Of a stretch of 58,555 nt of DNA, positions 1 through 58,555 are shown one piece after another. The notes below the pieces were generated by a model. It saw nothing but the letters and a program-made list of their open reading frames with translations, made no database searches and was not told the DNA's origin. The stretch covers positions 1-58,555 of the forward strand of contig CAJQIC010000033.1 of NCBI GenBank assembly GCA_905478335.1. The letters run 5' to 3'. Position 1 is the first letter of the stretch. Each line of letters begins with the position of its first letter. Source of the stretch: an uncultured Bacteroidia bacterium (GTDB taxonomy: Bacteria; Bacteroidota; Bacteroidia; NS11-12g; UBA9320). The translations under genes and the position numbers were made by a program.

Positions 1-638
1 CCTGTTAAGGATTGAATGTTTGAAGGATTGAAGGATTGAATGTTTGAAGGATTGAAGGATTGAAGGATTGGATGTCTGAATGAGTGAATTTGGAATGAGT
101 GAATGTCTGAAGGGTTGCGGGATTGAGGGATTGAAGAACAGAATTTTAGTCCTGCGTCCTTAGTCAATTAGTCCTTAGTCAGAATATTGACTATACTCTT
201 TGCAAGCTTATTCTTAAAAGATTGAAGGATTGGAGGATTGAAGGATTAATTTTCAAATTTCAACTCTCAATTCTCGTCCAACCAAATTCCTATTGGCTAT
301 TAGCTATTGGCTAAAAATGAATGTCTGAATGAGTAAATGATTACAAAAGAGATTCTTCGCTGCGCTCTGAATGACGCATAGCGTATTTGGTGCATCAATA
401 AAATTCTAGCAATAACTAAGTCTATTCTCTCTATTCTATTATCTATAGTCTTTAAAAGCTATTTCCTAAGGGATTGAATGCTTGAATGAGTGAATTTGGA
501 ATGAGTGAATGTCTAAATAGGCCACCTTCTAAAGTCTATTTTCTATGTTCTATATTCTCTTCTCTTCTAATGGCTAACTCCTAATAGCTAATGGCTACTC
601 GCTATTGACTAATTCTCAAAAATATCTAAATTGCTACC
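1..638. repeat. Octamer-repeat intergenic region
   Basis: There is no gene here. Positions 1-130 and about 200-250 are built from degenerate 8-base units, mainly TTGAAGGA and TTGAATGT, in near-perfect 8-base register. About 250-310 and 560-610 hold copies of TTGGCTATTAGCTA-like and CAACTCTCAATTCTC-like words. Around 150-180, GTCCT/TTAGTC words recur. The reverse complements of the same words fill 48990-49270, so this is a dispersed repeat family. An 8-base period is incompatible with coding. Confidence 0.85.
345..383 (+). repeat. Dispersed repeat, copy A (CTGCGCTCTGAATGAC family)
   Basis: Contains AGATTCTTCGCTGCGCTCTG followed by AATGACGC. A shorter copy lies at 1365-1384 and an inverted, slightly diverged copy at 51471-51506. 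All three are outside genes. Function is unknown. Confidence 0.75.
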
Positions 639-1307
639 ATGAAATTAAAAGGAATACTTTGGTTGTTGGTGGCTAGTCTATGTTTATTCTCTTGTAAAGA
701 TGATGAAGAAACACCAACACCTACAGATACGACCAATACAGATCCAACTGCAACGGATACATTAATTGAAGTAAGTACGGATCATGGAACTATGACTATG
801 TACATGTATAAAGGCACACCAAAGCACCGTGCTAACTTTCACAAATTGGTTGGCGAAGGGTTTTACAACGACACTGAATTTCATCGAATCATTCCAAATT
901 TCATGATTCAAGGCGGTGATCCGTTAAGCAAAGACGCCGATAGAAGCAATGATGGAACTGGCGGCCCTGGTTATACCATTCCCGCAGAAATTGACGCCAA
1001 TAAATACCCTCATGTATTAGGTGCAGTGGCCGCTGCAAGAATAGGTGATACGCAAAACCCACAAAGGGCTTCAAGTGGTTCGCAATTTTACATTGTGGTA
1101 AGCGAGTCAGGAACAGCTCATTTAAATGGAGCATATACCGTCTTTGGTCGCGTAATCAAAAACACCAGCGTAGCAGAAACTATCGTGCAACAGCCACGAA
1201 TAGATACACGTACAAATCGTCCTCAAGAAAGGATTAAAATGCAAATGAAGTTTGTAATTAAAACCGGTCAGGAAATTAAGGATGAATACGGGTTTGATGT
1301 GGAGTAG
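639..1307 (+). CDS. Cyclophilin-type peptidyl-prolyl cis-trans isomerase, lipoprotein
   Basis: This should catalyse proline cis-trans isomerisation during folding of exported proteins. The N-terminus is a lipoprotein signal with the acylated cysteine at residue 19 (LFSC), followed by an acidic Thr/Pro-rich linker (about 20-42). The cyclophilin domain follows, with FHRIIPNFMIQGGDP and the SGSQFYIV active-site strand. The extended C-terminus resembles other Bacteroidota PPIase lipoproteins. The start is the only ATG ahead of the signal peptide. The gene stands alone between repeat-rich intergenic regions, and no promoter was clear. Membrane anchoring is inferred from the lipobox; whether it faces the periplasm or the surface cannot be told. 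Confidence 0.93.
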   Translation: MKLKGILWLLVASLCLFSCKDDEETPTPTDTTNTDPTATDTLIEVSTDHGTMTMYMYKGTPKHRANFHKLVGEGFYNDTEFHRIIPNFMIQGGDPLSKDADRSNDGTGGPGYTIPAEIDANKYPHVLGAVAAARIGDTQNPQRASSGSQFYIVVSESGTAHLNGAYTVFGRVIKNTSVAETIVQQPRIDTRTNRPQERIKMQMKFVIKTGQEIKDEYGFDVE

Positions 1308-1364
1308 TAAGTAGGGTTAAGATTAATTCATGACTAAAAGGCTCAGGACTGATTGACGGAATTA

Positions 1365-1384
1365 TTTGCTGCGCTCTGAATGAC
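1365..1384 (+). repeat. Dispersed repeat, copy B
   Basis: Shares the exact core GCTGCGCTCTGAATGAC with the repeat at 345-383. It lies in the 226-base gap before leuS, which also contains GTCCTGCGT/GAGTCAAT words shared with other gaps. Confidence 0.7.
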
Positions 1385-1497
1385 TTACTCGGGCATCCTC
1401 AAGCTTTGAAATCGGAATCTAAACAACAGAATTCTAGTTCAGGAAAATAAGTCCTGCGTGATGAGTCAATCATTCAATCATTCTTACTTAATGTCGT

Positions 1498-1505
1498 TAT
1501 TTTCG
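1498..1505 (+). promoter_or_regulatory. Candidate -7 box for leuS
   Basis: TATTTTCG matches the Bacteroidota -7 consensus TAnnTTTG at all but one specified position and lies 28 bases before the leuS ATG. No clear TTG -33 element was found, so support is modest. Confidence 0.35.
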
Positions 1506-1533
1506 CAGCTAAGTTTTAAGTGGCGAATTATCC

Positions 1534-4413
1534 ATGTCAGAAGCACATTACAATCATCGATTTATAGAACATAAATGGCAACAAAATTGGCGCGAACGAA
1601 AACTATATCGCGTTGAAAACCAATCTAGCAAACCTGGATACTATGTGCTTGACATGTTCCCCTACCCTTCAGGAGCTGGCTTACATGTCGGTCATCCATT
1701 GGGGTATATCGCCTCTGATATCGTAAGTCGGTACAAAAGACAAAACGGGTTTAACGTATTACACCCGATGGGATATGATGCCTTTGGATTACCTGCCGAG
1801 CAATATGCCATTCAAACGGGTAAACATCCAGCCGAGACTACAGCCGAAAACATTGCACGTTATAGAAATCAACTAGATCGCATTGGTTTTAGCTTTGACT
1901 GGTCGCGAGAGGTTAGAACATGTGAACCGAATTATTATAAGTGGACGCAATGGATTTTTAAGCAACTTTTCAACCACTGGTACAACGCAAAGTCAAACAA
2001 AGCTGAGCACGTAGACAACTTGGTTGCCATATTTGAAAATGAAGGAAACATTAACGTAGCGCATGCAGGCGGAGAAGTTGATGACTTTATTGCCGAAGAG
2101 TGGCTGCACTATAACAAGCGCCAAAAAGAAGACATATTACAGAACTACAGACTGGCCTTCATTCAAGAAACAACCGTTAATTGGTGTGAAGAGTTAGGAA
2201 CAGTCTTAGCCAATGAAGAAGTAAAAGACGGTTTGTCAGAACGTGGTGGCTACCCGGTTATCAAAAAACCTATGACACAATGGTTTTTGCGAATAACGGC
2301 GTATGCGCAGCGTTTGTTAGATGGTTTAGACACCATTGACTGGAGTGATTCGATTAAAGAAATTCAGCGAAACTGGATAGGAAGAAGCGAAGGAGCTTCA
2401 GTGCACTTTCCTAATCATCAGGATGCTGCAGGTCGATCGTTAGAAATATTTACGACAAGGCCAGATACGATTTATGGAGCCACGTTTATGGTAATCGCTC
2501 CTGAACATGAATGGACCGAAGACTTAATTCGACCAGATTACGCAGATGAAGCTACGGCTTATGTAGATTGGGCTAAAAACCGGTCTGAGCGTGAGCGCAT
2601 GAGTGAGGTTAAACATGTTACAGGCGCATTTACAGGAAGTTACTGCACGCATCCATTTACAGGCAAACAAGTCCCTATTTACATCGCAGATTATGTATTG
2701 GGTGGGTATGGCACAGGAGCAATTATGGCTGTTCCAGCGCATGATTCTCGCGACCATAGTTTCGCAAAAAAATTCAATCTTGACATTGTTCAAGTAATCG
2801 AAAATGATGAAGCGGATGTTCAAGAAGCATCGTTTGACGCTAAGACAGGCAAGTGTATCAATTCTGATTTTCTAAACGGCCTAGAAGTTACCTCGGCAAT
2901 ACAAACCGCGATTACCTTTATTGACGATAAAAAACTTGGCAAAGCACAAGTTAACTTTAAGCTACGTGACGCTGGATTTGGCAGACAACGTTACTGGGGT
3001 GAACCAATTCCTGTGGTATTTGACGATGACAATATTCCGTCATTAATCAGTGACAACGAATTGCCCCTTACCTTGCCTACAGTAGAGAGTTACAAGCCAA
3101 CCGGCAGTGGAGCCTCTCCGTTAGCAGCAATCGACGAATGGGTGGACACACCACAAGGCAGACGCGAAACCGATACAATGCCAGGCTGGGCAGGCAGTAG
3201 TTGGTACTTCCTTCGTTATATGGACCCCAACAACGAACAAATTATTGCGTCAACTGATGCCATAAAATATTGGGGACAGGTTGACTTCTATCTGGGTGGA
3301 GCAGAACATGCCACAGGGCATTTATTATACAGCCGCTTCTGGACAAAATTTTTGTCAGACATTAACGTCTTACCATTTGACGAACCATTTAAAAAATTGG
3401 TTAATCAAGGCATGATCCAAGGCACGGTTGAATCCATTTACCTGCGCAAAGAAAAAATTGACGATAAAAGTCATTTTGTTAGTTCTGAATTGGTCGACAA
3501 TCCAGATGATTTTACGCAAATTTCTGTACACGTTGATTTTGTAACTGATTACAAAAAAACGGATGCAGCTTCCTATTTAAACATAGACGGCATTCGTCAG
3601 TTTAAAGAATGGAGACCAGAATATAATGACGCCGTTTTTGAGTGTTCGAATGGAAAAGTAATCGAAGGTGTTTTCGAAGCCGACGGTGATGCCATCGAAC
3701 CGATTTGTTATACCAAATCGGAAATTGGTAAAATGTCTAAACGATGGTTTAACGTGGTAAACCCAGACGACATTTGCGAAGAGTATGGTGCCGACACATT
3801 AAGGTTATACGAGATGTTTTTAGGCCCGTTAGAGGATGCCAAGCCATGGAACATTAGTGGCATTGATGGCGTTTACAGATTCTTAAAAAAGACTTGGAAA
3901 CTCTTTGTGGATAGAGAAGGGAATTATATCCCGAACGACGAAGCTGCAGATAAGAAATCTCTCAAAACGCTTCACGCAACCATTAAGAAAATTACAGAAG
4001 ATATTGGGAGAATATCGTTGAACACGTGTGTAAGTACGTTCATGATTGCCGTCAACGAATTTACCGAGCAAAAATGTACCAATAAAGCAGTTTTAGAGCA
4101 GTTCTTAATCGTCTTATCGCCGTTTGCGCCACACATAGCTGAAGAGCTCTGGGAAATGGGAGGAAGAGACGAATCAATCGCCTTGGCCGATTGGCCTGCG
4201 TTTGATGAAAAGCACTTGGTTGAAGACAGCAAAAACTACCCAATATCTATCAACGGCAAAACCAGAACCAACATTGAACTTTCGTTAAGCTTGAGTAAAG
4301 ACGAAATCGAAGCTGCCGTATTACAGGATACTGAAGTACAAAAATGGTTAGATGGCAAACAACCAAAGAAGGTGATTGTTGTGCCTGGTAGAATTGTTAA
4401 TTTAGTAGTATAA
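1534..4413 (+). CDS. leuS: Leucyl-tRNA synthetase
   Basis: Cytoplasmic class I synthetase that charges tRNA-Leu. The HIGH signature is HVGH at residues 51-54 and the KMSKS signature is KMSKR at 733-737. The CP1 editing domain carries TTRPDTIYGATF. The protein is 959 residues, longer than the E. coli enzyme, because of insertions after the HIGH region (about 150-200) and before KMSKR that are common in Bacteroidota LeuRS. The anticodon-binding and C-terminal domains are complete. gmhA starts 18 bases downstream, so leuS probably heads the leuS-gmhA-rhomboid-trmH run. Confidence 0.98.
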   Translation: MSEAHYNHRFIEHKWQQNWRERKLYRVENQSSKPGYYVLDMFPYPSGAGLHVGHPLGYIASDIVSRYKRQNGFNVLHPMGYDAFGLPAEQYAIQTGKHPAETTAENIARYRNQLDRIGFSFDWSREVRTCEPNYYKWTQWIFKQLFNHWYNAKSNKAEHVDNLVAIFENEGNINVAHAGGEVDDFIAEEWLHYNKRQKEDILQNYRLAFIQETTVNWCEELGTVLANEEVKDGLSERGGYPVIKKPMTQWFLRITAYAQRLLDGLDTIDWSDSIKEIQRNWIGRSEGASVHFPNHQDAAGRSLEIFTTRPDTIYGATFMVIAPEHEWTEDLIRPDYADEATAYVDWAKNRSERERMSEVKHVTGAFTGSYCTHPFTGKQVPIYIADYVLGGYGTGAIMAVPAHDSRDHSFAKKFNLDIVQVIENDEADVQEASFDAKTGKCINSDFLNGLEVTSAIQTAITFIDDKKLGKAQVNFKLRDAGFGRQRYWGEPIPVVFDDDNIPSLISDNELPLTLPTVESYKPTGSGASPLAAIDEWVDTPQGRRETDTMPGWAGSSWYFLRYMDPNNEQIIASTDAIKYWGQVDFYLGGAEHATGHLLYSRFWTKFLSDINVLPFDEPFKKLVNQGMIQGTVESIYLRKEKIDDKSHFVSSELVDNPDDFTQISVHVDFVTDYKKTDAASYLNIDGIRQFKEWRPEYNDAVFECSNGKVIEGVFEADGDAIEPICYTKSEIGKMSKRWFNVVNPDDICEEYGADTLRLYEMFLGPLEDAKPWNISGIDGVYRFLKKTWKLFVDREGNYIPNDEAADKKSLKTLHATIKKITEDIGRISLNTCVSTFMIAVNEFTEQKCTNKAVLEQFLIVLSPFAPHIAEELWEMGGRDESIALADWPAFDEKHLVEDSKNYPISINGKTRTNIELSLSLSKDEIEAAVLQDTEVQKWLDGKQPKKVIVVPGRIVNLVV

Positions 4414-4431
4414 ATCACCTCACAAAATAGA

Positions 4432-4995
4432 ATGGGAGTTAGAAGTCATTTTACAGAAGCACAAACGGTGTTGACCGCGTTTTTAAGCGATGAATCAAAT
4501 TTTAAAAACATCGAAAAAGCAGGTCAAATCATGGTGGCCGCTATCCAATCAAAAGGCAAGGTAATTTCTTGTGGCAACGGAGGCAGCTTATGTGACGCCA
4601 TGCATTTTGCCGAAGAATTATCTGGGCGTTATCGGGATAACAGAAAAGCATTGCCGGCCGTATCCATTTCTGACCCATCACATATGTCTTGTGTCGGAAA
4701 CGATTATGGTTATGACTTTGTTTTCTCACGTTATGTAGAGGCAATTGGGTTAGAGCAAGACGTCCTTCTGGCCATAAGTACAAGCGGTAATTCTAAAAAT
4801 GTCATCAATGCCATTCAGGCGGCCAAAGAAAAAGGTATGAAGGTGGTTGGCTTAACTGGCAAAGACGGTGGCGCGATGGCAGGCCTTTGTGATGTAGAGA
4901 TTCGTGCACCAAAATCTGAATATGCTGACCGAGCTCAAGAAATTCATATCAAAGTAATACATAGCTTGATTGACTACATCGAGCATCACGTGTAA
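4432..4995 (+). CDS. gmhA: Phosphoheptose isomerase (sedoheptulose-7-phosphate isomerase)
   Basis: A SIS-domain enzyme that converts sedoheptulose 7-phosphate to D-glycero-D-manno-heptose 7-phosphate, the first step of LPS-core heptose synthesis. Visible signatures are [17 protein letters not shown], the SGRYRDNR segment, and the second sugar-phosphate loop [10 protein letters not shown]. The C-terminal helix has [12 protein letters not shown]. At 187 residues it is full length. The stop codon shares its last base with the ATG of the rhomboid gene, which suggests translational coupling. Other heptose genes are not in the window. A DiaA-like role is less likely given the catalytic residues. 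Confidence 0.93.
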
Positions 4996-5810
4996 TGACG
5001 GTTGTTTATGTCATAATCGCACTTAATATTTTAATAAGCTGGAAAGGCTTCAACGACTTTGCTTTTTTCCAGCGGCATAAGTTCAATACCGATGCCATTT
5101 TAGTCAAAAAGGAATATAGCCGACTGTTTAGTTCTGGCTTTTTACATGCTGATTGTACCCACCTTGGATTTAACATGTTCACCTTTTACATGTTTGGAGA
5201 AGCCATGGCATTAACGCTCAGTCCGCTCAATGTAATTACCATATATCTAGGAAGTTTGCTTGCAGGCAATTTATTAGCGTTATTCATCCACAGAAACCAT
5301 GGCGACTATAGTGCCATAGGTGCTTCTGGTGCGGTGAGCGGAATCATTTATGGGACGATCATTTTATACCCTGGATTACTCATTTACTTCTTCATTCCTG
5401 GTTGGTTGTTTGGTATTATTTATATTCTATACAGCATATTTGGCATTAAAAAGCAATCCGGAAATATTGGTCATGACGCGCATTTAGGTGGCGCCGTTGC
5501 CGGATTGATTCTAACCGTGTTGTTGTTCTTTAATCAATATGATTTTAACTATTTCATAGTGGCGGCAATGCTTATACCCACAGCTATATTTCTATATTTA
5601 ATTGCCTACCACCCAGAATGGTTGTTGTCTGGCAAAATAGATTGGAGAAACAACCCGTTATCAAAAGGCAAAGCTAAAACCGACGCCAACTCCAATACAA
5701 GGTATATAAACCGCGAAACTGAACTCAATCAACTGTTAGATAAGGTAAATAAGGTAGGATACGAAAATCTTTCAGCCCAAGAAAAGCGCAGACTTGATCA
5801 ATTAAGTTAA
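4995..5810 (+). CDS. Rhomboid-family intramembrane serine protease
   Basis: Polytopic inner-membrane protease that cleaves transmembrane substrates. The catalytic Ser is S111 in GASGAVSG and the catalytic His is H163 in DAHLGGAVAG. An upstream HADCTHLGFNM segment matches the conserved loop before the active-site helix. About six hydrophobic segments are followed by a basic cytoplasmic tail of about 70 residues containing NRETELNQLLDKV. The ATG overlaps the gmhA stop by one base. The substrate is unknown. The dyad is intact, so it should be active. Confidence 0.9.
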   Translation: MTVVYVIIALNILISWKGFNDFAFFQRHKFNTDAILVKKEYSRLFSSGFLHADCTHLGFNMFTFYMFGEAMALTLSPLNVITIYLGSLLAGNLLALFIHRNHGDYSAIGASGAVSGIIYGTIILYPGLLIYFFIPGWLFGIIYILYSIFGIKKQSGNIGHDAHLGGAVAGLILTVLLFFNQYDFNYFIVAAMLIPTAIFLYLIAYHPEWLLSGKIDWRNNPLSKGKAKTDANSNTRYINRETELNQLLDKVNKVGYENLSAQEKRRLDQLS

Positions 5811-5823
5811 CTCAAAAAGTAAA

Positions 5824-6612
5824 ATGACTCCGATAACAAGCGTTAAAAACGCTACAATTAAAAAGGTGATGTCGCTAAATAAAAAGCGAGGTCGACAGGA
5901 GCACAAACAATTCATAGTTGAAGGTATACGGGAAATCAATATGGCGATCGAAAGTGGCCTCCACCCTATTGATGTACTGCTTAACAAACACTGGGATCTT
6001 GACGCTCGAGATGGTTTTATAGCTGAACTAGAATCTTCCAACATCTATGAACTGGACGACATTGTATTTGAAAAAATAAGTTACAGAGATTCCGTTGCGA
6101 ACGCGGTTGCAACATTTCCGTTATTCGAAACAGCGTTATCCAACCTTAGCCTTAAACAAAACCCGCTGGTCGTTGTAGTGGAAGCAATAGAAAAACCAGG
6201 GAACTTGGGCGCCATTTTTCGTACCGCAGATGCCGCAGGCGTTGATGCCATTATTATCGCTAACGCCAACACCGATTTTTACAACCCAAATGTAATTCGG
6301 GCGAGTTTAGGAGCCGTTTTTACTGTTCCTTTTGCTATTGCCACAAACGATGAGACCTTAGCGTTTCTTAACGAAAAAGAGTTCATGGTTTACAGCACCT
6401 ATCTAGAAGGGACAACACCACACCACAGTGTAGACATGACAAAAAGTACGGCCCTTGTAATGGGTTCCGAAGCACACGGCATTACTCCTTTCTGGATTGA
6501 AGACAATACGAATTGTATTAAAATTCCAATGAAAGGCAAAGCAGATTCGATGAATGTTTCTACTGCAGCTGCGGTAGTCATTTACGAAGCAGTAAGACAA
6601 AGAACAAGTTAG
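5824..6612 (+). CDS. TrmH/SpoU-family RNA 2'-O-methyltransferase
   Basis: A SPOUT-class methyltransferase using S-adenosylmethionine, probably acting on a tRNA or rRNA ribose. The N-terminal substrate-binding domain (about 1-95) has VKNATIKKVMSLNKKRGRQE and FIVEGIREI. The catalytic knot domain has EKPGNLGAIFRTADAAGVD (motif 1), VMGSEAHGI (motif 2) and GKADSMNVSTAAA (motif 3). It starts 13 bases after the rhomboid gene and is probably cotranscribed. The exact nucleotide target cannot be read from sequence. Confidence 0.92.
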   Translation: MTPITSVKNATIKKVMSLNKKRGRQEHKQFIVEGIREINMAIESGLHPIDVLLNKHWDLDARDGFIAELESSNIYELDDIVFEKISYRDSVANAVATFPLFETALSNLSLKQNPLVVVVEAIEKPGNLGAIFRTADAAGVDAIIIANANTDFYNPNVIRASLGAVFTVPFAIATNDETLAFLNEKEFMVYSTYLEGTTPHHSVDMTKSTALVMGSEAHGITPFWIEDNTNCIKIPMKGKADSMNVSTAAAVVIYEAVRQRTS

Positions 6613-6663
6613 TGTTTGCCCCATAATTCAGACAGTTAACAAACACAACACCTATACTTTTCA

Positions 6664-6671
6664 TACCTTTG
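6664..6671 (+). promoter_or_regulatory. -7 box upstream of the 6688 gene
   Basis: TACCTTTG is a full match to TAnnTTTG and ends 16 bases before the ATG. This would give a very short leader. The -33 element is not clear. Confidence 0.5.
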
Positions 6672-6687
6672 ATAAGTTAACTATTAG

Positions 6688-9600
6688 ATGTCTCTTCGAT
6701 TTGTTTGGGTTGCAATTGTCACAGTTCTAGTGTCTGTCAATACAGAGGCTCAAGAATTATCGACCCTACGAACAAAAAATATTCTGATTGAAGCCGACAC
6801 TTCTATTCTCGACTCTTTTTTACTGGCTCCAAGTTCGTTACTGGTTCAGGGCTATGACACCTCAAATTATCGCGTCGTTGCAGATCAGTCCTTGCTCATA
6901 TGGAACAACCGCAATTACCCAAAAGATTCCGTCGCGGTCACGTATCGGATCATTGACTTCGATTTCAGGAAAGTACATCGAAAAAAAGAGTTAAAATTGA
7001 TTGGCGTAGATTACCAAACCAATCCGTTTGCCTACATCCCAAATAGTGAAAAAAGGACGAGTGCACCTGACGACAATATTAAGACCATTGGAAACATTAG
7101 CCGCGGAATAGGCTTTGGCAACAAACAAGACGTAACCGTTAACAGCAACCTCAACCTGCGTTTAAACGGTTCCATCCAAAACAAGATAGACATCATTGCT
7201 GCCATATCGGATGAAAACAATCCGATTCAGCCAGAAGGGAATACGCAACAAATTCAGGACTTTGATCGCGTATACATTCAATTAAAACAAGATAGCGCCT
7301 CTCTGATTGCTGGAGACTTTCCTATGATTACACCTGATAGTTCATACTTCCTGAAATACAACAAAAGGTCAAGGGGTTTGCAGCTTACCAGGCACTTCAC
7401 AAACAAGCACGGGTATTGGAATTTCTCAGGCGAAGGAGCCGTTAGCCGGGGTCGTTTTTCACGAAACACCATTAACGGAATTGAAGGAAATCAAGGGCCA
7501 TACAGGCTCTCAGGAGCCAATGGCGAAACCTTTATCATTATTATTAGTGGTACCGAACAAGTGTATCTTGATGGCCAGCGTTTAACCCGTGGTGAGCAAA
7601 ATGACTATACGATTAACTACAATACAGGAGAGTTAACATTTACCCCAAAAAAATTGATTACCCAATACAGTCGAATTGTAATTGAGTTTCAGTATTCTGA
7701 CAGAAATTATGGCCGATCTGTGGTACGATTTGGTGGCAGCTACACTTCCGGCAAATGGAATATTCGAGGAAACTTTTTTAGCGAGCAAGACAATAAAAAT
7801 CAACCCTTTCAGCAAAACTTAGACGACTCTACCAATGGTGTTTCCACAAGGCAATTCTTAAGCGATGCTGGAGATGCTCAGTTGGTCTATGCGCCTAAAT
7901 TTTCTGAAGTTCTTGAAGTTGATTTAAACACCATTACCTATGTTCAACGCGACAGCAATGGGAATTCGATTTTTGTAGAATCATCTATAGGCGATACCGG
8001 CAAATTGTATCGTGTTTCTTTCAGCTTTGTGGGTTCAGGTAATGGCAATTACGTTCAGAAACTCAGTACCGCAAATGGCAAAGTATTTGAATGGGTTGAC
8101 CCAATCGGCGGCATTCCGGTTGGAGATTACGCTCCAGTAGAAATACTCGTTCCACCCAAAAAGTTGGAGATGATTAACATTGGTTTCGATTATCAATTGT
8201 CTAAAAACACCCAACTGTCTGTCGAGTTTTCACGATCTAAAAACGACATCAATACGTTTAGCTCTATTGATAAGGAAAATGATATCGGTTATGGATTAAG
8301 GGTAGACCTTGACCAAGTAAAACAACTTACAAGCGATTCCATCAAACCTTGGACCTTGGTTTCTAAAGTGTCATTTGAACGCACCGAAAAAGACTTCCGC
8401 TATATAGAGCGTTACAGAAACGTAGAATTCGACCGAAAATGGAATCGCACGTTAGACAATCCAAACGACAACGATAAATCGTATACAGAAGAAAGAATTG
8501 CGAATGCCTTGTTTGTTTTAACTAAAGGAAATACAGCGCGTTTTGTGGTTGAAGAATCATATTACCAACAAGGTAACAATACACCAGGTTTGTCGCACAG
8601 CCTGACCGGACAGGTTGGACAAAATGGCTACAAACTGAAAGGATCATACGACCTTATTTCTACCACTATACCAGTTGCTGGTATAAACTCCAACAACCAA
8701 TTTAGAAGATACTACGGCGCGTTGAGTAAAAAGTCTGCCTATTTCCAAACGGAGTTCAACTATCAAAATGAACAAAGCACATTTGCCAATAATGCCGATT
8801 CATTATATGGAGCCAGTTATGCCTTCGATCAAATGTCTTTCAAACTTGCCAGTAGTGATTCAAATACCTTAACCTATGGGTTAGAGGCCAACAGACGACT
8901 GGATTACAGAGGTGTAGAAGGTGATTTCCAAGCGACGACCGACGGTCGTGATGCTAGCTTGATTCTTGGTTGGCGTCAGTCTCGCAATGCGCAGTTTAGT
9001 CTGACGTCTGCCTATCGCGAATTCTATTTCAAAGATACGTCCAACCAATTAGGTACGCCCGAGAACACACTTCAGGGTCGGTTTGAAACACGACTGGTTT
9101 TATTAAAAAAATTAATTACGACCAATGCGTATTACCAACTCGGAACAGGTCAAGAGCAGCGTCGTGAATACAGCTACTTTGAAGTGGGAGATGGAAACGG
9201 TAATTATGTATGGAATGATTACGACAGTAATGGTATTCAAAGTCTAAACGAGTTTGAAATTGCCTCTTCCTTCGATGTGGGTCGAGCAAACTTTATACGT
9301 CAGTTTTTACCTGTTCAAGGTTTTATCAAATCGTACAGTAGCGAGTTCAACCAAAACATACGAATTAAGCCAAGTTCTATATTGCGTAAAACAAAGCGCA
9401 AATCGTTAAAATTTTTTCGTCGCTTTAGTAACGTCAGTTCCTTTAAAATTCTAAAAAAAGTCACCAACAATCAAGACGATTTCCTGAACCCGTTTGTTCA
9501 AAACGTTGCAGATACGTCTTTACTTTCAACCAACTCGGTTATTCGATCCGTTTTCTCGTTCAATCAAGCTAGCCCAGTGTTTGGTATCGACTACCAATGG

Positions 9601-10176
9601 TTTAGAAACCAGAACAAAATTTTGTTGATTAATGGGGTTGATGCTAGAAATGGTCGTGAAAACAAATTGAAGGTCCGATACAACATCAACAAGAATTACG
9701 AGCTGATATTGGAAGGTTCTCAAGGGACAAAAACATATACCTCACAATTCCTTACTGATCGCGCGTTTAGTTATGATTTCAATACCATAAAACCCAAAAT
9801 TGGTTATCAATACAAATCAAGTTTTAGGATTGAATTGTACTACTCATATTTCGAAGCGAATAATGGTGTGGTCTATGGAAATGAATCGACGTACAATCAC
9901 GACGTAACAGCAGAATTAAGATGGAATTTCCTGAATAAAGGAACAATCCGGACGAACGTTGGTGTGGTCGACATCAATTATAACGGCAACGACAATTCTC
10001 CGGTTGCCTATGAATTACTTGCAGGACTTAGAAACGGTAGAAACGTAAAGTGGCGTCTTCAAATCGAACAGCGATTTGCAAACAATATTCAGTTGTTGGT
10101 TAACTATGATGGCCGACAAAGTATTGATAGTCCAGTGATACATATCGGTAGGGTTCAGGCGCGGTATTTGTTTTAA
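6688..10176 (+). CDS. Very large putative outer-membrane beta-barrel protein
   Basis: 1162 residues with a cleavable signal peptide (about 1-21, ending NTEA) and a C-terminus ending in an aromatic (RYLF), as in outer-membrane barrels. Residues about 100-230 contain GNKQDVTVNSNLNLRLNG, ENNPIQPEGNTQQIQDFDR and AGDFPM, which resemble repeated segments of the Bacteroidota SprA/Sov type of giant outer-membrane protein, but the protein is about half their length. The C-terminal two thirds alternate hydrophobic and polar residues with many Tyr, Phe and Asn. A calcium-loop-like DYDSNGIQSLNEFE lies near 845-858. I do not recognise a named family, and function is unknown. It probably forms its own transcription unit. 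Confidence 0.85.
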   Translation: MSLRFVWVAIVTVLVSVNTEAQELSTLRTKNILIEADTSILDSFLLAPSSLLVQGYDTSNYRVVADQSLLIWNNRNYPKDSVAVTYRIIDFDFRKVHRKKELKLIGVDYQTNPFAYIPNSEKRTSAPDDNIKTIGNISRGIGFGNKQDVTVNSNLNLRLNGSIQNKIDIIAAISDENNPIQPEGNTQQIQDFDRVYIQLKQDSASLIAGDFPMITPDSSYFLKYNKRSRGLQLTRHFTNKHGYWNFSGEGAVSRGRFSRNTINGIEGNQGPYRLSGANGETFIIIISGTEQVYLDGQRLTRGEQNDYTINYNTGELTFTPKKLITQYSRIVIEFQYSDRNYGRSVVRFGGSYTSGKWNIRGNFFSEQDNKNQPFQQNLDDSTNGVSTRQFLSDAGDAQLVYAPKFSEVLEVDLNTITYVQRDSNGNSIFVESSIGDTGKLYRVSFSFVGSGNGNYVQKLSTANGKVFEWVDPIGGIPVGDYAPVEILVPPKKLEMINIGFDYQLSKNTQLSVEFSRSKNDINTFSSIDKENDIGYGLRVDLDQVKQLTSDSIKPWTLVSKVSFERTEKDFRYIERYRNVEFDRKWNRTLDNPNDNDKSYTEERIANALFVLTKGNTARFVVEESYYQQGNNTPGLSHSLTGQVGQNGYKLKGSYDLISTTIPVAGINSNNQFRRYYGALSKKSAYFQTEFNYQNEQSTFANNADSLYGASYAFDQMSFKLASSDSNTLTYGLEANRRLDYRGVEGDFQATTDGRDASLILGWRQSRNAQFSLTSAYREFYFKDTSNQLGTPENTLQGRFETRLVLLKKLITTNAYYQLGTGQEQRREYSYFEVGDGNGNYVWNDYDSNGIQSLNEFEIASSFDVGRANFIRQFLPVQGFIKSYSSEFNQNIRIKPSSILRKTKRKSLKFFRRFSNVSSFKILKKVTNNQDDFLNPFVQNVADTSLLSTNSVIRSVFSFNQASPVFGIDYQWFRNQNKILLINGVDARNGRENKLKVRYNINKNYELILEGSQGTKTYTSQFLTDRAFSYDFNTIKPKIGYQYKSSFRIELYYSYFEANNGVVYGNESTYNHDVTAELRWNFLNKGTIRTNVGVVDINYNGNDNSPVAYELLAGLRNGRNVKWRLQIEQRFANNIQLLVNYDGRQSIDSPVIHIGRVQARYLF

Positions 10177-10180
10177 GGTT

Positions 10181-10227
10181 GACGAAGGACTAAATGACGA
10201 TTGACGCAGGACTAAATGACGCAGGAC
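10181..10227. repeat. Short direct repeat in the gap (GACGCAGGACTAAAT)
   Basis: The gap between two convergent genes contains GACGAAGGACTAAATGACG, ATTGACGCAGGACTAAATGA and CGCAGGAC in tandem. The same words, inverted, occur at about 150-180 and 1449-1470. This is the same intergenic repeat family. Confidence 0.7.
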
Positions 10228-10244
10228 ATTTTACATTCGTCATC

Positions 10245-11582
10245 CTACATTTCCACAAGTTCCATCAAGTCTTTTCCTCCGAAATTCCCTGAGCTCATCA
10301 TAAGAAAAACAGTTTTACTTTTTGGAAAATGTTTGAGTGTCTTCCAAAGTTGATCGATATCTGTTTCAACTTGTACGTCTCCGAAGTTTCTTCGTACATC
10401 GTTGGGATGTAGCACTTTCATTTTCTTCATTTCAAACACGTGTGTATTGAAATGCACAAATGCATGATCCGCTGAATCCATAGTGCCTTTATATAATGGC
10501 AAGAATTCCTCGTTTAAGCTACTAAAGGTGTGTAACTCGAGCACGCCAATCACGTTGTGATTTGGGTAGGTATCCTTAACTGCCTCTACTGTTGCTTTCA
10601 CTTTGCTTGGAGAATGTGCAAAATCGCGGAACACGACAACATCATCTTGGTCATAAACTTTCTCTAACCTTTTGGCTGTTCCGGTGAAACTCTGCAATGC
10701 TTCGAGGCATTTTTCTCTTGAAATTCCGAGTTGCACACAAGCATGGACAGCAGAATGCATGTTCTCTAGGTTGTGCTTTCCGAACACAGACATTTCGTAG
10801 GTCTGTTCGTTATCCGTAACGATTACCTTAGAACCACTAACCTCATGATTTAAGGCATGATACGGGATAATTTTTTCTTTTGAAACGGACTGTGCTATTG
10901 TTTGAAGCACGCTGTCGTTATCATAATAAATCAAAGTACCCTTTGGGTGTATGGTTTCTGCGAACAATTTAAACTGCGCACAATATCCTTCCCAAGTTGG
11001 AAACACGTTAATATGATCCCAAGCAACACCCGTAATGATAGCGACATCAGGATTATACCACATAAACTTTGGCCGTCGATCTATCGGCGAACTCAGGTAT
11101 TCGTCACCCTCGAGGATGATTAAAGGAGCATCCGACAGCTTCACCATTAAATCAAAACCATCTAACTGAGACCCAACCATGTAATCAAAATCCATTTGTA
11201 CGTGCATAAGCACGTGCATTATCATAGCCGTGGTACTTGTTTTACCATGGCTTCCCGCAACCACAACACGGGTTTTGTCTTCACTTTGACTTGCGATAAA
11301 TTCTGGAAACGATTGAATTGTCAATCCCAATTCCTGCGCCTTAAGTAGCTCTGGGTTATCAATTCGTGCATGCATGCCAAGAATAATGGCATCAATTTCT
11401 TTCGTTATCCTGGTTTCATCCCACCCCATCTGATTTGGCAAAAGGTTGGCTTTTTCTAATCTACCTCTCGACGGTTCAAATATCTCATCATCACTTCCCG
11501 TAACATCGTGACCATTACGCTGTAGTTCTAGAGCTATGTTGTGCATTACGGCACCTCCAATTGAAATTAGATGAATACGCAT
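10245..11582 (-). CDS. mpl: UDP-MurNAc:tripeptide ligase (murein peptide recycling)
   Basis: A Mur-ligase-family protein that joins recycled L-Ala-gamma-D-Glu-meso-DAP to UDP-MurNAc. It has the N-terminal UDP-binding motif HLISIGGAVMHNIA (Mpl has GGxxM where MurC has GIGGIGM), GSHGKTSTTAM as ATP loop at 110-120, and the Mpl-like EGDEYLSSPIDRRPKF metal and substrate region. I place the start at the ATG at 11582 because CAGGAAA lies just upstream and homologs start MRIH; an in-frame ATG at 11606 has no such site. The true MurC is in the dcw cluster at 43857, which supports the Mpl assignment here. Confidence 0.9.
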   Translation of the reverse strand: MRIHLISIGGAVMHNIALELQRNGHDVTGSDDEIFEPSRGRLEKANLLPNQMGWDETRITKEIDAIILGMHARIDNPELLKAQELGLTIQSFPEFIASQSEDKTRVVVAGSHGKTSTTAMIMHVLMHVQMDFDYMVGSQLDGFDLMVKLSDAPLIILEGDEYLSSPIDRRPKFMWYNPDVAIITGVAWDHINVFPTWEGYCAQFKLFAETIHPKGTLIYYDNDSVLQTIAQSVSKEKIIPYHALNHEVSGSKVIVTDNEQTYEMSVFGKHNLENMHSAVHACVQLGISREKCLEALQSFTGTAKRLEKVYDQDDVVVFRDFAHSPSKVKATVEAVKDTYPNHNVIGVLELHTFSSLNEEFLPLYKGTMDSADHAFVHFNTHVFEMKKMKVLHPNDVRRNFGDVQVETDIDQLWKTLKHFPKSKTVFLMMSSGNFGGKDLMELVEM

Positions 11583-11662
11583 TTTCCTGACAATATTATG
11601 AAGCACAACGATACAACATTGTTCGATATTCGTGCGTTAAGAAAATCAACAGCTGTAGCAAA

Positions 11663-11896
11663 ATGAAAAAAAAATTAGTCTTTGTCGCCTGTATACTTTT
11701 CTGCTCTTTGGCAGTAGTGCAATATGTTGCAATGGATAAAGTGTTTGAAACCAAACCACTGGTTAACCAATCGATTACCGATAGCAATCTTGAAATAAAA
11801 CCAGTCAAAACAGAGATATACTCTGCTGGTGAGTATGTTGTAGTAAAAAAAGACGGCAAGTTTTTTGTTTACGAAAAGAAGACTAAATCCATTTAA
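11663..11896 (+). CDS. Small exported or membrane-anchored hypothetical protein
   Basis: 77 residues. The first 25 are a basic start and a hydrophobic stretch (MKKKLVFVACILFCSLAVV), which is a signal peptide or anchor. The rest is polar, ending in a lysine-rich strand-like stretch (YVVVKKDGKFFVYEKKTK). It lies divergent from mpl and converges on the next gene, with stops adjacent (11896/11897). I do not recognise a family. The clean signal sequence is the main reason to accept it over the antisense reading frame. Confidence 0.6.
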   Translation: MKKKLVFVACILFCSLAVVQYVAMDKVFETKPLVNQSITDSNLEIKPVKTEIYSAGEYVVVKKDGKFFVYEKKTKSI

Positions 11897-12451
11897 CTAG
11901 ATCTCTCTAATCCTCAGCTCATCACCTATAAACCACTTCCCAACAACCTCCATAGCTAAAAAGGTAAGCAGAAATTTGTGCTTTCCACTTTCGCACAGAT
12001 ACGTAATCTCTCCAACTCGGACTCCTGACTGTAACTCCTTTATCTTAATACGTTGTTTAATCAAAACCATGTTACGCAAGTTGATGCGCATAACCTTGGT
12101 ATCCTTTAACAATTTAATATGCTGCTTTCGTAAATTTTGCTCCCAGTATTGCTGTTTAACAGTAGCTAATCGTTGTAACCGTTTCAGGTCCATACTATCA
12201 AATTGTTCTTGAAGCATCTCCGCGCTAGGCAGGTATGGCTTCATTAAATCGAACTTTTTGGTTTTTAAAACGATGAAAATCGAATCCGCTAATTCTGGGA
12301 GGGTGTCACACAAACTTCGTCCATATCTCAATTCGACGGAATCAACCTGTGCAGAATAGGTCGTATCATCCGCAACTTGCGCTTCACAGCTTGATGTGAA
12401 TGTTATCACAACACCAATGATTAAGAGAAACCTTACAAGTGCTTGTTGCAT
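11897..12451 (-). CDS. Hypothetical exported protein (possible lipoprotein)
   Basis: 184 residues with a hydrophobic N-terminus (about 6-18) followed by TSSCEAQ. Cys22 may be lipidated, or a signal peptidase I site may follow EAQ. The mature part is charged and helix-rich, with EMLQEQFDSMDLKRLQRLATVKQQYWEQ, and ends in a short strand-rich section (TYLCESGKHKFLLTFLAME), a pattern seen in NTF2-like or periplasmic hypotheticals. No family could be named. Its stop abuts the converging small gene at 11896. Confidence 0.75.
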   Translation of the reverse strand: MQQALVRFLLIIGVVITFTSSCEAQVADDTTYSAQVDSVELRYGRSLCDTLPELADSIFIVLKTKKFDLMKPYLPSAEMLQEQFDSMDLKRLQRLATVKQQYWEQNLRKQHIKLLKDTKVMRINLRNMVLIKQRIKIKELQSGVRVGEITYLCESGKHKFLLTFLAMEVVGKWFIGDELRIREI

Positions 12452-12534
12452 GTGTACGTATTGAACGTTTATTCAGCAATAATAATTATCTAATTCGTAA
12501 TTTCTTTTTTATCAGACGATTAGGTTTATGAACC

Positions 12535-12731
12535 ACTCAAACGACGACCTGACATCCCCCACGCATAATCAAAAAATAACGAGTTCATGACACTTATATG
12601 ACAAATTAGGTAAACTAATGATGGGACATTACCGTTAAACTTGTATCTATTATTTAGTCAATAAGTTTTCTTACGACGAAGATTAATTGGTTTTACGACA
12701 TCTAAGGCAGCCGACGCGAGTCGGCTGTTTT
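12535..12731 (+). ncRNA. Candidate small RNA or transcribed leader ending in an intrinsic terminator
   Basis: The terminator at 12708-12731 points rightward but no rightward gene precedes it, because the gene to the left is on the minus strand. Something must therefore be transcribed into it. TAGGTTTA at 12521-12528 differs from TAnnTTTG by one base and would start a transcript of about 200 bases. A hairpin lies at 12609-12633. It could be a trans-acting sRNA or an attenuator leader for the metal operon. The 5' end is a guess. Confidence 0.35.
12708..12731 (+). terminator. Stand-alone rho-independent terminator
   Basis: Perfect 8-bp stem CAGCCGAC/GTCGGCTG around a GCGA tetraloop (GNRA type), followed at once by TTTTAATTT. 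It is 53 bases before the metal-binding lipoprotein start. Confidence 0.85.
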
Positions 12732-12770
12732 AATTTAACGTCCGTTCGTATCACCTTCCAAACTTGACGC

Positions 12771-12778
12771 TATCTTTG
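12771..12778 (+). promoter_or_regulatory. -7 box of the metal uptake operon
   Basis: TATCTTTG is an exact TAnnTTTG match. Only six bases separate it from the ATG at 12785, so the mRNA would be leaderless or nearly so. It lies downstream of the terminator, so this promoter would escape it. Confidence 0.6.
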
Positions 12779-12784
12779 CTTCTT

Positions 12785-13705
12785 ATGAAACATCCTTTGC
12801 TCATAATTGCCTGTATAACTATTTTTAGTTTTGGCTGCAACTCGACGTCTTCAGATTCTCCCGGAAATGAAACACCCTTAGTGGTGGCTACAACAAGTAT
12901 TGTAGCAGATATTGCCAAAAACATCTGTTCTGATTTCGCTGAAGTAAAATCGTTAATGGGTCCTGGTGTAGACCCTCATTTATACAAAGCGTCTCATGGT
13001 GATATAGAATTGCTTACAAATGCTGATGTTGTGATTTACAACGGGCTTCATTTAGAAGGCAAAATGTCAGAAATTTTAGAAAAACTAAAGTCCTCAAAAA
13101 CAGTCATAGCCGTAAGCGACGGGGTCGATCATACATCCATTAGAACAATCAACGAAGAAGCAGACGTGCACGACCCTCATATTTGGTTTGACGTTTCTAT
13201 ATGGTCTGAGGGGGTAAAACATGTATCTGAATCTGTACAAACCAAATACCCAGAATACAAAGATCAGATAGAGAAAAACACCAACACCTACCTGCGCGCC
13301 ATCGATTCGGTAAACCAGGAATGTACCAAATTGGTAGCATCACTTGCCGTAGAAAAGCGCATATTAATTACCTCCCACGATGCTTTTGAGTACTTCGGAA
13401 GGAGTTACAACTTCAAAGTTCGTGGACTTCAAGGTATTTCAACATTGTCGGAATCTGGATTGAAGGATGTAACAGACATGGTTAACTTCATTATTGACAA
13501 TAAGATTAAAGCCGTTTTTGTTGAAAATTCGGTACCGCAAAAAGCACTGCGATCTGTCATAAACGGCTGTAAAGCTAAAGGACATGAGGTTACTGTTGGT
13601 GGTGAACTTTTTTCTGACGCCCTCGGCGCAGACAGAACACCTGAAGGCACGTATTTGGGGATGCTCTATTTCAATGTCGAAACGGTTATTAATGGATTGA
13701 ATTAA
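12785..13705 (+). CDS. Metal ABC transporter substrate-binding lipoprotein (ZnuA/TroA/MntC family)
   Basis: Captures Mn, Zn or Fe in the periplasm for the ABC transporter that follows. Lipobox FSFGC puts the lipidated Cys at residue 18. Cluster A-1 metal-binding signatures are visible: GPGVDPHLYKASHGD (His65), VHDPHIWFDV, the EYFG region, and a C-terminal Glu/Asp site in GGELFSDALG. There is no long His-rich loop, so Mn or Fe is as likely as Zn. The start is set at 12785 because the 7 upstream residues in the longer frame lie inside the promoter box. It is first in a tightly packed six-gene operon. Confidence 0.92.
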   Translation: MKHPLLIIACITIFSFGCNSTSSDSPGNETPLVVATTSIVADIAKNICSDFAEVKSLMGPGVDPHLYKASHGDIELLTNADVVIYNGLHLEGKMSEILEKLKSSKTVIAVSDGVDHTSIRTINEEADVHDPHIWFDVSIWSEGVKHVSESVQTKYPEYKDQIEKNTNTYLRAIDSVNQECTKLVASLAVEKRILITSHDAFEYFGRSYNFKVRGLQGISTLSESGLKDVTDMVNFIIDNKIKAVFVENSVPQKALRSVINGCKAKGHEVTVGGELFSDALGADRTPEGTYLGMLYFNVETVINGLN

Positions 13706-13706
13706 G

Positions 13707-14480
13707 ATGAAACCATCCGTCGAAACCCACAACCTAACGGTAATTTACGATAAGAAACCAGCCATTTGGAATATTGATTTCACGTTACCAACAGGAAAAA
13801 TAATTGGCATTATGGGACCAAATGGTTCCGGGAAATCAACCCTACTAAAAGCCATCATGGGCATTATCGAGCCCAACATTGGCTACAGTAAGGTATTTGA
13901 CCAAGACCTTGAAGACGTGCGCAACAAGGTGTCTTACGTGCCTCAAAGACAATCTGTTGATTGGGATTTTCCTGCAAGTGTTTGGGACGTAGTGGCCATG
14001 GGGCGCTATGCAACCAAAGGGCTCTTCAAAAGACTTACGAAAGAAGATCATCGAATGATTGAAGAAAGTCTAAGTAAGGTCAACATGACTCCATTTACAA
14101 ACAGACAGATCTCACAACTTAGTGGCGGACAGCAACAACGTGTTTTTCTTGCACGGGCATTGGCCCAAAACGCCGATCTATATTTAATGGACGAACCATT
14201 TGTAGGCGTTGATGCCGCAACTGAGCAAGCCATTATAACCTTGCTAAAGTCAATGCGTGACGCAGGCAAAACGCTTTTGGTTGTGCACCATGATTTACTC
14301 ACCGCTCAAGATTATTTTGAGCATATGGTATTACTAAATTCTAGGCTTGTAGCCGAAGGCCCAACGTCGGAAGTCTTCACAAAAGACATTCTCACTGAAA
14401 CCTACGGTGGTACGCTCACCACGTTATCAAAGGTGGCTAACGTGTTGCAAGAAAAAGACTTCCCGATGCGACATAAATAA
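13707..14480 (+). CDS. Metal ABC transporter ATP-binding protein
   Basis: Cytoplasmic ATPase subunit powering metal import. Walker A is GPNGSGKST (about 36-44), the signature is LSGGQQQR, Walker B is LYLMDEP, and the switch His is in VVHHD. At 257 residues it is full length for the ZnuC/TroB/MntB family. It starts one base after the binding-protein stop, and its own stop overlaps the next ATG by one base. Order and spacing make cotranscription almost certain. Confidence 0.95.
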   Translation: MKPSVETHNLTVIYDKKPAIWNIDFTLPTGKIIGIMGPNGSGKSTLLKAIMGIIEPNIGYSKVFDQDLEDVRNKVSYVPQRQSVDWDFPASVWDVVAMGRYATKGLFKRLTKEDHRMIEESLSKVNMTPFTNRQISQLSGGQQQRVFLARALAQNADLYLMDEPFVGVDAATEQAIITLLKSMRDAGKTLLVVHHDLLTAQDYFEHMVLLNSRLVAEGPTSEVFTKDILTETYGGTLTTLSKVANVLQEKDFPMRHK

Positions 14481-15766
14481 TGGAGTTCTTAACAGAAATA
14501 TGGTCCTTTTTTACTTTCTCTGAACCTAACGTAAAGGTTGTTTTTTGGGGAAGTTTAATTTTATGTTCAATTTCTGGCTTAGTAGGTACGTTTACTTTAT
14601 TGCGCAAAAGGTCGCTCATTGGTGATGTCATCTCTCACGCAGTGCTTCCTGGCATAGCCTTAGCCTTTATTATCGGGCAACAAAAAAACCCACTGTATCT
14701 GATTATCGGTGCGACCATAACGGGTTGGATTTCCACCTATCTTGTTGACTACATAACAAAGCATTCAAAAATCAAAAACGACACGGCCATAGCGCTTATT
14801 CTGAGTGTCTTTTTCGGAGTAGGTGTCTTGTTATTAACCCATATACAACATTCGGGAAATGCTTCTCAAAGTGGTTTGGATCAATTCATCTTTGGCAGAG
14901 CATCGGCCATGAATATGAGCGACGTGTGGTTATTCAGTATCGTCGGAACTATCATCACCATTCTGATTGTGATATTTTTCAGGGGTTTGTCTCTCTTGTC
15001 TTTTGATGAAAACTACAGTCAATCTATTGGTTTCCCTAACGAATTGTTAAAACTCATTTTATCCATAACAACGGTAACCACTGTTGCTATGGGTGTTCAA
15101 GCCGTTGGTGTTGTATTGATGTCGGCTTTGCTGATTACACCGGCAGCATGCGCCAAATTTTGGACCAACAAAATAATTCCTATGGCCATACTGGCCCTTG
15201 TTATTAGTGGCGCCTCTGGGGTACTTGGCTCGGCAATATCCTACACCTACAATGGCATGCCAACAGGGCCATGGATTGTGGTAGTCGTTTCGCTTTTTGC
15301 CTTTATTAGTGCATTTATTGGACGTAAAAATGGCCTGCTAAAAAAGTATCTGCAACGCTCTAAAAACAACACGAAGATTTTGCGCGAGAATACAATTAAG
15401 CTTTTTTTCAACCCCAAAACACTTGGAGAAACGCAATTCAGTTTTGAAGACATCTTTGCCAAAAGCAAGATGCAACGTGCGACGTTAAAAAAGGGTTTAA
15501 GCTTGCTAAAGTCAGACAAACTAATCACGACAAATCAAGGCACCTACGCCACAACTTCACTTGGTATCGAAGAGGCAAAAACCATCGTTCGTAAGCATAG
15601 GTTGTGGGAATTGTATATTTCAAAATTCATGCATTTGCAGCCCGACCATGTGCACGACGACGCGGAAGGTATTGAGCACGTGATTACGCCAGAAATTGAA
15701 AGAGAACTAGAAAAAGAGTTGGACTTCCCAACTAAGGATCCACATGATAGCGACATCCCATACTAA
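14480..15766 (+). CDS. Metal ABC transporter permease fused to a DtxR/MntR-like C-terminal module
   Basis: Residues about 1-285 are a standard TroC-type ABC-3 permease with eight or so membrane segments and the EAA-like GDVISHAVLPGIALA loop. Residues about 295-428 look like a complete cytoplasmic DtxR/MntR repressor: a winged helix-turn-helix (FSFEDIFAKSKMQRATLKKG...LITTNQGTYATT) and then the metal and dimer domain with RKHRLWELYISKFMHL, VHDDAEGIEHVI and PTKDPHDSDIP. The DtxR-like His and Glu metal-site positions are kept. Such fusions are known in Bacteroidota. The tail could sense metal and gate transport, or bind DNA from the membrane. It overlaps its neighbours by one base on each side. 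Confidence 0.92.
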   Translation: MEFLTEIWSFFTFSEPNVKVVFWGSLILCSISGLVGTFTLLRKRSLIGDVISHAVLPGIALAFIIGQQKNPLYLIIGATITGWISTYLVDYITKHSKIKNDTAIALILSVFFGVGVLLLTHIQHSGNASQSGLDQFIFGRASAMNMSDVWLFSIVGTIITILIVIFFRGLSLLSFDENYSQSIGFPNELLKLILSITTVTTVAMGVQAVGVVLMSALLITPAACAKFWTNKIIPMAILALVISGASGVLGSAISYTYNGMPTGPWIVVVVSLFAFISAFIGRKNGLLKKYLQRSKNNTKILRENTIKLFFNPKTLGETQFSFEDIFAKSKMQRATLKKGLSLLKSDKLITTNQGTYATTSLGIEEAKTIVRKHRLWELYISKFMHLQPDHVHDDAEGIEHVITPEIERELEKELDFPTKDPHDSDIPY

Positions 15767-16650
15767 TGATTGACTTCTGGATCATATTAACCGCTTCTTT
15801 GGTTGCTACCACAACGGCTATATTGGGTTGCTTCTTAATTATGCGTAAAATGGCCATGATTGGTGATGCCATTTCTCACGCTGTATTACCTGGAATTGTC
15901 ATCGCCTATTACATTTCACACAGTAGAGCCTCTCTTCCTATTTTGGTTGGTGCTGCGGCAAGCGGAATGGTGGTTACGTATTTGATACAGTTTTTCAATC
16001 AAAAAGTAAAACTACAACAAGACGCAAGTATTGGTATTTCGTATACCTTCCTCTTTGCCATAGGGATTATTCTGATTTCATTATTCAGTGGAAATGTCGA
16101 CCTAGACCAAGACTGTGTCCTTTATGGCGAAATAGCCTATGTACCTTTAGACCATATGTCGATTGCCGGACATTATGCAGGACCAAGACAGGTATGGATT
16201 TTAGGCTCGACCCTAATTATTATCCTAACCAGTGTAATCATCGCATATAGAAAATTAGTACTGACAACGTTTGACCCAGCATTTGCATCGGCCATGGGCA
16301 TTAGTGTTGTTCTGTGGCAGTATTATTTAATGGCTGGTGTAAGTTTAACAACCGTGGTTAGCTTTGAGTCTGTAGGTGCTGTATTGGTTATTGCGTTTTT
16401 ATCTGGGCCTGCAGCAACGGCATTTTTATTGACGAAGGACTTTAAAAAGATGATCTACTTGGCAGTGGGATTTGGCATTTCAGCATCAATTTTAGGGTAT
16501 TACACCGCAGTATGGTTAGCGGGCTCTATTGCCGGCGCAATTGCAACCGTGATAGGTTTGCAGTTTGCCATAGCCTTTATTTACATCCAATTCGTTCGAA
16601 AAGCACATATTTCACAGACTTTAGAAAACAAAGCACTGACAGAGGTTTAA
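15766..16650 (+). CDS. Metal ABC transporter permease (second subunit)
   Basis: 294-residue ABC-3 permease, all membrane domain, with the conserved cytoplasmic loop GDAISHAVLPGIVIAYYI. It pairs with the fused permease to form the heterodimeric channel (TroC/TroD arrangement). It has no C-terminal extension. Its ATG overlaps the previous stop by one base, and it is followed two bases later by the TTG start of the TonB-dependent receptor. Confidence 0.94.
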   Translation: MIDFWIILTASLVATTTAILGCFLIMRKMAMIGDAISHAVLPGIVIAYYISHSRASLPILVGAAASGMVVTYLIQFFNQKVKLQQDASIGISYTFLFAIGIILISLFSGNVDLDQDCVLYGEIAYVPLDHMSIAGHYAGPRQVWILGSTLIIILTSVIIAYRKLVLTTFDPAFASAMGISVVLWQYYLMAGVSLTTVVSFESVGAVLVIAFLSGPAATAFLLTKDFKKMIYLAVGFGISASILGYYTAVWLAGSIAGAIATVIGLQFAIAFIYIQFVRKAHISQTLENKALTEV

Positions 16651-16652
16651 CC

Positions 16653-18680
16653 TTGAAAAGACAAGAATTTGCAGAAACGCACCGTACTTTTGCACCAGTG
16701 TTTAACTATCGACTTATCTATGCTTTATTGGCCTTAGCGGTATTGGCAAAACCTACCGAGACTTTAGGTCAGGCTGACTCAATCAATGCAATGATCGAAA
16801 CCGGTCAAACAGGGCTTGTCGAAAGAACATCTTCATTTGAAAATGTGCAAATAATCACAGCTGAAGAAATAGACCTGTTCAATTTTCAAACGGTTAACGA
16901 AGTACTTCAATATAGTTTGAACAACTTCTCAGTGTACGCTGGTAAAGAAGGCCATACCTTAAATTATGCTGGGACAGGTCAAAGAAACGTTCGCTTTTTA
17001 TTAAACGGCCTACCAATAAGTCAGTTGTCTATTGACAACTTTGATTTATCAAAAATTGGATTGGCAGAAGTTGATAGGATTGAAATCATCACGGGTTCTA
17101 GTGGGGTTTATTACGGCGCAAATGCGGTGTTGGCTAGCGTCAACATCATTACAAATAAGCTATCCTCTGCACTTGTTCATGTCCGCACAAACCTAAATTC
17201 GACGAGTAACGGTGATATCAATGCCATAGCAAAAGGAACTGTAAACTTAGGTCGACACAGTATAGGTGCCGGAATTGGTCAGTACTTTTTTTCTGGTGTA
17301 GGCGGAACAGATAGTTTCAGAGTTTTTCAGTGGAAACCCAGACTTCGTACACAGTACGAGTTAAATTACAACTACCGCATACTGTCAGACTTAAACGCCT
17401 TTCTATCTGCAACCCACATTGTTTCAAGAACGCAAGACAGAGGATATCCTGTAGCCAACACACTTCGCGCATACGATGTTGACCAACGTGTAAACCAATC
17501 AATCTATCATGCCGGTATCCGAGGAAACATTAGTAAATATCACTCGATAGACTTAAGTCAATCCTTTACACGATATAATTTAAACAACGACAAAACGGTT
17601 AAAATACTCAGTGACCTGAATGTGTATGAAGACAATGAACGCTCCGCCTTTGACCTATTGAGATACGATGAGTTTTACAACCATTTTAAGATTTCTAAAT
17701 TATCGGATAAGCACAAGCTCAATTATGAAGCAGGCATTGAATTCAGCCATCAGCGCGACCAGGAAAGAAGCATTTTAAGCTCGGTAAAAACAAACATTAC
17801 ACAACTTGCTGTACTGGCTCGACTAGACTACAAACTGGACGAAAACTTGAAAGCCAAAGCTGGCCTGCGTTATACAAACAGTAATAAGTTTCAGACCAAA
17901 CCCATTTACGAACTTGGATTGAAATACAAAATGAGTCCAACGGCCGACTTCATCGCACAATATTCAACAGGCTATAGAGTCCCTACGTTCAACGAGATGT
18001 TCTACACGTTTGAAAATCCAAACTTGAACATCACCGGCAATTTAAATTTACAATCGGAAATATTTAATAGGTTTTCTACCACCTTACGAATCAAATCTAA
18101 AGACGTTCTGTTTTACACCAATTTGTATTGGGTAAAGAGCAACAATGGCATTCAATTGGCACAAATTGATCCAGAAAAACAACTGTATCAGTTTGTCAAC
18201 ACAAGAGCTTCTAAGTTAATTGGCCAGAATGTGAACATTGATTACAAGGGAGAACAATTTCAGTTAGCGTTTTCTGCCAGCAATAATGGAATAAATCAAT
18301 TCCCAGAGGAAATTGGTAACTACTACTTTACCCAAGAATTGATGTTTAAAACCATGTACAGAATTAAGCAATCCAAGACCGCGGTAGGTTTTATTTCCAA
18401 ATATCAGGGTCAGAGACTCGAAACCAGAGAAAATGCCTTTGGTGTGCTTGAAGATTTCAAACAAGGTGGCTTTTGGTTGGTTGATTTTTCCATCCGCCAG
18501 CAACTGTTTGATAAACCTATTTTTGCACATATTGGTATCAAGAATTTGACGAACACATTGAATGTAAGTGGATCGTATTTAGCCCTCGATCGTATTAGTG
18601 ACGAAAACATAAATAATAAAATTCCAATTTCGATTGACTACGGACGTCGAATTTGGTTTTCAATTGTTACATCATTTTGA
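16653..18680 (+). CDS. TonB-dependent outer-membrane receptor
   Basis: Energised importer for a metal complex or heme across the outer membrane. I choose the TTG at 16653. It gives a convincing signal peptide (basic start, hydrophobic LIYALLALAVLA, cleavage near LGQA), whereas the longer frame would run through the upstream permease. The plug domain shows VQIITAEEIDLFNFQTVNEV, RNVRFLLNGLPI and VDRIEIITGSSGVYYGANA. A 22-strand-like barrel follows and ends in Phe. No TonB box was clearly seen. There is no N-terminal carboxypeptidase-like domain or SusD partner, so it is not a glycan receptor. Its stop overlaps the next TTG start. Confidence 0.93.
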   Translation: MKRQEFAETHRTFAPVFNYRLIYALLALAVLAKPTETLGQADSINAMIETGQTGLVERTSSFENVQIITAEEIDLFNFQTVNEVLQYSLNNFSVYAGKEGHTLNYAGTGQRNVRFLLNGLPISQLSIDNFDLSKIGLAEVDRIEIITGSSGVYYGANAVLASVNIITNKLSSALVHVRTNLNSTSNGDINAIAKGTVNLGRHSIGAGIGQYFFSGVGGTDSFRVFQWKPRLRTQYELNYNYRILSDLNAFLSATHIVSRTQDRGYPVANTLRAYDVDQRVNQSIYHAGIRGNISKYHSIDLSQSFTRYNLNNDKTVKILSDLNVYEDNERSAFDLLRYDEFYNHFKISKLSDKHKLNYEAGIEFSHQRDQERSILSSVKTNITQLAVLARLDYKLDENLKAKAGLRYTNSNKFQTKPIYELGLKYKMSPTADFIAQYSTGYRVPTFNEMFYTFENPNLNITGNLNLQSEIFNRFSTTLRIKSKDVLFYTNLYWVKSNNGIQLAQIDPEKQLYQFVNTRASKLIGQNVNIDYKGEQFQLAFSASNNGINQFPEEIGNYYFTQELMFKTMYRIKQSKTAVGFISKYQGQRLETRENAFGVLEDFKQGGFWLVDFSIRQQLFDKPIFAHIGIKNLTNTLNVSGSYLALDRISDENINNKIPISIDYGRRIWFSIVTSF

Positions 18681-19681
18681 AGTATTACGCTGTCATAGTA
18701 TTTATGGGCTTATGCCTGACTGGATGTTTCACCGAAGAAGAGCCTATTCTCCCTCTTCCGCCTTTCGAAACTGAAATAAACACCTACAAGCCTGTAAACG
18801 GACAAATCTATTACAGCTTAAAGGACCAGAAAATTGTCAAACAAAATAGCACAGAGGGATGGGATATCGCATTTAGCTGTGCCGCCAACGATTACCAAAT
18901 CTTGCTCAACACGGCTAGAGGCATGGGTTGTTTCAACACCAATTCAAAAGACTTTTACCAAGACTATCAAGAAGGTGATTATCCATGGATATTTGATCGT
19001 TGGAATGGCCAAGAAGACAACAGTTGCATTGGTGAATGGGGCGACTTTAGTTTCGAGAACCCGCAGAGTTTCGGCAACGTGTATTTAGTCCACCTTGGCT
19101 TAGATTTAAGCGGCAACCCAACGGGCATCGTTAAAATGCGCGTAGAAGGCTACAAAGACAATAAATACGACATTCTCATTGGGGATCTTGATGGGAAGTT
19201 TGAACGACACTATTACGTTGAGAAAAACGATAGTTTCAATTATGTATACCTCTCTTTCGAATCTAGCAGTGTGTTAAACCTTGAGCCGCCTAAAGACGAC
19301 TGGGATTTTTTGATTACCTCCTACGTAAAGCACAAAACTCAGAACGTATCTTCCTTATTCTTCTCCGTAACAAATGAATTTTCTTTGGTTGATGGGATTT
19401 TTATAAATCCATATAACAGGGAAGTTGGAAGGCAATTCGATTACGACTTTGATGCGTTGAACTTTTTTAACGCTCAAACGTATGCATACACAGACTCGTT
19501 AGACTTTATTGGTACAAAATGGTATGACTGGAATTCGGGCAACAAGAATTTTATAACCACAGATACCAATACATTCGTCATACGTGATTCCGATAAAAAC
19601 TATTACGCGATACAGTTCACCAAGTTCAGAAAAGAACGAACTACAAAAAACGATATAGGATTTATCTCCAAAAGTTTATAA
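18677..19681 (+). CDS. HmuY-family lipoprotein
   Basis: A predicted surface or outer-membrane lipoprotein related to the heme-binding HmuY family. The TTG at 18677 overlaps the receptor stop (TTGA) and gives a compact lipoprotein signal, MKYYAVIVFMGLCLTGC, with Cys17 lipidated. The mature part has the family's YYSLKD and GWDIAFSC strands and later DDWDFLITSYV. Coupling to a TonB-dependent receptor supports capture of heme, a metal or a metallophore; which one cannot be read. A longer TTG start at 18653 is possible but breaks the signal. Confidence 0.85.
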   Translation: MKYYAVIVFMGLCLTGCFTEEEPILPLPPFETEINTYKPVNGQIYYSLKDQKIVKQNSTEGWDIAFSCAANDYQILLNTARGMGCFNTNSKDFYQDYQEGDYPWIFDRWNGQEDNSCIGEWGDFSFENPQSFGNVYLVHLGLDLSGNPTGIVKMRVEGYKDNKYDILIGDLDGKFERHYYVEKNDSFNYVYLSFESSSVLNLEPPKDDWDFLITSYVKHKTQNVSSLFFSVTNEFSLVDGIFINPYNREVGRQFDYDFDALNFFNAQTYAYTDSLDFIGTKWYDWNSGNKNFITTDTNTFVIRDSDKNYYAIQFTKFRKERTTKNDIGFISKSL

Positions 19682-19720
19682 TCTTAACAATAGCGGTTAA
19701 TATTGCCGAAAATTTAAGCA

Positions 19721-20830
19721 ATGAAATTATTATCAATTGTCGCCGGTGTTTTGGTTCTCGCTTCTTGTAACCAAGGTACTCAAACAAATACGGAACAGAC
19801 CACCGAAGAGTCGACTGTTTCTCAAAAACCCGACCTTGCTGATTCTAGCGAATCTCACTTGTTAAACTTGCACCAGTTAACTTATGGTGGTGACAACGCT
19901 GAGGCCTATTTCAGTTTCAACAACCGCAAATTGGTGTTTCAGAGCAACAACGAAGCTTGGGGCGTTAACTGTGATCAGATCTTCACATTCGATATCGAAG
20001 CAGCAGAAAAAGATACGCTAAAGCCAAAGATGCTGAGCACAGGATTTGGTAGAACAACGTGTTCGTACTTTATGCCAGACGGAGGACATATCTTATATGG
20101 CTCTACGCACTTGGCTGACTCACAATGCCCACCGGAGGTAAGACCTGAAAAAGGAGGACCTTATTTGTGGTCAATCTATGCAGGTTACGACATTTTTGTG
20201 GCTGACCTTGAAGGAAACATAACAGCACAATTAACAGACGAGCCAGGTTATGATGCCGAAGCCACAGTTTCTCCAAAAGGAGATAAGATTGTGTTTACTT
20301 CTACACGATCTGGTGACCTCGAATTGTACACCATGAACATTGATGGAAGCAATGTGACACAAATTACGGATCAGTTGGGTTATGACGGTGGTGCGTTCTT
20401 TTCTCCAGATGGATCAAAGTTGGTATTCCGTTCATCAAGACCGAAAACTGAAGAAGAAATTGCTAGATATAAAGGATACTTAGAAAGAGGTTTGGTAGCA
20501 CCAACCAACATGGAAATCTATACCTGTAACGCAGATGGTTCTGACTTAAAACAAATTACGAACCTTGGAAAAGCAAACTGGGCTCCTTTTTATCACCCAA
20601 GTGGTAAGAAAATTATATTCAGCAGTAATCACTTTTCCGAACGCGGTTACGAATTCCAATTGTTCATGATAAACGAAGACGGAACTGGACTTGAGCAAAT
20701 TACAACCCAAAGTAATTTCAATGCGTTTCCAATGTTCTCTTACGATGGTAAAAAAATTGTATTCTCATCTAACCGAAACAATGGTGGGACGAGAGAAACC
20801 AATATGTTCATTGCTGATTGGGTAGAATAA
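19721..20830 (+). CDS. TolB-like beta-propeller lipoprotein (PD40 repeats)
   Basis: 369 residues. The lipoprotein signal ends at LASC with Cys16. There is a Thr/Gln/Glu-rich linker, then about six PD40/WD40-like blades. Each carries a variant of DGxKIVFxSxR, for example PKGDKIVFTSTRSGDLELYT, DGSKLVFRSSR, SGKKIIFSSNH and DGKKIVFSSNRN, with MNIDGSNVTQIT-type loops. Like TolB, it is likely a periplasmic binding scaffold, but it is not the Tol-Pal TolB since no tol genes are near. A TAATATTG lies about 24 bases before the ATG, one mismatch from the -7 consensus. Confidence 0.88.
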   Translation: MKLLSIVAGVLVLASCNQGTQTNTEQTTEESTVSQKPDLADSSESHLLNLHQLTYGGDNAEAYFSFNNRKLVFQSNNEAWGVNCDQIFTFDIEAAEKDTLKPKMLSTGFGRTTCSYFMPDGGHILYGSTHLADSQCPPEVRPEKGGPYLWSIYAGYDIFVADLEGNITAQLTDEPGYDAEATVSPKGDKIVFTSTRSGDLELYTMNIDGSNVTQITDQLGYDGGAFFSPDGSKLVFRSSRPKTEEEIARYKGYLERGLVAPTNMEIYTCNADGSDLKQITNLGKANWAPFYHPSGKKIIFSSNHFSERGYEFQLFMINEDGTGLEQITTQSNFNAFPMFSYDGKKIVFSSNRNNGGTRETNMFIADWVE

Positions 20831-20831
20831 C

Positions 20832-20846
20832 CCTCAGCAACTGAGG
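20832..20846. other. Short hairpin after the TolB-like gene
   Basis: CCTCAG-CAA-CTGAGG forms a 6-bp stem with a 3-base loop, starting two bases after the stop codon. There is no T-run, so it is not a classical terminator. It may protect the mRNA 3' end. Confidence 0.4.
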
Positions 20847-20914
20847 CATATCATACTTCCTGGTTCTATCTTACCACGTTGGCTAAATGTTTGGCGTTAG
20901 CTTTGCAACTACTA

Positions 20915-21289
20915 ATGAAACGCGAAATACAGAATAGCGAAGACGTAAAACAGTTGGTCGATTCCTTTTATCAAAGAGTGAATCAAGACGATTTACTATC
21001 TCCCATTTTTAACGATTTTGCCCAAGTAGATTGGGGCAGTCATTTGCCTAAAATGTATCAATTTTGGGAGTCTATTTTGTTCGGAAGTGCCACCTACCAA
21101 GGCCGCCCATTCCCCAAGCACATCCCGTTACCCATTTCTATGGAGCACTTTGACCGCTGGATTAGTTTGTTTGAAACAAATGTAGACGAGCAGTTTACTG
21201 GAGACAAAGCCGAAATGGCCAAGCATCGTGCCCAAACCATTGCGCATATATTTAAAACCAAATTAAAACACCTCAACAGAATTAGTTAA
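20915..21289 (+). CDS. Group III truncated hemoglobin
   Basis: A small heme protein of about 124 residues with the short 2-on-2 globin fold. The group III signature is visible: FWESILFGSATYQGRPFPKH followed by IPLPISMEHFDRWISLF, where the His before IPLP matches the proximal ligand and the Trp is conserved. I place the start at the ATG at 20915, which matches family N-termini (KREIQNSEDV). Roles proposed for the family are oxygen or NO chemistry. The stop is directly followed by the ATG of a cupin gene, so the two are cotranscribed. Confidence 0.9.
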   Translation: MKREIQNSEDVKQLVDSFYQRVNQDDLLSPIFNDFAQVDWGSHLPKMYQFWESILFGSATYQGRPFPKHIPLPISMEHFDRWISLFETNVDEQFTGDKAEMAKHRAQTIAHIFKTKLKHLNRIS

Positions 21290-21631
21290 ATGCAGACAGG
21301 TCAATTTCTATCCAACGTAACCTTTGACACAACAAGACCAAAAATCGACGTCGTTGTAGAAACTCCGTTTTCGAAGGAAATTAGAATATCGATGGTTAAA
21401 GATCAGTTGATGAAAGACCACAGTGCACCACTTCCTATCGTCGTCCAAGTCATACAAGGACAAATAGATTTTGGAACTGAAAAAGGTCAAGTCATGCTGT
21501 TTACTGGAAACTTGATTGCCTTGGACGCCTCAGTAAAGCACAACCTACTTGCCATTGAGCAAAGTGTGATTCGTTTAACCTTGTCCAAAGGGGATTCTGC
21601 AAGCCGCGTAAAAGACGCCGCAAAAAAATAA
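21290..21631 (+). CDS. Cupin-fold small protein
   Basis: 113 residues that read as a single cupin barrel: LPIVVQVIQGQIDFGTEKG (first cupin strand set with the conserved G) and MLFTGNLIALDASVKHNLLAIE (second motif with PxxxH-like VKHNL). The metal ligands of motif 1 are mostly missing, so catalysis is doubtful and a binding role is possible. The ATG follows the hemoglobin stop with no gap, which suggests the two act together in a redox or heme-linked task. Confidence 0.75.
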   Translation: MQTGQFLSNVTFDTTRPKIDVVVETPFSKEIRISMVKDQLMKDHSAPLPIVVQVIQGQIDFGTEKGQVMLFTGNLIALDASVKHNLLAIEQSVIRLTLSKGDSASRVKDAAKK

Positions 21632-21693
21632 CAACATGCCGTTTACCTATTTTGAACAATAGGTATCTACATCAAATTAGAACCTAGTTTGAT

Positions 21694-22602
21694 ATGAAAT
21701 TCGACATCCCAAACCCCTGTTCCGAAGATTGGAACAAAATGAAAATTGGCTTAAACGCAAGGCATTGTGATTCTTGTGAAAAAGACGTCATTGACTTCAC
21801 ACAGCAATCACGCGAAGAGATTCTTACCTATTTACTGATGCATAACGGTGAACGTGTGTGTGGACATATACGCAGATCACAACTTGACTTTTCTTACAAC
21901 GAGATTATGTTTGTAATTGACGGTATGACAAAAAAAGAAAAGAAATCAAATTTGCCATTTTACATCCTGTGTATGGGCGCTTTACTGTTAACCTCATGCG
22001 ATAGCAATACCTCTAATGGCAAGTTAGCATTAACCGAAGGCAAAGACTCCATTGTTCAAACAGATTCTCACCTGGTAGACCATAGAGCAATGGCAAAAGA
22101 AACGATTTCGAAAGACACTGTAGTTAAAGAAAAAGTAGTCAAAAAATCTATACCACCGCCGCCCCCACCAGTTGGCATGATAATGACTGGAGAAGTAGTT
22201 GAAGGAGATATTGACATCATAGAACCGCAAGAAGTGATTGATGGAAACATGGAAATCATTCCAGACACCATAACACCCCCTCAAATTTTTCAATTTGCAG
22301 AGGAAATGCCTGAATTTCCTGGTGGAATGGATGCCTTAATGAAGTTCCTCAGCAAGAATATCAGTTACCCAGCATTTGAAAGAGACCAAAATATTCAAGG
22401 TACCGTAGTAGCTCAATTTGTTGTCACCAAAGAAGGGGTCATTGAAGATATCAAGATAGTACGCTCGGTTAAGGGCGCTCCAAGCTTCAACGCAGAGGTA
22501 ATACGTGTAATTAAAAAAATACCAAAATGGAAACCAGGAGTTCAATCTGGAAAGAATGTCGACGTGAGATACAATCTCCCAGTGCGGTTTAGATTAACCT
22601 AG
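21694..22602 (+). CDS. TonB-like energy transducer with N-terminal Cys-rich domain
   Basis: 302 residues. An N-terminal cytoplasmic-looking domain contains NPCSEDWNKM, ARHCDSCEKDVIDFT and VCGH, four cysteines that may bind a metal; this domain is common in Bacteroidota TonB-like proteins. A hydrophobic segment lies at about 91-106 (ending LLLTSC), followed by a proline/acidic periplasmic linker with IPPPPPPVG. The C-terminal TonB domain (about 215-302) has FPGGMDALMKFLSKNISYP, GTVVAQFVV and FNAEVIRVIKKIPKWKPG. It should couple the proton motive force to TonB-dependent receptors, but exbB and exbD are not nearby. It forms a single-gene unit. Confidence 0.87.
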   Translation: MKFDIPNPCSEDWNKMKIGLNARHCDSCEKDVIDFTQQSREEILTYLLMHNGERVCGHIRRSQLDFSYNEIMFVIDGMTKKEKKSNLPFYILCMGALLLTSCDSNTSNGKLALTEGKDSIVQTDSHLVDHRAMAKETISKDTVVKEKVVKKSIPPPPPPVGMIMTGEVVEGDIDIIEPQEVIDGNMEIIPDTITPPQIFQFAEEMPEFPGGMDALMKFLSKNISYPAFERDQNIQGTVVAQFVVTKEGVIEDIKIVRSVKGAPSFNAEVIRVIKKIPKWKPGVQSGKNVDVRYNLPVRFRLT

Positions 22603-22609
22603 AACACAA

Positions 22610-23254
22610 CTAACTTTCAGCGGCAACCGTCTGAAACGCTTCTAAAAAAGCTTCGACAGGCTGAGCTCCACTAAAACCATAGGTGTCATTAATGACAAAA
22701 AATGGAACACCAGAAACACCGCGTTGCTGATAGTGTCGCATTTCTGCTGTTACCTTATCCGCAATGTCTTGATCATTAATGATGGCGTCTACTTTTGCAC
22801 TGTCCCAACCAAATTCATCGGTGATACTGTAAAGTGTTTTCAAGTTATTCAAGTGTTTTGTTTGTTCGAAGTAGGCCGATAGAAAACGTTCCTTCAGTTT
22901 TTCACCAAAACCTTCTTCGCGGGCCACGTGCAACAATTGATGCAGTTTGAGTGTATTCACTGCAAGCCATTCATCGCCAAAGTCGAACTGAATACCGACT
23001 GTTTTTCCAACCTCAGTCAATCTATCTGTCATCTCTCCTACCCTTTCTACACTTCCAAATTTATTGGTCAAATAGGTATCTCTATTCATTCCTTCCGAGC
23101 GCATTGATGGATCTAACTGAAACGGATGCCACTCCACTTCAATTTCTGCTCCATCCCACTTTTCAAGTGCAGCTTCTAAACGGCGTTTCCCGACAAAACA
23201 CCACGGACAAGCAACATCCGAAACAACATCTACTTTTATCTTATTTTCACTCAT
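22610..23254 (-). CDS. DsbA-family oxidoreductase (FrnE-like)
   Basis: 214-residue thioredoxin-fold protein with the active site ACPWCFVGKRR near residues 15-25, an inserted helical domain, and the cis-Pro loop RGVSGVPFFVIND near 178-190. The family includes FrnE and related cytoplasmic disulfide enzymes. There is no signal peptide, so it is probably cytoplasmic. It starts three bases after the AMP nucleosidase stop and is likely cotranscribed with it. Confidence 0.92.
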   Translation of the reverse strand: MSENKIKVDVVSDVACPWCFVGKRRLEAALEKWDGAEIEVEWHPFQLDPSMRSEGMNRDTYLTNKFGSVERVGEMTDRLTEVGKTVGIQFDFGDEWLAVNTLKLHQLLHVAREEGFGEKLKERFLSAYFEQTKHLNNLKTLYSITDEFGWDSAKVDAIINDQDIADKVTAEMRHYQQRGVSGVPFFVINDTYGFSGAQPVEAFLEAFQTVAAES

Positions 23255-23257
23255 ATT

Positions 23258-24040
23258 CTATGGTCTGTGATCAAATCGCATATGTTTTACGCTATCACCC
23301 GAGTCACGCAGTTCTTCTAATGCTCTTATTCCAATATTCACATGTAGCTCTACAAACTTTGACGTTACAGACTTGTCACTCTCGTCTGTTTTTACACCAC
23401 TGGGAATCATGGGGTTATCGCTCACCAATAACAGTGCTCCTCTCGGAATTTCATTGGCAAAACCGGCAGTAAATAAGGTTGCTGTTTCCATATCAATTCC
23501 AATAGCCCGTGCTTCCACTAATCGCTCTTTAAACTTTTCGTCGTGTTCCCAAACTCTTCGGTTGGTTGTAAAAATTACACCTGTCCAGTAATCAATTTCA
23601 AACTCCTTCATAGCTGATGAAACCGTTCGCTGAAGTCGAAATGATGGCAGTGCTGGCACTTCTTCAGGCAAATACTCGTTGCTGGTACCTTCACCTCGTA
23701 TTGCAGCCATTGGAATTATAAAATCGCCAAGTGCTGTTTTCCGTTTCAACCCACCACATTTACCCAAAAACAAGACCGCTCTTGGTTTTATTGCAGAAAG
23801 CAGGTCCATTACCGTAGCGGCCATCGCACTACCCATACCAAAATTTATGATTGTGATATTGTTGTATGTAGCGGTCTGCATGGCCTTGTCCATCCCTTCA
23901 ATATCAACACGGTACTTCTCGCTAAATATATTTACATACCCAATAAAATTGGTCAACAAAATATATGACCCAAAATTTTCTAATGGAGTACCCGTGTATC
24001 TTGGGAGCCAATTTTCTACGATTTCTGCTTTGGTTTTCAT
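23258..24040 (-). CDS. amn: AMP nucleosidase
   Basis: Hydrolyses AMP to adenine and ribose 5-phosphate. The protein is 260 residues, matching the shorter form that has only the catalytic PNP/UDP-phosphorylase fold and lacks the extra N-terminal domain of E. coli Amn. Diagnostic stretches are INFGMGSAMAATVMDLL, FLGKCGGLKRKTALGDFI, AIRGEGTSNEYLP, the nucleoside motif IGIDMETATLFTAGF and LLVSDNPMIPSG. The frnE-like gene follows at once. A -7 box was not evident. Confidence 0.92.
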   Translation of the reverse strand: MKTKAEIVENWLPRYTGTPLENFGSYILLTNFIGYVNIFSEKYRVDIEGMDKAMQTATYNNITIINFGMGSAMAATVMDLLSAIKPRAVLFLGKCGGLKRKTALGDFIIPMAAIRGEGTSNEYLPEEVPALPSFRLQRTVSSAMKEFEIDYWTGVIFTTNRRVWEHDEKFKERLVEARAIGIDMETATLFTAGFANEIPRGALLLVSDNPMIPSGVKTDESDKSVTSKFVELHVNIGIRALEELRDSGDSVKHMRFDHRP

Positions 24041-24129
24041 GTGATTTATTAGTGCATTAGTAAACGTATCAATACCCGAAATGGTATTCGGCTTGAACAG
24101 CTACAAAGCGAAACCGAGCGAAAAGAACA

Positions 24130-24582
24130 CTAACCTAAGATTTGGTCAGTGTGCTCTTTGGCCTTCACTTTTGTAATGATTTCAGTTATTATACCTTCTT
24201 CGTTCATCACAAAAGTAGTGCGTTTAAGCCCCATGTATGTTTTGCCAAATGTTGTTTTCTCGCCCCAAACGCCAAATGCATCAGCAATGGCATGGTCTTC
24301 ATCTACCAATAAATCGAATGGAAGTTTGTACTTCGCAATGAACTTTTGGTGCTTCGCCGCTTTATCAGGACTTATTCCAAAAACTTTGTAACCCCTTTGT
24401 ATCAGGTGGTCGTAATTGTCTCTCAAATTACACGCTTGATTCGTGCATGTTGGGGTATCGTCTTTTGGATAGAAATATAAAACGCTTTTTGTTCCAAGAA
24501 AATCTTGACTACTCACGTTTTTTTCATTCTGATCAATTGTTTTAAAATCTGGGAGTTTATCTCCAACCTTTAGTGTGCTCAT
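24130..24582 (-). CDS. bcp: Thiol peroxidase, Bcp type
   Basis: 150-residue peroxiredoxin that reduces hydroperoxides with thioredoxin. The peroxidatic Cys is in YPKDDTPTCTNQACNLRD, and a second Cys five residues on matches the resolving Cys of E. coli-type Bcp. The FGISPDKAAKHQKF segment is also typical. Its ATG overlaps the last base of the M23 peptidase stop, so the two genes are translationally coupled. Confidence 0.93.
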   Translation of the reverse strand: MSTLKVGDKLPDFKTIDQNEKNVSSQDFLGTKSVLYFYPKDDTPTCTNQACNLRDNYDHLIQRGYKVFGISPDKAAKHQKFIAKYKLPFDLLVDEDHAIADAFGVWGEKTTFGKTYMGLKRTTFVMNEEGIITEIITKVKAKEHTDQILG

Positions 24583-26423
24583 TAAATCGTAATATTCTTT
24601 TTATAAACTGTTGTGTTTCCACCTCCATCTGTAACACGTAACTCTAAAGAATGGTTTCCTTTGGTGTAAGATTTTGGCAAATTGCCAAACAGTTTATTTG
24701 ACTTGGGTTCATATTCTAGTAGCACCCATTTGTCGTCAACGTAGCAATTATAGGCCTTCACGTCGCTTGTTAAGTCAACCACTCTAAAACTCAAGTATTG
24801 ATTTACACGCAAGGGTGTAATCTTGGGGCCAATGGTATCCAAAGCCAAATAATACATTCCCAACGACTTTGAAGTCTCTACGATATAATTGCCCGATACC
24901 TTTCCGCCTTCGTACGACGACGATTTGGACGACTTGTTATAGGATAACATTACCAAGTTGTTTTTCATTGCGATATACGCTTCCGGTATCTTAATCTTTA
25001 TGGTTGCTGATTTATGTAGTGGAACGTGTGAATGGTTTATTCTGACCATTGGCGAAACCGACTTGCCCGTTTTCTTAGTTTCTGTTAACCCCATATAGGT
25101 GGTGTTATACAAGCTGCCTTTTGGAACAACTACGGTTGCGTTTTCACTATTCAGCGTGTTCGTTTTAGTTGGCAGGCAACGTTGAGCGCCCGGTTTGTTT
25201 AAACCCCCATTTACCAATGGTGAAGCACCTTCCTTACCTTTAATAAAGAACGTTAGCGTCGAACTGGCTTGGTTATAGTCATATGCCTTTATGTCTATGC
25301 GTATTGTGGTGTTATTTCCAACTTTGATAGAACCATTTCCTTTATAAAAATGAAGTCTGTTTCCTTTATCCTTAAACATTTTGACATACCTCACTCCTCT
25401 TTGTGTGTACGTCCAATAATCGATGTGTTTATTGATATACCGCCCTTGTGAAAAAGCAAAATCTTCTATCGTTTGTGTAAAGACCTTTTTGCCATCGACC
25501 AAAACGTCTGCATAGTTTATACCAAGTCGGTTTAGTTTGTCCGTAAAATAATCGACCCAACTGACCCCAACGCCATAAGTTCCAGGAGGCACAACGGTCG
25601 TATCATTTTTCTTGACCGGTCCATTGGCAAATATGCCATGGGTTTCGTATCGATTAAAATCCAACCGATAAAGCTTCGCACTTTTTACGAATGGTGGAAT
25701 CTTGTCTTCCACTTGTAACCCATGAAGTAATGGGTTCACGGTGTTCCCCTTCCGATCTCTTATTTCAAAATGTAGATGTGGTCCACCAGACCCTCCAGTA
25801 TTGCCACTTAACGCCACTTCTTGGCCTTTAGTCACTTTAAGCTTGCCAGCAGGCACATACCAGTCAAATGTGTACTTTTTTAGTGCATATTGTTTTGCAA
25901 TTACCGCATCTTGAATTGCCCCAGAATACTTTTTTAAATGCCCGTAAACCGTGGTGGTTCCATTTGGATGTTGAATGTATAATGCCTTCCCATATCCCCG
26001 ACTGGATACCTTGATTCGAGAAACATAACCACCCGCAGCCGCTTTAATAGATTTGCCCTGTACACCTCCTGTTCGAATATCAAGACCGGCATGAAAATGA
26101 TTATTCCGCAACTCACCGAAAGTTCCAGACAGTAAAATTGGTCCATCTAAAGGAGCAACATAGTATCCAGAGGACTTCACACGCTTTGCAATGTTTTCTG
26201 AAGCATCGTCTTCTATTTCTTCGATTTGTTCACTTACCTCTGAATCATCTACGACCTCTTCTTCGTTTTCAACGACAATTTCTTCTTTGCTCGTTGCAAC
26301 AGAATCCTCAGGAGCTACTTGGTTCGATCTACCAGCTCTGTCTGACTTATTGCATGTATACAATAAAGCGAGCATCATGACCGATGCTAGAATTATAAAA
26401 CCAATTTGTTTCCCTTTTTTCAC
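24582..26423 (-). CDS. M23-family (LytM-type) metallopeptidase lipoprotein
   Basis: 613 residues. The N-terminal hydrophobic segment ends at LLYTC (probable lipidated Cys), followed by an acidic linker rich in Glu and Asp. The peptidase domain has NHFHAGLDIRTG (HxxxD) and GGPHLHFEIRD (HxH), the complete zinc and catalytic set, so it is likely an active endopeptidase on peptidoglycan crosslinks. About 370 residues follow with strand-rich segments and no obvious named domain. It heads the pair with bcp. TTATTTTG just upstream on the minus strand is one mismatch from the -7 box. Confidence 0.92.
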   Translation of the reverse strand: MKKGKQIGFIILASVMMLALLYTCNKSDRAGRSNQVAPEDSVATSKEEIVVENEEEVVDDSEVSEQIEEIEDDASENIAKRVKSSGYYVAPLDGPILLSGTFGELRNNHFHAGLDIRTGGVQGKSIKAAAGGYVSRIKVSSRGYGKALYIQHPNGTTTVYGHLKKYSGAIQDAVIAKQYALKKYTFDWYVPAGKLKVTKGQEVALSGNTGGSGGPHLHFEIRDRKGNTVNPLLHGLQVEDKIPPFVKSAKLYRLDFNRYETHGIFANGPVKKNDTTVVPPGTYGVGVSWVDYFTDKLNRLGINYADVLVDGKKVFTQTIEDFAFSQGRYINKHIDYWTYTQRGVRYVKMFKDKGNRLHFYKGNGSIKVGNNTTIRIDIKAYDYNQASSTLTFFIKGKEGASPLVNGGLNKPGAQRCLPTKTNTLNSENATVVVPKGSLYNTTYMGLTETKKTGKSVSPMVRINHSHVPLHKSATIKIKIPEAYIAMKNNLVMLSYNKSSKSSSYEGGKVSGNYIVETSKSLGMYYLALDTIGPKITPLRVNQYLSFRVVDLTSDVKAYNCYVDDKWVLLEYEPKSNKLFGNLPKSYTKGNHSLELRVTDGGGNTTVYKKNITI

Positions 26424-26488
26424 CCCACAAAATAAAGTAGTGGCATAAAACTAACGTGAATAGAGATATGCACAAGACAAAAGTAACG

Positions 26489-26520
26489 TTGGCAAAACCA
26501 ATCGGTTGACGTTATCTTTG
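26489..26520 (+). promoter_or_regulatory. Bipartite Bacteroidota promoter for the aldehyde dehydrogenase
   Basis: TTG at 26489-26491 and TATCTTTG at 26513-26520 are 21 bases apart, within the usual spacing for TTG/TAnnTTTG promoters. This is the best full promoter seen in the window. The leader would be about 33 bases. Confidence 0.65.
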
Positions 26521-26559
26521 AGCGTTTCCTATCCTTTATACACGCATTAATAAAGAACA

Positions 26560-28095
26560 TTGAAGATTAAAAAAGTTTTAGAGAATCTCGGTTTAAAAGA
26601 GCTTAACGAGAGTACAAGCACAGGGCAACAATGGATTACGCCTGTTGGATCTCATACCCAAGATATTATTTCGCCTGTTGATGGTGAAAAGATAGCTTCA
26701 GTAGTATTTGCTACTGAATCTGAATACAACCATGTGATTAAAGAAGCGGAACAAGCTGCCACAATGTGGCGTGACATACCAGCGCCGAATCGCGGAAATT
26801 TTGTGCGCAAACTTGGCAACAAACTGCGCATAAAAAAGCGCGAGCTTGGTTATTTAGTCAGTTACGAAACTGGTAAGAGTTTGCAAGAAGGCATGGGTGA
26901 AGTTCAAGAGATGATTGACATCTGCGATTTTGCCGTAGGACTCTCTCGGCAGCTTTATGGCTTAACTATCCAAAGCGAAAGACCAAACCACCGAATGATG
27001 GAACAATGGCATCCGTTGGGTGTTGTTGGTGTTATTTCTGCTTTCAATTTCCCGGTTGCCGTTTGGTGCTGGAACACGGCTATAGCGGCTGTTTGCGGAG
27101 ACGTTGTTATCTGGAAACCTTCAGAAAAGGCGCCATTGTCTGCCATTGCATGTCAACATATCATTTCTGAAGTTTTGATTGAAAACGAATTGCCAGAAGG
27201 CATCTTTAATTTACTTATTGGTGATTATACCTTGGGTGAAAAAATGGCCCTAGACACCCGCATACCTCTGATTTCTGCAACAGGAAGCACTAGAATGGGA
27301 AAACGCGTTGGCCAGTTGGTGGGTGCAAGACTAGGAAGATCGCTATTAGAACTTGGTGGTAACAATGCAGTTATTGTAAGTAACAAGGGTGATCTACAAA
27401 ATGCTTTAAGAGCAGTTGTATTTGGAAGTGTAGGAACCTGCGGTCAAAGATGTACATCAACACGTCGTGTGATTATTCATAGCGAGGTGTACGACAAGTT
27501 TAAATCGATGCTTGTAAATGCATACAAACAGGTTGTCATTGGCAGCCCATTGGACGAAAAGAACCACATGGGGCCGCTAATAGACAAACAAGCGGTGCAG
27601 TCTTATCTCGATGCGATTAAAGAATTAGAAAACCAAGGTGGACGCGTCATATATGGCGGCAAGGTACTTGAGGGTGAAGCGTATACATCTGGATGTTATG
27701 TAGAGCCAACGTTGGCCGAAGCCCCAAACCATTTGCCCATTGTTCAAGCAGAAACGTTTGCGCCAATTCTTTATCTCATGAAATATGATCGGATTGAAGA
27801 AGCTGTTGCCATGCAAAATGATGTGAAGCAAGGTTTGAGTTCAGCAATCTTCAGCGACAGTGTTTTGGAAACAGAATATTTCTTAAGTAATGAAGGTTCT
27901 GATTGCGGAATAGCCAATATAAACATCGGAACAAGCGGTGCAGAAATTGGAGGCGCCTTTGGCGGTGAAAAAGAAACCGGAGGAGGAAGAGAATCAGGCT
28001 CAGACGCTTGGAAAAATTACATGCGTCGGCAAACCAACACCGTAAATTATGGTGTATCCATGCCATTGGCACAAGGTATTAAGTTTGATATTTAA
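26560..28095 (+). CDS. Aldehyde dehydrogenase, ALDH7 (aminoadipate-semialdehyde) family
   Basis: NAD-dependent dehydrogenase of 511 residues, most like antiquitin/piperideine-6-carboxylate dehydrogenases that oxidise alpha-aminoadipate semialdehyde in lysine breakdown. Motifs are ISAFNFPVAVWCWNTAIA (Rossmann and Asn), LELGGNNAVIV (catalytic Glu), GTCGQRCTSTRR (catalytic Cys) and GGAFGGEKETGGGRESGSD (C-terminal signature of the ALDH7 group). The start is a TTG at 26560 giving MKIKKVLENLGL; no ATG lies nearby. No other lysine-degradation gene is adjacent. Confidence 0.9.
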   Translation: MKIKKVLENLGLKELNESTSTGQQWITPVGSHTQDIISPVDGEKIASVVFATESEYNHVIKEAEQAATMWRDIPAPNRGNFVRKLGNKLRIKKRELGYLVSYETGKSLQEGMGEVQEMIDICDFAVGLSRQLYGLTIQSERPNHRMMEQWHPLGVVGVISAFNFPVAVWCWNTAIAAVCGDVVIWKPSEKAPLSAIACQHIISEVLIENELPEGIFNLLIGDYTLGEKMALDTRIPLISATGSTRMGKRVGQLVGARLGRSLLELGGNNAVIVSNKGDLQNALRAVVFGSVGTCGQRCTSTRRVIIHSEVYDKFKSMLVNAYKQVVIGSPLDEKNHMGPLIDKQAVQSYLDAIKELENQGGRVIYGGKVLEGEAYTSGCYVEPTLAEAPNHLPIVQAETFAPILYLMKYDRIEEAVAMQNDVKQGLSSAIFSDSVLETEYFLSNEGSDCGIANINIGTSGAEIGGAFGGEKETGGGRESGSDAWKNYMRRQTNTVNYGVSMPLAQGIKFDI

Positions 28096-28168
28096 TCGGT
28101 TATCAATCCGACCCAGTCGGTAGTAAAATAGTATAAGTCTCATCAGTATTTAAACACACCTTTGTCTA

Positions 28169-29305
28169 ATGCGTGTACGCCTTTCTGTTATATTTATCCT
28201 ACTCTCAACTGTTGTCTTTGGACAGAGTAAATGGGAGTATGGCCTTAATTTGAACTTCAATACGTCTTTTATAAAACCCGTTTCTTCCGACACGTTAACC
28301 AATAAAGCTGGTTTTGGCGCCGGACTGATGCTTGAACGTAAGTTTAAAAAATTCAGTTTGCAGTACAATCAGGCGTATACCCAAACCCGGTTTTTTGATG
28401 ACTTTTCTAACTATACAGGCATATCCAATGCAATCGATGCCTCACTATTGGTTCTCCACCCATTGGATGCTGGTCGTCAGACATTTCTAAATTATGGCAT
28501 CATAACAACTTTTAATTTTCAGTACGAAGAACAATACCTAAGTGGTTTCAAACAGCCCGTGCGCAATACGCAGATTCAAAACAACCCTTTCGACTACGGG
28601 ATTCAATTAGGCGTTGGATTGGACTTAAACCCTGGCGCCCGATTAACCATCAATTACATGGACTTTTTTGGCGGCAAACAAACATCCAGTGGCGTAGAAG
28701 GACAAATAGACTATTTACAATTTGGCATTCAAGTAAGATTCAACGAGTTATTAAATTCTGACCGGATAAAAAATAAAAATGAAGACTTGGTAAATGCTGC
28801 GACAATTGCGAACAATCAAGTTCAGGACTTAGGAAAGGAAGGAAACGGTTTACTCGTTTTTGTCATTGGTACTGCAGAATCTAAAAAAACCAGTCTTTTT
28901 AACAACAAGTCGCCGAAAACGAAAGACGCCTTAAGAATTGAGAAGTTGAATAACATCTGGAACGCCATAAGCACCAATTATAACTATGGATCATATGTTA
29001 TCACAACAGACTCATTGCTGACTGCAGACTCAGACAACATTCGAATTCTCACAGCAGAAGGAACCGAGACCTTTAACACCTCTGAGCACGAAGTCTATTA
29101 TGCTAAAATCGATGAGTTATTTCTATCTGAAAATGGACAGGTTAAATGGGGAATATTCGTTTTTGATTCTGATATGAATCAACTGAAGGACCCTTTCCCG
29201 TATTTCACTCCCTATAGGCAGCTTGACCAAAAATTTGAAACATATGGAACCATGATTCAGACATTCAATACACGGTTGAAGCAGTTCGGAATTGTTCCAG
29301 ACTAA
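28169..29305 (+). CDS. Hypothetical exported protein with outer-membrane-barrel-like N-terminal half
   Basis: 378 residues with signal peptide MRVRLSVIFILLSTVVFGQ. Residues about 20-200 show alternating strands and a PorT-like repertoire (GYGLNLNF-like start, LQYNQAYTQTRFFDD, DYGIQLGVGLDLNPG, LTINYMDFFGG), consistent with a small barrel. The C-terminal half is charged and soluble-looking (IEKLNNIWNAISTNY). No named family was recognised. Its stop overlaps the stop of the convergent AI-2E gene by four bases. Confidence 0.75.
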   Translation: MRVRLSVIFILLSTVVFGQSKWEYGLNLNFNTSFIKPVSSDTLTNKAGFGAGLMLERKFKKFSLQYNQAYTQTRFFDDFSNYTGISNAIDASLLVLHPLDAGRQTFLNYGIITTFNFQYEEQYLSGFKQPVRNTQIQNNPFDYGIQLGVGLDLNPGARLTINYMDFFGGKQTSSGVEGQIDYLQFGIQVRFNELLNSDRIKNKNEDLVNAATIANNQVQDLGKEGNGLLVFVIGTAESKKTSLFNNKSPKTKDALRIEKLNNIWNAISTNYNYGSYVITTDSLLTADSDNIRILTAEGTETFNTSEHEVYYAKIDELFLSENGQVKWGIFVFDSDMNQLKDPFPYFTPYRQLDQKFETYGTMIQTFNTRLKQFGIVPD

Positions 29306-30393
29306 AGATCTTTAGTTAAACCTTGAACAACCTTGTATCCCTGGAAAAATTCTTTTCCAACGATACGCAAAAAGGTATAGGTCGGCACAGCTAAGATCAT
29401 CCCTAAAACTCCAGCAATCATACCCGCAGCCATAATCACTACAAAGATTTCTAACGGATGAGCTTTTACACTTTTTGAAAAAATTAGTGGCTGCAGTACA
29501 AAATTATCTGTCAGCTGAGCAACGGCAAAAACAGACAGAATTTTCAATATGAGTGGACCCAAGTCCATGCCTAAATCCATATGGACGTAAGACAGTAAAC
29601 TCAGTGATATGCCAAAAGTTGCGCCAATAATCGTACCGATGTAAGGGATAATATTTATTAAGCCTGCCAGAAATCCAATCAACAGTGCATTAGGCACATT
29701 AAAAATGGACAATCCAATGCTCACAATTGCTGTTATAATCGACACTTGTATGGCGACACCAATAAAATAACGGGTGAGCAAGTCTTTGGTGTCTGACAAT
29801 ACATTGTGTATGCTTTTAAGGTATTTGTCGGGTGTTACCGTGTCAATAATATTATTGACAATGTTTTTGTCTTTCAATAAAAAGAATGTGATGAACAGAA
29901 TACTCATAAAGGCAATTAAAACCGCTCCTAATCCAGACAAAATATTCTCAAAGGCACTAGAAACAGAATTAAAATTCAGATAACCAACGAGCTCATTTTG
30001 AATCGAATCTCGATTAATTCCATTGATGTTCATGTCTTTAAACCAAGCTTCTAGGCCCGCGATGGGACCGCTAAACTCTTGCAAAAGAAGCTCTACATCA
30101 AGATTGACAATGATGTCGATTTGCTCTGCCAATATGGGTATTAAAAATTTGAAGAAAAGTGAAAGTAGAACAAGGTAGGTTGTAATCACAACCAATCCCC
30201 CTGCCCAATCAGGGAAGCCATGTCCCTTAATCTTTATTTGGCCAAGTTTGCTCATTAAAGGTCGACCCATCAAAGCCAAAACAATTGCTACAGCGAAGTA
30301 CACAAAGACTTGTTTTACTTGCCATGCAAACCATACCAGAATGATCAGCCCAACTAATCCGAGAACGAAACGAACGATTTGATTTGTCTTCAT
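29302..30393 (-). CDS. AI-2E/PerM-family membrane transporter
   Basis: 363 residues with about eight membrane segments in the family pattern: three at the N-terminus, a soluble domain with LLQEFSGPIAGLEAWFKDMN, then FITFFLLKDKN and the C-terminal block GLINIIPYIGTIIGATFG...QLTDNFVLQPLIFSKSVKAHP. The family exports AI-2 in some cases and moves ions or other solutes in others, so the substrate is not assigned. Its start codon sits eight bases from a minus-strand TATCTTTG box. Confidence 0.9.
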   Translation of the reverse strand: MKTNQIVRFVLGLVGLIILVWFAWQVKQVFVYFAVAIVLALMGRPLMSKLGQIKIKGHGFPDWAGGLVVITTYLVLLSLFFKFLIPILAEQIDIIVNLDVELLLQEFSGPIAGLEAWFKDMNINGINRDSIQNELVGYLNFNSVSSAFENILSGLGAVLIAFMSILFITFFLLKDKNIVNNIIDTVTPDKYLKSIHNVLSDTKDLLTRYFIGVAIQVSIITAIVSIGLSIFNVPNALLIGFLAGLINIIPYIGTIIGATFGISLSLLSYVHMDLGMDLGPLILKILSVFAVAQLTDNFVLQPLIFSKSVKAHPLEIFVVIMAAGMIAGVLGMILAVPTYTFLRIVGKEFFQGYKVVQGLTKDL

Positions 30394-30400
30394 CTTGCTC

Positions 30401-30408
30401 CAAAGATA
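30401..30408 (-). promoter_or_regulatory. -7 box of the AI-2E-family gene
   Basis: The minus strand reads TATCTTTG, seven bases before the ATG at 30393. As with the metal operon promoter, the transcript would be leaderless or nearly so. Confidence 0.55.
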
Positions 30409-30444
30409 TACTTTGTTGGATTAGTTATGTATTACCTATTTCGT

Positions 30445-30861
30445 TTAATCGTCGGTAGAATCTATGTCTTCGCATAACTCGACCAAGATTCCATTTGTCG
30501 ATTTTGGATGTAAGAAGGCTATTTTTTTTCCATCGGCTCCTTTTTTAGGTTTCTCGTGAATGAGTTTAAACCCTAAATCTTTAAGTCGCTGCAGTTCTCC
30601 TTCAATATCCGAAACATCTAATGCAATGTGGTGTATGCCTTCGCCCCGTTTTTCGATAAATTTAGCAATGGCACTATCCGCTGAAGTTGCCTCTAGTAAT
30701 TCAACCTTTGTCTCTCCAAGCTTAAAAAATGAAGTCAACACATTTTCTGAATCAACAGACTCTTCTTTGTAGGCAGATGAATCCAACAATTTGCTGATTA
30801 AATCGTTTGATTCTTTAATGGATTTAACGGCTATACCGAGGTGTTCAATTTTGCGTATCAC
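30445..30861 (-). CDS. mce: Methylmalonyl-CoA epimerase
   Basis: 138-residue vicinal-oxygen-chelate protein that interconverts the R and S forms of methylmalonyl-CoA in propionate metabolism. Metal-binding positions are in IEHLGIAVKS (His), GEGIHHIALDVSD (His) and NGILVELCED (Glu), and the family strand FFKLGETKVELLE is present. Methylmalonyl-CoA mutase is not in the window. Confidence 0.92.
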   Translation of the reverse strand: MIRKIEHLGIAVKSIKESNDLISKLLDSSAYKEESVDSENVLTSFFKLGETKVELLEATSADSAIAKFIEKRGEGIHHIALDVSDIEGELQRLKDLGFKLIHEKPKKGADGKKIAFLHPKSTNGILVELCEDIDSTDD

Positions 30862-30947
30862 AACTGCGAATTTTATTCAAAGATGGTCAAAAAAAAGTTG
30901 AGTAAATAATTGCAATTTGGTCTGAACCTTTTTTGTGCTAGAGTCGT

Positions 30948-30955
30948 TATATTTG
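30948..30955 (+). promoter_or_regulatory. -7 box of the isc operon
   Basis: TATATTTG is an exact TAnnTTTG match, 31 bases before the iscS ATG. A TTG is found only at 28-base or 12-base spacing, so the -33 element is uncertain. Confidence 0.5.
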
Positions 30956-30986
30956 CAGAATAGAATTAATCTAAATAAAAATAAGC

Positions 30987-32201
30987 ATGTTATCGTTCCC
31001 GATATACTTAGACAATAACGCCACCACACCGATGGATCCACGAGTACTGGAATCCATGTTACCATACTTCAACAGTAAGTTTGGAAATGCTGCAAGTCGA
31101 AACCATTCATTTGGTTGGACAGCCGAAGAAGCTGTTGATTATGCACGTGAACAAGTTGCTAAACTAATTAACGCCAATCCTAAGGAAATAATTTTCACAT
31201 CAGGAGCGACAGAAGCAGACAATTTGGCGATAAAAGGTGTGTACGAAATGTACGCCAGAAAAGGGAACCATATCATTACAGTGAATACAGAGCACAAAGC
31301 TGTTCTAGATTCTTGTAAGCACATTGAAAAAATGGGTGGAGAAGTAACCTACCTCTCTCCTAACGAAGACGGTCTTATTAATTTGGCTGACTTAGAAGCA
31401 GCCATTACTCCTAAAACCATTCTTATTTCTATCATGTATGGAAATAATGAAATTGGGGTTCTTCAGCCGATTGAAGAAATATCTGACATAGCGAGAAAAC
31501 ACAACGTATTGTTTCACACTGATGCGACACAAGCTGTGGGTAAAGTTCCTGTAGACGTGATGGCTCAAAATATTGACTTGATGTCGTTTACGGCACATAA
31601 AATGTACGGCCCAAAAGGTGTTGGTGCTTTATACGTACGTCGTAAAAACCCACGTGTTAAAGTGACATCTCAATTAGACGGAGGTGGACATGAAAGAGGC
31701 ATGAGAAGTGGTACACTTAACGTTCCTGGCATCGTAGGGTTTGGCAAGGCATGCGAAATCAGCTTAAATGAAATGTCTGAGGAAGCAGAAAAATTGTCAA
31801 AAATGCGTGACCGTTTGGAAGCAGAACTTACTCAAATTGAAGAATCTTATGTAAACGGTAACATCAACCACCGATTACCTCATGTTGCGAATATTTCGTT
31901 TAAACATGTGGAAGGCGAAGGGTTAATGATGGGAATAAAGGATTTGGCTGTGTCTTCTGGATCAGCTTGTACATCAGCGTCATTAGAACCAAGTTATGTA
32001 CTTAAGAATTTGGGATTAGATGATGACTTAGCACATTCTTCGTTGCGTTTTGGACTTGGTCGATACACAACGGATGAAGAAATTGATTTTGCAATAGATC
32101 ACGTAAAAACGGCAGTTCACAAACTGAGAGACATGAGTCCACTATGGGAAATGTTTAAAGAAGGCATTGACCTTAAATCAGTTGAGTGGCAAGAACATTA
32201 A
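30987..32201 (+). CDS. iscS: Cysteine desulfurase IscS
   Basis: PLP enzyme that removes sulfur from cysteine for Fe-S cluster assembly. The N-terminus is [17 protein letters not shown]. The PLP lysine is in [18 protein letters not shown]. The catalytic Cys loop is [17 protein letters not shown], the long loop of IscS/NifS type rather than SufS. 404 residues, full length. It is first of iscS-iscU-iscA. There is no iscR, hscBA or fdx next to it. Confidence 0.96.
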
Positions 32202-32226
32202 TTATTAAAAACAGAAAAAAAGAAAT

Positions 32227-32625
32227 ATGGCTTATTCAGAAAAAGTAATCGATCATTACAGCAACCCGAGAAACATTGGGACGTTAAACAAAGACGAAAA
32301 CAATGTTGGAACTGGATTGGTTGGAGCTCCAGAATGTGGAGACGTTATGCGTCTTCAGATTCAAGTGAATGAAGAAAGTGGAATAATTGAGGACGCTAAA
32401 TTTAAGACCTTTGGTTGTGGCTCTGCCATAGCTTCTTCATCTTTAGCAACAGAATGGTTGAAAGGCAAAACGGTTCAGGAAGCGATGGAAATTGACAACA
32501 TGGCTATAGTTGAAGAACTTGCACTTCCTCCTGTAAAAATTCACTGTTCAGTGCTTGCAGAAGATGCAATCAAAACAGCGATTAACGATTACCGCTCAAA
32601 ACAAGGTTTAGAAGCCATTGTTTAA
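32227..32625 (+). CDS. iscU: Fe-S scaffold protein IscU
   Basis: 132 residues. The three cluster-ligand cysteines are in GAPECGDVMRLQI, FKTFGCGSAIASSS and KIHCSVLAEDAI, with the LPPVK chaperone-recognition motif just before the last one. Clusters assemble here with sulfur from IscS. The gap to iscS is 25 bases. The LPPVK motif implies that an HscA-like chaperone is encoded elsewhere. Confidence 0.96.
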   Translation: MAYSEKVIDHYSNPRNIGTLNKDENNVGTGLVGAPECGDVMRLQIQVNEESGIIEDAKFKTFGCGSAIASSSLATEWLKGKTVQEAMEIDNMAIVEELALPPVKIHCSVLAEDAIKTAINDYRSKQGLEAIV

Positions 32626-32640
32626 TAAAAATCAATCTAT

Positions 32641-32967
32641 ATGATTACGATAACCCCACCAGCTTTAGAAAAATTGAACGCACTAAAGGCAGAAGAGAAT
32701 CTAACTGCCGAATACTTTATGCGTGTTTCAGTTGTCGGCGGAGGTTGCAGTGGATTAAGCTACAATCTAGATTTCGATAACGAAGAAAAAGAAGGTGATC
32801 AAGTGTTCGAAAGCGATGGTGAGAAAATCGTTTGTGACATGAAGAGCTTTTTGTACTTGTGTGGCACAGAGCTTGATTTTACCGACGGGTTAAATGGTAA
32901 AGGATTTAACTTTATCAACCCCAATGCGACCAGAACCTGTGGGTGCGGCGAAAGCTTCGCTGTATAG
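32641..32967 (+). CDS. iscA: A-type Fe-S carrier (IscA/HesB family)
   Basis: 108 residues with the conserved cysteines in VGGGCSGLSYNL and TCGCGESF (CGCG), and the ITPPALEKL start typical of the family. It accepts clusters from IscU and passes them to apo-proteins. The internal insertion near DNEEKEGDQVF is usual. Last gene of the isc group; the NusG-like gene converges on it four bases away. Confidence 0.94.
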   Translation: MITITPPALEKLNALKAEENLTAEYFMRVSVVGGGCSGLSYNLDFDNEEKEGDQVFESDGEKIVCDMKSFLYLCGTELDFTDGLNGKGFNFINPNATRTCGCGESFAV

Positions 32968-32971
32968 CGCG

Positions 32972-33496
32972 TTAACCTTCTTGATTTATTTTCTGTAGAA
33001 ATTCAAAAGGCATATTCACCTTAATGCTCTGACCTAGGGTATCAAAAGATATTAGAAAAATACGTTCGTTATTTTTCCTCACTAAATCCACCTGTTGCCC
33101 TTTTAAAGGCCCTTCGACAACCAGAAGTCTCTCCCCTTCTTCAAAATCTTTTGGATTTAAAAATGTTTCTGCGAAATATCCTTCTCTTTCAATGGTTCGG
33201 ATAATTTCGATTTCCTTGTCTGTCACTACGGCGTGATTTCCGCTAAAAGTTAAATAAGCTACTACTCCGGTTGTTTGTGCAACCTCGTCTTTTTGATTTG
33301 GCAACGGTCTAACAAACAAATAGCCATTGAACATCGGAAATTCAACCCACTTTTTTCTATCACTCCAAGTGCTCAAGCGTTTGGCTATGGGCAAATAATT
33401 TTCGATGTGCTGATCCGTAAATCGTTTAGCAACTTTCTTTTCTTGTCGCGACATCACATAGACGACGTGCCACTTTGTTTCAGCTTTCTTGATCAT
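32972..33496 (-). CDS. NusG-family specialised transcription elongation factor (UpxY/RfaH-like)
   Basis: 174 residues. The N-terminal NGN domain has WHVVYVMSRQEKKVAKRF, YLPIAKRLSTWSDRKKWVEF and FNGYLFVRP, and the C-terminal KOW-like part has FEEGERLLVVEGPLKGQQVD. Housekeeping NusG would sit near secE and rplK; this is a paralog of the kind that controls long envelope operons, usually encoded at the head of a polysaccharide locus. Here it is alone and diverges from the mraZ operon, separated by 290 bases. A TAAGTTTG box precedes it. It could act on remote operons; the target is unknown. Confidence 0.88.
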   Translation of the reverse strand: MIKKAETKWHVVYVMSRQEKKVAKRFTDQHIENYLPIAKRLSTWSDRKKWVEFPMFNGYLFVRPLPNQKDEVAQTTGVVAYLTFSGNHAVVTDKEIEIIRTIEREGYFAETFLNPKDFEEGERLLVVEGPLKGQQVDLVRKNNERIFLISFDTLGQSIKVNMPFEFLQKINQEG

Positions 33497-33512
33497 AGAT
33501 TATTTGGAGGTA

Positions 33513-33520
33513 CAAACTTA
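33513..33520 (-). promoter_or_regulatory. -7 box of the NusG-like gene
   Basis: The minus strand reads TAAGTTTG, an exact TAnnTTTG match, 16 bases before the ATG. Confidence 0.5.
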
Positions 33521-33588
33521 CCCATTTTAGGCCAGAATTATCTCCATCCACTTCCCCCCATATTACCCCTCATAACATCCCAATTTGT

Positions 33589-33628
33589 CGATTTTGCCGT
33601 TTAAACCACGGCAATACAGTCAAAATCG
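33589..33628. promoter_or_regulatory. Nested, mutually exclusive inverted repeats between divergent promoters
   Basis: CGATTTTG (33589-33596) pairs exactly with CAAAATCG (33621-33628). TTGCCGT (33594-33600) pairs exactly with ACGGCAA (33608-33614). The two share TTG at 33594-33596, so only one full stem can form at a time. It may be an operator or an RNA switch. Confidence 0.5.
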
Positions 33629-33710
33629 TCACGAAAAGATCATTTTCACCCCACCACTTAAAGCATTGATAAAGAACGCATTAAATGCCTTGTGGAAACA
33701 TTTTATGGAA

Positions 33711-33740
33711 AAAAGTGGGAGAAAGTGGTAGAAAGTGGGA
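33711..33740 (+). promoter_or_regulatory. MraZ operator: three 10-bp direct repeats
   Basis: AAAAGTGGGA, GAAAGTGGTA and GAAAGTGGGA lie head to tail without gaps, ten bases before the probable -7 box of mraZ. MraZ is known to bind tandem GTGG-type repeats spaced about one helical turn apart upstream of its own gene, so this is very likely the autoregulatory site of the dcw cluster. Confidence 0.88.
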
Positions 33741-33750
33741 AATTCTGTAA

Positions 33751-33758
33751 TACTTTTA
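33751..33758 (+). promoter_or_regulatory. -7 box of the dcw cluster
   Basis: TACTTTTA differs from TAnnTTTG at the last base. It lies 11 bases after the MraZ repeats and 28 before the mraZ ATG, so bound MraZ would cover the -33 region. Confidence 0.45.
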
Positions 33759-33786
33759 CATCGAATTTTTATCTCAACTAAAAAGC

Positions 33787-34248
33787 ATGTCGGGTTATAT
33801 CGGTGAATTTGAATGTAAGGTGGACGACAAGGGTCGAACAATCGTTCCTGCCGGTTTAAAACGCCAGATTCCGAAGGAAGCGTTAACCCGAATGGTCATA
33901 AACCGAGGCTTCGACAAATGCCTGACACTTTTTACAAGAAAAGACTGGGACACAGAAACAAAAAAGCTGAGTAAACTGAGTGATTTCAAACGGAATGACC
34001 GAAAGTTTAAGCGCCTTTTTAACAGTGGCGCCACTGAGGTGAAAATCGACACCGCTTCCAGAATACTACTACCCAAAAAACTTTGTGTTTACGCCGAAAT
34101 AGAATCGGAAGTAGTGTTCTACGCATACGAAAACAAAATAGAAATATGGTCTAAAAAGGTATACGACGATCAAATGGAAATTGATCCCGACGACTATGCC
34201 GACTTGGCCGAAGATGTAATGGGAGACGACGTAGATGGAGAATCGTAA
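33787..34248 (+). CDS. mraZ: Transcriptional regulator MraZ
   Basis: 153 residues made of two AbrB/SpoVT-like half-domains. The first has VDDKGRTIVPAGLKRQ, the second KIDTASRILLPKKLCVYA, where the usual DxxGR is ASR. The family forms a ring that binds tandem repeats and represses the dcw operon. The triple repeat is right upstream, and rsmH follows with a 14-base overlap. It has a short acidic C-terminal tail. Confidence 0.95.
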   Translation: MSGYIGEFECKVDDKGRTIVPAGLKRQIPKEALTRMVINRGFDKCLTLFTRKDWDTETKKLSKLSDFKRNDRKFKRLFNSGATEVKIDTASRILLPKKLCVYAEIESEVVFYAYENKIEIWSKKVYDDQMEIDPDDYADLAEDVMGDDVDGES

Positions 34249-35140
34249 ATATCACATACCCGTCATGCTGAATGAGTGCCTAGAAGGCCTCCAGCTGAAA
34301 GACGACGGTGTTTATGTGGATGTAACTTACGGAGGAGGTGGACATGCCAAAGCAATATTAGAAAGGATTCCAAACGGAAAACTAATCGCTTTTGACCAAG
34401 ACAACGATGCGCTTAATTCGTTAGAAGACCACGACAACTTAATTTTGGTCAACCATAATTTTCAATTCATCAAGAACTTTCTGAAATATTATGACAACGA
34501 AAAGGTTGATGGCATCTTAGCTGACTTAGGGATTTCGTCGCATCAAATTGACGAAGGAGAACGAGGATTTTCGTTTCGGTTCGACGCGGAACTTGATATG
34601 CGCATGAACCAAGATCAAGACTTTGACGCCTACGAAATTGTCAATAGTTACTCAGCCGAAGATCTAAGCCGCATTTTTAAACAATACGGCGAAATCCGTT
34701 ATGCTTGGAAACTGGCCAATAAGATTGTGGCTTATCGCAAAAAAACACCGATTGCTACCACAGGGCAATTGGCTGACCTTACCGAAGAATTTACCATACC
34801 GAAACAAAGAAATAAGGAATTAGCCCAACTTTTCCAGGCACTCCGCATAGAGGTTAATGATGAGCTAGGCGTTCTTAAATCACTACTAACCAACTCGTTA
34901 GAAAGTTTAAAACCTGGAGCTCGGCTTGTAGTAATGTCATACCACAGCTTAGAAGACAGATTGGTAAAAACATTTATGCAATCCGGAAATTTTGACGGGC
35001 ATGTAGAAACCGACGCCTTCGGCAGATCAAACCGTCCTTTCAAACTGATTAACCGCAAACCCATAATCGCAACTGAAGCAGAAATCGCACTGAACCCAAG
35101 ATCGAGAAGTGCCAAACTACGAATAGCCGAACGACTGTGA
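34235..35140 (+). CDS. rsmH: 16S rRNA m4C1402 methyltransferase
   Basis: 301-residue SAM-dependent methyltransferase (formerly MraW) acting on 16S rRNA C1402. The N-terminus is HIPVMLNECLEGL, the SAM loop DVTYGGGGHAKAIL, then DGILADLGISSHQ and ERGFSFRFDAELDMRM, and a C-terminal SYHSLEDRLVKTFM. Overlaps mraZ by 14 bases; the stop is shared with the GTG of ftsL (GTGA). Confidence 0.96.
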   Translation: MENRKYHIPVMLNECLEGLQLKDDGVYVDVTYGGGGHAKAILERIPNGKLIAFDQDNDALNSLEDHDNLILVNHNFQFIKNFLKYYDNEKVDGILADLGISSHQIDEGERGFSFRFDAELDMRMNQDQDFDAYEIVNSYSAEDLSRIFKQYGEIRYAWKLANKIVAYRKKTPIATTGQLADLTEEFTIPKQRNKELAQLFQALRIEVNDELGVLKSLLTNSLESLKPGARLVVMSYHSLEDRLVKTFMQSGNFDGHVETDAFGRSNRPFKLINRKPIIATEAEIALNPRSRSAKLRIAERL

Positions 35141-35463
35141 GCACGAAGTCCAACATATCGAATGAGTCCAGCTCTGGATTTAATAGTTTGAAAGAACTAT
35201 CCAGCAGCCAAATACTTGGCCTGATTGTATTCATTGGTCTGTTGGCCATTCCGTATGTATACAACTCTCATCAATCCGATAGAAAACACAGACGTTCTGA
35301 GAAAGTCAAATCAGAACTCAAAGAGTTACGTGCCGAATACATCACCTTAAAATCAGAAATCGTAGGACAGAACAAGCAATCCGACGTTGCTAAACGACTG
35401 TCAGACAAAGGATTAACACCAATATCAGAAGCCCCTGTAGATCTCAACATTGAAGACGATTGA
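35137..35463 (+). CDS. ftsL: FtsL-like cell division protein
   Basis: 108-residue bitopic protein: short polar N-terminus, one membrane segment (about 29-44, ILGLIVFIGLLAIPYVY), then a coiled-coil-like charged stretch with KVKSELKELRAEYITLKSE. Size, topology and position between rsmH and ftsI identify FtsL by synteny; primary sequence is poorly conserved in this family. It starts with GTG overlapping the rsmH stop and ends overlapping the TTG of ftsI. Confidence 0.85.
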   Translation: MSTKSNISNESSSGFNSLKELSSSQILGLIVFIGLLAIPYVYNSHQSDRKHRRSEKVKSELKELRAEYITLKSEIVGQNKQSDVAKRLSDKGLTPISEAPVDLNIEDD

Positions 35464-37559
35464 ACGTTAAAAAAGACATATTGTGGCGTGTGTTGGTCAG
35501 CATTTTAATGTTGACCATTCTTGGTGGGGCAATCGTTTATTCTATTGTTCGAGTTCAATACGCAGAAGGAGATGAATGGCGGGCCATTGGTGACAGTCTA
35601 CACGTACGCCATCAGCAAATTCCAGCGGTTAGAGGCAGCATATACTCCGATGACGGAAGCCTATTAGCCACTTCGGTGCCCATTTACAAAATCAGCATTG
35701 ATTTCTCCGTCATTCACGAACACCATCGCGATTCGTTTAAGCGTTACCAATCGCTTTTGGCAGCCAGCATGAGCAAGGTGTTAAAAAACCGCACTGAGCA
35801 GGAATATGTAGCCCTTATTCAAGAAGGATATCGGAAAAAAAGAAAATACGTCACGGTAATACGAAACGCTAGTTTCATCCAATCAAAATCGATAAAGTCT
35901 CTGCCAATTTTCAGCTCCGGCAGGTACAAAGGAGGCATCTTACTGGAAGAGAGAACCATCCGCAAAAAGCCTTATTACGGTTTGATGCATAGAACCATTG
36001 GTTTTATAAACGAAAACCATAAAGGTGCGGGCATTGAAGCCAGCTTCGACGAAATTTTGACCGGGAAAGACGGAAAGTTGGTGGTTCGAAGGCTGACGGG
36101 AGGTAACTACAGACCACTTGAGAACGACATGAAAATCAGCGCTCAAGATGGTAAAGATGTTTTCACCACTGTAGATATCCATCTACAAGATATGGTTCAT
36201 GAAGCCCTGAGCAAAGGCATCCTTAACAACGAAGCAGAATATGGGACGGCTGTTTTACTCGAAGTTAAAACAGGTCAAATAAAAGCAATCGCAAACATCG
36301 ACAACACCGAAGATGGTTTGACCGAACGATTTAATCACGCTATCGGAACGGGTTACGAACCTGGCAGTACCATTAAGTTGGTCTCGGCTATTGCAGCACT
36401 TGAGAATGACGATATTGAGATTGACGATTCTGTAAGGGTTTATAAAGGAAAATACAAATTCTTCGAAAATGACAGCATAGAAGATAGTGGCCACACCAAA
36501 GTCGACAACTTGACTTATCAGCAAGTATTCGAGCAATCTTCTAACGTTGGTATTTCTACAATCGCATTTAAAGGTTTTAGGAATGATCCAGATGAATTCA
36601 TCGCATATTTTGACCAATTACGACTTACTGAACCCTTGCAAACAGGCATCAAAGGAGAAGTCATCCCCACCATACTGCGCCCAGGGAAACAAGGTTGGTC
36701 CGGAATGGCAATCCCTTCACTATCAATCGGATACTCTGCAAAAATGAGCCCGTTACATGTGGCCATGTTGTACAACGCGGTTGCCAACAACGGTGTCATG
36801 ATGCGCCCTTACATCATATCAGGTACAGGCTCTTTTGGCAAAATTGAGACCGAAAATGAACCACACATTAATAACAAAAAGATATGTAGCGCGTCTACAC
36901 TCCAAGATGTTAAATCCATGCTAGAAGGTGTTGTGATACGTGGTACGGCATCTCAAAAACTTAAAAATCTAACATTCTCCGTTGCGGGCAAAACCGGAAC
37001 TTCAAGAATATCAGACGACGCCAAAGGCTACTCAAAAGACTATCACAGCAGTTTTGTTGGCTATTTCCCAGCAGACAATCCCAAATACACGCTAATCGTG
37101 TTAATCAGCCGGCCTTCAAAAGGACGCATTTACGGTTCTGCAGTTGCCTTGCCTGTTTTTAAAGAAATCGCGCTAAAGATATATGCCAATGCGGTGCATA
37201 GAAAGGTGGAACCACTTGACACGGCCCATCTGCCCAGTTTAGTCAGCGCCAAGTACAAATATGTAAAAGCTGCGTGCAAACAGCTAGATGTGCCTTACGA
37301 TATCGACGCGCGTAACCATGATTACGTTAGGCTAACGCCTGACAACGGCGAGCTGGTTGGAGACGTCGTTCCATTCGCAGATAACACCATGCCTGATGTA
37401 TCAGGATTTGGGCTTGCGTCTTGCCTTTACTTGTTCGAAAACAAGGGATACAAGATTCAGCATAAGGGATACGGAAAAGTATTCAAACAGTCACCATTGC
37501 CTGGCTCCAAGATGGCCAAAGGTAGAACCATTTACCTCGATTTAAGACCGAATCTATGA
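35460..37559 (+). CDS. ftsI: Septal penicillin-binding protein 3 with C-terminal PASTA domain
   Basis: 699-residue class B PBP that crosslinks septal peptidoglycan. Membrane anchor about 8-30, dimerisation domain with IPAVRGSIYSDDG, and a transpeptidase domain with S303-x-x-K306 (GSTIK), S360-S-N362 and K511-T-G513. A single PASTA-like domain closes the protein (MPDVSGFGLASCLYLFENKG), as in SpoVD-type PBPs. The start is TTG overlapping the ftsL stop as TTGA; the same frame has no nearby ATG. Confidence 0.95.
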   Translation: MNVKKDILWRVLVSILMLTILGGAIVYSIVRVQYAEGDEWRAIGDSLHVRHQQIPAVRGSIYSDDGSLLATSVPIYKISIDFSVIHEHHRDSFKRYQSLLAASMSKVLKNRTEQEYVALIQEGYRKKRKYVTVIRNASFIQSKSIKSLPIFSSGRYKGGILLEERTIRKKPYYGLMHRTIGFINENHKGAGIEASFDEILTGKDGKLVVRRLTGGNYRPLENDMKISAQDGKDVFTTVDIHLQDMVHEALSKGILNNEAEYGTAVLLEVKTGQIKAIANIDNTEDGLTERFNHAIGTGYEPGSTIKLVSAIAALENDDIEIDDSVRVYKGKYKFFENDSIEDSGHTKVDNLTYQQVFEQSSNVGISTIAFKGFRNDPDEFIAYFDQLRLTEPLQTGIKGEVIPTILRPGKQGWSGMAIPSLSIGYSAKMSPLHVAMLYNAVANNGVMMRPYIISGTGSFGKIETENEPHINNKKICSASTLQDVKSMLEGVVIRGTASQKLKNLTFSVAGKTGTSRISDDAKGYSKDYHSSFVGYFPADNPKYTLIVLISRPSKGRIYGSAVALPVFKEIALKIYANAVHRKVEPLDTAHLPSLVSAKYKYVKAACKQLDVPYDIDARNHDYVRLTPDNGELVGDVVPFADNTMPDVSGFGLASCLYLFENKGYKIQHKGYGKVFKQSPLPGSKMAKGRTIYLDLRPNL

Positions 37560-39016
37560 AGCGACTGATTGACATATTGCCTACAGATTATCCGTATACC
37601 CTTTCTGGCAACCCAGAAATTGAAATCGGAGAATTACACATAGACTCTCGTCAAATTAAACCATCAGATGTCTTTATCGCCATAAACGGCACCTTGGTTG
37701 ACGGACACCGTTTTATAGGGGCGGCAATCGAAAAAGGCGCTACGGTAGTGGTATGTGAAAACCTCCCAACACCACAACCCCAAGAGGTAACCTTTATTCA
37801 AACACAAAGCACCATCAACATGGTTGGTTTGCTTGCGTCAGCGTATTACGATCACCCGAGCAAAAAATTAAAACTTGTTGGCGTAACAGGCACCAATGGC
37901 AAAACGACGGTAGCCACTTTGTTGCACAAACTATACCTCAAGCTTGGGCACAAATCCGGACTATTAAGCACGGTAGAAAACCGCATAAACGACGAAGTAT
38001 ACGCTTCTACACATACTACACCCGGCGCCATCAATCTCAACAAGTTACTGGCGTTAATGGTGGACGAAGGCTGCTCGTACTGCTTCATGGAAGTGAGCTC
38101 GCATGCGATACACCAAAAAAGAATTGGTGGCTTGCGGTTTGAAATGGCGGCGTTCACCAATATTACCCACGACCATTTAGACTACCACAACACCTTTGCC
38201 GAGTACCGTGACGTAAAAAAGTCCTTATTCGATCAATTAGGCGCTAACGCCTTTGCCTTAACAAACAAGGACGACAAGAACGGAATGGTCATGGTGCAGA
38301 ATACCCAAGCAACCAAGTACACATACGCCCTTCACTCCTTCTCTGATTTTAAGGCCCGGATAATTGAACACGATTTTAATGGAATGCTCCTTGAGATTGA
38401 CCGGAAAGAAGCATGGTATTCTTTGGTGGGCAAATTCAATGCATACAACCTACTGACGGTATACGCTACAGCCTTTATTCTTGGCCAAGAATCTGAAAAA
38501 ATCATAACCGCACTTACCAGTTTAACTGCCGTAAGTGGCCGGTTCGAATACATCAAAGCGCCCAACAAAGTAGTTGGCGTCATTGATTACGCACATACAC
38601 CAGATGCACTGCAAAACGTGCTTGAAACCATTAACGCCATACGCTCTAAAAATGAGCAACTGATAACAGTGGTTGGTTGCGGAGGGAATAGAGACCACGA
38701 CAAAAGACCAATCATGGCTAAGGTGTCGACCGAATTGAGTGATAGAGTCATCCTCACTTCCGACAATCCTAGATCTGAAAACCCCGAAGCCATTTTAGCT
38801 GATATGCAAACAGGCATTCCGCCACAGCATTATAAAAAAGTTTTAAAAATAACGGATAGAGAACAGGCTATTCGTGCAGCCTTGAGCCTATCACAGCCAA
38901 ACGATATCATTTTGATTGCCGGAAAAGGTCACGAAACCTATCAGGAAATAAAGGGTGTAAAACACCCCTTCGACGATAAAGAAATATTCATCAAAAACGC
39001 CACTCAAATTTCATAA
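37556..39016 (+). CDS. murE: UDP-MurNAc-L-Ala-D-Glu:meso-DAP ligase
   Basis: 486 residues. ATP loop GVTGTNGKTTVATLL, UDP-binding region IDSRQIKPSDVFIAING, carbamylated-Lys region and the DNPRSENP motif that specifies meso-diaminopimelate over lysine. C-terminal GKGHETYQE. ATG overlaps the ftsI stop (ATGA). Supports DAP-type peptidoglycan, in agreement with Mpl at 10245. Confidence 0.96.
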   Translation: MKRLIDILPTDYPYTLSGNPEIEIGELHIDSRQIKPSDVFIAINGTLVDGHRFIGAAIEKGATVVVCENLPTPQPQEVTFIQTQSTINMVGLLASAYYDHPSKKLKLVGVTGTNGKTTVATLLHKLYLKLGHKSGLLSTVENRINDEVYASTHTTPGAINLNKLLALMVDEGCSYCFMEVSSHAIHQKRIGGLRFEMAAFTNITHDHLDYHNTFAEYRDVKKSLFDQLGANAFALTNKDDKNGMVMVQNTQATKYTYALHSFSDFKARIIEHDFNGMLLEIDRKEAWYSLVGKFNAYNLLTVYATAFILGQESEKIITALTSLTAVSGRFEYIKAPNKVVGVIDYAHTPDALQNVLETINAIRSKNEQLITVVGCGGNRDHDKRPIMAKVSTELSDRVILTSDNPRSENPEAILADMQTGIPPQHYKKVLKITDREQAIRAALSLSQPNDIILIAGKGHETYQEIKGVKHPFDDKEIFIKNATQIS

Positions 39017-39019
39017 GCT

Positions 39020-40279
39020 ATGTTGTATTATTTATTCCGCTACCTCGAAGAACATTTTAGTATGCCAGGCGCTGGCGTGTTTGAATTTAGCTCGTTCAGA
39101 GCAATTCTAGCCATCATCGTTTCACTGATGATCAGTTTGATTTTTGGCAAAACTTTGATTGAAAAACTGCGCAAAAAACAAGTTGGCGAAACAATTAGAG
39201 AGTTAGGACTAGAAGGTCAATCAGAGAAAAAAGGAACACCAACAATGGGTGGGCTCATCATTATTGCAGCCATTCTAATTCCAACCCTGCTTTTTGCCCG
39301 TTTACGAAATATTTATGTCATCCTAATGATTGTGACAACCGTTTGGCTCGGACTGATTGGTTTTGTCGACGACTACATAAAAGTATTTAAGAAAGACAAA
39401 GAAGGACTAGCAGGTAAGTTCAAAGTAGTTGGACAGCTTGGTTTAGGCCTTATCATCGGACTTGGGCTCTACTTCAATAATGAGGTAGTTGTGCGAGAAT
39501 TTGTCAATGAAAGTGTAGCGACTACAGAGCAAAAAGCTGCTGCAATTGAAAAATCCGTGAACGATGCGGGTGAAACGGTTTATGTCATTGACACTAAATC
39601 AACAGCCACCACGATTCCATTCGTAAAGAGTCACGAATTTGATTACGCAGATTTACTCTTCTTCCTGAGCAAAGAGCAAGCTAAAAAGTATGCATGGATC
39701 ATATATGTTCTGGTCGTCACCTTTATCATTATAGCCGTATCAAACGGCGCCAACCTAACAGACGGAATTGATGGCCTAGCAGCTGGCACAAGTGCGATTA
39801 TAGGATTGACACTGGCCGTGCTGGCCTACATATCGGGCAACGCCATTTTTGCCAAATACCTCAACGTAATGTTTATCCCGTTCCAAGGAGAGCTGGTCAT
39901 TTTTGGGGCTGCCTTTGTTGGTGCATGTATTGGTTTCTTATGGTACAACTCCTACCCCGCCCAAGTATTTATGGGCGATACAGGAAGCCTCGCATTAGGT
40001 GGCATCATTGCCGTGTTTGCCATCATGCTTAGAAAGGAATTATTGATTCCTATTCTGTGCGGAATCTTTTTGGCAGAGAACCTATCTGTAGTGCTTCAAG
40101 TAAGCTACTTCAAATACACCAAGAAACGTTATGGCGAAGGCCGCCGAATATTCAAAATGTCGCCGTTACACCACCACTATCAGAAACTAGGATACCCAGA
40201 ACCCAAGATTGTCACACGCTTTTGGATTGTCGGCATCATGCTCGCGGCATTAACCATTATCACTTTCAAACTAAGATAA
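39020..40279 (+). CDS. mraY: Phospho-MurNAc-pentapeptide translocase
   Basis: 419-residue polytopic membrane enzyme that makes lipid I. About ten membrane segments. Motifs: [28 protein letters not shown] (catalytic Asp pair), [16 protein letters not shown], and [15 protein letters not shown] loop of about 50 residues near 160-210 ([18 protein letters not shown]) is an insertion common in Bacteroidota MraY. Four bases follow murE. Confidence 0.97.
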
Positions 40280-40280
40280 A

Positions 40281-41621
40281 TTGAGCCAAAGAACAGTCAT
40301 ATTAGGAGCAGGCGAAAGCGGGACAGGTGCGGCAATTTTAGCCAAGCATCTGAACCACGATGTCTTTGTTTCTGACTTTGGAAGTATTCAACCAAAGTAT
40401 GTGACTGAACTCACGGCGGCCGGAATTGCTTTCGAGCAAGGCAATCACACGGAAGATGACATACTGAATGCCGACTTAGCGGTTATTAGCCCGGGCATTC
40501 CAACCAAGGCCCCAATTGTTCAGAAGCTCTTAAATAAAGGCGTCAAGTTGATTTCAGAAATTGAGTTTGGAGCACAACATACCGATGCCACACTCATTGG
40601 GATAACAGGTACAAACGGAAAAACAACCACTACCCTACTGACACACCACTTGCTTAACAAGGCTGGATTATCTGTTGGTATTGCCGGCAACATCGGCACC
40701 AGTTTAGCCCGACAAGTCATTCAAGATAAACACACGCATTATGTAATTGAATTGAGCAGTTTCCAATTGGACTACATGTTTGACACCAAGCTTGACTATG
40801 CCGTTCTGTTAAACATCTCACCTGATCATTTAGACCGGTACAATACCTACCAAGACTACATCGATTCAAAATTCAGGATTACACAAAATCAGACCCAAAG
40901 CGACACATTTATTTACTGTGCCGATTCGGAACCAATAACCAACTACTTAAAACTAAATACCGTCCAAGCAAAGTCTATCCCATTTACCTGTCAAGGTGAA
41001 GTAGAAGAAGGTGCTTGGGCCGATCAAAACACATTTCACATTCTATTAAATCAACCAAAAATAAAATTCAAAATGGATTTAAATCAACTTACAATTAGTG
41101 GGAGACACAACACCTACAATTCAATGGCTGCCTCTATCGTCGCTAGCTCTTTGCTTATCCGAAACGAAGTGATTCGCGAAAGCTTGATGGACTTTAAGAA
41201 CATTGAACACCGATTAGAGTTTGTTACCGCTGTTAAAGGAGTAGACTACATCAACGACTCAAAAGCAACCAACGTAAATTCTGCTTGGTATGCGCTAGAA
41301 AGCATGCAAAAACCAGTGGTTTGGATTGCAGGAGGAATTGACAAAGGGAACGATTATGCCAGCTTAGTACCACTTGTAAAAGACAAAGTGCGCATTCTGA
41401 TTTGCCTTGGTAAAAACAACATTGCCTTGCACCAAGCCTTTTCAAAACATGTAGACATGATTATTAATGTAACCACAGCCAAAGAAGCTGTTCAGGTTGC
41501 CAATGGTATGGCATTTAAGAACGAAGCCGTTCTATTATCCCCTGCCTGCGCAAGTTTTGATCTTTTTGAAAGCTATGAAGATCGAGGAAGACAATTTAAA
41601 TACGAAGTCCGCAACTTATAG
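40281..41621 (+). CDS. murD: UDP-MurNAc-L-alanine:D-glutamate ligase
   Basis: 446 residues. N-terminal VILGAGESGTGAAILA, ATP loop GITGTNGKTTTTLLTHHLL, IELSSFQLDYM, and HRLEFVTAVKGVDYINDSKATN (substrate and Lys/His region), then ACASFDLFESYEDRG. TTG start at 40281 immediately after the mraY stop; no ATG fits the conserved N-terminus. ftsW follows after six bases. Confidence 0.96.
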   Translation: MSQRTVILGAGESGTGAAILAKHLNHDVFVSDFGSIQPKYVTELTAAGIAFEQGNHTEDDILNADLAVISPGIPTKAPIVQKLLNKGVKLISEIEFGAQHTDATLIGITGTNGKTTTTLLTHHLLNKAGLSVGIAGNIGTSLARQVIQDKHTHYVIELSSFQLDYMFDTKLDYAVLLNISPDHLDRYNTYQDYIDSKFRITQNQTQSDTFIYCADSEPITNYLKLNTVQAKSIPFTCQGEVEEGAWADQNTFHILLNQPKIKFKMDLNQLTISGRHNTYNSMAASIVASSLLIRNEVIRESLMDFKNIEHRLEFVTAVKGVDYINDSKATNVNSAWYALESMQKPVVWIAGGIDKGNDYASLVPLVKDKVRILICLGKNNIALHQAFSKHVDMIINVTTAKEAVQVANGMAFKNEAVLLSPACASFDLFESYEDRGRQFKYEVRNL

Positions 41622-41627
41622 CAGACA

Positions 41628-42791
41628 ATGATTAAGTGGATACGCAATAACATCAAAGGCGACCAGCTGATTTGGTTTGTCGTCATTTTGCTCTCCCTCT
41701 GGGGGGTGTTGGCTATTTACAGCTCAACATGTTCATTAGCGTACAAAATGCAAGGTGGCAACACGGAGTATTATTTAATAAAGCACGTCGGAATCTTACT
41801 AATGGGGTTATTTCTGATGTGGCTTACACATATGGTTGATTTTCAATACTACTCCCGACCAGCCAAATACCTGATATACCTTGCCATTATCTTGCTTATT
41901 TATACCTTGTTTTTTGGCAACGACTTAAACAACGCCAAAAGATCTATCACAATTCCGGGCATTGGATTATCCTTCCAATCTTCGGATTTTGCCAAGGTGG
42001 CATTGGTGATGTACATCGCTCAATTTTTATCCAAAAGACAAGAGGCCGTTGACGATTTTAAGAAGACATTTTTGCCCGTATTGGTTGTCATTGTCGTTGT
42101 ATGTGCCTTAATTGGAGTTGCGGATTTATCCACCGCTGCTGTCCTTTTCGCTACATCGATGCTGCTGCTTTTTATCGGCCGAATATCCGCCAAACATCTT
42201 TTTGCACTGTTTGGTACGGGCACAATAGTTATCGGCATTTTAATATTCGCCATACTCAAGTCTGACACTAATATTGGAAGAGTCGCCACCTGGAAATCGC
42301 GGATAGAAAACTACGTACAAGTGATGGGCGGTGACGAAACCGCAGAATCTTACCAAAACCAACAAGCCAATATCGCAATTGCCAATGGTGGACTTACCGG
42401 CAGAGGGCCAGGCAAAGGCGATCAAAGAAATTTTTTACCGCTAGCCTTTTCCGATTTCATTTACGCCATAATTCTGGAAGAATACGGACTCTTAGGCGGT
42501 CTTTTCGTCATGGGCTTATACCTAACCTTAATGTGGCGGGCTGTGCTCATTGTAGTGCATTCGCCCAAGGCTTTTGGTGCGCTACTGGCCATTGGGCTGT
42601 CTTTCACCCTGGTTATACAAGCCTTTATGAATATGGGTGTTGCAGTGCATTTGTTGCCAAATACAGGTTTGCCCTTACCATTCATAAGCATGGGTGGAAC
42701 CAGTCTGCTCTTTACCAGTTTGGCTATGGGTATCATATTAAGCGTAAGTCGTTTTTCGAATCAAAAAATAGAAACAGAAGATGAAGCCTAA
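41628..42791 (+). CDS. ftsW: Septal peptidoglycan glycosyltransferase FtsW
   Basis: 387-residue SEDS-family membrane protein, about ten membrane segments. It has the QSSDFAKVALVMYIA segment with the conserved Gln/Ser region, the QQANIAIANGGLTGRGPGKG loop, SDFIYAIILEEYGLLGG, and LPNTGLPLPFISMGGTSLL near the end. Works with the PBP at 35460. Overlaps murG by 11 bases. Confidence 0.96.
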   Translation: MIKWIRNNIKGDQLIWFVVILLSLWGVLAIYSSTCSLAYKMQGGNTEYYLIKHVGILLMGLFLMWLTHMVDFQYYSRPAKYLIYLAIILLIYTLFFGNDLNNAKRSITIPGIGLSFQSSDFAKVALVMYIAQFLSKRQEAVDDFKKTFLPVLVVIVVVCALIGVADLSTAAVLFATSMLLLFIGRISAKHLFALFGTGTIVIGILIFAILKSDTNIGRVATWKSRIENYVQVMGGDETAESYQNQQANIAIANGGLTGRGPGKGDQRNFLPLAFSDFIYAIILEEYGLLGGLFVMGLYLTLMWRAVLIVVHSPKAFGALLAIGLSFTLVIQAFMNMGVAVHLLPNTGLPLPFISMGGTSLLFTSLAMGIILSVSRFSNQKIETEDEA

Positions 42792-43860
42792 ATTGAGTTT
42801 TTTAATTTCGGGTGGAGGTACTGGCGGTCATATATTTCCGGCGATTGCCATCGGCAAAGCCCTTCAGGCCAGTTACCCTGATGCCCATATAAAATTTGTT
42901 GGGGCAAAAGATAAAATGGAGATGCAAAAAGTCCCAGAAGCAGGCTTCGACATTTCTGGCTTATGGATTAGCGGTATAGATAGAAAGTTAAGTATGCGGA
43001 ATTTTGTATTTCCTTTCAAACTGATATCTAGTATATTTAAATCGTATGGGATTATAAAAAAGAACAAGCCGGACGCTGTAATAGGTGTTGGCGGATTTGC
43101 CAGCGGACCTTTGTTGTTTGTTGCCAACTTGCTCAAAATTCCTACGCTGGTACAAGAACAAAACAGCTACCCAGGCATAACAAATAAATTACTGGCGAGT
43201 AAGGCAAACAAGATATGTGTTGCCTTTGATGGGATGGAGCGATTTTTTGCCAAAGACAAAATTGTTATTACAGGAAATCCAATTCGCGAACAACTGCTTA
43301 CTTGTCAAAAAACCAACGGACAAGCAAAAGCGCACTTTGAACTACAAGACGTGCCAACGATACTGATTATTGGAGGTAGTCTTGGCGCACGTACCATAAA
43401 TCAAGCCATAGAAAAAAACCTCAATCTGCTGCGTGAGCAAGGCGTTCAAATTCTATGGCAGACAGGTAAGTCATTCACCACAACCAAAGAGGTTTACGGA
43501 AAACAAACTGCCTTTATCACAGAAATGGACATGGCCTACAAAGCTGCAGATCTTGTCATATCAAGAGCCGGTGCTTCAAGTTTATCGGAATTAAGCGCCT
43601 TAGGGAAGGCGTGTATACTGGTGCCTAGTCCAAATGTTACAGAAGACCATCAAACCAAAAATGCGATGGCTTTGGTCAGCAAAAATGCCGCTGAAATTGT
43701 TAAAGATGCAAACGCAGAGCAAGATCTAATTCCAACAGCGTTAAACCTGATGGTTAACAAAACCAAGTTAGCAGAACTTGAGAAAAACATCCTTTCTCTG
43801 GGTCGGCCAAATGCGACGGATGCGATTATTAAAGAAATTGAAAAACTAATCGTCGATTGA
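42781..43860 (+). CDS. murG: Undecaprenyl-PP-MurNAc-pentapeptide GlcNAc transferase
   Basis: 359-residue peripheral membrane GT28 enzyme making lipid II. N-terminal loop ISGGGTGGHIFPAIAIG, second glycine loop GVGGFASGPLL, QEQNSYPGITNKLLA, and C-terminal IGGSLGARTINQA with SRAGASSLSELSALGKACIL for UDP-GlcNAc. Its stop overlaps the TTG of murC (TTGA). Confidence 0.97.
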   Translation: MKPKLSFLISGGGTGGHIFPAIAIGKALQASYPDAHIKFVGAKDKMEMQKVPEAGFDISGLWISGIDRKLSMRNFVFPFKLISSIFKSYGIIKKNKPDAVIGVGGFASGPLLFVANLLKIPTLVQEQNSYPGITNKLLASKANKICVAFDGMERFFAKDKIVITGNPIREQLLTCQKTNGQAKAHFELQDVPTILIIGGSLGARTINQAIEKNLNLLREQGVQILWQTGKSFTTTKEVYGKQTAFITEMDMAYKAADLVISRAGASSLSELSALGKACILVPSPNVTEDHQTKNAMALVSKNAAEIVKDANAEQDLIPTALNLMVNKTKLAELEKNILSLGRPNATDAIIKEIEKLIVD

Positions 43861-45230
43861 AGTTAAGTCAGATACATAGCGTCTTTTTTATTGGCATAGG
43901 TGGCATTGGCATGAGTGCCTTAGCCAGATATTTTCATGCTATAGGGAAAGAAGTATTTGGTTACGACAAAACGAAGACCCACATTACTGAGGCACTATCT
44001 GCCGAAGGAATATCCATAGCGTTTCAAGATGAAACGGATTGGGTTAACGCCAAACTTAAAGACACGAATAAGGAGGCGGTTCTAGTCATTTACACACCGG
44101 CTATTCCGCAAACGTCAGTAATAAAAAAGTATGTTTCTGACTCCGGTTATCACCTTATCAAAAGATCGGAGGCACTTGGCTTAATAACACAAAACACTAC
44201 GAATCTTTCTATTGCTGGCACCCATGGCAAAACAACCACATCTTGTTTGCTATCTCATATTTTAACTACAGCGCACATACCGCATGTGGCATTTTTAGGC
44301 GGGTTGGCCAGCAACTATAACAGTAATTACTGGAACAGCCTCGAAGAATCGGGGAACGGCATTAGTATAACTGAGGCCGATGAATTTGACCGATCCTTTC
44401 TCACCCTAAGACCAAAGTATGCCGGTATTACAAACATGGACGCCGACCACCTTGACATCTACGAAAAGAAGGAACACTTAACAGAATCCTTTGTTGCTTT
44501 TGGCGATTTGGTTGATGACAATGGTCAGCTGTTTGTGCAAGCAGACAATCAAAAACACTTTACAAAACCGATAACAACCTATGGCATTGAGCAGGGCCGA
44601 ATTAGTGGCCGCAATGTGCACATCCATGAATCGACCTTTGTGTTTGACCTCTATCTTGAAACCAACGTCTATAGACATTTAAAACTGGGTATTCCTGGAA
44701 AGCACAATGTTGAAAACGCAGTAGTGGCTGCAGCCATTGCCACTCAGGTTGGTGTTAACGAACAACAACTTCGTGTAGCCCTTGAAAGCTTTAAGGGTGT
44801 AAAACGTCGATTTGAATACATCGTTCAAACAGAAAACTTGGTTTACATTGATGACTATGCGCATCACCCGACGGAGTTAAATGCGATTATTTCAAGCGCC
44901 AGACAGCTATATCCGAACAAAAAACTAACAGGCATATTTCAGCCCCATTTATACACCCGCACAAGAGATTTTATGGCTGAATTCGCCAAGAGTCTTTCTG
45001 CCCTTGATGAGGTAATCTTGTTAGATATATACCCTGCACGCGAGTTACCAATAGAAGGTATTTCGAGCGCTGTATTGTTAGAACACATTACCACAAAAAA
45101 ATCCTTGGTATCCAAAACTGAGGTTGTGGAGACGATTAAAAAAAACACCCCAGAGGTATTACTAACACTGGGCGCCGGAGATATTGACACCCTAGTTCAA
45201 CCAATTAAATCAACCCTAATCGAAATATGA
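43857..45230 (+). CDS. murC: UDP-MurNAc:L-alanine ligase
   Basis: 457 residues. N-terminal IGIGGIGMSALARYFH is the MurC form, ATP loop SIAGTHGKTTTSCLLSH, EADEFDRSFLTLRPKYAGIT, and C-terminal DDYAHHPTELNAIISS with FQPHLYTRT. TTG start overlaps the murG stop. Unlike the dcw cluster of E. coli, no ddl gene lies between murC and ftsQ. Confidence 0.97.
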   Translation: MKLSQIHSVFFIGIGGIGMSALARYFHAIGKEVFGYDKTKTHITEALSAEGISIAFQDETDWVNAKLKDTNKEAVLVIYTPAIPQTSVIKKYVSDSGYHLIKRSEALGLITQNTTNLSIAGTHGKTTTSCLLSHILTTAHIPHVAFLGGLASNYNSNYWNSLEESGNGISITEADEFDRSFLTLRPKYAGITNMDADHLDIYEKKEHLTESFVAFGDLVDDNGQLFVQADNQKHFTKPITTYGIEQGRISGRNVHIHESTFVFDLYLETNVYRHLKLGIPGKHNVENAVVAAAIATQVGVNEQQLRVALESFKGVKRRFEYIVQTENLVYIDDYAHHPTELNAIISSARQLYPNKKLTGIFQPHLYTRTRDFMAEFAKSLSALDEVILLDIYPARELPIEGISSAVLLEHITTKKSLVSKTEVVETIKKNTPEVLLTLGAGDIDTLVQPIKSTLIEI

Positions 45231-45952
45231 AAAAGTTTTTGATTCGTTGGGTGGTACTGGGGCTGGGTATAATCGGCATCGTAGTTCTGTTCTTTATTTT
45301 CAAAAAAGACAGAACCAGTCAAATTTGTCAAGAATTTGAAGTTGAATTTAGAGACAATGCCACACCTTTTTTAACCAAGTCAGAAATTCAAGAATATCTT
45401 GTCAAAGACACCATCAAGTTTGTTGGCAAGCGTATTGATAAAATTGATTTAAGTAGGATTGAGTCTGCGTTGAACCTCAACCCATACATTCAAACAGCAG
45501 ACTGTTATATTAAAATGAATGGCCTTTTGGTCATTGACATTTTACAAAAAACACCCGTTTTACGGGTTATGCCTAACCAAAAATCGAGTTATTACCTTGA
45601 TCAAAACGGCGACCCGTTTCCTTTGTCTATGAGGTATACAGCCGACGTAAAAGTGGCTACTGGGTATATAACGCCAAGTTTGAACAGTAAACTGTACACA
45701 TTCACGTCGTATGTTAATCAGTCTCCCTTCTGGAACTCCCTTATTGAACAGATATTTGTCAGACCCAATGGTGATTTAATCTTCACTACCCAGATGGGTG
45801 GACACGAAGTAGTAGTGGGTGATAACGATAGGTTAAAACAGAAGCTTAAAAAACTTGAACAGTTTTACCAACGTGCATCAACTAACCTCGGTTGGGAAAA
45901 ATATCGAGAGATAAACCTGAAGTTTAAAGATCAAGTAATTTGTAAAAAGTAG
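45227..45952 (+). CDS. ftsQ: Cell division protein FtsQ
   Basis: 241-residue bitopic protein: membrane segment about 7-24 (WVVLGLGIIGIVVLFFIF), then a POTRA-like domain containing FLTKSEIQEYLVKD and IDLSRIESALNLNPYIQTADCYI, and a beta domain with LLVIDILQKTPVLRV and YYLDQNGDPFPLS. ATG overlaps the murC stop (ATGA) and ftsA follows after one base. Confidence 0.92.
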   Translation: MKKFLIRWVVLGLGIIGIVVLFFIFKKDRTSQICQEFEVEFRDNATPFLTKSEIQEYLVKDTIKFVGKRIDKIDLSRIESALNLNPYIQTADCYIKMNGLLVIDILQKTPVLRVMPNQKSSYYLDQNGDPFPLSMRYTADVKVATGYITPSLNSKLYTFTSYVNQSPFWNSLIEQIFVRPNGDLIFTTQMGGHEVVVGDNDRLKQKLKKLEQFYQRASTNLGWEKYREINLKFKDQVICKK

Positions 45953-45953
45953 C

Positions 45954-47279
45954 ATGGCTGAAAACAAAATCATAGTAGGATTAGACATTGGAACCACCAA
46001 GATCTGTACGATTGTAGGTCGTATGGGTGAATATGGAAAGGTTGACATTTTAGGATTAGGTCAAGTGCCTACCAATGGAGGTGTAACTCGTGGTGTTGTT
46101 TCAAACATTGACAAAACGGTTAACGCCATTATCGAATCATCAGCACAAGCTTCTAAAAACTCAAACGTAGACATCAATCGTGTTCATGTCGGTATTGCCG
46201 GTGCGCACATCAATAGTTTACAACACAAAGGTATGATTATTCGAAATGATGCCGAAATAGAAATTTCTCAGGAAGACCTTGACAAACTTGAGCAAGACAT
46301 GCACAAGCTATCCGTTAATCCTGGCGACAAGATAATTCACGTTTTACCTCAAGATTTTACCGTTGATAATGAACCTGGCATTGTTGATCCAATTGGCATG
46401 GCTGGTGTAAAGCTAGAAGGCAACTACCATATTATCACAGGTCAAATTACTGCAGCAAAAAATATTTACAAATGCGTTGAGAAATCAGGCATTAAAGTTT
46501 CTGAACTCACCTTAGAGCCTTTGGCTTCAGCCCATTCTGTATTGAGTGATGAAGAACTTGAGGCGGGTGTTGCTTTGGTAGATATAGGTGGTGGAACAAC
46601 AGACGTTGCCATCTTCCATGAAAACATTATACGACACACAGCAATTATTCCTTATGGTGGTAACATCATTACCGAAGACATAAAGGAAGGTTGTAACGTG
46701 ATGAAAAACCAAGCCGAGTTGCTAAAAACTCGTTTTGGATCAGCATTGGCAGATGAATCAACTGAAAATGAAATCGTTTCTATACCCGGCCTTCGAGGAC
46801 GCGAGCCGAAAGAAATTTCTGTAAAAAATCTTTCGATGATTATCAACGCAAGGGTTGCAGAAATACTTGAGTTGGTGTATTACGAAATCAAATCAAGTGG
46901 TTTAGAAAAGAAACTGGTTGGCGGAATTGTGATTACAGGTGGTGGCGCATTACTTAAGAATGTGACACAACTAGCAGAATATATAACGTGTTTGGATGCG
47001 CGTATTGGCTTCCCCAACGAACACTTAGCCAAAGGACTAGTAGAAGAGGTAAAAAGCCCGATTTACGCAACAGCCGTTGGTTTGGTACTGAAGGGGTTGC
47101 GCGAAAATTCTGAAGCATACAACAACTTTATGGCTGAAGAAGAAGTGGCTGTAGAGATTGATTATGCTGAAATGACTGCGGAAGACAAAGACCGTACGAT
47201 CAAAGCGGAAAGAAGAGAACATTTCTTTACCAAGTTTAAAGCATGGCTAAAGGATGAAAGTGACATTAAAGATTTCTAG
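45954..47279 (+). CDS. ftsA: Cell division protein FtsA
   Basis: 441-residue actin-like ATPase that tethers FtsZ to the membrane. Phosphate-1 loop VGLDIGTTKICTIVGR, the 1C domain, LVDIGGGTTDVAIF (phosphate 2) and IVITGGGALLKNV (adenosine). C-terminal amphipathic helix FFTKFKAWLKDESDIKDF is the membrane-targeting sequence. Ten bases precede ftsZ. Confidence 0.97.
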   Translation: MAENKIIVGLDIGTTKICTIVGRMGEYGKVDILGLGQVPTNGGVTRGVVSNIDKTVNAIIESSAQASKNSNVDINRVHVGIAGAHINSLQHKGMIIRNDAEIEISQEDLDKLEQDMHKLSVNPGDKIIHVLPQDFTVDNEPGIVDPIGMAGVKLEGNYHIITGQITAAKNIYKCVEKSGIKVSELTLEPLASAHSVLSDEELEAGVALVDIGGGTTDVAIFHENIIRHTAIIPYGGNIITEDIKEGCNVMKNQAELLKTRFGSALADESTENEIVSIPGLRGREPKEISVKNLSMIINARVAEILELVYYEIKSSGLEKKLVGGIVITGGGALLKNVTQLAEYITCLDARIGFPNEHLAKGLVEEVKSPIYATAVGLVLKGLRENSEAYNNFMAEEEVAVEIDYAEMTAEDKDRTIKAERREHFFTKFKAWLKDESDIKDF

Positions 47280-47289
47280 ATAAAAGCGC

Positions 47290-48675
47290 ATGAATTTTAA
47301 AGTAGACTTACCTAAAGACAAATCCTCAATAATCAAGGTTATTGGTGTTGGTGGCGGTGGCGGAAACGCTGTAAATTATATGTATGAACAGGGCATCTCT
47401 GGTGTCGACTTTTTCATCTTTAATACCGACAACCAGGCTTTAGAAATGAGTCTTGTTCCAAATAAAATTCAAATAGGTAACGAACTTACCGAAGGTCGTG
47501 GTGCTGGATCTAACCCAGAAGTAGGTAAACATGCTGCAGAAGAAAGTCTTGAAGACATTATAGAATCGTTGGGTGTGAACACCCAAATGGTGTTTGTAAC
47601 CGCAGGAATGGGTGGAGGAACCGGTACTGGAGCCGCCCCTGTAATTGCCAAAGCGGCTAAAGACATGGGTATTTTAACTGTGGGTATTGTCACCACCCCA
47701 TTTAGCTTCGAAGGCGGCAAAAGAGTCACTGCAGCTGAAACTGGATTGGCAGAAATGCGCGAAGTTGTTGACTCCTTATTGGTGATTTCAAACGACAGAA
47801 TTAAAGACATGTACGGTAATCTAAAAATTACCGAAGCGTTTTCATACGCTGATAATATTTTAACTACGGCCGCTAAAGGTATTGCTGAGATTATAACCAT
47901 AGCGGGTAGTATAAACGTAGACTTTGAAGACGTTAAAACGGCCATGACGAACAGTGGTGTGGCCATATTGGGTAATGGCATTGCTGAAGGAGACGACAGA
48001 GCAACACGTGCTGCTGAATTGGCGTTAAACTCACCATTGCTAAACGACAATAAAATAACTGGTGCGAGCGACTTGCTTATAAACATCTCTTACGGCGATG
48101 AAGAAGCGAGGATGGATGAATATGCCGCAATCAATGAGTTTTTCCAAGAACAAGCCGGGATGGATGCCAATTTAAAATGTGGTTTGTGTTACGACGAGTC
48201 TTTGGGAGCTAAAGTATCGGTAACCATTATTGCTACTGGATTCCACAAAGCAGAAAACCGGTATATCGGCGTTGAACAGATAGTTGAAGAAGAAGAACAC
48301 ATTATTGAAGCTGCTTCCTATACGCCAGAGGAAACAGAAGCAACTCAAGAGACAACAAAACAGAAACAAACATCCATTTTCGACATTATTAATAGCGAGG
48401 AAGAGGATGAAGATGAAATAAGGATTGCAAATACGAAGGTTGAAGAGATGAAAGAACGCATCGTTAAGCTTAAGGAATTAAGCAAAACGGCGAACTCTCA
48501 AGAAGGAATGGAAGAATTAGAAAACGTGCCTGCCTATAAACGCAGAGGTGTTAAACTAAACCAGACCCTGCACTCTTCAGAAACGGATATATCGCGTACA
48601 TCGTTGGTAGATGAACCTGATAGCAAGCCAGAAATTAAAACGAATAATAGCTTTCTACATGATAATGTAGATTGA
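47290..48675 (+). CDS. ftsZ: Cell division protein FtsZ
   Basis: 461-residue tubulin homologue forming the Z ring. GTP motifs: IKVIGVGGGGGNAVNYM near the N-terminus, GMGGGTGTGAAPVIAKAA (T4 loop), ISNDRIKDM, and the T7 region with the catalytic aspartate (NVDFEDVKTAM). After residue about 320 comes a charged linker (EEEDEDEIRIANTK) and a conserved peptide PAYKRRGVKL near 415-425, followed by about 40 more residues, so the FtsA-binding peptide is internal rather than terminal, as seen in Bacteroidota. Last gene of the cluster. Confidence 0.97.
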   Translation: MNFKVDLPKDKSSIIKVIGVGGGGGNAVNYMYEQGISGVDFFIFNTDNQALEMSLVPNKIQIGNELTEGRGAGSNPEVGKHAAEESLEDIIESLGVNTQMVFVTAGMGGGTGTGAAPVIAKAAKDMGILTVGIVTTPFSFEGGKRVTAAETGLAEMREVVDSLLVISNDRIKDMYGNLKITEAFSYADNILTTAAKGIAEIITIAGSINVDFEDVKTAMTNSGVAILGNGIAEGDDRATRAAELALNSPLLNDNKITGASDLLINISYGDEEARMDEYAAINEFFQEQAGMDANLKCGLCYDESLGAKVSVTIIATGFHKAENRYIGVEQIVEEEEHIIEAASYTPEETEATQETTKQKQTSIFDIINSEEEDEDEIRIANTKVEEMKERIVKLKELSKTANSQEGMEELENVPAYKRRGVKLNQTLHSSETDISRTSLVDEPDSKPEIKTNNSFLHDNVD

Positions 48676-48685
48676 TACGAGTTTG

Positions 48686-48756
48686 ACTACACATGCGACT
48701 TGAACAGGGGGACGCTAGCATTTGAGAAAATGTTTTTGTACCCCCTTTCTTTAATC
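48686..48756 (+). terminator. Structured element 1 after ftsZ (hairpin and T-rich tail)
   Basis: Conserved 5' block ACTACACATGCGACTTGAA, outer stem AGGGGG (48706-48711) with CCCCCT (48741-48746), and inner hairpin CATTT-GAGA-AAATG (48719-48732; GNRA loop). TTTCTTTA follows. It could end the dcw transcript. Element 2 at 48867-48935 is a diverged copy with compensatory stem changes. Confidence 0.6.
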
Positions 48757-48866
48757 AAGAATTGAGGGATTGAAGAATTGAGGGATTGAAGAGGAACTGT
48801 GATGATTGAAGCTAAAAATAAGAAATTGAGACGGTGGCGTATTTACAAAACCGTTTAAATACTTTA

Positions 48867-48937
48867 ACTACACATGCGACTTGAATAGGAGGACAAGATC
48901 ATTTGAGAAAATGTTTTTGGGCCTCCTTTCTTTATTT
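48867..48937 (+). terminator. Structured element 2 (diverged copy, covarying stem)
   Basis: Same ACTACACATGCGACTTGAA, same inner CATTT-GAGA-AAATG (48900-48913), but outer stem AGGAGG (48887-48892) with CCTCCT (48922-48927). Both arms changed together relative to element 1, which argues for selected pairing. A T-rich tail TTTCTTTA follows. Confidence 0.6.
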
Positions 48938-49266
48938 AAGGCCGGCATGAATTGATAGTTGATAGTTGATAGTTGATAGTTGATAGTTGAAAATTATGAC
49001 ATTCAATCCTTCAGTCATTCAATCAGTCAGACATTCAAACATTCAAACATTCCGACATTCAGACATTCAATCCTTCTGTCATTCAATCCTTCAGACATTC
49101 AGACATTCCGACATTCAATCCTCAAGCAAGACCAATAGGAATTAGGTTGAGCAATAATTGAAATTTGAAAGTTGAAAGTTGAGAGTTAGGACCTTAAATC
49201 CCTCAATCCCGCAACCCTTCAATCCCTCAGACATTCAAACATTCCGACATTCAGACATTCAGACAT

Positions 49267-49839
49267 TCAGACATTATCCTTCGTATTCACCAAATTCATG
49301 GCCATACCGATTCCGCGAAAAACCATTTCTTCAATGCCCTTTTTCATCTTAGCGTACAACGGTGGCAAATCGGCTTGTTCTGATTCGGTCCACTCACCGA
49401 GCACGTAATCGATCTGTTGGCCGTTTGAGAATTCGGCGCCGATACCAACGCGTAACCTTGGATACTTGGAACCGTTTAATACTTCCTGAATACTCTTTAA
49501 TCCGTTATGTCCACCATCGCTACCTTTACCACGCATGCGTAGCGTTCCAAATGGCAAATTCAAATCGTCGGTAACTATCAATATTTGATGTGGTTGGACT
49601 GATAACTTCTTCATCCAAAACTGTAGTGCATTACCACTTAAGTTCATGAAGGTGTCTGGTTTTAAAAAGTGCAAATTTCTGCCTCTATAGCGATGCTTGG
49701 CGTATGAACCAAACCGCTCTTGCGTAAACTCAAAATCATATTGATCTGCCAAATAGTCTAGAAAGCCAAAGCCTACATTATGCCTTGTGTTGGCGTATTT
49801 ATCGCCAATGTTACCCAACCCTACTATTAAATATTTCAT
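49267..49839 (-). CDS. pth: Peptidyl-tRNA hydrolase
   Basis: 190 residues; recycles stalled peptidyl-tRNAs. N-terminal YLIVGLGNIGDKYANTRHNVG with the catalytic His, FLKPDTFMNLSG, ILIVTDDLNLPFGTLRMRGKG and DGGHNGLKSIQEVL. The stop lies in the octamer repeat region (the last codons are read from ACATTATCC). Its ATG overlaps the permease stop by four bases. Operon rbfA-permease-pth. Confidence 0.96.
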   Translation of the reverse strand: MKYLIVGLGNIGDKYANTRHNVGFGFLDYLADQYDFEFTQERFGSYAKHRYRGRNLHFLKPDTFMNLSGNALQFWMKKLSVQPHQILIVTDDLNLPFGTLRMRGKGSDGGHNGLKSIQEVLNGSKYPRLRVGIGAEFSNGQQIDYVLGEWTESEQADLPPLYAKMKKGIEEMVFRGIGMAMNLVNTKDNV

Positions 49840-51035
49840 GCGTTCTCTGCGGCTTTAAAAGACGGATAAATGGAAGCCAGCAAGCCAAGCAAGCTTATCA
49901 CAAACACCACGCCTACCAAATCTAACGGGTTTAATCGAACAGGGAAGTATTCAACGAAGCTCCCTTCTAAAGGCACAATGCCATAAGCGTCTTGTATCCA
50001 TACAAACCCTACGCCTATTACTAAACCAACAATTATACCAACCCAAGTAATTAACATGCCTTCGCTCAGAAAGATGTTGCGTATGGTATTGGCCGGTGCG
50101 CCCATGCTTCTCAATATTTGGATATCTTTCTTTTTCTCTAACACCAACATGGTAAGTGCCCCAATGGTATTAAAAGCAGCAATAAGAACCACTAACGTTA
50201 GAATGGCAAACGTCGCCCATTTCTCAGTTTTAAAGACTTTGTACGCCGCTTCATTCTGTTCGCTTCTATTTCTTACCAGAAAGTTATCTCCAAGAATCTC
50301 TTTTAAAGATTCATAGGTTTCAGAAATCTCATCCTCATCGACTTTAACCTCCAAACCACTCACTTTGCCTGGCACGTCGAACAACCTTTGCACTAAGGGT
50401 AACGAAGCAATGATCAAGTCCTTGTCCCCATCATCGTTTAAAGCAATCACGCCAGAAGGGATTACGTATTGCAAATTGAGTGAAGCATCTGGATTGAGCT
50501 GATTATAGGTAACTCCTTTTTTGGGTACAAACAGTGTGGCTTTGGTTTGAATGCTTTCTAGATTGATGTTTAAACTTGACGATATCGCACTGCCAAACAC
50601 AGCAAATTCGTTTCCGTTCTTTTGAAGTCCGTAGTTGCCATACACAATGAATGTATCCACATTGGTAACAGATTTAAACGCCGGATCCACACCTTTAATT
50701 TTGGCAATTTCTTGTGCATCTCCATAACGGACAACGACGTTGTCTTCTAACGTGTTTGAGATTTTTGTTATTCCAGGAACTTCCTTAATTAAGTCCCGAA
50801 TTGAATCTGCTTTAAATGTTTTGGCAAACCTTGCTTCAATTTTTATATCAGGATCAAAAGAGTCGTCCATGCCCTTTACCAAACCCTCTAAACCATTAAG
50901 GAACGAAAGAATGATAATCATCACGGCTGTGCCTACTGTAAAAATCAGTACCGAAATAGCCGAAATAATATTAATGGCATTGGTATTCTTTTTTGAAAAT
51001 AAATACCGCTTCGCTATGAACCCAACCATATTCAT
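49836..51035 (-). CDS. ABC transporter permease, LolC/LolE (FtsX) family
   Basis: 399 residues. N-terminal membrane segment about 17-45 (INIISAISVLIFTVGTAV), a periplasmic domain of about 220 residues, then three C-terminal segments with the FtsX block EKWATFAILTLVVLIAAFN...LEKKKDIQILRSMGA and a terminal SLLGLLASIYPSFKAAE. Likely takes lipoproteins from the inner membrane to carriers. The partner ATPase (LolD) is not adjacent. The ORF may begin at the second Met (MVGFIAKRYLF), as homologs often do. Confidence 0.9.
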   Translation of the reverse strand: MNMVGFIAKRYLFSKKNTNAINIISAISVLIFTVGTAVMIIILSFLNGLEGLVKGMDDSFDPDIKIEARFAKTFKADSIRDLIKEVPGITKISNTLEDNVVVRYGDAQEIAKIKGVDPAFKSVTNVDTFIVYGNYGLQKNGNEFAVFGSAISSSLNINLESIQTKATLFVPKKGVTYNQLNPDASLNLQYVIPSGVIALNDDGDKDLIIASLPLVQRLFDVPGKVSGLEVKVDEDEISETYESLKEILGDNFLVRNRSEQNEAAYKVFKTEKWATFAILTLVVLIAAFNTIGALTMLVLEKKKDIQILRSMGAPANTIRNIFLSEGMLITWVGIIVGLVIGVGFVWIQDAYGIVPLEGSFVEYFPVRLNPLDLVGVVFVISLLGLLASIYPSFKAAENA

Positions 51036-51040
51036 CTGAC

Positions 51041-51409
51041 CTAATCGTCTTTCTTGATCTTGTTGAGTAATTCTTCTATACGCGCAGCACGATCTATCCT
51101 ATCGTCAGCATAAAACTGCACTTCAGGTATTTTACGCATATGGTTTTTGAGTTTCTGAGCCAGATAATGCCTTATGGTAACCTTGTTGTCTTGAAGAATT
51201 GCAAGATCCTTGTCTTTATCTTTAGAATTTAAAAAGCTTAAAAAGACCTTCGCTAACCCAAAATCAGGCGTTACCTCAACTTCCAATACCGTAACCATTA
51301 CCCCTGGCAATAATTGTTTGGCTGCAGAGTCAACGATTTCGCCTAAATCCTTTTGCAACTGCTTTCCTAATTTGTCTTTTCTACTCAATGTTTTTTGAAT
51401 CTTTTGCAA
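51041..51409 (-). CDS. rbfA: Ribosome-binding factor A
   Basis: About 122-residue KH-like factor for 30S maturation. KLGKQLQKDLGEIVDSAAKQ, VTVLEVEVTPDFGLAKVFLSFL and IRHYLAQKLKNHMRKIPEVQFYADDRIDRAARIEELL are the typical segments. The ORF begins with TTG at 51409; an alternative TTG at 51388 (MSRKDKLGK) fits the family start better, so the N-terminal seven residues are uncertain. First gene of the minus-strand operon. Confidence 0.9.
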   Translation of the reverse strand: MQKIQKTLSRKDKLGKQLQKDLGEIVDSAAKQLLPGVMVTVLEVEVTPDFGLAKVFLSFLNSKDKDKDLAILQDNKVTIRHYLAQKLKNHMRKIPEVQFYADDRIDRAARIEELLNKIKKDD

Positions 51410-51470
51410 AGCTACGGTTTTATTGTTTTTCTTTTTTTGTGGTTCTATTGAAGGTTTAAGCGCATTTCAC

Positions 51471-51506
51471 TACGCGTCATTCAGGGTGCAGCGAAGAATC
51501 TCTTTT
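51471..51506 (-). repeat. Dispersed repeat, copy C (inverted)
   Basis: Reverse complement reads GAGATTCTTCGCTGCACCCT then GAATGACGCGTA, matching copy A at 345-383 except for a few bases. It is about 51 kb away, in opposite orientation. Confidence 0.75.
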
Positions 51507-51574
51507 CTTTGATTAGGCTTAAGGGCTAGACTTTAGTTGATAGTTGATAGATGATAATTGATAGTTGTCGTCGC

Positions 51575-51674
51575 TTAGGCTTGCCAGCCTTCTGTTCTTC
51601 CATTAGGCTTATCAGCCGCCTCACCTTCTATTAGGCTTATCAGCCTTCAAGAATTCGTCGATTAGGCTTATCAG
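51575..51674. repeat. Four interrupted direct repeats ATTAGGCTTATCAGCC
   Basis: Copies begin at about 51575 (diverged), 51602, 51630 and 51661, at 28, 28 and 31-base spacing, with unrelated 12-16 base intervals. Too short for CRISPR. Confidence 0.75.
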
Positions 51675-52121
51675 TCCGCCAGTAGTCGGACAAGCTCTAT
51701 AACCGATTTTCATTTTTGAGACCAAAAACGAAACAAACGTGTCCGCCCAACGGCGGAAAGTCTTACCAAAAATATGCTCCCTAACACACAGGCCAGCGCC
51801 TCCCCCGCATTTTTGGTGGACCAACGCTCTTGTTCAGCTTCAGGTAAATATAACAGCGATACGAAGTGCGGGTGGCCAAAAATAATCGGCGATGTGCGAA
51901 GGCGGGTTTTGGTGGCCTAGATGAGGTGGAGGGTTGAGCGTACCAAAACGAAGGGCTTATTATTTTTAAGGCTTTTCTTGTTTCGTTCTTTTTGCCTAAA
52001 AAGAATGAAATCCTGGGTTATAGGGCTGGAAAGCCCTTAGCGACCACCCCAATCGAAACATTTCATCCCAAAAACAAAACCTTCCATCGGAAAACCCAAA
52101 AATAAACCACCAAAAAGGTGA

Positions 52122-52129
52122 TATATTTG
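52122..52129 (+). promoter_or_regulatory. -7 box of the SPFH gene
   Basis: TATATTTG, exact TAnnTTTG match, 22 bases before the ATG. A palindrome-like GATATCAATTTAATATC follows. Confidence 0.5.
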
Positions 52130-52151
52130 TGATATCAATTTAATATCATCT

Positions 52152-53012
52152 ATGGAAAAAACATTTAAGCCCCTTTCTGGTTACCTCATGCTCTTCGTTT
52201 TATTGGTCGGCCCAATCGCTATCGCTTTTGGTATACTGATAAAAAACCCAATCCCTGTTATTATTGGTGCACTTGCCTTTTTGTTAATGGTTGGCGGATT
52301 CAATATTGTGAGCCCAAACGGTTCGGCAGTATTAACCCTGTTTGGCGCGTATAAAGGCACCATTCGCGACAATGGCTTCTTTTGGGTTAACCCATTTTTT
52401 AAGCGACAAAAAATTTCTTTACGGGCACGTAACTTAGATACACCTCTTATTAAAGTGAACGACAGCATTGGTAATCCAATCAAAATTGGTGCTGTAGTGG
52501 TGTGGAAGGTCAAAGAAACGTACAAAGCGGCATTCGATGTAGATGACTATCAAAACTTTGTGAACATTCAAAGTGAAGGGGCTATCAGAAAATTGGCAGG
52601 AGCGTATCCGTATGATGATTTAGAAGACGAACACAACGGCAAAGCAAATCATCTGACATTGCGAAGCGGTGGTGTTGAAATAGATGAAAGATTAGAAGAG
52701 GCATTGACCCGTCGGTTAGAAATTGCCGGTATTGAAGTAATCGAAGCACGAATTAGTTAATTGGCATACTCTGAAGAAATAGCAAGCGCCATGCTTCAAC
52801 GCCAGCAAGCTACCGCCATTATTGCCGCGCGTAAAAAAATTGTCGAAGGCGCCGTACTTATGGTTGATGATGCCCTGGCTCAATTGAGTGCTCGAGAAAT
52901 TGTTGAATTGGATCAAGACAAAAAAGCCGCGATGGTCAGTAATTTACTTGTGGTTTTGTGTTCTGACAAAGCAGCAAATCCAATCATTAATGCAGGAACT
53001 CTTCATAATTAA
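52152..53012 (+). pseudogene. SPFH/band-7 domain protein interrupted by an in-frame TAA
   Basis: Two in-frame pieces: 52152-52760 (202 residues: two N-terminal membrane segments, then the SPFH domain with NGSAVLTLFGAYKGTIRDNG and LRARNLDTPLIKVND) and 52761-53012 ([20 protein letters not shown]...[10 protein letters not shown]). In this family the two are one protein, with a His following EARIS and then LAYS. Here TAA (52758-52760) takes that place and the frame is otherwise open and well conserved. A TTG follows the stop directly, so a split translation is possible. Neighbours 53016 and 53169 are intact. Options: recent loss, stop read-through, restart, or sequencing error. Confidence 0.85.
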
Positions 53013-53015
53013 GCC

Positions 53016-53168
53016 ATGGATAGATACGTTATTTTAGAAAAGAAATTATTTGAAAAAACCCCAGCGTTTGAAAAGAGAATTAATGACTTTCATCGCAAAG
53101 GTTACAAAGCTGTTAACATGGCCCTTAGCCAAGGAGGTTATGCAGTATTAATGGAAAAAGTGAGTTAA
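53016..53168 (+). CDS. Small conserved protein of the SPFH cassette (50 residues)
   Basis: A short frame starting at an ATG three bases after the SPFH frame ends. It reads MDRYVILEKKLFEKTPAFEK at the start and ends QGGYAVLMEKVS. The protein is basic with one helix-rich stretch and one strand-like end. Such tiny genes recur between SPFH and Arc-type genes in Bacteroidota. Its stop is immediately followed by the GTG of the next gene. No named domain is recognised. Confidence 0.65.
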   Translation: MDRYVILEKKLFEKTPAFEKRINDFHRKGYKAVNMALSQGGYAVLMEKVS

Positions 53169-53333
53169 GTGGGAAATAAAAAAGCATTCGCTTTACGTAT
53201 GGACGAAAAAATGTTAGCCGCCGTTGAAAAATGGGCGGCTGACGAGTTTAGGAGCACCAACGGGCAGATTGAATTTTTGTTAAGCGAAGCCTTAAAAAAA
53301 GCAGGTCGAGCCCCAAAGCCCAAAAAAGGGTAA
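53169..53333 (+). CDS. Arc-type ribbon-helix-helix DNA-binding protein (54 residues)
   Basis: GTG start directly after the previous stop. The KAFALRMDEKMLAAVEKWA strand-helix and DEFRSTNGQIEFLLSEALKK helix match the Arc/MetJ ribbon-helix-helix fold that dimerises on short palindromes. A basic Pro/Lys tail closes it. Likely autoregulates the SPFH-small-Arc operon; no operator was pinned down, although the GATATC...GATATC-like motif just before the SPFH ATG is a candidate. Confidence 0.8.
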   Translation: MGNKKAFALRMDEKMLAAVEKWAADEFRSTNGQIEFLLSEALKKAGRAPKPKKG

Positions 53334-53478
53334 GGTTGATAACGCCTCAATAGCTTTTGCATCGCCTTGCGTTTGCAAGCCATTGTGTCACAAAACCTTG
53401 CAAATTGCGATTTTAATGCAGCGTTTTGATACCTTTGGGTGTTTAGCCCTTAAAGGTTTCAAGTGAAAATTGTAAGTC
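53334..53478. other. Short gene-free stretch with a hairpin
   Basis: About 145 bases between the RHH gene and the first attC-like site, with no gene. ACCTTT and AAAGGT (about 53429-53455) enclose a GGG/CCC inner stem around GTTTAG-like bases; no T-run follows. Confidence 0.5.
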
Positions 53479-53546
53479 TTCAAACTAATGTTTATAGCGC
53501 ATAGCACCCTTCGGGATGCTACGACGCTATGCACTAACCGTTACAC
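53479..53546 (+). other. attC-like site 0 (end of an upstream, possibly eroded cassette)
   Basis: The 3' end is the core GTTACAC (53540-53546). Upstream lies a strong imperfect palindrome: ATAGCG (53494-53499) with CGCTAT (53525-53530), TAGCA (53502-53506) with TGCTA (53517-53521), and CCC with GGG around a short loop. The left AAC core is degenerate (CAAACTAATG). The R' core is well supported by its match to the end of cassette 1. Confidence 0.6.
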
Positions 53547-53553
53547 AACATAA

Positions 53554-53823
53554 ATGACAATTAAGGAGATAGACAGAATAATTGAAATGGCATGGGAGGA
53601 CAAAACACCTTTCGAAGCTATTAAAATACAGTTTGGATTTACAGAAGCCGATGTTATTAAATTAATGCGTAAAGAGCTGAAAGAAAGTTCTTTTAAGCGC
53701 TGGAGAAAGCGTGTTAATAGTGGTTTCAGTAGTAAGCACTTAAACAAAAGAAGCGAAGAAATCAAGCGATTTAGGTCTTCGAGACAAAAAAGCATTTCGA
53801 ATAATAAAATTTCAAAACGATAG
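53554..53823 (+). CDS. TIGR03643/DUF2805 family protein
   Basis: 89 residues. MTIKEIDRIIEMAWEDKTPF then EAIKIQFGF and VIKLMRKELKESSFKRWRKR give a helix-turn-helix-like, basic protein that is a known neighbour of photolyase/cryptochrome genes in Bacteroidota and some other phyla. It starts five bases after the TTACACAACATAA cassette start. The stop TAG shares bases with the presumed ATA start of the next gene. Role unknown; a regulator or RNA-binding helper is possible. Confidence 0.85.
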   Translation: MTIKEIDRIIEMAWEDKTPFEAIKIQFGFTEADVIKLMRKELKESSFKRWRKRVNSGFSSKHLNKRSEEIKRFRSSRQKSISNNKISKR

Positions 53824-54911
53824 AATTTCCAACTAACATAAACGACATAAACCAGCGCATTTCTTTAATAAACCCCAAGTTATATGCGAAAACAAGAAAT
53901 TTTGGAGACGGTGCGGTAACCAAGCTTAGTCCATATATTTCTCGCGGTGTTATTTCTACAAGACAGGTTTATGAACATATTAAGTCTCTTGACACCCCTT
54001 GGCATGAGGCAGAAAAACTTGTCCAAGAACTTACGTGGAGAGATTATTGGCAGCAAGTATGGATAGTAAAAGGTGATGCCATTCATACCGCCTTAAAAAA
54101 TTCTCAAAAACAAATTTCAAATTACCAAATTCCACAAGCAATAATTGATGCATCTACGGGAGTTGATGCGGTAGATGCAGCCATTGTAGCTCTCTACAAC
54201 TCCGGATATATGCATAATCATATGCGTATGTATGTTGCATCTATTTGCTGTAATGTCGCAAAATCGCATTGGCTAGAACCTTCCAGATGGTTGTATGCAA
54301 ATCTTTTAGATGGAGATATTGCAAGCAATCAATTAAGTTGGCAATGGGTAGCAGGTGCTTTCTCTAACAAGAAGTACTATGCTAATCAGGATAATATCAA
54401 TCATTTCTTTAGTAACTCGCAGAAGAAAACCTTTTTGGATATAGATTATGCATGTTTTGACAACATCAAAATTCCTAAAATCTTATGTGAAACTATGCCC
54501 CTAGAAATAATTACTCAATTATCAGAACTCAAAAATTTATTGCATTTAGAAGATCAAGATTCTTTAATCTATAATTATTATAATTTAGATCCTTCGTGGC
54601 ATAAGGGAGAGAAATTTCAACGCATTCTACTTCTAGAGCCTTCGATATTTAAGAAGTATCCTGTAAGTTCAAAATGCATCAATTTTGCCATTGAGTTATC
54701 ACAAAATATACCTAACATAAAAATCTATGTTGGGGAGTTTGAAGAACTTTTAAACCAGATAAGTTTGGAGAAAATACATTATAAGGAACACCCATTAAAC
54801 ACTAATTACAAGGGAGTTGAAGAGCCAAGAGATTGGCTAACCAATGTTAATGGGTACTTTCCTTCATTTTTCTCTTTCTGGAAAAAATGTAAAAAAGAAC
54901 TTATGCAATGA
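53820..54911 (+). CDS. Photolyase/cryptochrome FAD-binding domain protein (apparent ATA start)
   Basis: The open frame from 53820 encodes about 363 residues: IEFPTNINDINQRISLINP, YAKTRNFGDGAVTKLSPYIS, LTWRDYWQQVW, TGVDAVDAAIVALYNSGYMH, NHMRMYVASICCNVAKSHW, and LLDGDIASNQLSWQWVAGA. This is the FAD-binding half of the DASH-type cryptochrome/photolyase family without the N-terminal antenna domain. Homologs begin MEFPTN, so the start here is ATA at 53820 in place of ATG, overlapping the TAG stop of the previous gene (ATAG). No ATG, GTG or TTG occurs in frame before 54210, which would remove about 130 residues of conserved sequence. Either a non-standard start or a lost start. Confidence 0.78.
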   Translation: MEFPTNINDINQRISLINPKLYAKTRNFGDGAVTKLSPYISRGVISTRQVYEHIKSLDTPWHEAEKLVQELTWRDYWQQVWIVKGDAIHTALKNSQKQISNYQIPQAIIDASTGVDAVDAAIVALYNSGYMHNHMRMYVASICCNVAKSHWLEPSRWLYANLLDGDIASNQLSWQWVAGAFSNKKYYANQDNINHFFSNSQKKTFLDIDYACFDNIKIPKILCETMPLEIITQLSELKNLLHLEDQDSLIYNYYNLDPSWHKGEKFQRILLLEPSIFKKYPVSSKCINFAIELSQNIPNIKIYVGEFEELLNQISLEKIHYKEHPLNTNYKGVEEPRDWLTNVNGYFPSFFSFWKKCKKELMQ

Positions 54912-55051
54912 AGAAACAACACCTTCCATAAAAGATATGTCTTACATGTGAACGTCCTTTTAGCTGGCGTAAAAAATGGGCTAAAGATTGGGAACATGTA
55001 AAATACTGCAGTGAAAAATGTAAACGCAACGAAGTACATGCAAGCCATTAA
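54908..55051 (+). pseudogene. DUF2256 zinc-ribbon-like protein with in-frame TAA at codon 8
   Basis: ATG at 54908 overlaps the previous stop (ATGA). The frame reads MKKQHLP, TAA, then KICLTCERPFSWRKKWAKDW and EHVKYCSEKCKRNEVHASH. The family normally has a Ser where the TAA lies (TCA to TAA is one change). The two CxxC pairs are intact. It is tightly nested: the next gene begins inside its 3' end. Loss, read-through or error cannot be told apart. Confidence 0.75.
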
Positions 55052-56522
55052 TATTATTTTTCCTCATCAGCTATTTCTAAATAGTCCGCTTTTAGAAAAC
55101 AATAATGAAATATACCTTATTGAAGAATTTCTCTTCTTTAAGCAGTACAAATTCCACAAACAGAAAATTGCTTTCCATAGAGCCTCTATGAAAGCTTACC
55201 AAAATTATCTTCAAGGTTTAAACTTAACGGTTCATTATATTGACTCTTATAATGTACTGTCTGACATAAGGCAGTTTCATCAAGAAATCAAGACTAAAAA
55301 TATTCAAACAGTAAATCTTATAGAACCTACCGATAATTGGTTGGAGCAGCGAGTTGAATCACTCTCCGCTACGTGTAACATAAATACTTATACAAATCCA
55401 CAGTTCCTGAATAGTAAAGAAGATTTAGCTGGTTTTTTTAGAAAAGAGAAAAAGGCCTTTTTTCAAACTACCTTTTACAAGCAGCAACGTAAAAAGTTAG
55501 GCATTTTAATGGATGAGGAACAAAAACCACTTGGCGGAAAATGGACTTATGACAATGAAAACAGAAAAAAATATCCAAAAAATAAATTACCCCTAGCAGT
55601 AAATTTTCCAGACAGTTCAGAGGTGTGGGACGAAGCTATTCATTACACCATGAATAAGTTTTCTAAAAACCCCGGAAGCCTCTCATATGAACGATTATAT
55701 CCCATAACGCATAAGGAAGCGAGTGATTGGCACGAGCAATTCTTGACGTACCGGTTTTATGACTTTGGAATATACGAAGATGCTATTGTGAAAGAATCTT
55801 CAATTCTTAATCATAGTATTCTTTCACCTCTTTTGAACGTTGGACTGATTCTACCCACGGAAATAATAAAACGTACTCTTTCATTTGCTAATGAGGAAGA
55901 TATTCCTATAAACTCAACCGAGGGTTTCATTCGACAAATAATTGGCTGGCGCGAATTTATCCGAGGAATGTATATTTGTAAAGGCAGCTATTCTCGAACC
56001 AGAAATTTTTGGGGATTCAAAGGTAAAATTCCAAAATCATTTTACGATGGCACCACAGGCATTGATCCTATAGATCAGACAATTAAAAAAGTACTTCAAA
56101 CAGGCTATTGTAATCACATAGAACGGCTAATGATTTTGGGAAACTTTATGCTCCTCTGTGAATTTGATCCAGATGAAGTTTATCGTTGGTTTATGGAATT
56201 ATTTATTGATGCCTATGACTGGGTAATGGTTCCAAATGTATATGGCATGTGTATGTTTGCAGATGGAGGAACATTTGCCACTAAACCCTATATCGGAGGC
56301 TCTAACTACATCAAAAAGATGAGTAATTACCCAAAGGGTGAATGGGAGCAAATTTGGGACGGTTTGTTTTGGCGTTTTGTTATGAAGCATGAAGATTTTT
56401 TTCGTACAAATCCAAGAACATCTATGTTATGCTTTTCACTTAATAAAATGTCAGATGAAAAAAGAGAAAACCATATTCAAAATGCACAGTTGTTTATCAA
56501 TAGTAAATTAAACGTTGTGTAA
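55038..56522 (+). CDS. Photolyase-related protein of the PhrB type (DUF1690-like family)
   Basis: 494 residues. I choose the ATG at 55038 (MQAINIIFPHQLF), which matches family N-termini; a GTG at 55011 is less likely. N-terminal Rossmann part: FFKQYKFHKQKIAFHRASMKAY. C-terminal FAD-binding part: FIRQIIGWREFIRGMYI, GYCNHIERLMILGNFML, IDAYDWVMVPNVYGMCMFADGG and TKPYIGGSNYIKKMSNYPKG. The iron-sulfur ligand cluster known from PhrB (YCxxC and CPF) is replaced by YPKGEWEQIWDGLFWRF, so a cluster is doubtful. The stop TAA lies inside the attC R'' core. Family label is by recognition, not search. Confidence 0.82.
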   Translation: MQAINIIFPHQLFLNSPLLENNNEIYLIEEFLFFKQYKFHKQKIAFHRASMKAYQNYLQGLNLTVHYIDSYNVLSDIRQFHQEIKTKNIQTVNLIEPTDNWLEQRVESLSATCNINTYTNPQFLNSKEDLAGFFRKEKKAFFQTTFYKQQRKKLGILMDEEQKPLGGKWTYDNENRKKYPKNKLPLAVNFPDSSEVWDEAIHYTMNKFSKNPGSLSYERLYPITHKEASDWHEQFLTYRFYDFGIYEDAIVKESSILNHSILSPLLNVGLILPTEIIKRTLSFANEEDIPINSTEGFIRQIIGWREFIRGMYICKGSYSRTRNFWGFKGKIPKSFYDGTTGIDPIDQTIKKVLQTGYCNHIERLMILGNFMLLCEFDPDEVYRWFMELFIDAYDWVMVPNVYGMCMFADGGTFATKPYIGGSNYIKKMSNYPKGEWEQIWDGLFWRFVMKHEDFFRTNPRTSMLCFSLNKMSDEKRENHIQNAQLFINSKLNVV

Positions 56523-56569
56523 CAATGTATATAAGCCATTAAAACGGCTCATATACTAAACGTTATATG
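56514..56569 (+). other. attC site 1
   Basis: R'' core GTGTAAC, then GTATAT (56527-56532)/ATATAC (56551-56556) and AGCC (56534-56537)/GGCT (56546-56549) forming a stem with one mismatch around an 8-base loop, and R' core GTTATAT (56562-56568). AAC and GTT ends pair. Its R'' matches the start of cassette 1 and its R' starts cassette 2. Confidence 0.8.
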
Positions 56570-57518
56570 TAAGCAACTAATCAGTAGAAGTTTAATCTAT
56601 TTTGAAGATTTATTGTTAATAGAGTATTAAGCAATATAAATTCCTACAGAATGAATCGAATCGAATTAATTGAAAACCAAATTCTTGAATTTAGAAATAG
56701 TCTGACAAACCATGAATTATATTATCATTTCAATGATGTAGAGGATATAAAGGTATTCATGGAAAAACACGTATATGCTGTTTGGGATTTTATGTCACTT
56801 TTGAAAGCTCTTCAAAAAAAGTTAACATGCGTTTCACTTCCTTGGAAACCATCTAAAAATCCTAAAACTGCTCGATTTATAAATGAAATAGTTTTAGGTG
56901 AAGAAAGTGATATTAATGAAAACGGTTTACCAAAAAGCCATTTTGAAATGTATATAGAGGCCATGGATGAAGTAGGTGCTGATATTAACAAAATTTCTGA
57001 TTTAATGAATTCAATAGATTCTTTAGAAGATATATCAGGAAAACTATTGATCGCAGATTTAGAGAAAGCCGAAAAAGAATTTTTAGAATTTACTTTTAAA
57101 ATTATCCAAACTAATCAATCACATAAAATTGCCGCTGCATTCACTTTTGGAAGAGAAGACTTGATCCCTGACATGTTTTTAGAAATAATAAATAAGTCAA
57201 ACAGTGACCAAGAAAATAAATACCCAAAACTGACATATTATCTTAACAGACATATTGAAGTGGATGGAGATGAACATGGACCTTTATCACTTGAAATGAT
57301 TTCCGAGCTCTGTGGCGATAATGAAAGCAAGTGGAATGATGTTCTAAATATTTCAATTGAAGCATTGAAAAGACGAATAAATTTATGGGATGAAATAGCA
57401 AGTCGTATAAAAAGGAATAAACTAACAGCTGCTATAGCATAAAAATGGGAAGCCAGCATATAACAATGTATAATCAAGTAATCACTCCTTCGTCGTGACT
57501 CCTGATATACATAATCCG
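56563..57518 (+). mobile_element. Integron gene cassette 2
   Basis: Starts with GTTATATG (56562-56569), whose reverse complement CATATAAC is found at 57457-57464 at its end. One gene, same orientation as the others. About 956 bases, a usual cassette size. Confidence 0.8.
56651..57442 (+). CDS. DUF3050 family protein (heme-oxygenase-like fold)
   Basis: 263 residues. Recognisable family stretches: EKHVYAVWDFMSLLKALQKK, VSLPWKPSKN, RFINEIVLGEESDINENGLP, SHFEMYIEAMDEVGAD, FTFGREDLIPDMFLEI, and YYLNRHIEVDGDEHGPLS. The conserved His and Glu residues suggest the heme-oxygenase-like di-iron or heme-binding fold, but the activity is unknown. It has a leader of 88 bases from the cassette start; cassette genes usually lack their own promoter and none was obvious here. 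The stop is 14 bases before attC site 2. Confidence 0.85.
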   Translation: MNRIELIENQILEFRNSLTNHELYYHFNDVEDIKVFMEKHVYAVWDFMSLLKALQKKLTCVSLPWKPSKNPKTARFINEIVLGEESDINENGLPKSHFEMYIEAMDEVGADINKISDLMNSIDSLEDISGKLLIADLEKAEKEFLEFTFKIIQTNQSHKIAAAFTFGREDLIPDMFLEIINKSNSDQENKYPKLTYYLNRHIEVDGDEHGPLSLEMISELCGDNESKWNDVLNISIEALKRRINLWDEIASRIKRNKLTAAIA

Positions 57519-57524
57519 TTAGGC
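57457..57524 (+). other. attC site 2
   Basis: R'' CATATAAC, stem TGTATA-A-TCA (57467-57476)/TGATATACA (57503-57511) with one bulged A, a second stem with TCAC/GTGA around TCCTTCGTC, and R' GTTAGGC (57518-57524), a canonical GTTRRRY. 68 bases in all. Confidence 0.82.
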
Positions 57525-58470
57525 AAAATATCAGACTTAATAGAATATGAATATATTAATTAAACTTTACCAAATTTTTCTATCTGAATACGCCAAACAG
57601 CGGATTGAAAAAACAATACTATATGTTGCGTTATTTGGCTTTTTTATTCACTTAATTTTAATTTACTTATCAAAATTTGGTATAGTAAATTTGTCTTTAG
57701 AATCGGAATTATTTAAAAATCCGATATCGGCAATTTACACCCCATTCTCATTTATACTTGTTTATGAAGTTTACTTATTAATCTATTACTTACCAAAATC
57801 ATTTACCACCTACATAACTAAACAGTATGAAATTATAACACTTATAATTATCCGAAAATTATTTAAAGATTTATCTGCTCTTGAACTGTCATCAGATTGG
57901 TTTGAAATAAAAGGAGATTTGCAATTTACCTATGATATCTTGGCTTCAGTTATTCTTTTCCATCTGATTTTTCAGTTTCAAAAACAAGGAATGCAAAAAT
58001 CAACGCAACAAAAGGACAATAAATTAAAAATTGAAAGATTCATTCGCAGAAAGAAAATAACTGCCGTTGTTTTAGTTCCAATATTTTTTACGATGGCTTT
58101 GGTTACACTTTTTAATTGGACATCAGATATTTCCTTTACTTCAAACAAGTTGCCCAGTTTTGAAACGGTTAATAATTTATTCTTTGACGAATTTTTCACC
58201 GTTCTGATATTAGTGGATGTCGTTCTCCTGTTAATTTCCTTCTTTTACACAGATAAATTTCACAAAATAATAAGAAATTCTGGTTTTGTAGTTTCAACAA
58301 TTTTAATCCGTATGTCATTCGGAGTAAGTGGGTTAATAAGTACAATTTTAATTGTAGTAGCTATCCTGTTTGGATTAGCAATAATAATAATCCATAATAA
58401 ATATGAAAAAAATACTTTGCCTAACAACGTGTAAAATGTCAGCCTAATGTTTACCACTTAAGAGATAAAG
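57519..58470 (+). mobile_element. Integron gene cassette 3
   Basis: Starts with GTTAGGCAAA (57518-57527); TTTGCCTAAC at 58416-58425 is its exact reverse complement and contains the canonical R'' GCCTAAC. The 3' boundary at GTTAAGT (58470-58476) is tentative. Confidence 0.75.
57547..58434 (+). CDS. Hypothetical integral membrane protein
   Basis: 295 residues with about six hydrophobic segments: near 24-42 (ILYVALFGFFIHLILIYL), 60-85, 137-150, 173-191 (VVLVPIFFTMALVTLF), 215-235 (FFTVLILVDVVLLLISFFY) and the C-terminal LISTILIVVAILFGLAIII. A charged stretch (KQGMQKSTQQKDNKLKIERF) lies between. No family recognised. It starts 29 bases after the cassette start and its stop lies inside attC site 3. 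Very AT-rich. Confidence 0.75.
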   Translation: MNILIKLYQIFLSEYAKQRIEKTILYVALFGFFIHLILIYLSKFGIVNLSLESELFKNPISAIYTPFSFILVYEVYLLIYYLPKSFTTYITKQYEIITLIIIRKLFKDLSALELSSDWFEIKGDLQFTYDILASVILFHLIFQFQKQGMQKSTQQKDNKLKIERFIRRKKITAVVLVPIFFTMALVTLFNWTSDISFTSNKLPSFETVNNLFFDEFFTVLILVDVVLLLISFFYTDKFHKIIRNSGFVVSTILIRMSFGVSGLISTILIVVAILFGLAIIIIHNKYEKNTLPNNV

Positions 58471-58476
58471 TTAAGT
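58416..58476 (+). other. attC site 3 (3' boundary tentative)
   Basis: TTTGCCTAAC (58416-58425) supplies the R'' core. GTG-TAAA (58429-58435) can pair with TTTACCAC (58450-58457). A GTTRRRY match, GTTAAGT, lies at 58470-58476. The palindrome is weaker than in sites 1 and 2. Confidence 0.6.
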
Positions 58477-58489
58477 AACAGTTTATTAT

Positions 58490-58509
58490 CTTGAAAGACG
58501 TCTTTCAAG
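58490..58509. repeat. Perfect 20-base palindrome
   Basis: CTTGAAAGAC and its exact reverse complement GTCTTTCAAG are contiguous. It is 31 bases before the last start codon and is not part of a clear attC. Possible operator. Confidence 0.6.
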
Positions 58510-58539
58510 GCTTTATCAAATCTTAAAAAGTAAATAATA

Positions 58540-58555
58540 ATGGGAAAAGTAGGAA
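58540..58555 (+). CDS. Start of a further gene (cut by window end)
   Basis: ATG at 58540 followed by MGKVG. Only five codons are visible, so nothing can be said about its product; it may be the gene of a fourth cassette. AATAATA precedes the ATG. Confidence 0.3.

Follow-up and report, generated by a model that had tools for sequence, protein, structure and literature searches.

Why should a bacterium carry, right behind its ftsZ gene, two copies of a short sequence that looks like a structured RNA? The question is raised by a contig of an uncultured member of the Bacteroidia (CAJQIC010000033.1), of which we have analysed the whole stretch of 58,555 nucleotides (the window) together with the genomes of its relatives. 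How replication initiation is coordinated with division in bacteria is a long-standing question, and few RNA links between the two processes are known, just as few small RNAs of Bacteroidota have known targets. The complementarity between this element and the tail of the dnaA messenger, described below, is a hint that the two processes may be connected through RNA in an uncultured Bacteroidota group.

The element and its two copies

The ftsZ gene occupies positions 47290-48675 of the plus strand (NCBIfam TIGR00065, 359 bits for a cut-off of 295), and copy 1 of the element (48686-48752, plus strand) starts 10 nt past its stop codon. Copy 2 follows on the same strand at 48867-48933. Repeat comparison within the window gives two direct repeats (48682-48759 and 48863-48940) that are 85% identical and 181 nt apart, each with a 5' block, a terminator-like hairpin and a T-rich tail. 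The first 19 nt, ACTACACATGCGACTTGAA, are identical in both (48686-48704 and 48867-48885), and the inner hairpin CATTTGAGAAAATG and a TTTCTTT tail are also common to the two. The complete hairpin covers 48706-48746 in copy 1 (AGGGGG...CCCCCT) and 48887-48927 in copy 2 (AGGAGG...CCTCCT), the outer stems being formed by 48706-48711 with 48741-48746 and by 48887-48892 with 48922-48927, respectively. These stems differ in a single pair and in both arms at once, G48709-C48743 in copy 1 being replaced by A48890-T48924 in copy 2. The original prediction, made from the letters of this stretch, had described just this, i.e., two copies sharing block, hairpin and T-rich tail, with a change from G-C to A-T(U) in both arms of the stem, and was accurate on both points. 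No third copy of the 5' block exists in this genome, where it occurs at these two places only. The spacers around the copies are filled with tandem low-complexity repeats (TTGATAG; GACATTCA; AAGAATTGAGGGATTG) at 48757-48792, 48952-48990, 48998-49120 and 49218-49275, and are poorly conserved between species.

Folded as 74-nt RNAs, the plus strands of copies 1 and 2 reached -20.9 and -18.7 kcal/mol (z-scores of -3.8 and -3.4); the minus-strand folds of the two copies were not significant (z-scores of -1.4 and -1.7). With the relatives included, the fold z-scores ranged from -3.3 to -5.1, and hairpin and T-rich tail were present in every copy. Within the 5' block, the ten bases CATGCGACTT (hereafter the seed; 48692-48701 in copy 1 and 48873-48882 in copy 2) are predicted to be unpaired, in copy 1 with a probability of 0.97-1.0 per base.

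Conservation among relatives

A lack of further copies in other genomes had been named in advance as a finding that would speak against a selected RNA fold. We found nine of them in six other genomes, always behind ftsZ: three in tandem in G001, two in G004 and one each in G003, G005, G007 and G009, to be added to the two of the genome described here (G000). G001, G003 and G004 belong to the same genus as the latter, and in every multi-copy genome of this genus ca. 180 nt separate the tandem copies. G005, G007 and G009 represent three further genera, with a diverged copy that is also located behind ftsZ, which brings the distribution to four genera of one family. A search of 108 genomes of the order detected no element beyond these seven genomes, the matches in a second family being unrelated sequence, and 395 genomes sampled from the class added only spurious matches, under filters so strict that copies with the divergence seen in G005 and G007 could have escaped. 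Weak covariance-model matches in G051, G077, G083, G107, G371 and G398, all from other families and orders, were discarded, their surroundings being unrelated and containing neither ftsZ nor the complete box. The one-mismatch matches outside the element-bearing genomes had no hairpin and looked like chance. Behind ftsZ in the other genera of the family there is unrelated sequence. The element-bearing genera cluster in the FtsZ tree, which is compatible with a single origin in the four of them.

The degree of conservation is far above that of the surroundings. Copy 1 is identical at 68 of 68 positions in three species (G000, G001 and G004), for which the ends of ftsZ are 77-83% identical and the spacer after copy 1 55-71%. 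The hairpin sequence of copy 1 and that of copy 2 each recur from species to species, indicating a duplication that predates the species and the maintenance of both copies. Between genera the situation is different, with hairpins that have almost nothing in common in sequence and still retain their pairing. Among nine distinct sequences, changes on both sides of the helix were detected at 6 pairs (3.2 expected; 3 of 500 shuffles reached 6), in an alignment that was fitted to the structure; sliding the helix along this alignment left 0-1 such pairs, and an independent MAFFT alignment gave five. Pairing has thus been retained in four genera despite the change in hairpin sequence, in support of the idea that the RNA fold is under selection and not just the product of a duplication. 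Unlike the hairpin, the unpaired block CATGCGRCTTGA is near-invariant across genera, and its first ten bases were predicted to be unpaired in all nine of the sequences folded. Its conservation had been considered to exceed the needs of a terminator, with no function being proposed. We would add that the conserved working part is the 5' block and not the hairpin.

A predicted small RNA and its candidate partner in dnaA

Small base-pairing RNAs are typically built in this way, from a seed and a terminator hairpin. The element is short, ends in a predicted terminator and has an unpaired seed with the remainder free to vary, and a conserved complementary site is found in a candidate target in the genus (see below), features expected of a trans-acting small RNA. 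We consider it quite probable that it specifies a base-pairing RNA of some kind. Each copy would encode a small RNA of ca. 63 nt, in which an exposed and near-invariant 5' seed (CAUGCGACUUGA) is followed directly by an intrinsic-terminator hairpin.

Preceding the box of copies 2 and 3 there are 50 nt conserved without a single gap, and 37 of 55 columns just before the box were invariant in four sequences vs. 4 of 55 further upstream. For copy 2 of the window this block (48823-48872, plus strand) contains a CGGT...ACCG inverted repeat and then ATACTTTAACTAC, and is likely a promoter or regulatory site; its conservation, together with the inverted repeat, fits an independent promoter for copies 2 and 3. 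The -7 region, ATACTTTG(A), is one base away from the promoter consensus of the phylum, TAnnTTTG (PMC9723704), and is not a clean match. The consensus itself is modestly enriched upstream of the genes in the window (8 occurrences vs. 2.2 expected). If the usual spacing holds, the RNA would start around CACATGCG and have a length of ca. 63 nt. No clear promoter was found for copy 1, which would overlap the end of the ftsZ transcript and may either be processed from the ftsZ mRNA or form its end.

A small RNA of this kind would act in trans by base-pairing, and in this genus we regard a hairpin of the dnaA 3' UTR as its most likely partner. A complement of the seed, 11-14 nt long, is located right after the stop codon of dnaA (identified by NCBIfam TIGR00362) in five out of five genomes of the genus (G000:C54 (L154), G001 L155, G002 L153, G003 L152 and G004 L156). 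Directly after the stop codon, four of these genomes agree completely over a stretch of 30 nt (TAATCAAGTCGCATTTGATTTAATGTAAAA; also TAATCAAGTCGCATTTGATTTAATG). For dnaA itself the identity is 81-91%, and it is only 33-67% in the 30 nt past this stretch. The stretch folds as a hairpin ahead of dnaA's terminator, whose stem varies between species, and the complementarity to the seed lies in the loop and 5' arm of this hairpin (UCAAGUCGCAU). The fifth genome, G003, has a different sequence at the site (TAATCAAGTCGCATGTGATTA) with the outer stem retained, and there the pairing with the seed is perfect over 14 nt, the other genomes having 11 nt plus a mismatch. The predicted duplex energies are -24.8 kcal/mol for G003 and -18.6 for the other four, and none of 300 shuffled seeds did as well as the real one. 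In G002 the dnaA site is present and the element was not found, but neither was ftsZ itself in this assembly, rated 100% complete, so that the absence of the element there may be only apparent.

Pairing would open the dnaA hairpin and in this way alter the stability of the dnaA mRNA. Alternatively, the tail of dnaA could sequester the small RNA. By either route, the outputs of ftsZ and dnaA would become linked at the RNA level. We draw the dnaA part of the mechanism from complementarity and its conservation within the genus. No complement was found at the dnaA ends of G005, G007 and G009, which represent the other three genera with the element, and the chance of one non-coding 11-nt match was estimated at about 0.07 per genome, before requiring conservation and for a site that was found after looking. 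Because three of four genera lack the complement and a match of 11 nt is not rare, we lean towards the mechanism as a whole, in which a trans-acting small RNA made behind ftsZ would pair with the 3' UTR of dnaA, with no great confidence. The boldest version we put forward tentatively and with more doubt than belief: tandem small RNAs released behind ftsZ would bind the hairpin in the tail of dnaA, so that base-pairing lets the 3' ends of the two transcripts communicate and ties together the amounts of the initiator and the division protein. If true, a small RNA beside ftsZ with a seed matching the tail of dnaA would connect replication and division directly and in a way that is easy to test, and would provide Bacteroidota with a compact family of small RNAs.

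Alternative readings and known systems

The absence of the complement in three of the four element-bearing genera would be explained if the small RNA acted in trans on other mRNAs, and the dnaA complement were due to chance or to a site kept for other reasons. To us this seems unlikely. We listed every AAGYCGCATG in the seven element-bearing genomes and every CAAGYCGCAT in eight genomes, and nearly all of these seed-complement sites were within genes or antisense to them. Two genes of G000 and one of G007 have AAGYCGCATG across their start codons, which speaks for other targets. These are weak leads. The sites in G000 have an A-C mismatch to the seed, and one of them is accounted for by the frame in which the preceding gene is read. 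Furthermore, among the CAAGYCGCAT sites the dnaA 3' UTR is the only non-coding one conserved between species, its 30-nt block being intact in four genomes in which the flanks are not.

Some of the remaining sites are worth recording. AAGYCGCATG lies across the start codon of a conserved membrane-protein gene in G000 (L135), G001 (L141) and G004 (L143), with a perfect match to the seed in G004 only, and an overlapping upstream gene also constrains the sequence. In G000 and G002 the seed also occurs upstream of dnaA, but inside coding sequence, and this copy was rejected. Hairpins with a GUCGCA loop precede an ABC ATPase gene in G000 (L197, ca. position 338; TACAA-GTCGCA-TTGTA) and a secreted-protein gene in G009 (L216, ca. 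position 1201; TCAA-GTCGCA-TTGA), neither of them conserved in related genomes. G009 also contains an intergenic orphan RNA candidate (L030:1441-1560), in which a perfect 17-nt complement of the box of this same genome sits just before a strong terminator, a match with an estimated probability of about 5e-4 by chance in a 4-Mb genome. It was not found in other genomes of the family, and is possibly a sponge or partner RNA.

The second alternative dispenses with a free small RNA. The element would act in cis at the 3' end of the ftsZ mRNA, as a terminator with a stability or processing element, or by direct pairing between the tails of ftsZ and dnaA. The 10 nt that separate copy 1 from the stop codon would indeed make it the end of the ftsZ transcript, three genera have only this copy behind ftsZ, and the dnaA element is likewise placed between a stop codon and a terminator. 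However, copies 2 and 3 come after a terminator, each with a conserved block of 50 nt of its own upstream, and the unrelated sequence behind ftsZ in the other genera of the family indicates that the element is not needed for ftsZ termination. We find this reading quite improbable.

A DNA-binding protein that recognizes TCAAGTCGCAT at ftsZ, dnaA and a few other places would account for the presence of this sequence in both orientations, for its position within an inverted repeat at dnaA and for the isolated palindromic sites that precede two other genes. But the sequence has the same strand and the same place ahead of a terminator hairpin in the four genera with the ftsZ copy and in the five genomes with the dnaA site, and the hairpin shows covariation. 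A DNA site would need none of this, which makes the reading very unlikely. Even harder to believe is a leader peptide or attenuator starting at ATGCGACTTGAA... (MRLE...). The block does read M-R-L-E/D in all the genomes, with a synonymous CGA/CGG change, but GAA/GAT is not synonymous, the frame of copy 2 stops after four codons and those of the other copies differ in length. Nothing is conserved downstream, and no same-strand gene that a conserved frame could regulate comes after the element, pth being convergent on the other strand. Chance, or a plain mobile or low-complexity repeat next to an ordinary terminator, might be suggested by the tandem repeats of the spacer, but is refuted by the related genomes, with only two copies in this genome, the same place in seven genomes and a conservation far exceeding that of the neighbouring gene.

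Returning to the small RNA that we favour, Rfam 15 gave no family above the gathering threshold in the window or at the six related loci, and only weak eukaryotic matches at a relaxed threshold. The predicted RNA family is new, in that no Rfam family matches it. Open-licence papers yielded neither a small RNA located behind ftsZ in Bacteroidota nor an RNA link between ftsZ and dnaA. Tandem sibling small RNAs with a common pairing region and a divergent remainder, as seen here, are known in OmrA/OmrB and Qrr, which are from phyla other than Bacteroidota and depend on Hfq.

EcpR1 of Sinorhizobium meliloti is a small RNA encoded beside a cell-cycle operon that regulates dnaA by base-pairing (PMC4414408). 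It resembles the element in its cell-cycle gene neighbourhood, strongly conserved unpaired motif, terminator and pairing with the dnaA mRNA (here predicted). However, it is an alphaproteobacterial RNA of about 101 nt with two stem-loops, and is reported to pair with target mRNAs near the ribosome-binding site and start codon (PMC4414408), whereas the element has a single hairpin and an unpaired 5' end, and its complement is in the 3' UTR. The element does not belong with EcpR1, a two-stem-loop RNA with the loop motif UCCGCCGCAUCU, from which its own motif differs. Within Bacteroidota, GibS of Bacteroides thetaiotaomicron also combines a conserved single-stranded 5' region with an intrinsic terminator, but is about 145 nt long and has two further hairpins; the paper, on the intergenic small RNAs of this species, mentions neither ftsZ nor dnaA (PMC7366714). 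Rfp18 of Flavobacterium psychrophilum is, like the element, a conserved and strongly structured RNA with predicted mRNA pairing, but is tied to metalloprotease mRNAs via its third stem-loop, in a paper without mention of ftsZ (PMC9723704).

Elsewhere among the relatives, five loci of genus g3 (L052, L054, L055, L060 and L061) have another conserved block behind ftsZ, TTTTTTTCATAGGYATTASAATTT, together with the hairpin GGGCGTTGYGAAACGTCC, that is, the same layout with a different sequence. The dnaA 3' regions of L160 and L161 (genera g9 and g5) share TCTTTTTTAATCTTAATTTTCATAGGGGCAA ahead of the terminator, and the motif TTTTCATAGG of these regions is also present in the g3 block behind ftsZ.
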